From: an uncultured bacterium | GTDB lineage: Bacteria; Bdellovibrionota_C; UBA2361; JANWWW01 | Length of the DNA: 38,833 bases | Assembly: GCA_938038205.1 (NCBI GenBank) | Contig: CALHSA010000013.1 | Span: forward strand, 1 to 38,833 | Direction: 5' to 3' | Shown: in pieces, positions 1 through 38,833 of the stretch | Position numbering within the stretch: position 1 is the first letter of the stretch | Layout: the number at the start of each line of letters is the position of its first letter | Made by a program: the position numbers and the translations under genes | The notes under the pieces: generated by a model | Database searches by the model: none | What the model saw: the letters and a program-made list of their open reading frames with translations, nothing else | Told to the model about the DNA's origin: nothing

Positions 1-1047
1 TTTATACTCTTTAATCTTAATGCAAGACCAGGAGCAGGAAGCAGTGCATCAAGAGCATTAGCAATTCAGCTACTAGGGTTCTTTGTTAGCCCTCAAGCAG
101 CAAAAGACAGAGTTCTTATAGCTAGATTAGGAGATATTATCCTGAATAACAACTATGATTTAGGCGCCGTTTTAAAGATCTTATTAAAATCTGAGCTCAT
201 TTTTGCCCCAGAGTATTCACAGAAAATTGTTAATACCCCATTTGAATGGGCACTGAAGATCTCTAGAGCTATTAAGTTTCCTCAACAGTATTATAAACTT
301 CCAGGTTCTAATTGGTTTACTCTCATAAACACCTTAGTACGGATCTATGAAGGATCAGGTTACCCAAATTTAAAAATGCCCAGCGTTTTTGGGGTTCCAG
401 TAGCGGGAACTCAGAGATTCTTAAATGTTTTTGATGGATCAGGATTTATAAGTGCATCGAATGTGATCGCAAGACAAAGAGAATTAGCCAATCTCCTGTC
501 GTATTTCAATATGACTTTTATGTTAGCAGGCAATCCCCAAGACAATGAAAGATACATAACAATAACCCCAAAATGGAATGGGGATAGGATTGAATCAGAA
601 ACTACTAGATACCTACCTAAAAAAGATTCATGGGATGGTACATTTTACCACGATCAACTGATGGCCAATTTCTTGCTTTTTGGACCTTACTTACCTTATG
701 AGCCTGAGGATTTTTATCAAAGATACGCTTTATACAGCGGAAGGAATTTCAGGTACTATGATTACCTAGCTTCTGAATTTGATGTAAATAATCCTGAAAA
801 TCTTATTCGAGAGCTAAGTTTAAGACTTGGTGTTCCATTATCATCTCAAAGGTTTGAAAAAATAAAACACTTTTTCAGTAATATATTTAACAAAACTTGT
901 TGGGGATCAGATGGGCCTCAGTTTAGATCTGTATCAAATAATGGCATAACATTATCAGCTGAGGAAATTAAAAAGAGATACTTCGATGCAAAATTTGTAA
1001 GTATTTTATTCGCCATGGCTACCATGCCAGAGGCTTGGTTGAAATAG
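1..1047 (+). CDS. DUF1800 family protein, C-terminal part (5' end outside window)
   Basis: The reading frame is open from base 1 to the TAG at 1045-1047, so only the C-terminal 348 or so residues are present. The start codon lies upstream of the window; the in-frame ATG at 376 is internal. The visible part carries features typical of DUF1800 C-termini: a TPFEWAL segment, a PSVFG.PVAG segment resembling the family's conserved 'P.VFG' region, and a closing AMATMPEAWL. Family knowledge: DUF1800 proteins are exported proteins of unknown function, usually encoded directly upstream of a DUF1501 protein. That is the case here, with a 6-nt gap. The pairing is what makes the assignment fairly firm. 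No catalytic function can be stated. Confidence 0.75.
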   Translation, partial: FILFNLNARPGAGSSASRALAIQLLGFFVSPQAAKDRVLIARLGDIILNNNYDLGAVLKILLKSELIFAPEYSQKIVNTPFEWALKISRAIKFPQQYYKLPGSNWFTLINTLVRIYEGSGYPNLKMPSVFGVPVAGTQRFLNVFDGSGFISASNVIARQRELANLLSYFNMTFMLAGNPQDNERYITITPKWNGDRIESETTRYLPKKDSWDGTFYHDQLMANFLLFGPYLPYEPEDFYQRYALYSGRNFRYYDYLASEFDVNNPENLIRELSLRLGVPLSSQRFEKIKHFFSNIFNKTCWGSDGPQFRSVSNNGITLSAEEIKKRYFDAKFVSILFAMATMPEAWLK

Positions 1048-1053
1048 ATTTTT

Positions 1054-2823
1054 ATGAAAAACAGAAGAGAATTTATTGTTAATACAGCTGCAACAGCCCT
1101 TTCAGCAATGATGGGGAATCCTGTTGTACTTTTAGGCCAAGAATCAGCAAACCCTACTATTACCCTGTTTATCTTTTTTAGAGGGGGTAGTGATGGCCTA
1201 GCTATGTTCCCTCCAGACCCAAATAATCAAGCAAACTCAGCACTTATAAACTTCTTAAGAGAGGGGTATAGAACTTCTAGAAGCGAGGCCTTTAAGCGTC
1301 CAGATTTATTAATACCGGATCAAACTAGTAACAGCAACCCTTACTCTGCTCAAGATATTTTTAGTTTAGGAAGAGGAAGTCAGTTAGGCTTACACCCTGC
1401 ATGGTCTAGACTTGCTAAGCCACGTTCAAGTAACTCTTCAAACAGAAACAACCCAATTCAACCATTAACGGTGAATGGAAGATCACTAACTGATTATTTA
1501 GTATTTCGGCTTCTAAAAGGAGTAGGGATGCTTCATTTTTATGAAAATACTACTTTAAGAAACATCAGAATTAATAAAAGTCATTTTGATACTCAATCAA
1601 TGGCCCTTTTAGCTTCAACATCAGCTGCTTCGGGAACAGGTTTTTTAGCAAGATCTGTTTATTTTAATCCTGGTTGCACAAATGATTTGTCATCAAAACT
1701 TAGACTTGTTGCATTTAACACCTTTTCCAATAACGAGCTAGGGGTTATTAATAATTGTGGTGAAATTGTAAGAATTCCAGGCTCTTTTAATGCATTTGGA
1801 GAGGGCTACCCAGCAACACACCCTGGATTTCCACTTGCAGGTTGTACAAGCTACCAGCAAACGGAGAGAAGCATTTATAATAGATGGAGTGCACAACAAG
1901 AGCTTCGAAATTTAATTAATGAACTTAGAAATAGTGCTGAAGCCGATCTTGCTCTTAGTATTAAAGAATCTTATGATCGAGCAAGCACATTTCACTCATT
2001 TTTTTCAAACTTAAATAGCAGTAATCTATTACGATTATCTTCGGAAGAAGATCAGCAAGACATTATCAATAGATTTAGAGGAATGGAATATGTAAGAAAC
2101 AATGATGTTTGGGAGGGAAGATTCCGTAACCAAAATAGTATTACAAATCAGTTCATGAATATATGTAGCTTTATATTGTCCTCTGATTCTAATGATTTCC
2201 CTAGAAATAATGTCACAATAGCTTTATCAATTGGAGGGTTTGACACCCATGCAAATCAGCTAAGAGATTTACCAGGTTTGATAGCTGATGTGGCTGGAGG
2301 TTTACATGGCCTCTTTTATACCATACTTAACAAGAAGCCTGCTTTAATGGATAGACTTAGCGTCTATATCATGACTGAGTTTGGAAGAACAATTAGGCAA
2401 AACTTTGCTCAATCCACTGATCATGGGTGGGGTAATATCCTTTTTGCTATATTTGGTCGATCAACACCACTTAATGATAATCAAAGATTAGACCGGGAGG
2501 TCGGACCCACTTTCTTAGTCACAGGTAGTGATGGAGTTGCAGATAGTACGCTAAATACACAAGCGTATGATTATGCACGGAATATTGAAACAACTCACTT
2601 AGATCTTGATCCAATGCACATTTATCCAAAGGTAAGCATGCACTCAGGATTAGCTTTATTACTCTCTCGCGCTTTAGGAATAAATGCATCTCGCCTTGAA
2701 ACTTTTTTAGATCAAACTATGGATCATCGATTTTACAAAAGAAATTTTATACTCGATGGTGACCAAAAGGTACTTTGGACACAGTTTCTTGAGGGAATAC
2801 CTTTCTGGGATCCACGAGTTTAA
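1054..2823 (+). CDS. DUF1501 family protein with Tat-type signal
   Basis: 589 residues. The N-terminus has a twin-arginine motif (NRREFI, residues 3-8) followed by a weakly hydrophobic Ala-rich stretch, which points to export of a folded protein by the Tat system. Family landmarks are an FRGGSDGLAMFPP segment after the signal, GGFDTHANQ near residue 397, MTEFGRTIRQN near 440, and DHGWGN shortly after. These match DUF1501, a family related to the alkaline phosphatase/sulfatase fold with His and Asp residues that could bind metal. The gene starts 6 nt after the DUF1800 stop and has no clear Shine-Dalgarno, so translational coupling is likely. The biochemical role is unknown. It converges with the YceI-like gene only 7 nt downstream. 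Confidence 0.85.
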   Translation: MKNRREFIVNTAATALSAMMGNPVVLLGQESANPTITLFIFFRGGSDGLAMFPPDPNNQANSALINFLREGYRTSRSEAFKRPDLLIPDQTSNSNPYSAQDIFSLGRGSQLGLHPAWSRLAKPRSSNSSNRNNPIQPLTVNGRSLTDYLVFRLLKGVGMLHFYENTTLRNIRINKSHFDTQSMALLASTSAASGTGFLARSVYFNPGCTNDLSSKLRLVAFNTFSNNELGVINNCGEIVRIPGSFNAFGEGYPATHPGFPLAGCTSYQQTERSIYNRWSAQQELRNLINELRNSAEADLALSIKESYDRASTFHSFFSNLNSSNLLRLSSEEDQQDIINRFRGMEYVRNNDVWEGRFRNQNSITNQFMNICSFILSSDSNDFPRNNVTIALSIGGFDTHANQLRDLPGLIADVAGGLHGLFYTILNKKPALMDRLSVYIMTEFGRTIRQNFAQSTDHGWGNILFAIFGRSTPLNDNQRLDREVGPTFLVTGSDGVADSTLNTQAYDYARNIETTHLDLDPMHIYPKVSMHSGLALLLSRALGINASRLETFLDQTMDHRFYKRNFILDGDQKVLWTQFLEGIPFWDPRV

Positions 2824-2830
2824 AATAAGT

Positions 2831-3403
2831 CTACTCAGATTTTTGAGTTACTAGATTCACCTCAACATCAAAATCATCATATATAAGCTTGTCTCCAAGA
2901 TTCTTAAAAAACTTGCCAGAACCGTATTTAATATCCCACTCTGTTCTATCAAATTTTATTTTGGTATAACCAAAGACCTTATCTGCATCCCTTTTTATCT
3001 CAGCATTGAAACTTATAGGTCTTACAATCCCCTTTATCTCCGCATTCCCTGATACCTTGAATTTCCCGTTACCAAGATCCTCCACTTCAGTAATTTCAAA
3101 ACGAGAGTATCTGTTTTTGCTGACATTAAAAAAATCCTCACTTTTTAAATGATTTGTAAGCTTAATATTATCTTTTGGATCAACCAAGTCTAAAACTTTA
3201 ATCGCATCCAAATCTATTTTGAATTCTCCTCCCTTTAGTACACCATTCTCAAAACGCAAGTAACCATCCTCTACTTCAACTGTTCCAAAGTGAGAACCAG
3301 TAATTTTCCTCCCGGTCCATTTTACCTCAGTGTCCTCTTTTACGATTTTAAAAATCTCTTCAGCAGCAATTACACTAAGCATTAACAAAACAACTTTCTT
3401 CAT
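2831..3403 (-). CDS. YceI-like periplasmic lipid-binding protein
   Basis: 190 residues from the ATG at 3403. I chose that start because it gives a classic signal peptide (MKK, then VVLLMLSVIAA, then E). Longer in-frame starts upstream add unlikely residues and run into the preceding gene. The mature part reads as a YceI beta-barrel: VKWTGRK.TGSHFGTV near the start, then GGEFKIDLDAIKV, LKSEDFFNV, a GKFKVSGNAEIKGI segment and a late FDRTEWDIKYGS motif. YceI proteins are lipocalin-like, and known structures hold long isoprenoid or fatty chains. A ligand here is not known. The gene is the last of a minus-strand run that begins with oleBC-oleD, so binding a long hydrophobic product is an attractive inference but not shown. 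Confidence 0.85.
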   Translation of the reverse strand: MKKVVLLMLSVIAAEEIFKIVKEDTEVKWTGRKITGSHFGTVEVEDGYLRFENGVLKGGEFKIDLDAIKVLDLVDPKDNIKLTNHLKSEDFFNVSKNRYSRFEITEVEDLGNGKFKVSGNAEIKGIVRPISFNAEIKRDADKVFGYTKIKFDRTEWDIKYGSGKFFKNLGDKLIYDDFDVEVNLVTQKSE

Positions 3404-3434
3404 CACCTTGCACATTATACTTAAAATAATTGTT

Positions 3435-3662
3435 CTAGCAAGAGGAAGGTCTTGCCGACTTAAGTAGAATCTCGTGATATTTATTCTCAATTTTTTGTAT
3501 CAATGCAAAAACTTTATTTAAATTCATGTCGTTTTTTTTAAATTCACAATATAAATCTCTGATTAGGTTTAGTAGATCACTCTTATCTTCCTGAAATCCC
3601 TCAATCGAACTTAAGCACTTCCGAATATATTCACACCTTTTTATCAGTTCCGCTTTGTCCAT
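3435..3662 (-). CDS. 75-aa hypothetical protein, helical
   Basis: A short frame with an ATG at 3662 preceded by an AGGGAG Shine-Dalgarno at suitable spacing (8 nt). It lies between the DUF4845-like gene (17-nt gap) and the YceI gene (31-nt gap) on the same strand. The product is charged and probably all-helical, with Cys at positions 10, 16, 39 and the C-terminus, and has no signal peptide or membrane segment. I do not recognise a family. The ribosome binding site and its place in a co-directional run support it being real, but its shortness leaves doubt. Confidence 0.5.
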   Translation of the reverse strand: MDKAELIKRCEYIRKCLSSIEGFQEDKSDLLNLIRDLYCEFKKNDMNLNKVFALIQKIENKYHEILLKSARPSSC

Positions 3663-3679
3663 TTCATTGACTCCCTTTT

Positions 3680-4048
3680 TTACCCATCTCCTGACTCTTC
3701 AAGAATTTTAAATTTTAGTCTTCTATTAAAAAGCTTGTAACCATAAAAATTCAAGAACCAGCCTACAACCCAATCAGCCTCAAATGTCACTTTGCCAGGA
3801 CTCCAGCTAATTCTAACATTGTCAAACGTTACAGTCTCAAAATCTCTCAAAATATCTCTAACTCTCAACTCAACATCTTTCTCACTTAGAGCAGTTGCTA
3901 ATCTTGATAATTGTGCCAACTGCGCTCGTAATTCATAGAATTCGTAATATATTTTAGCCAGCTTAATACCATCTCGAATTACTGGTATAAATACAATTAA
4001 AAAAAGAATCAAACCTGCTACACTAAAGCCCCCTTTAGAGCGTTTCAT
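3680..4048 (-). CDS. Small membrane protein, DUF4845-like
   Basis: 122 residues. A basic N-terminus (MKRSKGGFS) leads into one hydrophobic segment (about residues 10-25). A helical region rich in Leu/Ala follows (about 30-55), then a short beta-rich domain ending in FNRRLKFKI. The layout of a KGGFS start, one membrane helix and a small extracytoplasmic domain with a repeated acidic/hydrophobic pattern resembles DUF4845 proteins, which often look like pilin-type or signal-peptidase-adjacent proteins. This is a pattern match only. The gene overlaps the end of the O-antigen-ligase-like gene by 14 nt, so the two are probably co-translated. Function unknown. Confidence 0.6.
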   Translation of the reverse strand: MKRSKGGFSVAGLILFLIVFIPVIRDGIKLAKIYYEFYELRAQLAQLSRLATALSEKDVELRVRDILRDFETVTFDNVRISWSPGKVTFEADWVVGWFLNFYGYKLFNRRLKFKILEESGDG

Positions 4049-5210
4049 AATTACCCTCAGTTTTACTTCTAGATATCTTCAGAATAAAATAACACAAAAT
4101 AAGATTAAGTAAATATTCACTATCTTGATAGTTGCTCTCAAAAAAACCACTAAGCATAAAGTACCAAATTAAAGGTTTTTCTTGAGTTGAGGATCTTTTT
4201 ACTAAGTAAAAAAGAAAGAGCAAAAATATAGCTAATCCAAAAAATCCATTCTCAACAAGTACATTCACGTAATTACTATGAAAATGTCGCAAATTTGAAT
4301 AGTTAGCAGGTAAATACTCTCTTATTCTGTCAGCATTACCGTAACCCAAACCTAACGGATTATCCATAGCCATTTTAAAACCTTGCACCCAAATTAATAA
4401 TCTTGGATCATCAAAAAAATCTAGTCTTTGAGTCGATGTAAAAACAACGATTAAAGTAGAAAGAAAAATTATTAGAGTGTAAAACTTTTTAAAAGAGTTC
4501 CCACTTGTGCTCACAAACTCATGCAGCAACCAAGAAAAAACGAAAGATATAATAGGTCCTCTTTTGCCAATGAGTAGAAAAGGATAAACTAATACTAAAA
4601 ATGCATAGTTTGTTAATAAGCCAGATACGATTAATTGATATAAACTAATCAAAATAATACAAAAAAAAAGAAAAAATAATATTCCATCCAGCACTAAAAA
4701 TTTTTTCGATACACCAATTAAAAGACCTATTAACAAAAAAATAAATACATTAGCTCTTTTCAAATTTCCCGAGATTAAAGATATAGAGGCTATACCCAAA
4801 ACGCCCGCGGCTGTCATATCTCCAAAGGTAAATTTAGGAACAATAGGAATTAGCGCCTCTAAAGTATAAATACAGGCAGAAATTAACACTGCTATGAAGT
4901 AAATTTTTTTTATGTCAATCACATCTTTCTCATAAATTAACTTTAAAACAGGCAGTAGTGAAAAAATTAAAAAAAATTTAAAGAGGTATCTAATTGCTTC
5001 ACCAGAAAAATTAAGAGGCAAGATGAAAAGTATTAAATTTAATAAACAAAGAGTCTGAAATCCTCTATCATCTTTAAAGTAACTCCATACTTGATTCGGA
5101 AATTTTATTAGCATACCCATTAGCAGGATACAGTATGAAAAATAAAAGAAAGGTAGATTAATTGGTGCTGCTATAAGTGTCAAAAAGGAGAAAAACCTTA
5201 TAACTTGCAT
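4035..5210 (-). CDS. O-antigen ligase / polymerase-like membrane protein
   Basis: 391 residues, almost entirely hydrophobic, with roughly ten membrane segments. The characteristic loop is near residues 275-320: GLGYGNADRIREY, then FHSNYVNVLVENGFFGLAIF. This matches the Wzy_C/O-antigen ligase signature (H-S/N-x-Y followed by E-x-G-x-x-G-L). Family members transfer or polymerise undecaprenyl-linked glycans on the periplasmic side of the inner membrane, such as WaaL on lipid A-core, Wzy, or protein O-oligosaccharyltransferases. Which one this is cannot be told from sequence. The start overlaps the oleD stop by 13 nt and the end overlaps the DUF4845-like gene, so it is embedded in the oleBC-oleD operon rather than in an O-antigen cluster. 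Confidence 0.8.
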   Translation of the reverse strand: MQVIRFFSFLTLIAAPINLPFFYFSYCILLMGMLIKFPNQVWSYFKDDRGFQTLCLLNLILFILPLNFSGEAIRYLFKFFLIFSLLPVLKLIYEKDVIDIKKIYFIAVLISACIYTLEALIPIVPKFTFGDMTAAGVLGIASISLISGNLKRANVFIFLLIGLLIGVSKKFLVLDGILFFLFFCIILISLYQLIVSGLLTNYAFLVLVYPFLLIGKRGPIISFVFSWLLHEFVSTSGNSFKKFYTLIIFLSTLIVVFTSTQRLDFFDDPRLLIWVQGFKMAMDNPLGLGYGNADRIREYLPANYSNLRHFHSNYVNVLVENGFFGLAIFLLFLFYLVKRSSTQEKPLIWYFMLSGFFESNYQDSEYLLNLILCYFILKISRSKTEGNYETL

Positions 5211-6160
5211 AAATTCTTTAAACTAAAATTTAATTTCTCAAAAACATTTCCTCCTGGGTTGTAGAGTAAAATATCTTTTGCTCTAGAGATATCAAAAAAA
5301 TGATGACGGAGCAAATGCTCAATTAAAGTTCTGGTTAAACCAATTGAGTTAGGGAAAAAATTCAGTTTTATCTCTTGAACTACAGCAAAGGTTTTAAGAA
5401 TAAGCTCAGGAATCGGAAAAACCGGGAGTGATAAGTTTAAAAATTTAGCTATCTTATCAATAAATTGCCAGATAAACACAGGGTTATCACTCGATATAAA
5501 AAAAATTTGAAATCGAGGATTATACTCTGTTGCTACATATTTTATAGCTCGTAAATGAGCATCTACGCAGTCATCAATAAAGGTAAAATCGACAAGGAAA
5601 TCCTCTTTTGTAAATTTAAAGAGTTTCTTAGTTTTAAGAGCTGTTATTATTGAAGGTAATAAATTTGTATCACTTGGTCCAAAAACTAAATGTGGTCTAA
5701 GTATCACACACTTTAATCCTGAACATAAAACCGCTTTTTCGGCTAGAATTTTTGTCTTTGCATACCAAGATTTTGGCTCTTTAGCATAAGGTAAATTCTC
5801 ATCTCCATAAAAAATATGATCTCCATCAAAAACGACACTAGGGGAACTAGTAAATACAAAATTTTCCACCCCTGCTTCAATCGCTGCTTCAATAAGTTTA
5901 TTGGTGCCAATAACATTTGATGAATAAAAACTTGCATATCCTCCAGAGAAGCCAACTCTGGCTGCAGTGTGAACTATACAATCAATCCCTAAATTTCTTA
6001 AAGCATTTTTAGGCAGCTCTGATAAGTCACAAATAATCTCTTTTACTTCAAATCCAGATCTTCTTCTGCTAAGGCTTATAACATCGTAGCCAGCTCTTAA
6101 TAATGCTTTTATTAAATTAGAACCTATGAATCCAGTTCCACCCGTTACTAAAACTTTCAT
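5198..6160 (-). CDS. oleD: OleD-type NAD(P)H-dependent 2-alkyl-3-oxoalkanoate reductase
   Basis: 320 residues, an extended short-chain dehydrogenase. The nucleotide-binding motif TGGTGFIG sits at residues 6-13 and the catalytic YxxxK at Y133/K137. OleD-like landmarks are HTAARVGFSG (64-73), TSSPSVVFDG (104-113) and LRPHLVFGPSD (154-164). In the known pathway OleD reduces the beta-keto acid made by OleA to a beta-hydroxy acid, which OleC converts to a beta-lactone. The gene starts with an ATG sharing one base with the oleBC stop (TGATG), so the two are translationally coupled. Neighbouring oleBC raises confidence; alone it could also be called a sterol-type 3-beta-hydroxysteroid dehydrogenase. 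Confidence 0.85.
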   Translation of the reverse strand: MKVLVTGGTGFIGSNLIKALLRAGYDVISLSRRRSGFEVKEIICDLSELPKNALRNLGIDCIVHTAARVGFSGGYASFYSSNVIGTNKLIEAAIEAGVENFVFTSSPSVVFDGDHIFYGDENLPYAKEPKSWYAKTKILAEKAVLCSGLKCVILRPHLVFGPSDTNLLPSIITALKTKKLFKFTKEDFLVDFTFIDDCVDAHLRAIKYVATEYNPRFQIFFISSDNPVFIWQFIDKIAKFLNLSLPVFPIPELILKTFAVVQEIKLNFFPNSIGLTRTLIEHLLRHHFFDISRAKDILLYNPGGNVFEKLNFSLKNLCKL

Positions 6161-8307
6161 CAGATTAAATCTCGTAATTTTGATCTCAGGGTTTTTGAGT
6201 TATGTCTAAGATCACGTGGAATTTGTTTTACAAATTTAACTTCCACATCTTTACCTGTTATATCTTTAACCAATTTTTTAACTTCTTCATTTTTAATAAT
6301 CTCAGAGGTAAAAAAATAAATTTTTCCATTATCGTGAATCGTAACACACTCAGATATGTTGAGATTCTCCATTAATTTATCCTCAAGCTCGTAAGGAAAA
6401 TAATTTCCAAATGGATCACAATCATCTTTCCTTCCTAGTATAAATAGGTTGCCGTTTTCCTCTCTAACAATATCACCCATTCTATGAAAAATACATTCAT
6501 TCACTTTCACTTTTAATTCTTTATTTAAAGATTCTACTAAGTATTTTTGGCTAATGTTCTTTCCATGAACTAGCAACTCTCCTTCCGGATTAATTCGATA
6601 CTCTACCAATGGCTTGCCGATAAAAAGTCCAGGCCCTGGCTGAAGAGACTGTTTAAGATCATAAAAACTTACTGGCAAAGCTTCTGTACTACCGTAAGCA
6701 CCTATAATGTTAAATCTACTTCTCTCTAGTATCTTTTTTACAAAAGAGCGGTATAATGGAGCCCCGGATATTATACCCTTTTTAATAAAACTTAGATCCT
6801 CACTTTGGATTAAAGAGGCATCAATTAATCTTTGCCAAAAATATGTTGAGCCAAAAATGTGTGAAACCTGATGAGTAGTAATAATTTTTACAAGGTTATC
6901 ATAATTGTAGTCAGTTACTTGACTTTTTCCCTTAATGAACAAAGAAGCTCTACCCAAGAATAAATTGAATATAAAAAAAGCATTCGTTACTGGAAAATCA
7001 ACTCCGTAGCCATCCATGTTTAAATAGCTTTTGAATATTCCCAATTGAGTCAAAACCATTTCTTCCGTAAAAACGACAGGCTTCGGTACTCCAGTTCCAC
7101 CAGATGTAAAAGCAACAAACAAAATATCGTTAGGGACTTCTACCTGCTGTCTATTTAGATTGCTCCCATATAACTTACCAAAGCTAAATAAATATTTTTT
7201 AATTTTTAAACCGAAAACTTCGAGTAGGTGGCTTAAAAACCAGCCCTTTATTGAGGTTAATATTTTCAGGTTAGGGATACTTTTAAGAGCTAATATTAGA
7301 TTTTTGAACTCAATTTTAGGATCAATTAAGACTGGAATAACTCGCTCACGTAAACAAGCTAAAAAAACCGGAACAAAAGTCGACCATGGCCGAATTGCAA
7401 GTAGAAGAAATTGATTTTTTAAACCATGTTTTCTTAATTCTCTCTGAATTTTGTAGGTTTTAACATCTAAATCTTTAAAACTTAAATATGAGGAATTAGA
7501 CAGATCTGCCTCGATAATTGCAGGTAAGGACTTAAGACTTCTAATCTGATCATCAAACAAATCTAAAAGTTGAGAACCCTTATTAAACTCACTCTTATTT
7601 ATAAACTTCACTAACTCGCTCTTACTCTCATTTGACAATTCGCCCGGGACAAAATGACCGGATTCAATAATGTAGGTACTTGAATTTAAGAATTTGCTTT
7701 TAAGATCTACAAGGTGCTCAACCTTCAAACAAGGATCTTTTAAGCCCCAAAATATTAAAGTAGGAATCTCAAAAATTTTAGCCCTATAAGCATCAAGATA
7801 TACCTTTGCAAGAAAGGTAGGTAGATTCGTTGAAGGAACGAAAGATATATATTTACTGACATTAAAAATTTTTGAACTTAAATATGGTCTTAAAATAGTT
7901 AAAGGATTTCTTGCGTTGAGAGCCGCTAAGAAAACAAAAATTGGACCAGTTGCTGGGAACTTGCCAAAAAATCTTAACCAGTTGGGTAGCTTATTAAACT
8001 CTCCGATAGCCGTGTTGAAAAACACCATGTTCCTTATTTTTGGTCTCCAAATACTTGCAAGAAAAATACATACAGGGACACCCCAATCATGACCAATCAA
8101 AGTAAATTCGAAACTCTTTTCAAATATGTCTTTAACTTGAACTCGAACGCATTCAAAAACATCCCCAACACTCTTCGGAGTAGCCTCCTGGGAGAAACCT
8201 AGGCCAGGAAGATCAACAAAGAATTTTTCTGAATTAAACTCCTTAGCAAGATCTTGAAAGATTAAAGGTGAACCCGGATTTCCGTGAACGAAAAGTACCG
8301 CTTTCAT
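6160..8307 (-). CDS. oleBC: OleB-OleC fusion: beta-lactone decarboxylase fused to beta-lactone synthetase
   Basis: 715 residues in two domains. Residues 1-235 are an alpha/beta hydrolase of the haloalkane-dehalogenase type, with HGNPGS (8-13), a nucleophile elbow GHDWG with Asp74 in place of Ser, WGLKDP (acid Asp191) and SGHFVPGE (His218). This is the OleB arrangement. Residues 250-715 are an acyl-adenylate-forming enzyme, with TSGGTGVPKP (401-410), YGSTEALPVS (538-547), HRMGD (608-612), LGRKDD (624-629) and a C-terminal IPRDLRHNSK (696-705) close to the RHNAK signature of OleC. In characterised systems OleC closes a beta-hydroxy acid to a beta-lactone and OleB decarboxylates it to a cis-olefin. 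Fused OleBC proteins are known from some Actinobacteria such as Micrococcus. OleA is not in this window. Confidence 0.88.
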   Translation of the reverse strand: MKAVLFVHGNPGSPLIFQDLAKEFNSEKFFVDLPGLGFSQEATPKSVGDVFECVRVQVKDIFEKSFEFTLIGHDWGVPVCIFLASIWRPKIRNMVFFNTAIGEFNKLPNWLRFFGKFPATGPIFVFLAALNARNPLTILRPYLSSKIFNVSKYISFVPSTNLPTFLAKVYLDAYRAKIFEIPTLIFWGLKDPCLKVEHLVDLKSKFLNSSTYIIESGHFVPGELSNESKSELVKFINKSEFNKGSQLLDLFDDQIRSLKSLPAIIEADLSNSSYLSFKDLDVKTYKIQRELRKHGLKNQFLLLAIRPWSTFVPVFLACLRERVIPVLIDPKIEFKNLILALKSIPNLKILTSIKGWFLSHLLEVFGLKIKKYLFSFGKLYGSNLNRQQVEVPNDILFVAFTSGGTGVPKPVVFTEEMVLTQLGIFKSYLNMDGYGVDFPVTNAFFIFNLFLGRASLFIKGKSQVTDYNYDNLVKIITTHQVSHIFGSTYFWQRLIDASLIQSEDLSFIKKGIISGAPLYRSFVKKILERSRFNIIGAYGSTEALPVSFYDLKQSLQPGPGLFIGKPLVEYRINPEGELLVHGKNISQKYLVESLNKELKVKVNECIFHRMGDIVREENGNLFILGRKDDCDPFGNYFPYELEDKLMENLNISECVTIHDNGKIYFFTSEIIKNEEVKKLVKDITGKDVEVKFVKQIPRDLRHNSKTLRSKLRDLI

Positions 8308-8357
8308 TTGGTTGGGTATCTATTAAACAAAATTCTAATTTGTTAAACTAGAGATAG

Positions 8358-9266
8358 GTGTTTTGTAATGCGAAAAGTGATTTTTACGAAATTTCTAGGA
8401 AAAAAAGTAAAAATTTACCTAAACCACCTTGGATAAAATCAGTTGCTCCTGGAAGCCCTAAATATTTGGAAACTTTATCAATCGTTAGACAGTACAATCT
8501 TAATACTGTCTGCCAGGAAGCAATGTGCCCTAATATCGGTGAATGTTGGGGGAACAGAACTGCAACATTCATGATTATGGGAGATTTATGCACGAGAAGA
8601 TGTAATTTTTGCTCTGTAAAAAAAGGTGATTCCACCACTTTGCTACCTCTGGATCCTCTTGAACCGAAAAGAGTTGCTTTAGCTGCAAAGTTGATGGGTA
8701 TAAAGCATGTTGTAGTTACATCAGTTAACAGAGATGATTTACCTGATAATGGAGCACATCATATTGCAGAAACTGCTAATTGGATAAAACATGTAAACCA
8801 TGATGCATCTGTTGAGCTATTGATCCCTGATTTACAAGGTCAACTAAAAGATCTAGAAATAATAATGAAAAGTAATGTTGATGTTCTTAATCATAATCTT
8901 GAAACAGTACCATCTTTATACCGAAAAGTAAGGCCAGGTGCAGATTACCACCGAAGCTTAATGATTCTAAGGGAAGCAAAAAATTACAAGCCGAATGTAA
9001 GAACAAAAAGTGGGATTATGGTTGGACTTGGAGAAAAAATTGATGAAGTTTTAAAAGTGATGGATGATTTAAGAAGCGTTGATGTCGATATCATAACCAT
9101 TGGCCATTATCTTCGACCAACTGAAAAACAAATGCCAGTCAAGGAGTGGGTAACCCCAGAGACCTTTAATTTTTACTCAATTGAAGCAAAAAAAAGGGGG
9201 TTCAAACATGTGGAATCAGGTCCACTAGTAAGATCAAGCTATCATGCTTGGAAGCATGTAGCGTAA
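8358..9266 (+). CDS. lipA: Lipoyl synthase
   Basis: 302 residues. Two iron-sulfur sites are clear: the auxiliary-cluster cysteines C52, C57 and C63 (CQEAMCPNIGEC) and the radical-SAM motif C78-x3-C82-x2-C85 (CTRRCNFC). The C-terminal RSSYHAW contains the serine that ligates the auxiliary cluster in the family. LipA inserts two sulfurs into protein-bound octanoyl groups to make lipoyl cofactors for pyruvate and 2-oxoglutarate dehydrogenases and the glycine cleavage system. The start is a GTG at 8358; the nearby ATG at 8368 is out of frame, and upstream purines (GAGATAG) are a weak binding site. The gene is divergent from oleBC with about 50 nt between them. No lipB is in view. Confidence 0.95.
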   Translation: MFCNAKSDFYEISRKKSKNLPKPPWIKSVAPGSPKYLETLSIVRQYNLNTVCQEAMCPNIGECWGNRTATFMIMGDLCTRRCNFCSVKKGDSTTLLPLDPLEPKRVALAAKLMGIKHVVVTSVNRDDLPDNGAHHIAETANWIKHVNHDASVELLIPDLQGQLKDLEIIMKSNVDVLNHNLETVPSLYRKVRPGADYHRSLMILREAKNYKPNVRTKSGIMVGLGEKIDEVLKVMDDLRSVDVDIITIGHYLRPTEKQMPVKEWVTPETFNFYSIEAKKRGFKHVESGPLVRSSYHAWKHVA

Positions 9267-9289
9267 AAAAATTGCCTCTATTGGCTTAT

Positions 9290-9295
9290 TATAAT
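9290..9295 (+). promoter_or_regulatory. Candidate -10 element of the tRNA-Val gene
   Basis: A perfect TATAAT lies 16 nt before the tRNA 5' end, which would place transcription start about 10 nt upstream of the mature end. I see no convincing -35 at 16-18 nt; the nearest TTG-containing hexamer (TTGCCT, 9272) is too close. The element is an inference from position and sequence. Confidence 0.45.
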
Positions 9296-9311
9296 AGAAT
9301 ACTGTTCTGTT

Positions 9312-9385
<74 letters not shown>

Positions 9386-9427
9386 ATTTAAAGATTATTT
9401 GCTAGAATTTTAAGTTTGTTTAAAATT

Positions 9428-9913
9428 ATGAGGCGCCTATTGTTAGTTATTTTTGGTCTCATGGTAACCGGTTGCAATGATGAATGGTTATCTAGGTGGG
9501 AGGGTAGGTGGACCATTGATAGGGATAACCTAATTGTTGATGTTGGCAGGTGTCCTAAACAGTGTGAAGAAATACTATATTCAGTGCCGAGTGAATTAAA
9601 TATATCAGTTCAGAGTGAAAGAATGTTAAGGGATTATGTTTTTGTTGATATGAATTGCGGTAGAAAGTGTTTAGATATAAATGGATCTTTTGATGGCACT
9701 TTCACTGATGTCGAAAATAAATCATTTTTAAGTTTATCTGGTAATCTTAAACTGGAAGGGAAGCAGTGTGGCCTTTTTATAAAACCGAGTGATTTGAACC
9801 TCGGTAAGATCTCAAGGAAAAGAATGAGCTTTCAGATTCAAGGAAGTGGTATTGAGAGAAACAGTAAAACCAGATGTAGAGTTATAATTGATGGTTTTGC
9901 GAAAAGAAAATAG
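9428..9913 (+). CDS. Hypothetical lipoprotein with several cysteines
   Basis: 161 residues from the ATG at 9428. A TTG four codons upstream is also possible, but the ATG directly gives MRR followed by a hydrophobic run. The lipobox MVTGC places the acylated Cys at residue 16, with Asn-Asp after it. An Asp next to or near the +2 position can favour inner-membrane retention in Enterobacteria, which may not apply here. The mature part looks beta-rich, with Cys pairs GRCPKQC and MNCGRKC plus KQCG and TRC, suggesting disulfides. I recognise no family. It follows the tRNA by 42 nt and ends at a strong hairpin shared with the opposite operon. Confidence 0.75.
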   Translation: MRRLLLVIFGLMVTGCNDEWLSRWEGRWTIDRDNLIVDVGRCPKQCEEILYSVPSELNISVQSERMLRDYVFVDMNCGRKCLDINGSFDGTFTDVENKSFLSLSGNLKLEGKQCGLFIKPSDLNLGKISRKRMSFQIQGSGIERNSKTRCRVIIDGFAKRK

Positions 9914-9951
9914 CTACGCCCAAATTTTAGGGCGCAGCTATAATTTTCTTT
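9911..9951. terminator. Bidirectional intrinsic terminator
   Basis: The stem TAGCTACGCCC (9911-9921) pairs with GGGCGCAGCTA (9930-9940) with one A-C mismatch and an 8-nt loop. On the plus strand it is followed by TAATTTTCTTT. On the minus strand the preceding A-rich run reads as TTTTCTTTT. It separates the converging lipoprotein gene and the accD-lptD-tpx-79aa operon. Confidence 0.85.
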
Positions 9952-9964
9952 ATGCTAGGAAAGC

Positions 9965-10204
9965 TTATCTTCCCAAGCTTCTAATTGATTCTATAATTCT
10001 TTTTACATTCTCTACTAACATTGAGTAGAGAGCTTGGAGAAACTGAAATTTTAGATTAGCCTTTGTTATATTATTTTGGACCTCTTGAACTTTGTTAAAG
10101 TTTCCAGTTCTAATTGCGCTATTAAACGCAGCAAAGCCTCGGGTTATTTCGTTATTTGCTCCCACCAATGCTCGTGAGAGTGTATCAAAATTCAACCTTA
10201 ACAT
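9965..10204 (-). CDS. 79-aa helical protein, strongly translated; faint T3SS-needle-like pattern
   Basis: An AAGGAGG Shine-Dalgarno precedes three in-frame ATGs (10213, 10210, 10204). Only the third has ideal spacing (9 nt), so the likely product is 79 residues starting MLRLNFDTLS. It has no Cys, Trp, signal peptide or long membrane segment and reads as two amphipathic helices (about 5-30 and 36-75) joined by a TGN turn. It ends in a Val/Ile-rich helix with basic residues. Size, two-helix layout and C-terminal helix are reminiscent of type III secretion needle subunits (YscF/PrgI type), but no family signature is certain and no secretion genes are near. It is the last gene of the accD-lptD-tpx run and stops before a strong terminator. 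Function unknown. Confidence 0.7.
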   Translation of the reverse strand: MLRLNFDTLSRALVGANNEITRGFAAFNSAIRTGNFNKVQEVQNNITKANLKFQFLQALYSMLVENVKRIIESIRSLGR

Positions 10205-10213
10205 AATCATCAT

Positions 10214-10220
10214 CCTCCTT
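10214..10220 (-). promoter_or_regulatory. Perfect Shine-Dalgarno deciding the start of the 79-aa gene
   Basis: The minus strand reads AAGGAGG, the best ribosome binding site I noticed in the window. It abuts the first of three ATGs (0 nt) and is 9 nt from the third, at 10204, favouring the third as the start. Its strength suggests a high protein level compared with neighbours, which mostly rely on overlaps. Confidence 0.8.
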
Positions 10221-10238
10221 CTATGTTGATCGTAAAAT

Positions 10239-10757
10239 TCAGCTATTGGTTAACCTGAAGATCGTGTTACGAATTTCTTCGTAATCAGGTTCCATGGTGA
10301 TCTCGGAAATTAATTTTATTTCAACAAATTTTAATCCTTCTAATACAAACCAAGCACGAGCAAGTAATCCTAAGCTCGTTTCAACTCCCAGCATTTTTCC
10401 ACCCTCATTGTAAGGGAAATCACTGAAAAGCATAATTCTCTCAGATTGATCATTGACACTTTGCCACCTTTTCAAAGCAAAAGGTAAATCTTTACTTAAA
10501 CAGAGTATGTTAAACTCCCTTAAATTCTCATTAAACAAATCCTTCACTTTACAAACTTCGGAATTACAAACCGGGGTATCCAAACTTGGCACCGTTAATA
10601 GCAAAGTTAAACCTTTATTTGCTGTCAAAACGTTATGAATGTTTAAATCCTCAAAAGAAACATTTTTAACCCTAAAATTAGCTATTTCCTGACCTTTATT
10701 AGGGATTGAACCAATCAAATCCACCGGCTGACCTTTAAAAGTAACTGTGTTTTTCAT
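10239..10757 (-). CDS. tpx: Tpx-type thiol peroxidase lacking the usual resolving cysteine
   Basis: 172 residues, full length for atypical 2-Cys peroxiredoxins of the Tpx family. The peroxidatic site is clear as TVPSLDTPVC (Cys64, matching E. coli Cys61), and the ending EITMEPDYEEI is typical. The segment after ILCLSKDLPFA, where E. coli Tpx has the resolving Cys95 in RFC, reads KRWQS. The Cys is replaced by Gln99, and I confirmed this from the nucleotides. Other cysteines are Cys69, five residues after the peroxidatic one, and Cys86. The enzyme would reduce hydroperoxides, but by a 1-Cys mechanism or a different partner cysteine. It lies 23 nt downstream of lptD and 25 nt upstream of the 79-aa gene. 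Confidence 0.88.
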   Translation of the reverse strand: MKNTVTFKGQPVDLIGSIPNKGQEIANFRVKNVSFEDLNIHNVLTANKGLTLLLTVPSLDTPVCNSEVCKVKDLFNENLREFNILCLSKDLPFALKRWQSVNDQSERIMLFSDFPYNEGGKMLGVETSLGLLARAWFVLEGLKFVEIKLISEITMEPDYEEIRNTIFRLTNS

Positions 10758-10780
10758 ATCGCTCGAAATCTTACACGAAT

Positions 10781-13156
10781 TTACTCCTGTTTTCTATTCC
10801 ACTGGAATGGTATTTCCTGAACAATATCTCCAATACCCGATAACACGATTGAAACACTTAATTTTAAGTCATCAGGATTCTGATTCTTTTCTAAGCCAAA
10901 ATCCAAAAACCAGCATTTACATTTTCCAGCTAATTGTAAAACTGAGTAGCTATCAAGTACTTTCGAAGCCTCCAAATCATAACGTACCCAGCTTCCCACT
11001 GAGACTCTATCAAATAATTCAAACTTAATACCTCCAATTATCTCACTGGTATTCGTTTGAAGTCTCTGATTTTTCTCTTTGAAGATATAGTCAAGATAAG
11101 TCGTCACATCACCTAACACACTCTTAGAACCAAACCTTGCAAATGTTAGATCTCTGTTGGATCTATCATACGCAGTTCTAACTCTAAAACTTAAATTCTC
11201 CAATGGATTAAACCTAGCTTTAAGACTGGTATTGGAAAACTTACTTCCAGTTACCTCAAACTCCTCATCCAAGCTGTAGAGCTCAGAAACTTCAACGGAT
11301 AAAACTGAACTTTTGCGATAATCAGATGACCTAAAAGAATCCTCAAGTGATAACTCTTTTAAACTTTCAATCTGCCCTAGATAATCATACAAATTAGGTA
11401 GGATTTCAGGAAAATCTTTATCAATATAGATTCCAGAATGAGAAATCTTGGTTACATAAGTTTTAAAACCATACTTTAGCGCCTCAATATCTCTTTGCCT
11501 ATCAATGACAGGATTAAAATTGGGAATCTTGTCTAAATTCTTTGAGTTCCTTTGAAAAACGTTACCAAAAAAAGGCTCAAGATAGTGAATATATTTCTGT
11601 GTACTGGCATCTAACAGTCGTGAATCTGAGCTGCTTAGTATAACTCTCTCAAGTTTAGTTGAGAAAGTGTTCTCTAGTCGATTTGTAATCAATCTATCCT
11701 CAAAAAAATCATTCTCCTGATCAACTGAGTAGAATTTTACTGTACTAATTGCTTGGGATTTTAAGTTGATTAAGTTTGATAACGACATATTCAAATTTAA
11801 GTTAGGCTTAAAACTTAAACGTCGTCCCTCAAATCCTTCTTGTCTAATGTAGTTAGTAAAATTCAAATTATGCCCAATAACAGGGGTAAAACCTAACGAT
11901 CCTAAACGCATACTCCCCAACTGTTTCGAAATTAGGTGATTAAATGATGGAACTTCATCAAAAATTCGATCCTGAAAGCGCCCAAAATCCTGAACAGAGT
12001 TTGCTCCAATAACAAAAGAACCAAACGAGCTTGTTCTCAACCTCAAATTTGCCGAGCTAACTAAAAAGGGAATAGAGTGTCTAGCTATATCATTTTTTGT
12101 TTCTTTTATAAGAAGATCATCAGACGCCCTTTTTGCATCTACTATAGCATCGAGAATATACGATTTTGGGTCTCGAGAAAGTACAGAATAAAAAGAAACA
12201 GAACCAGCCAATCTATTTTTATCAATCTTAGCATTTCGAAATAATTCCTTCTTTAATCCCCTTAGCTCGTAGTCCCCATTTTTGAATCTAGGGGACTCAT
12301 TCGAATAAAAAAACGCTGCAGATAAGTAACCAGAGTTTGGCATCAAATAGGTTCCTCTTCCTTTAATTCCAAATCGAGTCTTGGTATAGGTGAAAGGTGT
12401 GATAATTAAATCAGAGGTATCACTCGGCGGTAGAAAGATTGGTGTTTCAGCAAAAAAACCATGTCTTCTTGAAATACCTAGTTTTGGGGATAAAAAGCCA
12501 GCTTTCCGAGACTCTAATAAGGGGACTTTAACGTACGGCAAGTAAAAAATTGGTGTACCGAATACTCTAAATTTTACATTTTTTGCAGTGATGCTATCCT
12601 GCTTAATGATCTGACACTCAGTTGAATCAAATGACCAGGGCATTTTGCCATCAGAACATCTACAAGATGAGAATTCTGCGTTCTCCAATCTTATCCTTGA
12701 ACTATTCTCTATTTGACCTTTCTCAGACTCAAAGGAGAACAGGCTATCCAGAAAAAAAGCCTTACCGTCTTTGAATTCTCCCTTACCAGTCAAAATATCA
12801 TATCTTAAAGATTCAGCTTCAATAACCTTTGAACCCCGGAAAATTCTTACTCCATCATCAACAATAATCTCACCAGTACTTTTATTGTAAACTAAACTCT
12901 CTGCTTGAACGACCGTATCCTTGTAAAGGATTGTAGCCCCACCAAAAGCTCTTATAACCTCGGAGTTGATATCGTATTTAAGATTATCTGCATAAACCTT
13001 AACAAAATCTTCAGTTAAAGTTGGAATTATTAATGATTGTTTTATCTGTTTTAGCAAAACCTCATCAGGTCTTTTAAAGCTTTTTTTAAAATCTTCTTCA
13101 GAAATTTGAGCTAGTAAAGCAAGCCTTAAGACAATCAATAAAAAAAACTTAAACAC
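10781..13156 (-). CDS. lptD: LPS-assembly outer-membrane protein LptD
   Basis: 791 residues, GTG start directly abutting the accD stop. A hydrophobic N-terminus (1-16) acts as signal peptide. Residues about 55-160 carry the OstA/LptA-like repeats (YDINSEVIRAFGGATILY and similar), and the remainder is the beta-barrel, beginning near PIFYLPYVKVPLLESRKAGFLSPKLG, a strongly conserved LptD segment. LptD, with the lipoprotein LptE, inserts LPS into the outer leaflet. Cysteines cluster at C165, C167 and C181 in the N-domain and C746 and C748 near the C-terminus. This is the arrangement that forms the inter-domain disulfides needed for assembly in E. coli. Its presence is the best evidence that this bacterium makes LPS. 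Confidence 0.92.
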   Translation of the reverse strand: MFKFFLLIVLRLALLAQISEEDFKKSFKRPDEVLLKQIKQSLIIPTLTEDFVKVYADNLKYDINSEVIRAFGGATILYKDTVVQAESLVYNKSTGEIIVDDGVRIFRGSKVIEAESLRYDILTGKGEFKDGKAFFLDSLFSFESEKGQIENSSRIRLENAEFSSCRCSDGKMPWSFDSTECQIIKQDSITAKNVKFRVFGTPIFYLPYVKVPLLESRKAGFLSPKLGISRRHGFFAETPIFLPPSDTSDLIITPFTYTKTRFGIKGRGTYLMPNSGYLSAAFFYSNESPRFKNGDYELRGLKKELFRNAKIDKNRLAGSVSFYSVLSRDPKSYILDAIVDAKRASDDLLIKETKNDIARHSIPFLVSSANLRLRTSSFGSFVIGANSVQDFGRFQDRIFDEVPSFNHLISKQLGSMRLGSLGFTPVIGHNLNFTNYIRQEGFEGRRLSFKPNLNLNMSLSNLINLKSQAISTVKFYSVDQENDFFEDRLITNRLENTFSTKLERVILSSSDSRLLDASTQKYIHYLEPFFGNVFQRNSKNLDKIPNFNPVIDRQRDIEALKYGFKTYVTKISHSGIYIDKDFPEILPNLYDYLGQIESLKELSLEDSFRSSDYRKSSVLSVEVSELYSLDEEFEVTGSKFSNTSLKARFNPLENLSFRVRTAYDRSNRDLTFARFGSKSVLGDVTTYLDYIFKEKNQRLQTNTSEIIGGIKFELFDRVSVGSWVRYDLEASKVLDSYSVLQLAGKCKCWFLDFGLEKNQNPDDLKLSVSIVLSGIGDIVQEIPFQWNRKQE

Positions 13157-14005
13157 CTAAAATCCAAGATTATCAAGAATTGTATATATTTCCAATCTAA
13201 GTAAATTCCTGGGCACTATCCTATCTATCATTCCTTTAGATAAAAGAAATTCGGCGCTTTGAAAATCATCCGGAAGTTTTTTATGAATTGTTTGTTCAAT
13301 CACCCTTTTTCCAGCAAAGCCAATAAGACTACCAGGTTCAGCCAAAATAATATCTCCCTGAAAGGCAAAAGACGCAGCTACACCACCTGTAGTTGGATCA
13401 GTAAGAACACTAATAAATGGAACTCTAGCCTCATTTAACCGAGAAACAGCTATCGATACTTTTGCCATTTGCATTAGCGAATAAATCCCCTCTTGCATTC
13501 TTGCTCCTCCAGATGCTGAAAAAACGACAACTGGGATTCGTACTGCTGCTGCATGTTCAAACAATACTTTTAATAACTCTCCAACAACAGATCCCATACT
13601 TCCACCCATGAATGAGAAGTCCATAACACCTAAACAGATATTTTTTTTATCGAGAGAGGCCGTTCCAATCAGAATAGCATCATCTAAACCTGTTCTTTGA
13701 ACATATTCTTGATATCTTATCGAGTAACTTTTAGTGTCTTTAAAAGAGAGTGGATCTTTAGATCTCAGCACAGGTCCCAACGGAGCAAAAGAGCCAGGAT
13801 CAACAAATTTTTCGATACGTTGTCTTGCTCCTATTCTAAAATGGTAGTTGCATCTTGGGCATATACTAAATGCATCAAGAAGCTCCCTTTTATACAGCAT
13901 GGTATTACACTTTGGGCATTTAACCCATATCTCCTCAGGAATGTTAGAAACAGAATCGGGATCAGCCTGTGGCTTTGGAGCTTTTTTCTTAAAAAACCAC
14001 ACCAT
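13157..14005 (-). CDS. accD: Acetyl-CoA carboxylase carboxyltransferase subunit beta
   Basis: 282 residues from the ATG at 14005, whose MVWFFKKK start resembles other AccD proteins; an in-frame ATG at 14038 would add 11 residues. The zinc ribbon is C30-x2-C33 and C49-x2-C52 (CPKC, CPRC). The crotonase-like core follows with GGSMGSVVGE, SASGGARMQEG and TDPTTGGVAASFA. With AccA (not in the window) it forms the carboxyltransferase that makes malonyl-CoA for fatty acid synthesis in the cytoplasm. Its stop abuts the lptD start, tying fatty acid and LPS genes together. It is divergent from the NIF3 gene, with 56 nt between starts. Confidence 0.95.
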   Translation of the reverse strand: MVWFFKKKAPKPQADPDSVSNIPEEIWVKCPKCNTMLYKRELLDAFSICPRCNYHFRIGARQRIEKFVDPGSFAPLGPVLRSKDPLSFKDTKSYSIRYQEYVQRTGLDDAILIGTASLDKKNICLGVMDFSFMGGSMGSVVGELLKVLFEHAAAVRIPVVVFSASGGARMQEGIYSLMQMAKVSIAVSRLNEARVPFISVLTDPTTGGVAASFAFQGDIILAEPGSLIGFAGKRVIEQTIHKKLPDDFQSAEFLLSKGMIDRIVPRNLLRLEIYTILDNLGF

Positions 14006-14061
14006 GGATGAGGCGAAATAATCTCTATAAAATCTCATTTAATTTTTGAAAAATCAATAGA

Positions 14062-14823
14062 ATGGTTAAGGTCAGTGAGTTTGTCAAATTTATGGATAAT
14101 ATTTTTAAAATCAATTATTTTACCGACATCGTTAAAAATGGATTAGTTTTAAGTTTAGATTTGCAGCGAAGAATAAATCGTGTTGGTTTAGCCGTTGATC
14201 TCACGCCATTTGTTTTACGAAAACTAATTCAAAAGAATTTTGATTTTTTAATACTTCACCATTCTCCAATGCATAGAGGACTTGAGAGAATAACTCCGCC
14301 AAAATCAAATATAATTGAAACAGTACTCAATAAAAAAATCTCAATTTATGTGTCTCATCTTCCGATGGATTGTCATAAAAAATTCGGTCACTCACATATC
14401 TTGGCTAAAAAATTAAATTTAACAGAAAGTAAACCGTTTCCATCAAAAAAGGAACCATTTGGAGTTATTGGAAAATTTAAATCGGACCTTAAAAAGCTTG
14501 AGAATTTACTAGATTCGATTTTATCTACAAAAGCAAAAAAAATTTTAAATTCACCGACTGAATTGAAAAAACTAGCCATCGTGTCAGGAGCAGGGGGTTC
14601 TTTGATTGATGCTGCAATCGAGCAAGGCGCGAACCTATTTATCACTGGTGAGATTAAGTACTCAGACTTTATAAATAGCCTTGAAAATAACATCTCTGTT
14701 TGGCTTTATGGACATCATAATACTGAATTACTAGGTTTATTTGAATTATCAAGACATCTAAAAAGAAAATTTGATTTTGAAGTAGTTGAAGTGATAGAGT
14801 GTGAAATTGCTAGTCAATGCTAA
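14062..14823 (+). CDS. NIF3-like dinuclear metal protein
   Basis: 253 residues, the usual length of the short bacterial NIF3 form. Metal-binding residues are visible: LILHHSP (around residue 67), HLPMDCH, and near the C-terminus GHHNTELLG with a second His pair. An ALVSGAGG-like segment (AIVSGAGGSLIDAA) and FITGEIKYSD are conserved family features. NIF3 proteins bind two metal ions and form hexameric rings. They are sometimes annotated as GTP cyclohydrolase I type 2, but their cellular role is unsettled. The stop overlaps the mtnP start by 7 nt, so the two are probably co-translated. Confidence 0.88.
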   Translation: MVKVSEFVKFMDNIFKINYFTDIVKNGLVLSLDLQRRINRVGLAVDLTPFVLRKLIQKNFDFLILHHSPMHRGLERITPPKSNIIETVLNKKISIYVSHLPMDCHKKFGHSHILAKKLNLTESKPFPSKKEPFGVIGKFKSDLKKLENLLDSILSTKAKKILNSPTELKKLAIVSGAGGSLIDAAIEQGANLFITGEIKYSDFINSLENNISVWLYGHHNTELLGLFELSRHLKRKFDFEVVEVIECEIASQC

Positions 14824-15644
14824 GCATTATTGGTGGCTCCGGGCTCTATCAGCTTGAGGGTGTTAAAACTATTGAGAAGCTAGACGTTAAAACTCCTTTC
14901 GGAGAACCTTCCAGTAAAATTTTTATTTGTGAGTATGAGGGGTTGAGTTTTTTTTTCCTACCAAGGCATGGTGTTAACCATAGCATCCAACCCTCGTATA
15001 TAAACTACAGAGCAAATATTTTTGCCTTAAAATCGCTTGGTGCTAAAGCTTTGTTAAGTGTTTCAGCAGTGGGATCACTAAGAGATAATCTACAACCAGG
15101 AAAGCTGACTTTAGCAACTGATTTCATTGATTTTACAAAAAAAAGAATTATGTCATTTTTTGAAACATCTGTAGTTCATTGGTCTCCTGTCCCGTTAGTC
15201 TGCCCAGTTCTATATCAGAAAGCTAGGGATACTCTACTATCCCCCGATTTGAGAAATAAATCAGTCATACCTGAAAAATGTGTTTACGTTTGCATTGAGG
15301 GACCTCGTTTTTCTACAAAAGCAGAGAGCGAGATGTTTCGCTCTTTAGGTGCGGACATAATTGGGATGACTGCATGCCCGGAGGTTTTGTTAGCTAAAGA
15401 GGCTGGTTTGGGCTACGTTAATTTAGCAGTTATAACCGATTACGATTGTTGGAAAGAATCAGCTGTAACAGTTGAAGAAGTCATGCATCGCTTTTCTGAA
15501 ACCTTAGGGTATGTTAGAAGTTTTATCCAAAGCTTTGTTAAAGATTTTTATTCTTTCAACTACTCATTTCCCAATAAACTGCAACTTTCAAATTGTTTAA
15601 TAGGAGGAGAAAAACCAGACTGGTTTGAAATCCTCGAAAAATAG
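14817..15644 (+). CDS. mtnP: S-methyl-5'-thioadenosine phosphorylase
   Basis: 275 residues, full length. It begins with the family signature IIGGSGLY, then has LPRHG.NHSI.PS.INYRAN, SAVGSL and a cIEGPRFSTKAE segment. The base-recognition part is IGMTACPEVLLAKEAG followed by TDYDCWKE, where the two Asp residues match those that hold adenine in MTA phosphorylases. That favours MTA rather than methylthioinosine or guanosine as substrate. The enzyme splits methylthioadenosine, a by-product of polyamine and other SAM-dependent reactions, into adenine and methylthioribose-1-phosphate. It is preceded by NIF3 with a 7-nt overlap and followed by an HU-family gene. Confidence 0.93.
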   Translation: MLSIIGGSGLYQLEGVKTIEKLDVKTPFGEPSSKIFICEYEGLSFFFLPRHGVNHSIQPSYINYRANIFALKSLGAKALLSVSAVGSLRDNLQPGKLTLATDFIDFTKKRIMSFFETSVVHWSPVPLVCPVLYQKARDTLLSPDLRNKSVIPEKCVYVCIEGPRFSTKAESEMFRSLGADIIGMTACPEVLLAKEAGLGYVNLAVITDYDCWKESAVTVEEVMHRFSETLGYVRSFIQSFVKDFYSFNYSFPNKLQLSNCLIGGEKPDWFEILEK

Positions 15645-15662
15645 GCTGTTTTAGCTTTTTTT
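15644..15662 (+). terminator. Weak terminator candidate after mtnP
   Basis: A short stem GGCT/AGCT with a loop of five to six bases precedes a run of seven T. The stem is only four pairs with one G-T, so it may slow rather than stop transcription. It lies just after the mtnP stop. Confidence 0.25.
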
Positions 15663-15714
15663 ATGTTGCCTTAATAAAAATTTAGTGTCAAAATCCTCAT
15701 TGGAGGGTATTTTT

Positions 15715-16152
15715 ATGCCAACAAGTAGGAAAAGTAGACCAACACAAACAGCAAGAGGAACTAGCTCGACAAGGCCTAATAACCAAAATAGGCAACAAAA
15801 TCAGTCTCGAGCAGTTCCAAGTAGAGGGGTTGCTAAGTGGTCAAACCCTAGCAAACCCAGTAATCAAAACAATGTGTATACACTCTCAGAGTTTGTTGAG
15901 AACTTAAGAGGTTATTGTGGTTTAGAAAGTAAAGCACAAGCGAAAACACTGTGCGATGACATTGCAAGGTTAATTAAAGATTGCATGAAGCGCTCGTATA
16001 CAATTCCTCTTTTCGGTTTGGGGAAACTTTTCGTCAGACAAACAAAAGCGAGGATGACGAGAAATCCTCAAACAGGGGAAATGATGAAGGTTCCGGCAAG
16101 AAAAAGGATAAGGTTTTCCCCCAACAAAGTATTGAAAGATCTAGTTAAATAG
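15715..16152 (+). CDS. HU/IHF-family DNA-binding protein with long basic N-terminal tail
   Basis: 145 residues from the ATG at 15715, which has a GGAGGG Shine-Dalgarno 7 nt upstream; a longer GTG frame exists but lacks such a site. Residues 1-55 are low-complexity, rich in Ser, Arg, Asn, Gln, Thr and Pro, probably disordered. The rest is an HU core: YTLSEFVENLRGYCGLESKAQAK (helices), PLFGLGKLFVRQTKAR (strands), and RNPQTGEMMKVPARKRIRF, the DNA-minor-groove arm. HU proteins bend and compact DNA. The 55-residue tail before the core is unusual, since most extended HU proteins carry Lys/Ala-rich C-terminal tails. The strong binding site suggests abundance. A hairpin terminator follows. Confidence 0.88.
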   Translation: MPTSRKSRPTQTARGTSSTRPNNQNRQQNQSRAVPSRGVAKWSNPSKPSNQNNVYTLSEFVENLRGYCGLESKAQAKTLCDDIARLIKDCMKRSYTIPLFGLGKLFVRQTKARMTRNPQTGEMMKVPARKRIRFSPNKVLKDLVK

Positions 16153-16183
16153 TCTCTTTTTTTAGTTAATATTATACTATTAA

Positions 16184-16212
16184 AACCACCCCTGCTTTTG
16201 GTAGGGGTGGTT
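16184..16212 (+). terminator. Hairpin after the HU-family gene
   Basis: AACCACCCCT (16184-16193) pairs perfectly with AGGGGTGGTT (16203-16212) around a 9-nt loop. The plus-strand T tract is poor (CATTTAAAATG), so it may be a weak terminator or an mRNA-protecting stem. The hairpin ends only 8 nt before the next start codon, which could also limit translation of that gene. Confidence 0.6.
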
Positions 16213-16220
16213 CATTTAAA

Positions 16221-18257
16221 ATGCGGACCTTTTCTCTGTTATTTTTAAGCTTTTTTATACTTGGTAAGGTATTTCCAATACTTTTAAATAAAGATAAACC
16301 TGTCTTAAATATTGCTAATTTAAAAAGTGAGATAATTCAGATAGACCAAAAAAATAAACTTATCTCATACTTTATTAACCCAAACATTTACCTAATAAAT
16401 CTTAGATATTTGACTGTTCCAGACAGAGTTCAAATATTATTTGGATCTGAGAACTTTAGAACAAAGGAACTAGTTGAGAAAAACAGAAAAATTATCTTTT
16501 TCTCAGGAAGTAATGAATCACCCGGTTTTCTATTAAAAGGTTATGGCTCATTTGGAAAAATTTTTGCCCATGCAGAGCCATCAAATCTTCTGTTGGGAAT
16601 AACTTGCTTTGGTTTGGTTCTAATTACTCTATTATCTCGACTTTTTGGTTTAATATTTACAGTTCTCTTTTTTCTTTGGCTTTTTGAATTTAATAAATTC
16701 AACTATCTATCATTCCCCACATTTGTGTACTCGTTCGCACTAGCTTTGTTAGGTCTTAAATCAGGAGAGAAATATGGAAAAACTGCTAGACTAGTTTTTG
16801 TTACAACAGGGTTGGTTGCTGCAGTAAGCTGCCTTCTTATAGTGCCTCTTTACATTAAGACATCAACATTTATCTTACATCCCGATGAACCGGGAAAAAT
16901 TACCTCTATTCTTAAACTGCTTAAAAATAAACAAGTAGATCTTTTTTACTATCTGCATCCTCACTTGTTACTTAAATTGGGAGCTTTTTTTGTGTCAATA
17001 CTCAGTAATACTACCAATTTTGAAACAGTATCCTTATATGCAAGATTAGTTAGCTTGTTTTCGTATTTTGCATGCTTTGTTGTTTCCTTCTATTTTGGAA
17101 ATCTTATTGGTGGTGCTCGGTTAGGTATTCTGTCAGCACTTGTTTGGGGAACTTTTTTACTTCCATGGATAACGGGAATTCATATTAAAGAGGATGCTCT
17201 ATTAACCTTATTTTTGGGATTAAATGCTCTATTCATCATTAAATTCATTCAAGATAAAAAAGATATAAATTTAATCCTTGCGTTTATATTTTCGGGGCTC
17301 AGCTTTAGCGCAAAATATACAGGACTTATTTCCCTGTTTTACACCTTAGCTGCTGCGATGTATGTTTATTTAAGAAATAGTAAATCTAAATTAATTCTGC
17401 ACGCATTTTCTGGTTTAATTATTTTTACATCGATTTTTATATTTGTTAACCAGATAAACTTTGATAATTATGATAAGTTTGCTCAAGGCTTTAAACTCGA
17501 GTCAACAAGATTTCAAAAGAGCCATGGAGGTGTTGCTATAAAACCCCTGGATAATTTGTTTTTATTTTATTTTTTTGAGACTTTCGTTATTTTTGAGCCA
17601 CTGCTAGGAATTCTGTTTCTTGCCTCATTAATTAACGGATTTAAAGAAAAAAGAATAGAGATGATCGTGCTCTCAAGTTTAACACTTCTATTTTATTTAA
17701 TCCCAGAATTAGGTCCGGGTAAACCTGCACCCCAGTACCATCGTTATATTCTTCCTAGCTATCTTTTTGTGGCTCCATTAATCGCTAGCATCTTGTATAA
17801 ACACTTTTTTCAAGTGATTTTTATTTTGTATGCATTGATCACTTTAGTAATAAAACTAAACTTAGCACTCGCAGATGATACAAGGAAAATCTCAACCGAA
17901 ATCAAACTTGAAGCAGAAAAATTAGGCATTAAATCATATTATTTTGGTTATGCGATTTTTTATCCTTATGAGTTAAACTCAATTCTAAAGTTACTCGATT
18001 CTACATCAGAGGGATTATCACTTTTTATAAGGAGTCAATACACTTGTGAAAGGTTTACTAAAGGTAGAGTTCTAAAAAGGGCAGGGCTGACATTCGTGAC
18101 TTGCTCATTAACGGATAGCATTAAAAAGCCAAATATTAAGATATCAAAACCGTTTTTCGATAAGCCGTTTTTCAATCCCTCATTACAGATATTTCTGATA
18201 CCCGAAAAAGAGTTAAGAAGCATAATATTAACGGTACAAAAATTTCTAAAAAATTAG
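16221..18257 (+). CDS. GT-C fold (PMT/GT39-like) membrane glycosyltransferase
   Basis: 678 residues with about a dozen hydrophobic segments. An N-terminal membrane anchor is followed by an extracytoplasmic region (about 30-120). The polytopic core then begins and carries HPDEPGK at 220-226, matching the acidic D-E motif in the first loop of GT-C enzymes of the dolichyl-phosphate-mannose/ArnT class. A later IHIKEDALLT (about 323-332) resembles the second acidic motif of these proteins. Such enzymes use lipid-linked sugars to modify protein, lipid A or other envelope acceptors on the outer side of the inner membrane. Donor and acceptor cannot be inferred. The folded region ahead of the GT core is unusual. 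The gene begins 8 nt after a hairpin. Confidence 0.75.
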   Translation: MRTFSLLFLSFFILGKVFPILLNKDKPVLNIANLKSEIIQIDQKNKLISYFINPNIYLINLRYLTVPDRVQILFGSENFRTKELVEKNRKIIFFSGSNESPGFLLKGYGSFGKIFAHAEPSNLLLGITCFGLVLITLLSRLFGLIFTVLFFLWLFEFNKFNYLSFPTFVYSFALALLGLKSGEKYGKTARLVFVTTGLVAAVSCLLIVPLYIKTSTFILHPDEPGKITSILKLLKNKQVDLFYYLHPHLLLKLGAFFVSILSNTTNFETVSLYARLVSLFSYFACFVVSFYFGNLIGGARLGILSALVWGTFLLPWITGIHIKEDALLTLFLGLNALFIIKFIQDKKDINLILAFIFSGLSFSAKYTGLISLFYTLAAAMYVYLRNSKSKLILHAFSGLIIFTSIFIFVNQINFDNYDKFAQGFKLESTRFQKSHGGVAIKPLDNLFLFYFFETFVIFEPLLGILFLASLINGFKEKRIEMIVLSSLTLLFYLIPELGPGKPAPQYHRYILPSYLFVAPLIASILYKHFFQVIFILYALITLVIKLNLALADDTRKISTEIKLEAEKLGIKSYYFGYAIFYPYELNSILKLLDSTSEGLSLFIRSQYTCERFTKGRVLKRAGLTFVTCSLTDSIKKPNIKISKPFFDKPFFNPSLQIFLIPEKELRSIILTVQKFLKN

Positions 18258-18293
18258 ATGTTTTATAAAACTTTTTAACTTAAAATTAAGTCA

Positions 18294-18851
18294 ATGAAAA
18301 GGACTAGTGGCAGTGAAGTGTTGAGGCTGGGAAGTGATATGCCTAGCTTTTGTTTACCCTCAACATCGGGGGAAGTCGTAAATTCGAGTAAGTTAAACGG
18401 TGAGGCTTATTTGATTATTTTTATGTGCAATCATTGCCCTTATGTGACGGGTAGTATTCGTTTAATTAACCAAACAGTTGCTAAATATTTAAACAAAGGT
18501 CTGGTAACGGTAGGTATTAACTCCAATGATCCTGTTAAGTACCCCCAAGATTCTTTTGATAATATGATTAGCTTTGCAAAAGAGATGGAGTTATGCTTTC
18601 CATACTGCTTTGATGAGAGTCAAGAGATTGCACGTGCTTTTGATGCTGCATGCACACCTGAAGCCTATTTATTTGATAGAAATAGAAAATTAATTTATCA
18701 CGGAGGAGTAGTAGATAATCCACTGAATCCCCAGGATGTTAAAAGAAACTGGTTGGATGAAGTTCTTAATGAGTATTTTACCCAAGGCTCTCTAAGCAAC
18801 CTTGATACTTCTAACTTTTTTGCTGAAGGTTGTTCAATAAAGTGGAGGTGA
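18294..18851 (+). CDS. Thioredoxin-like redox protein
   Basis: 185 residues, thioredoxin fold of the AhpC/TlpA-like group. The active site is C45-N-H-C48 in the motif FMCNHCPYV, which is typical of a cytoplasmic-looking thioredoxin-like subfamily. A CTPEAYLFD segment (cis-Pro loop) and a closing strand region (LIYHGGVVD) follow. There is no signal peptide, so it probably acts in the cytoplasm. A specific partner is not known. The stop overlaps the transketolase start in a GTGA arrangement, so the two are probably co-translated. Confidence 0.85.
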   Translation: MKRTSGSEVLRLGSDMPSFCLPSTSGEVVNSSKLNGEAYLIIFMCNHCPYVTGSIRLINQTVAKYLNKGLVTVGINSNDPVKYPQDSFDNMISFAKEMELCFPYCFDESQEIARAFDAACTPEAYLFDRNRKLIYHGGVVDNPLNPQDVKRNWLDEVLNEYFTQGSLSNLDTSNFFAEGCSIKWR

Positions 18852-20788
18852 GTAATATAACTTTAGAGGAAATTGCTGAAATAGCTAGGATTCTCAGGGG
18901 ACTCTCAATAGATCAAGTAGAAACAGCGAATAGTGGTCATCCTGGCTTGCCTCTAGGTTGCGCTGATATTGTTGCTACACTTTTTTGCAAGTACCTTAGA
19001 TTTAATCCAAAAGATCCATCGTGGCCTTTAAGAGATAGATTTGTTTTATCTGCCGGACATGGTTCAGCTCTTCTCTACGCTGTTTTATCTTTATTTGGTT
19101 ATCCAGGATATGACATCAAAAAACTCAGTCAGTTTAGAAGATTAGAGAGCAATCTTCCAGGCCATCCAGAAGCATTTTTAGGAAACGGCGTGGAGGCTAC
19201 AACTGGTCCACTTGGCCAAGGTGTTGCAAACTCAGTTGGTATGGCTTTAGCTAGCAAGATGATGGAGAGTAGGGATAAAAATTTCAGCGGTTTCAAAGTC
19301 TTTTGCTTGGCTAGTGATGGGGATTTAATGGAGGGAGTAAGTTACGAGGCCTCATCCTTGGCAGGTTTTTTAGAGCTGGATAACCTAATCTTAATGTATG
19401 ATGATAATGATATCAGCCTTGCTGGCCCCACTGATGTATGTTTTACGGAGAACGTAAAAGCCAGGTTTGAAGCTCAAAATTGGAAGGTTTTTTCAGCAGA
19501 TGGACATAATTTGAATGAAATTGATAGTGTATTCAAACAAGTTTTGAGGGATACTTCTGGTCTTCCAAAGTTAATTATATTTAAAACCACGATAGGGTAT
19601 GGCTCACCTAAAGCAAACTCTTTTGAGGTTCATGGGTCTCCCTTGGGAGAGTCTGCTTACAAGGAAACTAAAAAGTTCTTTAATTTGCCAGATGAAAAAT
19701 TTTGGGTCAGTGATTACGCTAGGGATATTGTAAAAAAGGTAATTATTAAAAATGAGAGTTACTACACAAGCTATGAAAGCTCAATTTCATTTGAGCTGGA
19801 TTACGCTAAAATTTGGTCAGAAATGTTGGAACATGTATCCGATTCAATCGTTGATGCCACCAGAAACTCTGGGGCAAAATTCCTGAATTTTCTAGCAGAA
19901 AAAGATGAGAGAATAATCGGAGGATCAGCAGATCTAGAACCATCAACTAAAGCATATTTAAAAAAATTCAAGGACATTAAACCAAAAGATTATTCAGGAA
20001 GAAACATTAGATTTGGAGTCAGAGAGCATGGGATGGCTGGTATAGCGAATGGTATTGCATACACAGGTTTTTTTAGGCCTTTTGTTTCAACTTTTTTATG
20101 TTTTTTAGATTACTTAAAACCATCTCTTCGGCTTAGTGCGTTGTCAGAGCTTCCAGTTGTTTACATTCTTACTCATGATTCAATTTTTCTTGGTGAAGAT
20201 GGTCCCACTCATCAACCAATAGAACATTTAAACCATCTAAGATCAATTCCCAATATCTTTATATTCAGACCAGCTAACGAACTAGAGTGCGCCTTCTCAT
20301 ATTGGTGGTCGTTTACTCAAGCAAAAAATCCATCGGTGATAATTTTATCCAGACAGAATATTGATCAAACAGTTTGGGTCAAACCTAGCCTACAAGAATT
20401 AAAAATTGGAGCTTATGTAGCTAAACCTTCGAGGGAAAAGCCGGTTTTATCAATTTTAGCTAGTGGTTCGGAAGTCCCTGTGGTGATAAAAGCCGTCAAA
20501 AATTTGAACTTGGAGAATATTGAAGTAGTGAGTGTGCCCTGCTTTGAACTTCTATATAATAATATCCAAGCCGCTCAAAACATAATTAGAGCTGATCGAG
20601 TATTGGTGGTTGAAGCAGCTTCTACTAGCTCAAAAGATTTGATTTTAAGCACGTTGGGTAAAAGGGTGTACCATAAAGTGCTTACTTCATTTGGCTCGTC
20701 TGATAAGGATTCAACACTAGCAAAGTTGTATAAATACTCGGAGAATGATTTGCAAGAGCTAATAACGGATATACTCAACTCTTGCTAG
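18848..20788 (+). CDS. tkt: Transketolase
   Basis: 646 residues from the GTG at 18848, chosen because it overlaps the upstream stop in a GTGA junction; a TTG at 18830 would overlap further without a benefit. Landmarks are TANSGHPGLPLG (early), LSAGHGSALLY, TGPLGQG, the thiamine diphosphate motif SDGDLMEGVSYEASSLAG, DDNDISLAG, and in the second half GVREHGMAGIANG and HDSIFLGEDGPTHQPIEHL. It moves two-carbon units between sugar phosphates in the pentose phosphate pathway, supplying erythrose-4-phosphate and pentoses. Length is normal. It is sandwiched between a redox protein and two membrane glycosyltransferases, a mixed operon. Confidence 0.95.
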   Translation: MSNITLEEIAEIARILRGLSIDQVETANSGHPGLPLGCADIVATLFCKYLRFNPKDPSWPLRDRFVLSAGHGSALLYAVLSLFGYPGYDIKKLSQFRRLESNLPGHPEAFLGNGVEATTGPLGQGVANSVGMALASKMMESRDKNFSGFKVFCLASDGDLMEGVSYEASSLAGFLELDNLILMYDDNDISLAGPTDVCFTENVKARFEAQNWKVFSADGHNLNEIDSVFKQVLRDTSGLPKLIIFKTTIGYGSPKANSFEVHGSPLGESAYKETKKFFNLPDEKFWVSDYARDIVKKVIIKNESYYTSYESSISFELDYAKIWSEMLEHVSDSIVDATRNSGAKFLNFLAEKDERIIGGSADLEPSTKAYLKKFKDIKPKDYSGRNIRFGVREHGMAGIANGIAYTGFFRPFVSTFLCFLDYLKPSLRLSALSELPVVYILTHDSIFLGEDGPTHQPIEHLNHLRSIPNIFIFRPANELECAFSYWWSFTQAKNPSVIILSRQNIDQTVWVKPSLQELKIGAYVAKPSREKPVLSILASGSEVPVVIKAVKNLNLENIEVVSVPCFELLYNNIQAAQNIIRADRVLVVEAASTSSKDLILSTLGKRVYHKVLTSFGSSDKDSTLAKLYKYSENDLQELITDILNSC

Positions 20789-22716
20789 ACTTTTTTTATT
20801 CAATCGGAATAACCAGACTTACTTTCCTTGCTTTAGCTCTATTAATTTCGGTAATTTTTAAAATTACTTATCTAAACGATAGACCATTTCATCATGATGA
20901 GTCTATTCATGCTCAATTATCTTACAATTACTATCTTAATCCGAATCGGGATTACTACAAATATGATCCCGTATATCATGGCCCCACACTTTATATATTA
21001 CTTCGATACTGGTACATATTCTCTGATTATTACCTTGATTCAACTCCAAGGCTTCTAATTTTTTTTATTTCACTTTTAACCCCTTTACTTGTTTTAGGTT
21101 CAAAAAATTTCTTAGGTAATGATCAAACTTATTGGATTCTTCTATGTATTCTTCTGTCTCCAACATTAAATTTTTTTTCATCTTGGGTTAGGGAAGATAC
21201 TATAGTTTTGGTCAGCTTTTTAATAAGCTTTTACGGTTTGCTTACATTAAATCCATACTTTTTTTTCATTGGAGCAGGAGTTCATTTAGCAACAAAAGCT
21301 AGTTTTTTCATTCATTATCCCTTGATCTTTGTTTTTTTCATTTATTATTTATTCTTTAATCGAAAATCAGCATTGCAATTCTTAAATAAATTTAAGTTAA
21401 ACTATCGAAAAGTATTATTATCATTAGTTTTAGGATTTTTTGTTTTTTTGTATTTAATCACAACAGAATTTAGGAACTTTGAAGCTACATATGAGGTTTT
21501 TACAAAAAACTTAGCCCATTGGTTCGAAATGCATCAGAAAGAGAGGATTGGTGGACCTTTTGGCTATATGCTAACTTTGATTGCTTTTTATGAGCAACCC
21601 TTATTTATTCTAACATGCGCAACAATTCTTCACTTCGTAATTTCAAATTTAAATAACTTCTTCAGCTCGTATTCACAGAGGTTCACACTATTCATAATTA
21701 CGATAAGCTTACTAATTTTTTCCCTGTTGACGATTTGTAGAGTTCCTTTTGGTTTAACTCCTTTTGATATGCTTAATCAAACTCCAATATTGGGATCTAT
21801 TATTAAATTTTTGAAATTAAAGGGAAATGCAGATCTTTTTATCTGTCTTTTAATCTTTCTAAGTGGCTTTTTTATAACCACTAAATATATAAAAAACCAA
21901 TTTGAAGTATCCTTTCTCTCTTTTATTTTCTTCTCGTTTCTTTTTGTTTACTCGTTTGTAGGAGAAAAAGTTCCATGGTTAATGATCTATCCGGTACTCT
22001 TTGGATATGTTTTTAATTGTGTTTACTGGAGTAAATATAAAAGTAGTCTGCTAACTTATATCTTACTATCACTAGCAATGCTTTTAGCCTTAAAACAAAC
22101 ATTCAACTTATTTGACGCTATAAAATTTGACTACGGTGAAAAATCTGCGACTATTTTTTCTTTCTATTTGTTACATTTCCTTCTCTCAGCTTTACTAGCT
22201 ACTTTCTTTGAGCTTTTTAAAGATGCAAAATTATCGGTAACTCCTGTATTTGGCTCTTTGATAATTATTTTACTAGGAATTACGTTAAATCTGAGGGTAT
22301 TGGGTAGTGGCAACTCAAGAGAGATAACGTTACTAAGCCAAGTGCACACAACCAAAGAATTTTATAACCTGATTAAAACATTTGATTTCTTAAGCACAAT
22401 TCAAGATTTAAAAGTAGGATATAAAGGTGAAGCAACATGGCCTTTGGCCTGGTTAGATAAAGGAAGAGAGTGGTTAATTTTTATAACTGAGCCAAACGCT
22501 ACATTCACTTGTCTTATTGACGATCTAGAGACTGATCTTAAAAAACTTGGATTTACTGAGAAAGAAGTAAAGTTTAGAGGTTGGGCTTATTTTGATGTCA
22601 ATCATAAAAAATTCTCAGAGTTTGTAGATGGAATTATTTTTTCAGATAAGGTGGTTGAAAAAGCATTCAGTAAAGTAAAAATTGGATGCAGAAATATGGG
22701 ATTTTTTGAAAGGTAA
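20782..22716 (+). CDS. TIGR03663-type (Agl23-like) GT-C membrane protein
   Basis: 644 residues, TTG start inside the last codons of tkt (7-nt overlap). The N-terminal membrane helix is followed by RPFHHDESIHAQLSYNYY (34-51) and DPVYHGPTLYILLRYW, which match the family named TIGR03663, sometimes called flippase activity-associated protein Agl23. The His-Asp-Glu cluster (H37, H38, D39, E40) resembles the acidic metal/sugar loop of GT-C enzymes. A second motif, SWVREDTIVLVSF, follows around residue 135. Known members are found with protein glycosylation genes in some archaea and bacteria; enzymatic details are uncertain. It is the second large GT-C-type protein of this operon and is followed by a strong hairpin. 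Confidence 0.8.
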   Translation: MLDFFYSIGITRLTFLALALLISVIFKITYLNDRPFHHDESIHAQLSYNYYLNPNRDYYKYDPVYHGPTLYILLRYWYIFSDYYLDSTPRLLIFFISLLTPLLVLGSKNFLGNDQTYWILLCILLSPTLNFFSSWVREDTIVLVSFLISFYGLLTLNPYFFFIGAGVHLATKASFFIHYPLIFVFFIYYLFFNRKSALQFLNKFKLNYRKVLLSLVLGFFVFLYLITTEFRNFEATYEVFTKNLAHWFEMHQKERIGGPFGYMLTLIAFYEQPLFILTCATILHFVISNLNNFFSSYSQRFTLFIITISLLIFSLLTICRVPFGLTPFDMLNQTPILGSIIKFLKLKGNADLFICLLIFLSGFFITTKYIKNQFEVSFLSFIFFSFLFVYSFVGEKVPWLMIYPVLFGYVFNCVYWSKYKSSLLTYILLSLAMLLALKQTFNLFDAIKFDYGEKSATIFSFYLLHFLLSALLATFFELFKDAKLSVTPVFGSLIIILLGITLNLRVLGSGNSREITLLSQVHTTKEFYNLIKTFDFLSTIQDLKVGYKGEATWPLAWLDKGREWLIFITEPNATFTCLIDDLETDLKKLGFTEKEVKFRGWAYFDVNHKKFSEFVDGIIFSDKVVEKAFSKVKIGCRNMGFFER

Positions 22717-22793
22717 GACTTTTTAAATCTTGGTTATTAAACCGGGGAATATGGAGCTAATTTAATTCATTTAATCTTTTATCCTTTTTATTA

Positions 22794-22823
22794 TTTAAAA
22801 AGCAACATGAAGTGCTTTTTAAA
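22794..22823. terminator. Bidirectional hairpin between converging operons
   Basis: TTTAAAAAGCA (22794-22804) and TGCTTTTTAAA (22813-22823) form a perfect 11-bp stem with an 8-nt loop. The A-rich and T-rich arms give T tracts on both strands. It lies between the GT-C gene and the opposing lepA stop. Confidence 0.75.
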
Positions 22824-22835
22824 AAAATTAGAAGA

Positions 22836-24632
22836 TTATTCCTGCAAAATCTTCAAGAAAATTTGTGGTTGAACTTGTACATCGCCAAACATTTTCATTC
22901 TTTTTTTCCCTTCTTTCTGTTTCTCTAATAGCTTTCTCTTTCTAGTGATGTCACCTCCATAGCATTTTGCAGTCACATTTTTCCTTAATGGGGGAACTCT
23001 TGAACTAGCAATTACTTTTGATCCAATGCAAGCTTGAATAACCAACTCGTATAGCTGCCTATCTATATTATCTTTAAGTTTATCGACCACTTTTCTCCCT
23101 AACTCATAACTTTTAGTTCGATGAATTAGAAAAGATAGAGCATCTACTTCTTTACCATTTATTCGAATTTGAAGCTTAACTATGTCTGCAGGCTGGTATC
23201 CTTTTAACTCATAATCAAATGATGCATAACCTTTCGAGGCAGCTTTTATTTTGTCATGAAAATCTACAATTATTTCAGCCAAAGGGATCTCATACTCTAT
23301 AATGCTTTTGTTACCGATAACCTGAAATTTTTTCTGAATCCCTCTTTTTTCCTCGCATATCTGCAAAATCGCACCGATGAAATCAGACGGAGAATGAATT
23401 ACAACATTACATATTGGTTCCTTGATCTGCTTAATCCTTGATGGATCTGGCAACATTCCAGGATTTTCAACAATAATTTCCTCATTGTTCGTAAGTTCTA
23501 CTAAATATGAAACATTAGGAGTAGTAACAACGGGCACTATTCCGTATTCTCTTTCTAAACGTTCTGTGGTTATTTCCATATGAAGAAGTCCTAAAAAACC
23601 ACACCTGAAACCCATTCCTAAAGCTACACTATTCTCAACCTGATAAGACAAAGCTGCATCATTCAATGCTAATTTCTCTAATGCGTCTCTTAGATCATCG
23701 AAATTATCAACGTCACTTGGATACAGTCCGCCAAATACACGAGGCTTGATTTCTCTGAAGCCTTTAACAGGCTCAACGTAATCAACCATGTGAGATAAAG
23801 TTAGAGTATCTCCCACTCTTACGTCTCTGATGTTCTTTATTCCGCAAGCAATATGACCGACCATACCCCCAGATAGTTCGTTTACAGATTCTTCAAAAGG
23901 ATTAAATATACCTATGTAAGAAACCTCATAGTTTTTGCGAGAGTGGCAAAAGGTTATCTTATCTTTCACTCTAAGCTTGCCATCAAAAACCCGTATTTGA
24001 AGAACAACTCCCCTGTACTGATCGTACCAAGAGTCAAAAACGAGAGCTTTTAAGACTTCAGTATTAGTAACCTTCGGTGGGGGAATAAGTTTTATGATAC
24101 CATCCTGAATTAATTCTTGAAGCCCTTGACCAGTTTTTCCGGAAACACAAAAATAATTATTAATCTCCAATCCAATAATTTCTTGTATTTCATCTAAACA
24201 TCTATTAACGTCTGAATTAGGAAGGTCTATTTTGTTAATTACCGGAATTATTTTTAAATCATTCTCAATTGCAAGATAAGCATTAGCAACAGTTTGAGCC
24301 TGTACGCCCTGAGTTGCATCTACTACAAGCAAAGCACCCTCGCAAGCTGCTAAACTTCTACTTACTTCGTAAGAAAAATCAACGTGTCCAGGGGTGTCAA
24401 TGAGATTTAAAGTGTAAACGGAATTGTCTTTGTCAACAAATTTTAAACTCACACTTTGAGCTTTGATTGTAATTCCCCTTTCTCTTTCCAATTCCAGTTT
24501 ATCTAAAAACTGGTCTCTCATTTTTGAAGGAGATACTGCATTACAAATTTGTAAAATCCTGTCAGCTAGGGTCGACTTACCGTGATCAACATGCGCGATA
24601 ATGGAAAAATTACGTATAAACTCAGGATTCAC
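22836..24632 (-). CDS. lepA: Elongation factor 4 (LepA) GTPase
   Basis: 598 residues, full length, GTG start. Translation GTPase motifs are in order: AHVDHGKSTLADRI (G1), RERGITIKAQ (switch I), DTPGHVDF (G3), NKIDLP (G4), then the beta-barrel and EF-G-like domains. The LepA-specific C-terminal domain (GYQPADIVKL, RTKSYELGRK and AKCYGGDITRKRKLLEKQKEGKKRMK) is intact. LepA binds the ribosome and affects initiation and back-translocation. It shares 11 nt with the end of the UDP-glucuronate decarboxylase gene upstream, which is an unusual neighbour; lepA more often precedes lepB. Confidence 0.97.
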   Translation of the reverse strand: MNPEFIRNFSIIAHVDHGKSTLADRILQICNAVSPSKMRDQFLDKLELERERGITIKAQSVSLKFVDKDNSVYTLNLIDTPGHVDFSYEVSRSLAACEGALLVVDATQGVQAQTVANAYLAIENDLKIIPVINKIDLPNSDVNRCLDEIQEIIGLEINNYFCVSGKTGQGLQELIQDGIIKLIPPPKVTNTEVLKALVFDSWYDQYRGVVLQIRVFDGKLRVKDKITFCHSRKNYEVSYIGIFNPFEESVNELSGGMVGHIACGIKNIRDVRVGDTLTLSHMVDYVEPVKGFREIKPRVFGGLYPSDVDNFDDLRDALEKLALNDAALSYQVENSVALGMGFRCGFLGLLHMEITTERLEREYGIVPVVTTPNVSYLVELTNNEEIIVENPGMLPDPSRIKQIKEPICNVVIHSPSDFIGAILQICEEKRGIQKKFQVIGNKSIIEYEIPLAEIIVDFHDKIKAASKGYASFDYELKGYQPADIVKLQIRINGKEVDALSFLIHRTKSYELGRKVVDKLKDNIDRQLYELVIQACIGSKVIASSRVPPLRKNVTAKCYGGDITRKRKLLEKQKEGKKRMKMFGDVQVQPQIFLKILQE

Positions 24633-25560
24633 AAGTTAATACTGATCTAAAGTACTCTATAGTTTTTTTTAAACCCTCCTCTAAATTAATTTTAGCTTCC
24701 CATCCAATAGCCTTCTTAATTTTCGTTAAATCAGGCCTTCTCCTAAAAGGATCATCTTCTAATGATTGATTGAAGACAATGTGAGACTTACTTCCCGTAA
24801 GCTGAATCACCATTTGAGCCAATTTGTTAACTGTAATCTCATTATCATTTCCAAGATTAAAAACTTCAAAGTTTCTCTTGTATTCATGTATTCTCAGTAA
24901 ACCCTCAATTAAATCATCAACGTAACAGAAAGCTCTAGTTTGCTCTCCAGATCCAAAAACGGTCAAAGGTTCATTTCTTAAAGCTTTAACAATGAAATTA
25001 GAAACTACTCTTCCATCATTTAAACTCATACGGGGCCCATAGGTGTTAAAGATTCTGACTATTTTTACGGGGACAGCGTATTTTTTATGGTATATATAGC
25101 AGAGCGTTTCAGCTGCTCTTTTACCCTCGTCATAACATGACCTAGGACCTAAAGTATTAACATTCCCAAAATAAGACTCAGATTGTGGATGTACGACTGG
25201 ATCACCATAGATCTCGCTTGTACTAGTGAAAATTACCTCTGAATTAATCTCTCTTGCAAGCTCGAGTACATTATAAGTGCCAAAATAACTTGTGTTAATT
25301 GTAAATAACTCATCTTTCTGATAATGAACAGGAGAAGCAGGGCAGGCTAGATGAAAAATAACATCGACTTTAACTTTCGGTAGAGGATTCTGAACGTCTT
25401 GCTTGTAAAACACAATCCTATCTAAAACTTTTTCTAAGTTACTTAAGTGACCTGTATATAGATTATCAAGACAATAAACTAGATAACCTTTTTTCAACAA
25501 GGCTTCAATTAAGTGACTCCCGAGGAAACCTGCTCCTCCTGTAACCAAGGCACTTGTCAT
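24622..25560 (-). CDS. uxs: UDP-glucuronate decarboxylase (UDP-xylose synthase)
   Basis: 312 residues of the extended short-chain dehydrogenase type. TGGAGFLGSH (8-17) binds NAD, and STSEIYGDP, GPRSCYDEGKRAAE and RIFNTYGPRM are signatures of the UDP-glucuronate decarboxylase group. The YxxxK pair is within CYDEGKR. The enzyme oxidises, decarboxylates and re-reduces UDP-glucuronate to UDP-xylose. The substrate is provided by the gene directly upstream, which it overlaps by 4 nt (ATGA). It has no extra domain such as the ArnA formyltransferase. A role in a surface glycan is the natural reading; the acceptor enzyme is not identified. Confidence 0.92.
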   Translation of the reverse strand: MTSALVTGGAGFLGSHLIEALLKKGYLVYCLDNLYTGHLSNLEKVLDRIVFYKQDVQNPLPKVKVDVIFHLACPASPVHYQKDELFTINTSYFGTYNVLELAREINSEVIFTSTSEIYGDPVVHPQSESYFGNVNTLGPRSCYDEGKRAAETLCYIYHKKYAVPVKIVRIFNTYGPRMSLNDGRVVSNFIVKALRNEPLTVFGSGEQTRAFCYVDDLIEGLLRIHEYKRNFEVFNLGNDNEITVNKLAQMVIQLTGSKSHIVFNQSLEDDPFRRRPDLTKIKKAIGWEAKINLEEGLKKTIEYFRSVLTCES

Positions 25561-26879
25561 AAAAGTCCTAAATTATTGATGCCAATACCAACATATCTCA
25601 ATCCATGAGCTTTTAAAACTACCGGATCTAAAATATTTCTTCCATCAAAAATTAATTTATCCGCTAATGCTTCTTTAAGCCTAATTAAATCCGGGTCCTT
25701 GAAAATGTTCCAATCTGTAAATATTAACAGAGCATTAGTACCCTCTAATGCTTGATATTGATTTGAGCAAAATTCAACATGATCAGCCAAATCAGGAAAA
25801 CTAGCTTTAAATTTTTCCATTGCTTCAGGATCAAAAGCCCTAAATGAAGCCCCCATTTTTGATAGTTCTTTTAGTGAGTAGTAAGCTACGGATTCTCTGA
25901 CATCATCAGTGCCTTGTTTAAAAGCGAGGCCCCAAACAGCAAATTTTTTCCCCTCTACCTGTTGATTGTAATAATTAAGCACTTTCTTCGCTATCACTAT
26001 CCTCTGATAGGCGTTAACTTCGTTACACGTAACAGCTAACTTAAATTCATATCCACTTTTGCGAGAAAAATTTATTAAGCTGGCCACATCTTTTGGAAAA
26101 CAACTTCCACCATAACCACATCCAGGATAAAAGTATTTAACTCCAATTCTGGAGTCTAAGCCGACAGCTTTTCTTAAATCCTCAACGTTAGCTCCAAGTC
26201 GCTCACATATATTTGCTACTTCATTAATGAACGATATTCTTAAAGCTAAATAACAGTTCGCAACATACTTAACTAATTCTGCTGTAATCGTTGACATTGT
26301 TAAAATTGGATTTCCATTCTTAACAAATGGTCGAAATAAATTTTGTAAAGCCTCACTGGCCCTAACATCCTCAACCCCTATGACGATTCTCTCTGGTCTC
26401 AAAGCATCTTCTAGAGCATTTCCTTGTTTAAGGAATTCAGGATTAAATGCTACAGAGTAATTTTTACCTTTCTCAATAAAAAACTCCTTTAACCTGTTAG
26501 TAGTTCCCGGCGGACAAGTGCTTTTAAGAACCACAAAAGTATCATCAGGGTAATCAAAAGAAACGATCTCATCTGCAACAGCCCAGACGGCTGATAAATC
26601 AGTGGAACCATCTTCTAAGCTCGGAGTGCCAACACAAATAAAAATAAAATCAACTCCTTTTTTTACCGGTCGATTTGTAAAAGAAAGATTTCCAGTTCTG
26701 ATATGTCTTCTCAAAAGATCTATTAATCCTGATTCAAAAAATGGCATCTCCCCATTCTGAAGTTTTTGAAGCTTATTAAGATCTTTCTCGACAACTTCAA
26801 CGGGATTACCAGAATCTGCAAAAGCACACGCAGTTACTAAACCTACATAACCAGCGCCAAAAACAGTAATTGATTTCAT
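25557..26879 (-). CDS. ugd: UDP-glucose 6-dehydrogenase
   Basis: 440 residues, ordinary length. The N-terminal VFGAGYVGLVTA (6-17) binds NAD. CVGTPSLEDGSTDLS (82-96), KSTCPPGTT and FNPEFLKQGNA are family motifs, and the catalytic cysteine is Cys260 in GYGGSCFPKD. It oxidises UDP-glucose twice to UDP-glucuronate, using two NAD. With the overlapping decarboxylase downstream it forms a compact route to UDP-xylose. It begins 39 nt after the moxR stop, so it may be part of a longer transcript from mltG onward or start its own. Confidence 0.95.
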   Translation of the reverse strand: MKSITVFGAGYVGLVTACAFADSGNPVEVVEKDLNKLQKLQNGEMPFFESGLIDLLRRHIRTGNLSFTNRPVKKGVDFIFICVGTPSLEDGSTDLSAVWAVADEIVSFDYPDDTFVVLKSTCPPGTTNRLKEFFIEKGKNYSVAFNPEFLKQGNALEDALRPERIVIGVEDVRASEALQNLFRPFVKNGNPILTMSTITAELVKYVANCYLALRISFINEVANICERLGANVEDLRKAVGLDSRIGVKYFYPGCGYGGSCFPKDVASLINFSRKSGYEFKLAVTCNEVNAYQRIVIAKKVLNYYNQQVEGKKFAVWGLAFKQGTDDVRESVAYYSLKELSKMGASFRAFDPEAMEKFKASFPDLADHVEFCSNQYQALEGTNALLIFTDWNIFKDPDLIRLKEALADKLIFDGRNILDPVVLKAHGLRYVGIGINNLGLL

Positions 26880-26918
26880 TGGTCTTGATTGTATTTTCTA
26901 CTCGTTCTTCAGTCAAAC

Positions 26919-27899
26919 TTAAAATGACTTAATTTCATTTATGATTAAATCCGAATCAATTCCTTCAGCTTCCCCTTCAAAAGATAGTATTAATCTATGC
27001 CTCAAAGTAGGTGTTAGTGCCTCCCTCACATCTTCAAGAGTTACATAAATTCTTCCCTCTGATAACGCTAAACCTTTAGCGATTTTTGCGATTGCTAAGC
27101 TAGCCCGAGGACCGGGACCATGTCTGATATATTTTTTTGCAGGATCAATTGCTTTAGGTGATTGAGGATTAAGAGAAGTAACAATCCTTGATATTACTTT
27201 CAAAAGTTTTTCAGAGATAACTACTTCTCTGATCAATTTTTTTGCCAAAAATAGTATCTTTTCTGATTCTTCACGACTCACAATAGGTTGAATTTCAATT
27301 TTATCACCCGAAGTTTCTTGTAGAATTATTTCGATAAGTTCATCTTCGGATGGGGGTCGCACGACTAATTTTACTAAAAACCTGTCAAGCTGAGCTTCTG
27401 GTAAAGGGTAAGTTCCCTCTAGCTCAATAGGATTTTGAGTTGCAACTACAAAGAAAGGAGAGGGCAGAGGTCTACTAACTCCATGAACAGAGACTTGTTT
27501 TTCCTCCATAGCCTCTAAAAGAGCAGACTGAGTTTTTGGCGATGCTCTATTAATTTCGTCAGCTAACAAAAAATTAGTGAATATGGGTCCCTCCTTAAAA
27601 ACCAATCTTTTAGATCCATCTGTTAAGTTCTCTAACACCTCAGACCCAAGAATATCACTTGGCATTAAGTCAGGTGTAAACTGAACACGTTTGAAATCCA
27701 ATCCCAGAAGTTTAGCAAGAGTTTTAACAGTAACTGTCTTACCCAAGCCGGGCATACCTTCAAGAAGGACATTTCCCTCAGCAAATAAACTTAAAATAGT
27801 AAACCGTTTTATTTCACTCTGGCCAACAATAGCTTGATTTAATCCCTGTATTAGGCCTGAATAAAATTCTTTAACTAAATTTAACTCGGCTTCAGACAT
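26919..27899 (-). CDS. moxR: MoxR-type AAA+ ATPase
   Basis: 326 residues. Walker A is GMPGLGKT (48-55), Walker B LADEINRASPKTQSALLEAMEE, and sensor motifs lie in VVATQNPIELEGTYPLPEAQLDRF, with an arginine-containing RHGPGPRASLAI segment later. MoxR ATPases act as chaperones that mature or activate partner proteins, often VWA or DUF58 proteins encoded next door. Here neither is adjacent. The upstream neighbour, 3 nt away, is a membrane protein with a long charged tail, which is a candidate partner. Downstream are the UDP-xylose genes. Confidence 0.93.
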   Translation of the reverse strand: MSEAELNLVKEFYSGLIQGLNQAIVGQSEIKRFTILSLFAEGNVLLEGMPGLGKTVTVKTLAKLLGLDFKRVQFTPDLMPSDILGSEVLENLTDGSKRLVFKEGPIFTNFLLADEINRASPKTQSALLEAMEEKQVSVHGVSRPLPSPFFVVATQNPIELEGTYPLPEAQLDRFLVKLVVRPPSEDELIEIILQETSGDKIEIQPIVSREESEKILFLAKKLIREVVISEKLLKVISRIVTSLNPQSPKAIDPAKKYIRHGPGPRASLAIAKIAKGLALSEGRIYVTLEDVREALTPTLRHRLILSFEGEAEGIDSDLIINEIKSF

Positions 27900-27902
27900 T
27901 TT

Positions 27903-28970
27903 TCACTCAAAAAACCTTTTATACCTTTTTGGGGGAATGAAATCATCAACTTTCGACTCAATTTTATCTCCTTCAGCTTTTTCTTTCATTTCAGTAAATT
28001 CTCCATCTTTAATCTCACCTGCCTGAATATCTAATCTTCCTCCTTTCTTGAAATCTTGGCCTCCGATATTACCATCATCTTTTTCTCGATTAACCATCGA
28101 TTCTGTTAAAGATCCTATGTTCTCACTCTGAGATTGTTTTTGGGTATCATTTCTCCCACCCCTCTCAGAATTCTGCTCTTGACGTTGTGTATTATCTTTA
28201 TTTTGACCATCTTCTCTTTCTTTCGATTCACTGCTTTTCCCCTCTCCACCCGAGTCGTTATTTTCACCACCTTTTTCCTTCCGATTTTTATTACTCTGAT
28301 TATTACCCTGAGACTGGCCATCCTTTTGAGCAGCACCATCTCCTTTACCCTCTCCTTCGTTACCGTCTCCAGACTGAACTTGAATTTTTTCTTGTTTTTC
28401 TTGGTGAGTGATATCTTTAGATTTTTCAGTTTTTTCATTTTCAAAATTACGTCTATCATTTGCTTTACCTTGCTCATTATTATCTTGTTCAACATTCTGA
28501 TTTTTTTGAGCTGAAAAGAACTTGTTATTCGAATAAAGATCTGAAAAACTTACATCTTTTTCTAGAATGACTGTAAAAACTAAAGCTAGAAGAATACTCA
28601 GAAATCTCCACAAAAATGTTCCAAAAAAAGGTATTAAGATTTTTGGATTAATTCTATGAGTAATTGCTTTATACCTCCAATCTAAACTTTTTATTGATAA
28701 TAATGATGACAATTTGTCTGAATTTGATGAAAGCCTCTCAAAAGTTATCAAAAGGTTTTCGTTTTCTTGCAAGGGAAATAAAGTCAACATAAAAGGAATA
28801 ATTAGTAACAAGAGTTCAGTTTGGGAAAAATTGAAAATTACGTAAGGTAGTCTAAGGAGTAATAGTATAAAAATTATATACAGTGTAACCTCGATTAAAC
28901 TAAGATTTTTAGCGAGAGAGATTGCCGTTTTAATTAGCTTTTCTTGTTGATTCTCTAAATTTTTTAACAT
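27903..28970 (-). CDS. Membrane protein with long charged Q/G/E/K-rich tail
   Basis: 355 residues from the ATG at 28970, within the end of mltG; a longer frame to 29069 overlaps mltG deeply and is less likely. Residues 1-137 hold three probable membrane segments (about 24-46, 52-67 and 111-136). From about 150 to 355 the sequence is highly hydrophilic and biased to Gly, Gln, Asn, Lys and Glu, most probably disordered, ending DDFIPPKRYKRFFE. I recognise no family in the membrane part. It lies directly upstream of moxR (3-nt gap), where a DUF58 or VWA protein would be expected. It could be a scaffold or partner of the MoxR ATPase, which is an inference. Confidence 0.7.
   Translation of the reverse strand: MLKNLENQQEKLIKTAISLAKNLSLIEVTLYIIFILLLLRLPYVIFNFSQTELLLLIIPFMLTLFPLQENENLLITFERLSSNSDKLSSLLSIKSLDWRYKAITHRINPKILIPFFGTFLWRFLSILLALVFTVILEKDVSFSDLYSNNKFFSAQKNQNVEQDNNEQGKANDRRNFENEKTEKSKDITHQEKQEKIQVQSGDGNEGEGKGDGAAQKDGQSQGNNQSNKNRKEKGGENNDSGGEGKSSESKEREDGQNKDNTQRQEQNSERGGRNDTQKQSQSENIGSLTESMVNREKDDGNIGGQDFKKGGRLDIQAGEIKDGEFTEMKEKAEGDKIESKVDDFIPPKRYKRFFE
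27950..28508 (-). repeat. Low-complexity tail-coding region
   Basis: Codons here are dominated by GGN, GAN, AAN and CAN, giving a Gly/Gln/Asn/Lys/Glu-rich stretch without an exact repeat unit that I can define. The purine bias on the minus strand leaves long open frames in other phases; these are not believable genes. Confidence 0.6.
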
Positions 28971-29964
28971 TATCAAGATGTTCTTGATAATCAACAGAAA
29001 ACCTATGTCTTCCTTTACCATCGGATACAAAATAGAGGTAATTTGTGCTCGGAGGATCCAACGCCGCAAGTATTGAATCTAATGTTGGGAAACAAATAGG
29101 AGAAGGGGGTAAACCATTTATTAAATAAGTATTATACGGGTTAGGCACTTGTAAATCTTGATACGTTAACTGGTTGCCAGGTTTTTTTAAACCGTATGCT
29201 ACAGTAGGATCTGCTTGCAATTTCATCCCTTTTTTGAGTCGATTATGATATACTGAACTTATAAGTGGTTTTTCAAAAGGGTCTTTCGCCTCTGCCTCAA
29301 TTATGGAGGCTATCGTTAAAATTTCATGTAGGCTGAATCCTTTAGCTTTTGCTTTTTCATTGACTTCATATTTACTGATCAAATCAAAAAATTTCTCCAA
29401 TAATGCCGTAATTATTTCCTCACCTGAAATAGGTCTGGTGAAATAATATGTATCAGGAATTATATATCCTTCTAGGCTCGGATACTCTAAACCAAATTTG
29501 CTAAAGATTTTAGGAGAGTAGACTGCACTCTGAGCTTCAGATAAATCAATCAAACCGGATTGAACTAAACTATCAATTAATTTTTCCACAGTTGAACAAG
29601 GAAGAATTTTTACCTCCCTTCTAATGTATTCTCCTTTATGTAATTTCTCAGCGATCCTTAGAGGTGACATATTCGAGGAAAGTTCATACTCTCCAGCATT
29701 TAAAGTTTTTTCATAGCCTTTAAATTTCACAACCAATTTGAAACCCATCCTTGATCTTATTAATCCATTCTCCTTCAAGATATTAGCTATTTGATCAAGC
29801 GATGAACCTCGACTTATTAATGTGTTTACCACTACAGGTGAAAAAATATCAGCTGGAAGTAAACATACGTAAGCTAAAATCAAAATATCCAGCAGGATAA
29901 GAAAGATTATGATGTATAGCCATCTCATTCTTTGATTGATAATTTTACATAATTTAAATCCCAT
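28930..29964 (-). CDS. mltG: Endolytic peptidoglycan transglycosylase MltG
   Basis: 344 residues from the ATG at 29964; a later ATG at 29928 is also possible. One membrane anchor (about 15-35) is followed by a LysM-like region (FSPVVVNTLISRGSSLDQIANILKE...) and the YceG domain. Key features are SLEGYIIPDTYYF, LTIASIIEAEA with the catalytic Glu, YHNRLKKGMKLQADPTVAYG, and the ending NPYNTYLINGLPPSPI. MltG cuts nascent glycan strands and helps set their length. The gene is first in a minus-strand run leading to moxR, and overlaps the next gene by about 41 nt. It is divergent from an M23 peptidase gene, so two wall enzymes share one intergenic region. Confidence 0.93.
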   Translation of the reverse strand: MGFKLCKIINQRMRWLYIIIFLILLDILILAYVCLLPADIFSPVVVNTLISRGSSLDQIANILKENGLIRSRMGFKLVVKFKGYEKTLNAGEYELSSNMSPLRIAEKLHKGEYIRREVKILPCSTVEKLIDSLVQSGLIDLSEAQSAVYSPKIFSKFGLEYPSLEGYIIPDTYYFTRPISGEEIITALLEKFFDLISKYEVNEKAKAKGFSLHEILTIASIIEAEAKDPFEKPLISSVYHNRLKKGMKLQADPTVAYGLKKPGNQLTYQDLQVPNPYNTYLINGLPPSPICFPTLDSILAALDPPSTNYLYFVSDGKGRHRFSVDYQEHLDNVKKFRESTRKAN

Positions 29965-30210
29965 CAAATATGAAAAAAAATTTTTATAAAATTAGGTTTT
30001 ATTTTAAAACTAAACTATTTTAAGTTTGCTTCTTTAATGAATTTTTAGGATTAATCTTAAGAAGTTAAAAATAAACGTTTTTTCAGTAACTAATTTTTGT
30101 TCATTACCTTATACCTCAAGTTGATAATAAGTTTAGCCAGAGGTGTAAAAATTTGATCACTAATCTTCGATCTTAACCCAAAACTACTGTTGAGTCGCGG
30201 AAGTCTAAAA
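29965..30210. promoter_or_regulatory. Divergent intergenic region between mltG and M23 peptidase genes
   Basis: About 245 AT-rich bases, the longest non-coding gap of the window. On the plus strand a TTGATA at 30121 is followed, 17 nt later, by TGTAAA at 30144, a moderate sigma70-like match. No clear repeat, operator or RNA gene is visible. Promoters for both wall-enzyme genes are expected here. Confidence 0.35.
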
Positions 30211-31458
30211 ATGTATATTTTGAACCCAGAGGATTTTTTTGAGCTTTTTATGGAACGGTTAATTCAATGGGCACTTTTGCCTTTAGTTTTTGTAGTCTTT
30301 TCTTTGAAGCTGTTAAATGATGTTAATGAAACTACAGAGATTGCATGGGATGGCCCCGAGAAGAGAAGATTGATTGTGCTTAGAAATAGTAGGCGTACTG
30401 CTCCTAAACAAAAGTTTTACAAGCTGGAAAAAGCTAGGACTCTATACGATGTAGCATCTGATTTTGGAGTAGCTATAGTTAACCCGAAAGAGATTAAACT
30501 TCTTAGATCTCTAACGCTTAGAGGAAACCAAAAAATTTTGGTAGAGGATCGTAAAAATAAAACAACAAAAATTTCTGGTAAGCTTACTGATGGATCAAAA
30601 ATTGAGCTAAATATCCTAGATGGTGAAATTTTATTAGAAAGAAGCACTCCTTTTTTAATCACTCGTACTCGAGATATATCTGGTTTAGTTTTTAGTAATT
30701 TTCAAAACTCTTTAAGAGAAGCAAATTTAGAGGATAAAACAATCAACGAGCTAATAAAGTTACTTGGAGTAACCCCAAAATCAGGTGCAAGTTATTCTCT
30801 TAGGGTTAGGGAGGAGCTTTTTGAAGATGGAATTGTGAAAGAACAAACCTTGGAGGGCTTTTATGTAAGTTATGCAGGCAGAGAATTTTTCAAAGCAAAG
30901 TTAAAGAATTCCGGTCAGTTTCTTAGTCTTAATGACATAAATGCCACGAATACCACTTGGATCTCAAAGCCTGTAGCAGGTAGAGTAACAAGTCCATTCT
31001 CAAACTCACGCCTACACCCCATCTTAGGGTTCCGTCGAATGCATCCTGCTATTGACATCTCAGCTCCGTATGGAACTCCAGTTAGAGCAGTGGGTAGTGG
31101 AATTGTAACCTTTGCTGGTTGGTATGGGAGTAGTGGAAATATGGTCAAGATTAACCATGGTAATGGAATAGAGACTGTGTATCGACATCTTTCAAAAGTA
31201 AAAGTACGAGTTAAACAAAAAGTAAACCCGGGTGAAATCATAGGAAACGTTGGAACAACTGGATTAGCTACTGGCCCACATCTATGCTTTAGCGTATATG
31301 TCTCTGGTAAACCATATGATCCTCTTAAATTCAAACCACCATTTAAAAATAAACTTTCAGCAAAAGATGAAGCACAGCTTAAAAGTATATATGAAAAATT
31401 AAAAAATTCTGCAGAACAGATCAGAATAGCTCAGAAAAAATTATCAAATGTCGGGTAG
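30211..31458 (+). CDS. M23/LytM-type peptidase with His-to-Cys change in the HxH motif
   Basis: 415 residues from the ATG at 30211, which follows a GGAAG binding site; a TTG 21 nt upstream is less likely. One membrane segment (about 20-36) anchors the protein. The middle (about 60-250) is a less conserved extracytoplasmic region, and the LytM domain spans roughly 255-375. Zinc ligands His278 and Asp282 (HPAID) are present, with His326 (YRHL). The final motif reads GPH357-L-C359-F instead of HxH. So one ligand is Cys, which could still hold zinc, or activity may be reduced. It probably cuts peptidoglycan cross-links or activates another hydrolase. The stop overlaps cinA by 1 nt. Confidence 0.9.
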   Translation: MYILNPEDFFELFMERLIQWALLPLVFVVFSLKLLNDVNETTEIAWDGPEKRRLIVLRNSRRTAPKQKFYKLEKARTLYDVASDFGVAIVNPKEIKLLRSLTLRGNQKILVEDRKNKTTKISGKLTDGSKIELNILDGEILLERSTPFLITRTRDISGLVFSNFQNSLREANLEDKTINELIKLLGVTPKSGASYSLRVREELFEDGIVKEQTLEGFYVSYAGREFFKAKLKNSGQFLSLNDINATNTTWISKPVAGRVTSPFSNSRLHPILGFRRMHPAIDISAPYGTPVRAVGSGIVTFAGWYGSSGNMVKINHGNGIETVYRHLSKVKVRVKQKVNPGEIIGNVGTTGLATGPHLCFSVYVSGKPYDPLKFKPPFKNKLSAKDEAQLKSIYEKLKNSAEQIRIAQKKLSNVG

Positions 31459-32642
31459 TGGAAGCAGTTTGGGTAGCTGTTGGCAACGAAATTTTATCAG
31501 GAAGAATATCTGACACCAATCTTGGATATTTTTGTAAGGCATTTAATTTCAAGTTTTCAGAGGGATTATTAGTTGCTGACGACATAGAATCATTAACTCG
31601 AGCTTTTAGCTATGCTAATAAATTCAAAATTGCTGTAATTTGTGGAGGCCTTGGGCCGACATCGGATGATCTTACTTTAGAAGGGTTCTTAAAATATTCA
31701 GGCTTAAACTATACCACTAAATTAGAGTACCTAAATGTTGACCAAAGAACTGACCTTAATCCTTCTGTAATAAAGCAAGCAACAATACCTGATGGATTTA
31801 AAGCCCTAAAGAATCAAGTAGGAACGGCGCCACTTATTTTTGGTGAATTCAAGGGCACTACATGGTTTTTTTTGCCTGGCGTTCCAGCAGAGTTTTCCTT
31901 TTTTTGCAATAATCAAGAGTTTAGATATGAATTTACGAAAATTACAGGGCTTGCTGATAAAACTTCCACCTCAATTTTAGTTTTTTTTAAACCAGAGTCT
32001 GTTGTTTTTAACCTTTTAAAAGACTCTATTCATGGCCTCACAAAAAATATCGGATTTTATCCAAAATTTGGATATGTTGAGATAGTTGTAAGTGCGTCTG
32101 AGTTAGAGATATTGGATCTCATAAAAATAATTAAAAACAGATTAGAGGAAGAAAAATTTGAGTTTTTGATAACACACGAACCCTTTGAAAATACGGTATT
32201 TAAAGAATTAGCTTCAAGAGGTTTGACTATAGCATGTGCTGAAAGCATTACTGGAGGCTTAATCTCCAAAACTTTAACTCAAATCCCAGGTAGCTCAAAA
32301 ATTTTTAAAGGAGGAGCTGTTGTGTACTCTCTGAAAAGCAAAGAGAAAATCTTAGGATTGAAAAATATCCAGAATCCTGTGTCGAGAGAGGTTGCCGAGG
32401 TTATGGCAGTAAACGTGAGAGAAATTTTTGAATCTGATATTGGTTTATCAACAACAGGTGTTGCAGGTCCTGGTTCAGATGATTTCGGTAATCCGGAAGG
32501 ATTAGCGTATTGTGGAGTTTGCACGAAGGATTCAATTAAAACCTTTGAATTTAAGTTTTCTGGTCAAAGAGATAAAATAATTAACAGTGTAGCGGTCGCT
32601 CTTCTATATAAGCTTTATTCAATAATAAATGGCCAAAATTAA
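31458..32642 (+). CDS. cinA: CinA, two-domain competence/damage-inducible protein family
   Basis: 394 residues, GTG start sharing a base with the upstream TAG. The N-terminal domain is MoaB/COG1058-like: VGNEILSGRISDTN at the start and CGGLGPTSDDLT (residues 61-72). The C-terminal domain is the NMN-deamidase type, with CAESITGGLISK, VVYSLKSKEKILGL and STTGVAGPGSDDFGNPEGLAYCGV. The family takes part in pyridine nucleotide recycling, and in some bacteria in competence. The protein is slightly short for the family but has both domains. It converges with the 211-aa unknown only 1 nt downstream. Confidence 0.92.
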   Translation: MEAVWVAVGNEILSGRISDTNLGYFCKAFNFKFSEGLLVADDIESLTRAFSYANKFKIAVICGGLGPTSDDLTLEGFLKYSGLNYTTKLEYLNVDQRTDLNPSVIKQATIPDGFKALKNQVGTAPLIFGEFKGTTWFFLPGVPAEFSFFCNNQEFRYEFTKITGLADKTSTSILVFFKPESVVFNLLKDSIHGLTKNIGFYPKFGYVEIVVSASELEILDLIKIIKNRLEEEKFEFLITHEPFENTVFKELASRGLTIACAESITGGLISKTLTQIPGSSKIFKGGAVVYSLKSKEKILGLKNIQNPVSREVAEVMAVNVREIFESDIGLSTTGVAGPGSDDFGNPEGLAYCGVCTKDSIKTFEFKFSGQRDKIINSVAVALLYKLYSIINGQN

Positions 32643-32643
32643 C

Positions 32644-33279
32644 TCATATTGTTAATTGTAAGAGATTTATTCTTGATGAATTAAACCTAAACTTAAAAGA
32701 AATCTCCAAGAAAAGCTGTTCCCATCCTTTCTTTACACCTCTAATTAATTGCAAGATATTACCATACTGATAATTATATAAGTTACATGCCAAATCTGAC
32801 TCTTGCAGAACATTAAAAATACGCGAGATTCTTAACAAAGCATTATAGCTATTTATGATAGGTGATACTAATTGATGTAAATCGTGATTTTTAAAATTCC
32901 TCCTCCAGTCTCTTAATCTTTTCTCATAATCATAAAAATGCCTGCATTTGATAAGAAAAAAACCCTCTCCGATTTGCAAAAAATCCGTGATATTTTTGAA
33001 TGCTATTTGAGCAATTTTTCTCCCAGTAAGCGTTCTTGAGTTAATTTTTATAGAAGTTCTTCTAAAAAACTTTGTTTTTTTAGGCCAAAACACTAAAAAA
33101 CAGGAAACTGAATCCAGCTCTGAACCTATACCGACTTTAAAATTTCGAACCCTGCCAAATTGAAGGATAACAAAATATGATCCATTTACTTCAAAAATAT
33201 AATCCTCTGGGACAATGCAAGACTGAGTATCTATGGCATAGAAAATTGTATTTACAGGCTCAAAAACTGACAGTCTCAA
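32644..33279 (-). CDS. 211-aa unknown protein at the end of the Tad gene block
   Basis: TTG start at 33279, 21 nt after tadC on the same strand. The N-terminal half (about 1-95) looks beta-rich, and the C-terminal half (about 95-211) helical and basic, with CRHFYDYEKRLRDWRRNF near 112-129. No signal peptide or long membrane segment is seen. I do not recognise a family. Its position after tadC, where TadD-G-type accessory proteins often occur, suggests a part in the same machine. Composition does not stand out from its neighbours. Confidence 0.65.
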   Translation of the reverse strand: MRLSVFEPVNTIFYAIDTQSCIVPEDYIFEVNGSYFVILQFGRVRNFKVGIGSELDSVSCFLVFWPKKTKFFRRTSIKINSRTLTGRKIAQIAFKNITDFLQIGEGFFLIKCRHFYDYEKRLRDWRRNFKNHDLHQLVSPIINSYNALLRISRIFNVLQESDLACNLYNYQYGNILQLIRGVKKGWEQLFLEISFKFRFNSSRINLLQLTI

Positions 33280-33300
33280 AAGATTACTACGATATTTTAA

Positions 33301-34176
33301 TTAATTACCAAGCCCAGTTGTAATCTGTTTAAACAACGTAAATCCTAAGCCGTAGACTAATATTATTAGAAAACTAAATACCATCATAGCTACAACTAAA
33401 ACTCCTTTCAAAGGCAGTTTCTTAATTTTTTCATCAATTTTAACCTGCCTTTGATGAGTAACACTTTTAGCTATCTCCATTAGTTGTTTTGATATCTCGC
33501 CGCCATGCTTATAAACTTGTCCAAGAGCTAAAAAACAATGTTTCAATTCAACATTTCTAGATAATTTCCCAACCTCTAGTAACGCCTCATCAAAAGGTAT
33601 TCCTTGTCTACTAAGTTGAACTGATAATTTTAAAAACTCCGTTACTACATTATTAGTTCCTCGTTCGTCAGCTAGATCAATTACTAATTGAATACACGGA
33701 CCTATGTCTAATGAACTGGACACTCCAATAGCAATTTGCTCTATAACTATCGGTAAATAGTAAGATATCTCATCCTGACGCTGAATTGTCCTTTTTCGCA
33801 AATAAAAATGCGGATATAAAAACCCTAAAAGAGCACCTAAGATCCCTGCGGGTATCAAAAAGTTTTTACCAAATACTAAGTAAGAGAAAAAAGCAAAACT
33901 TAAAAAACCGATCGCTGGACTAAAAGCCAGAATGAAAAAAAATTTTCTAAGCTCAACATCGCTTATTATCCCAGCTTTAAAAAGTTTCTCCTTAAAAGAA
34001 GTTTTGTTAATTTTTTTGGTAATTTTTTCTTCTTTTACGCTAGTGCTCCGAACTTCCTCAGTTGTTCTTTTTACAGGCCGCTGAACAAAACTTTTCGATT
34101 GTGGAGTAGCAGCCACATATACATACCCAGCAAGACTCAACCCAAGAAGAAGAAATATGACACCAACGATAATCAT
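33301..34176 (-). CDS. tadC: Tad/Flp type II secretion-like inner-membrane platform protein TadC
   Basis: 291 residues from the ATG at 34176, which shares one base with the tadB stop (TGATG). A membrane helix at the start is followed by a basic, Thr/Lys-rich stretch, then paired membrane segments (about 85-130) and the GspF/T2SF domain containing EQIAIGVSSSLDIGPCIQLV and LGQVYKHGGEISKQL. A last hydrophobic helix closes the protein. TadB and TadC form the inner-membrane platform on which pilin is assembled. The gene is in the standard cpaF-tadB-tadC order. Confidence 0.9.
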   Translation of the reverse strand: MIIVGVIFLLLGLSLAGYVYVAATPQSKSFVQRPVKRTTEEVRSTSVKEEKITKKINKTSFKEKLFKAGIISDVELRKFFFILAFSPAIGFLSFAFFSYLVFGKNFLIPAGILGALLGFLYPHFYLRKRTIQRQDEISYYLPIVIEQIAIGVSSSLDIGPCIQLVIDLADERGTNNVVTEFLKLSVQLSRQGIPFDEALLEVGKLSRNVELKHCFLALGQVYKHGGEISKQLMEIAKSVTHQRQVKIDEKIKKLPLKGVLVVAMMVFSFLIILVYGLGFTLFKQITTGLGN

Positions 34177-35120
34177 CAAATTTTAATCCTTACTAAGTTT
34201 CTAAAAATAAGCATTGCCGTTAGATTAATAACAATTACAAAGTGGAATACAGCTCTACCAAAATTCGTCGAGATAGCCTCGGCAAAACCCTCAAAGGTGT
34301 ACACGAATAAAAACAAACAAAGTAGAAAAGCACCTGCAACAACCCACATAGAAGCCTTAGCCTGAGCTAATGCAGCTTTTGCCTCTAATTGAAAAGCTGT
34401 CTTTCTCCGGACTAACGCTGCTAATCTCTCTAGCGAGTCAGCTAAGCTTCCTCCAAACTTTTTTCCAGCAAGTAATATCTGGACAAAAGTCTCAACTATG
34501 GGTGAATAAATCGTGTCACCAAATCTACTGAGAGCTTTTTCCTCATTAAAACCATTTCTTACAGCCTCAATAAAGCTCTCAACCTCCTTTCTTACAAGGC
34601 TGTTTTCCTCAAGAACTTTTGCAGCCCCCTCCAAAGCTAACATCGGTGCAACTCCCGTTTTAAGTAAACTTACAGTGCTCATAATAAAGTGAGCGAAATC
34701 TTGCTCAAACATCCTCGCTTTACGCTCTACTAAAAAATCTAAAACGCCTCTACATAACACTGGGCCTAAAAAAATGGAAAAAATAACAAAAGGGATCGAT
34801 AAAAAAACGTAGCTAAAAACCATCAAGCCAAGAGATAAACCAAACTCAATTAAATGAAAGACTGAGCGTGGAATATTCCACCCTGCACAGTAAAGTTTTT
34901 TCTCTAGGTCTCTTGCGAAATCAGTTCTATCTCTTGATATGGACCCCTCCAAAAATTCAAGTACAGAATCTGATTCAGACTTTAGTGTACCAAGAGTTTT
35001 TCTTTGAACTGATCTATAGTTAATTGAAGCTTTAGATGATATCCGCTCTGTATTTACTCTGAAACGGTAATATCCAAAAAGAACAAGCGAAACAAAAATT
35101 ACAAAAATAAAGAAAATCAT
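34176..35120 (-). CDS. tadB: Tad/Flp inner-membrane platform protein TadB
   Basis: 314 residues. The start overlaps the cpaF stop in an ATGA junction. An N-terminal membrane helix is followed by a cytoplasmic region, two more helices (about 85-125), and a T2SF domain with SLLKTGVAPMLALEGAAKVL and LAGKKFGGSLADSLERLAALVRRK. Two C-terminal hydrophobic helices follow. It is the partner of TadC in the platform. The GKKFGGSL segment is similar to the corresponding GspF-type motif in TadC (KHGGEIS), as expected of paralogues. Confidence 0.92.
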   Translation of the reverse strand: MIFFIFVIFVSLVLFGYYRFRVNTERISSKASINYRSVQRKTLGTLKSESDSVLEFLEGSISRDRTDFARDLEKKLYCAGWNIPRSVFHLIEFGLSLGLMVFSYVFLSIPFVIFSIFLGPVLCRGVLDFLVERKARMFEQDFAHFIMSTVSLLKTGVAPMLALEGAAKVLEENSLVRKEVESFIEAVRNGFNEEKALSRFGDTIYSPIVETFVQILLAGKKFGGSLADSLERLAALVRRKTAFQLEAKAALAQAKASMWVVAGAFLLCLFLFVYTFEGFAEAISTNFGRAVFHFVIVINLTAMLIFRNLVRIKI

Positions 35121-36562
35121 GAGCCAGACTGATAAACTGGATTAAATACACCAGTTTTCGGATTTGATGTAAATGTTATTTCAGAAGGCCAATCACCCAA
35201 GAATATCCCATCTTTTGCTAGTTGATGATCAAAATTACTTGTCCACGATTCAATCCTCCAAATAGGTTTTTCGCCACCTTGAATTAACCTGAACATCGGT
35301 CTTACCTGAATCTGGCCTTCTACAAAATGACCCACTTCGATAATTTCACCAATCCTAACTTTTCCGCTACCTTTTTCTCGAAATAACCAAACTATACAAT
35401 CAACTGCTAAAGCAATTTGTTGTCTTAAAATATCTAAAGATACATTTTTCTGTGCTCTTCCTAATAAACTTTCAAGCCTAACGAGTGTTTCTTTTGCGTT
35501 TCTTGCATGCACTGTTGTCATACCAACGTGACCCGTCTGAGCTGCTTCCAAGAATGCCTCCGCAGCCTGAGGGGTCCTCATCTCACCAAGGATCACTCTT
35601 GTTGGCGTCATTCTAAGAGTGGTTCGAATATGCTCTTGGAGAGTTACTTCCCCTTGACCTTCGATATTAGGCGGCCTAGAGACTAAAGACCTAAAGAATG
35701 GGTGTTGAAAATTCACCTCAGGAGTATCCTCAACTGCAACTATACTTTCATCATTTCCAAATTGAGTCCCTAATGCTCTTACCAGCGTTGTCTTACCGGT
35801 TCCCGTTTCACCAGCTACAATTAAGGTGGCTTCTCTACTCCTTACCAATGAAGCTAAGTAATAAATTACGAGAGGGGGCGCAACCTTGTAATTAATCAAA
35901 GTTTCTAACGTAACTGTTGATATTCTCGGGATTCTTATTGAGAGTAGGGGACCTCTGCTACCACATACGCTCTCATGTATAGCACAAATTCTTATGCCGT
36001 TTGGAAATGCCGCATCAACTGTATGTTGTTGCGTTGAGAGATTTTTACCTAATTTCAAAAGTAATCTATCTAAAAAAGCAACATATGCTTGATGGTTTGG
36101 CCATTGTAGACCTGTAAGTTCAGAGCTTTTACCCCTCTGAATAACAACTGTTTTGTAATCATATACATGAATATCCGTGACCTCTTTGTTCTCAATTAAG
36201 GGCTGCAGAACCCCCCAACCAAGGAGATCTTTCTGTAAAAGGACAATTATTTGAGCCTTCTCTAAATCATCAAGACTTTCACCTCTTTTCTTTAAGACTC
36301 TATCTATAGCATGCGATATTACAGAATCAGATATTGTTCCAGTATACGAGGAAACATCTAGCCCTAATTCTTTACGAGCCTCTCTCATAACTGTCATACC
36401 CAGGGCGCTAAGAGGCTTTGTTATAGAAGCTGACGAGGTTACTGTTTCTGTATTCTGCGAAGTTTGATTTACTTGTGTTGTCGTACCTGTTGAAGTTGTT
36501 CCTTCATTCGATAAAGTTCTAGTGGAGAAAAGACTAAAGAGTTTTGATTTATTACTGTCCAT
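35117..36562 (-). CDS. cpaF: CpaF/TadA-type secretion ATPase
   Basis: 481 residues, ATG with a GGGAG site close upstream. The N-terminus (21-50) is Ser/Thr-rich and probably disordered. The ATPase core has Walker A GETGTGKTT (251-259), the acidic VEDTPEVNFQ, Walker B VILGEMR and the His box TTVHARNAKE. Such ATPases drive assembly and sometimes retraction of Flp pili in the Tad system. tadB and tadC follow with 4-nt and 1-nt overlaps. The enzyme is complete and the motifs intact, so an active motor is likely. Confidence 0.95.
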   Translation of the reverse strand: MDSNKSKLFSLFSTRTLSNEGTTSTGTTTQVNQTSQNTETVTSSASITKPLSALGMTVMREARKELGLDVSSYTGTISDSVISHAIDRVLKKRGESLDDLEKAQIIVLLQKDLLGWGVLQPLIENKEVTDIHVYDYKTVVIQRGKSSELTGLQWPNHQAYVAFLDRLLLKLGKNLSTQQHTVDAAFPNGIRICAIHESVCGSRGPLLSIRIPRISTVTLETLINYKVAPPLVIYYLASLVRSREATLIVAGETGTGKTTLVRALGTQFGNDESIVAVEDTPEVNFQHPFFRSLVSRPPNIEGQGEVTLQEHIRTTLRMTPTRVILGEMRTPQAAEAFLEAAQTGHVGMTTVHARNAKETLVRLESLLGRAQKNVSLDILRQQIALAVDCIVWLFREKGSGKVRIGEIIEVGHFVEGQIQVRPMFRLIQGGEKPIWRIESWTSNFDHQLAKDGIFLGDWPSEITFTSNPKTGVFNPVYQSGS

Positions 36563-36614
36563 GCTCCCTATAATTTAGATTATAAACCAGTAGTTTTCTT
36601 TCAAATGCCATATT

Positions 36615-37544
36615 TTACTCTTGTAATTTGTAAGCTGGCACCAATTCACCGTCAATCAGATAAAACGCTTGATCCCCTATTTTAACAATACCATCACCTC
36701 TTTTTATCTTACTATCTGGATTTGAGGTTTGCCGGCCAAGCAGGTCATCGATAGTTAATGCTGTTTTTATACCAGAGGAGCTTACATCGGAATCTCCTCG
36801 CAGTAACAAGCTTAATGTACCAGTTGTAGCAGCTAGCTGAATTTTTGCAGCATCTTGAGAAGTAACTAACAAAGTTACTGTACTTGGAACTGAGGCACCC
36901 ATAGGAGTATTAGAATCCACCTGTCTTTCTGCCGATAAAACTTTGGCATTCTCAACAATTGTAGTCAAGCCTTGCTTGCCGCCTATGTGACCAACCCATA
37001 AAACATCTACGTTTGCTCCAGGTCTTGCCCAACCCTCTACTGAACTTGTTTCATTAACCCTAATAGTAACCGCTCTATACCCCTCTGGAATGTTTGCTGT
37101 TATAAGATTTGTAGGCTTACTACTAACTATGTGCTCTTCTGTTACTATCATGCCTTGAGTTAGAGAAACCCTAGCATATTTATCAGCAATCTGATCCACC
37201 GAAGTTATAGTTCCCTTTGGAAGAGTGCTACCTAAACGTTTTTCAAATCTAAATAGTGAGCTATTAAGCTGCTCACCAACCTGTATATCTCTAACTGGTA
37301 CTAAAACAGAAACTAAATCTTCAATTGGCTGAACTGAAACAGTTGTACTTGGCTGTTTTTCAGAGCCTGAAAGTGTAAAGGAAATAATACCCAAGCCAAG
37401 AGACACAATTATTCCCGCTAGAATTAGTTGCTTTTTTGGGTTATTCTTTTCGATTCGGGCTCCAAAACGACTGGTTGAAATTGGCATTCCGTTCTTAGTT
37501 ATATTCGGATTTACCCTTAAAAATCTTAAGATAATTTTTCCCAC
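36615..37544 (-). CDS. cpaB: CpaB/RcpC-like Flp pilus assembly protein with SAF domain
   Basis: 309 residues with a GTG at 37544; an in-frame ATG at 37487 (MPISTSRF) is a good alternative. A membrane helix lies at about 37-57. The SAF domain (about 75-140: VLVPVRDIQVGEQL, LFRFEKR, LPKGTITSVDQIADKYARVSLTQGMIVTEEHI) is followed by the RcpC domain (about 145-235: GYRAVTIRVNETSSVEGWARPGANVDVLWV). The C-terminal 60 or so residues are a short tail. In Tad systems this protein stabilises the periplasmic/secretin part. cpaF is 52 nt downstream, and mutS is divergent, 45 nt away. Confidence 0.9.
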   Translation of the reverse strand: MGKIILRFLRVNPNITKNGMPISTSRFGARIEKNNPKKQLILAGIIVSLGLGIISFTLSGSEKQPSTTVSVQPIEDLVSVLVPVRDIQVGEQLNSSLFRFEKRLGSTLPKGTITSVDQIADKYARVSLTQGMIVTEEHIVSSKPTNLITANIPEGYRAVTIRVNETSSVEGWARPGANVDVLWVGHIGGKQGLTTIVENAKVLSAERQVDSNTPMGASVPSTVTLLVTSQDAAKIQLAATTGTLSLLLRGDSDVSSSGIKTALTIDDLLGRQTSNPDSKIKRGDGIVKIGDQAFYLIDGELVPAYKLQE

Positions 37545-37589
37545 TATTTCTTATCAGAATTTTTTTATAATTGAGTCAATAAATTAATT

Positions 37590-38833
37590 ATGACAAAGCT
37601 TACTCCTTCTCTTGCTGAGTATATATCATTTAGAGATAAGTTCTCAGACTTTATTATCCTATATCAAATAGGTGATTTTTATGAGGTTTTTTTTGAGGAT
37701 GCAAAAAAAGTATCAACAATTTTAAACATAGCGTTAACTTCACGGGATAAAACCTCCAACAATCCTATTCCAATGTGTGGTGTCCCTGTTTCGAGTGTTG
37801 ATAATTATATAACCAAACTTTTGGAGGCTGGATTATCGGTAGTGATTATAAGTCAGAAAAATTCGGGTAAGGGACAAATAATCAGATTTGTAGATAAAAT
37901 TTTAACACCAGGAATCAGGATTGATTTAGTTGAGGATCAGAATGATGGAGTACTAGCAGCACTTGTACACCACTCAGATAATGTTTTTGAATTTGCGCAC
38001 TTAACCCTTATAAACAAAGAAATTCACACATACTCTACAAACAGTTTTTACGACATTTTAGCTATTCTCAGTATTCACAAAATTAAAGAAATATTGGTTG
38101 CAAATTTATCCTCTGAGCTAATTGAGCTCATGCAGAATAATCACAGAAATTTGGTTATTAGGAAAACTTCCGGTAACTGCCCAATAAAAATTTTAAAACA
38201 GTATATAGCTAGTTTAGGCTTTAGCATAAACGATTGGAAGATTATTGAAAGATCACAAGAACCTTTTATCGATAATCTATCTCTAAATAACTTAAATATA
38301 ACATCATCAGATGATTCTGTAACGTTGATTGATTGCATTAAAACAGCAACAAATCAGGGACAACAAAAACTTAGAGAGTTGTTCTTAAACCCTTTCACTG
38401 ACAGTGAGCAAATAAAAAAATCACAGAAAGAAATTGAATTTATTTTAAAAAATTTAGATGAATTCACCAAAATTCAACAAAAACTGAAAAAAACTAACAA
38501 CTTAGATCGAATCGGAACACGGATTGAGTTAAGAAAAATTACAATCAAAGATTTAAAAAACTTAAAACAAGCTATTCAAAGTATTCTTGAGATTCTTGAT
38601 TACGCGAGAGATTTTAAGGAGGAAGTACAAAGTTTGAATGAAATATCTTACTTTGAAGATCAAGCTAGAAATATTTTTAAAATTCTGGAGCCAATTAACC
38701 TAGACTCATCCAACACACTTGAAGACCCTGAACTTTATCTAAGAGGATATTTTACAGAGCTTGACGAACTAATAAATCTAAAAAATCAGTTGGATTCGTT
38801 ACTCATCACTATTGAAGAAGAGGAGCGTAAGAG
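37590..38833 (+). CDS. mutS: DNA mismatch repair protein MutS, N-terminal part (3' end outside window)
   Basis: The frame runs from the ATG at 37590 to the window end without a stop, giving 414 codons. The mismatch-recognition domain begins MTKLTPSLAEYISFRDKF, and QIGDFYEVFFEDA contains the Phe-x-Glu pair that stacks on mismatched bases. IPMCGVPVSSVDNYITKLLEAG follows, with later the connector and lever segments. The ATPase domain would lie beyond the window. A TATAAT (37566-37571) upstream may be its -10, giving a short leader. It is divergent from the cpaB gene. MutS binds mismatches and starts repair. Confidence 0.93.
   Translation, partial: MTKLTPSLAEYISFRDKFSDFIILYQIGDFYEVFFEDAKKVSTILNIALTSRDKTSNNPIPMCGVPVSSVDNYITKLLEAGLSVVIISQKNSGKGQIIRFVDKILTPGIRIDLVEDQNDGVLAALVHHSDNVFEFAHLTLINKEIHTYSTNSFYDILAILSIHKIKEILVANLSSELIELMQNNHRNLVIRKTSGNCPIKILKQYIASLGFSINDWKIIERSQEPFIDNLSLNNLNITSSDDSVTLIDCIKTATNQGQQKLRELFLNPFTDSEQIKKSQKEIEFILKNLDEFTKIQQKLKKTNNLDRIGTRIELRKITIKDLKNLKQAIQSILEILDYARDFKEEVQSLNEISYFEDQARNIFKILEPINLDSSNTLEDPELYLRGYFTELDELINLKNQLDSLLITIEEEERK

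What the first reader, a model, noticed from the sequence alone, without database searches (positions are those of the whole stretch)
5198..8307. Fused OleB-OleC plus OleD in an LPS-bearing bacterium, without OleA in view
The 715-aa protein carries an Asp-nucleophile OleB domain (GHDWG) and an OleC adenylating domain (YGSTEALPVS, RHNSK) in one chain, translationally coupled to OleD by a TGATG junction. OleBC fusions are best known from Actinobacteria, while Gram-negative ole clusters usually have separate genes. With OleA missing here, the pathway either has OleA elsewhere or uses another source of the beta-hydroxy acid, perhaps ending in a beta-lactone rather than an olefin.
Basis: partly seen in the sequence, partly recalled or inferred. 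Interest (0 to 1): 0.65.

Follow-up and report, generated by a model that had tools for sequence, protein, structure and literature searches.

The report
Fused OleBC enzyme, oleA relocated
A small-genome, outer-membrane bacterium carries a shortened, fast-evolving version of a two-in-one enzyme that makes long-chain hydrocarbons; the supposedly missing first enzyme is elsewhere in its genome, so this looks like a known pathway, although the fusion turns out to be the rule in this whole bacterial class rather than an actinobacterial speciality.

Summary
One 715-aa ORF (window 6160-8307, minus) joins an OleB domain (HLD-III-like fold, Asp74/Asp191/His218) to an OleC domain, and overlaps oleD by one base. 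OleA is not missing. It lies on another contig of the same genome (G000:C10:8436-9512), scores above the NCBIfam cut-off, best matches the X. campestris OleA structures, and carries the EP...NAC signature. Its closest sampled relative has the same split. In the rest of the class the order is oleA-oleBC-oleD, so oleA was relocated in this family. The fusion is not an oddity here: 28 of the 32 class genomes with OleBC have it fused, and it also occurs in Planctomycetota and other diderms. That corrects the 2020 statement that it is limited to Actinobacteria plus Granulosicoccus. OleA and OleD, and OleC less firmly, place this pathway in the class clade rather than with actinobacterial fusions; OleB cannot be placed. 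What is unusual is the enzyme: the OleB half lacks its ~35 N-terminal residues and several otherwise invariant residues, and is the only Ole protein evolving faster than a LepA control predicts. The most likely product is still a cis-olefin, not a beta-lactone. Activity and product are untested.

The parts
6160..8307 (-). oleBC, 715 aa, fused OleB beta-lactone decarboxylase and OleC beta-lactone synthetase
7588..8307 (-). OleB domain, residues 1-240 (HLD-III-like alpha/beta hydrolase, N-terminally shortened)
   Evidence: Pfam PF00561; modelled alone pLDDT 85.5; best PDB fold matches subfamily III haloalkane dehalogenase DhmeA 8ooh/8ckp
8086..8088 (-). codon of OleB nucleophile Asp74 in HDWG
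   Evidence: D in 99% of 97 other OleB sequences
7735..7737 (-). codon of OleB catalytic acid Asp191
   Evidence: 100% conserved; role by family knowledge
7654..7656 (-). codon of OleB catalytic His218
   Evidence: 100% conserved; role by family knowledge
6163..7572 (-). OleC domain, residues 246-715 (ANL adenylate-forming enzyme)
   Evidence: PF00501, class OleC HMM 521 bits over 246-715, model matches ANL ligases in PDB
6673..6696 (-). OleC motif YGSTEALP (residues 538-545)
   Evidence: Y, G, T, E, L, P conserved in 97-100% of 97 other OleC
6193..6195 (-). codon of Lys705 in RHNSK, the putative A10 catalytic lysine
   Evidence: K 100% conserved
5198..6160 (-). oleD, 320 aa SDR; GGTGFIG nucleotide motif, Y133-x3-K137; overlaps oleBC by one base (TGATG)
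4035..5210 (-). Wzy_C (O-antigen-ligase-like) membrane protein, overlaps oleD by 13 bases; same neighbour in relative G001
   Evidence: operon membership inferred
3680..4048 (-). 122-aa protein with one hydrophobic N-terminal stretch; same neighbour in G001 (117 aa); unknown function
8358..9266 (+). divergent lipoyl synthase (lipA), boundary of the ole operon; same in G001
   Evidence: named from sequence

Best explanation
This is the OleBC-OleD part of a complete head-to-head olefin pathway of the OleABCD type. OleA, encoded on another contig, condenses two fatty acyl-CoAs to a 2-alkyl-3-keto acid. OleD reduces it with NAD(P)H to the 2-alkyl-3-hydroxy acid. The OleC half of the fusion adenylates the carboxylate and closes the beta-lactone. 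The OleB half uses Asp74 (with His218 and Asp191) to decarboxylate the lactone to a cis-internal olefin that would sit in the membrane. The fusion is an inherited feature of this class; in this family oleA left the operon and the OleB half was shortened and reshaped. Shown here: gene content, fusion, motifs, fold, relatives and synteny. Inferred from characterised homologues: each reaction step, the product and its location.
For: OleA gene at G000:C10:8436-9512: 318 bits against the NF006720 cut-off of 285; best PDB match 3row group, E 4.5e-53, with aligned active-site Cys, His and Asn and EPATS; signature EPxx[AS]x(14,18)DxxNAC[I for L]. G001 has the same oleBC-oleD locus and an OleA 66% identical beside the same kinase gene. 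All 19 class fused loci outside this family with upstream DNA have oleA directly upstream. OleA and OleD of the window fall in the class clade with starred support, OleC too in a quick tree. The OleB and OleC catalytic residues are kept in both family members. The OleB model resembles HLD-III, the subfamily that contains OleB (PMC10503415). A FadD-like ligase beside a fatty acid desaturase could supply acyl-CoA.
Against: OleBC and OleD score below all curated Ole cut-offs, whereas a typical class OleBC passes one of them. Several residues invariant in other OleB are lost: W13, G77, the cap F-x-D-I-P motif and the N-terminal strands. OleB is the one component diverging faster than the LepA control predicts. 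I know of no chemistry done on any member of this class.
Confidence: 0.82

Rival explanations
1. The OleB half has lost decarboxylase activity or changed substrate, and the pathway stops at a beta-lactone or a hydrolysed product.
For: N-terminal truncation; loss of W13, G77 and the cap motif in both family members; OleB distance relative to LepA 2.55 against 1.85 in the rest of the class.
Against: Asp74, Trp75, Asp191, His218 and HGNP are intact in two genera whose OleB domains are only 44% identical; the fold models confidently (pLDDT 85.5).
Confidence: 0.1
2. The fused OleBC was acquired from Actinobacteria by horizontal transfer.
For: In the OleB tree the family groups with the actinobacterial fusions (87 SH-aLRT, both on long branches); for OleC the AU test does not formally reject that grouping (p 0.079).
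Against: OleD, coupled to OleBC, sits in the class clade (96/100), as does OleA; the OleC quick tree puts it in the class clade (96 and 100); OleC sites that separate the two groups favour the class 4 to 1.
Confidence: 0.07
3. OleA is absent from the active pathway and another enzyme supplies the beta-hydroxy acid.
For: oleA is not linked to oleBC-oleD in either family member; the assembly is about 81% complete.
Against: A clear OleA is encoded, conserved (66% between genera) and evolves slowly relative to LepA.
Confidence: 0.03
4. The two domains are a generic hydrolase and acyl-CoA ligase unrelated to Ole.
For: Pfam sees only general families; sub-threshold NCBIfam scores.
Against: Best specific hits are OleC/OleD models; domain order, oleD coupling and class relatives are Ole throughout.
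Confidence: 0.02

Closest known systems
OleBC fusion of Actinobacteria (Micrococcales) and Granulosicoccus
   Same: OleB then OleC in one chain, with oleA and oleD (PMC7064751; actinobacterial loci)
   Different: Actinobacterial fusions are 800-1116 aa ORFs and form their own clade beside unfused actinobacterial OleC; the window protein is 715 aa with oleA unlinked
oleA-oleBC-oleD operons of the window's own class and some Planctomycetota
   Same: Same domain order and oleD coupling; OleA, OleD and OleC fall in one clade
   Different: Typical members are 822-926 aa with oleA upstream; the window OleB is about 22% identical to them, against about 59% among themselves
Xanthomonas campestris OleABCD (separate genes)
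   Same: All four activities encoded; OleA aligns to the 3row structure
   Different: OleB and OleC are fused here; OleBC and OleD score far below the Xanthomonas-trained cut-offs
oleACD beta-lactone clusters (lipstatin type)
   Same: OleA, OleC and OleD present
   Different: Those clusters lack oleB (PMC7064751); here OleB is present with its triad

Membership tests
OleA thiolase | Sequence above the curated PRK09258 (NF006720) cut-off | tested here: met
   318.2 bits against 285
OleA thiolase | Glu117-Pro and catalytic Cys signature EPxx[AS]x(14,18)DxxNACL (PMC7064751, PMC7158056) | tested here: met
   EPATS...DISNACI, with final L replaced by I; 73 of 87 OleA rows match [LI], 50 the strict L
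OleA thiolase | Non-decarboxylative Claisen condensation of acyl-CoA | not testable with these tools
   needs assay
OleBC fusion | OleB and OleC domains in one uninterrupted ORF | tested here: met
OleB beta-lactone decarboxylase (HLD-III) | HLD-type fold with Asp nucleophile, acid and His | tested here: met
OleB beta-lactone decarboxylase (HLD-III) | Residues invariant across 95-97 other OleB (W13, G77, cap FxDIP, N-terminal strands) | tested here: not met
   lost in both family members; whether these residues are essential is unknown, so this is not a known defining feature of the activity
OleC beta-lactone synthetase | TSGxTGxPK, YGxTEALP, GR, RHNxK motifs | tested here: met
OleC beta-lactone synthetase | Curated NCBIfam cut-offs (PRK09274 478; OlefBLtnSyn 850/900) | tested here: not met
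   153, 91 and 86 bits; a typical class member scores 538, 424 and 397
OleD reductase | SDR with GxxGxxG and YxxxK, nested in an OleD tree | tested here: met
   GGTGFIG, Y133/K137; class clade 96/100
OleD reductase | Curated NCBIfam cut-off 580 | tested here: not met
   180 bits; the class member L030 also fails at 337
OleABCD olefin pathway | All four activities encoded in one genome | tested here: met
OleABCD olefin pathway | Contiguous gene cluster | tested here: not met
   oleA on another contig in both family members; usual but not a defining necessity
OleABCD olefin pathway | Long-chain cis-olefin produced | not testable with these tools
   needs lipid analysis

The most novel reading that the evidence does not exclude
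In this reduced-genome family the OleB half has been rebuilt: a minimal HLD-III domain without its first two strands and with a different pocket, either acting on different chains or no longer a pure decarboxylase, so that an OleBC fusion makes a product other than the usual olefin.
Probability: 0.12. Interest if true: 0.6.

Novelty: new variant of a known kind. Interest (0 to 1): 0.33.

Why it matters
It corrects a published picture (fusion confined to Actinobacteria and one Granulosicoccus) by showing OleBC fusion as the normal state in a whole diderm class, with several apparently independent fusion events elsewhere. It also offers the shortest OleBC seen here (713-715 aa against 800 or more), a natural test of which parts of OleB the beta-lactone decarboxylase needs. 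In practice it is a hydrocarbon pathway in an uncultured lineage, not a new chemistry.

Tried and rejected
The idea that OleBC as a whole is accelerated, suggested by 22-26% identity to class relatives, was largely rejected by the LepA control: the family is fast overall (LepA 55% against 75%), OleC is normal, OleA and OleD are slow, and only OleB stands out. The first LepA script failed on a too narrow motif. A plasmid search for OleBC gave only distant actinobacterial and other hits. Apparent whole-length hits in the genome-contig scan were not taken as fusions until ORFs were checked; many were adjacent separate genes. In Planctomycetota, of three one-piece hits among 199 genomes two contain a stop and only one is fused. 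Foldseek on the full model returned only ANL enzymes among the listed matches, so OleB was modelled and searched alone. The AU test of OleB with the class did not finish. The original OleBCD-complex paper PMC5388818 is not held.

Full report
What is in the window. The 715-aa ORF at 6160-8307 (-) and the 320-aa ORF at 5198-6160 (-) are as described. They share the A of TGATG. A TAG five codons upstream of the oleBC ATG, and lipA starting 51 bases further up on the other strand, leave no room for a longer N-terminus. Pfam finds an alpha/beta hydrolase at residues 3-220 and an AMP-binding domain at 255-590. NCBIfam's most specific hits are OleC-type ligases and OleD, all below curated cut-offs, which already signals a divergent member.

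OleA is in the genome. A search of the window's own assembly (1.22 Mb, 46 contigs, about 81% complete) for the KAS III C-terminal domain gave two genes. The one at C10:8436-9512 is OleA: 318 bits against a cut-off of 285, best sequence match among solved structures to the 3row/3s1z group, E 4.5e-53, with Cys, His and Asn aligned (that these are X. campestris OleA structures is from my own knowledge), and the published signature EPxx[AS]x(14,18)DxxNACL with only the last L replaced by I. The other, on C7, is FabH-like. The genome also encodes a FadD-like ligase beside a fatty acid desaturase, so acyl-CoA supply is plausible.

Relatives. The only other sampled genome of the family (G001) has the same block: small protein, Wzy_C-like protein, oleD, fused oleBC, divergent lipA. 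Its OleA is 66% identical and on another contig. In both genomes oleA follows the same APH-type kinase gene. Among 46 genomes of the class, 32 have a match to the OleBC model; by my reading of the table, 28 are fused, two (G023, G029) are separate genes and two are fragments. All 19 fused loci outside the family with DNA upstream have oleA directly before oleBC. So fusion appears ancestral in the class, and the split of oleA is a derived trait of this family.

Fusion elsewhere. In a scan of genome contigs the ORF check found fused OleBC also in Planctomycetaceae, one Opitutae, and singly in records named Syntrophaceae, Spirochaetes, Nitrospirae and Planctomycetota. In a sample of 199 Planctomycetota genomes 77 had ole hits, but only one true fusion appears in the table. 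Actinobacterial fusions (12 loci) form one clade beside unfused actinobacterial OleC. The fusions L057/L069, L071 and L083 fall among unfused genes. The fusion thus appears to have arisen several times; losses by splitting are not excluded. PMC7064751 (2020) called Granulosicoccus the first case outside Actinobacteria. PMC13170169 (2026) already lists oleBC (KEGG K25044) annotations in many phyla, without examining gene structure in the passages I read.

OleA (careful tree): window and G001 are sister to class member G003 at 99/98, in a class-plus-Planctomycetes clade at 99/98. OleD (careful): class clade at 96/100. OleC (quick): class clade at 96 and 100 SH-aLRT, on a branch of 3.9 changes per site. 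OleB: unplaceable, with a weak pull towards actinobacterial fusions. The AU test did not reject an OleC grouping with actinobacterial fusions (p 0.079), and diagnostic OleC sites favour the class 4 to 1. Vertical inheritance is best supported, by OleA and OleD above all.

What is unusual. The OleB half has lost about 35 N-terminal residues and parts of the cap. Of residues at least 93% conserved in 95-97 other OleB, the HGNP, HDWG, N98, T99, P141, W187-G188, D191 and H218 positions are kept in both family members, while W13, G77, the cap F-x-D-I-P motif and others are lost in both or nearly so. Corrected against LepA, OleA is slow in this family (distance ratio 1.51 against 2.26 in the rest of the class), OleD slow (1.71 against 2.30), OleC normal (2.28 against 2.50) and OleB fast (2.55 against 1.85). 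These ratios come from simple distances that saturate, and from one family, so they are indicative. The modelled domain (pLDDT 85.5) still matches subfamily III haloalkane dehalogenases best, the subfamily to which X. campestris OleB is assigned (PMC10503415).

Mechanism. By homology: OleA condenses acyl-CoAs, OleD reduces, OleC forms the beta-lactone, OleB decarboxylates it to a cis-olefin (pathway as stated in PMC7158056). Intact triad and ANL motifs in two genera argue for activity. The chain lengths, the product and any BCD complex are unknown.

Verdict. A real fused OleBC with OleD, a complete pathway, and a new compact variant of a known enzyme. Interest is moderate to low: a useful correction of a distribution claim and a natural minimal OleB, but no new chemistry shown.

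Noticed in passing
window 3680-5210 (-); L027 1139-2703: A Wzy_C O-antigen-ligase-like protein and a ~120-aa protein with one hydrophobic N-terminal stretch follow oleD in both family members (overlapping ends in the window); a possible pilin and its glycosyl ligase, or a lipid-linked surface function.
   Followed up: partly
L047 7350-8384; L133 1451-2515: An APH-type (PF01636) kinase gene directly precedes oleA in both genomes of the family.
   Followed up: partly
L002 1495-3128: A FabH-like gene (327 aa) overlaps an upstream 218-aa ORF with no NCBIfam hit that may be a degenerate KAS III half.
   Followed up: no
L046, L049 (G029, G023): Two genomes of one family in the class carry separate oleB and oleC of a different clade, grouping with a record titled Deltaproteobacteria (L101), suggesting replacement by transfer.
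   Followed up: partly
L057 1792-3739; L069 1875-3824: OleBC fusions in records titled Syntrophaceae and Spirochaetes have two divergent OleA-like ORFs upstream (114/51 and 122/52 bits), perhaps a heterodimeric condensing enzyme.
   Followed up: no
window 376-2823: A DUF1501 protein preceded by a 223-aa ORF without a Pfam hit.
   Followed up: no
window 33301-37544 (-): A Tad-type pilus cluster (CpaB, CpaF and two TadB/C-like ORFs by my reading of the sequences).
   Followed up: no
L081, L117, L127, L132: Nitrospina-type records carry a stand-alone oleC without neighbouring oleA, oleB or oleD in the fetched DNA.
   Followed up: no
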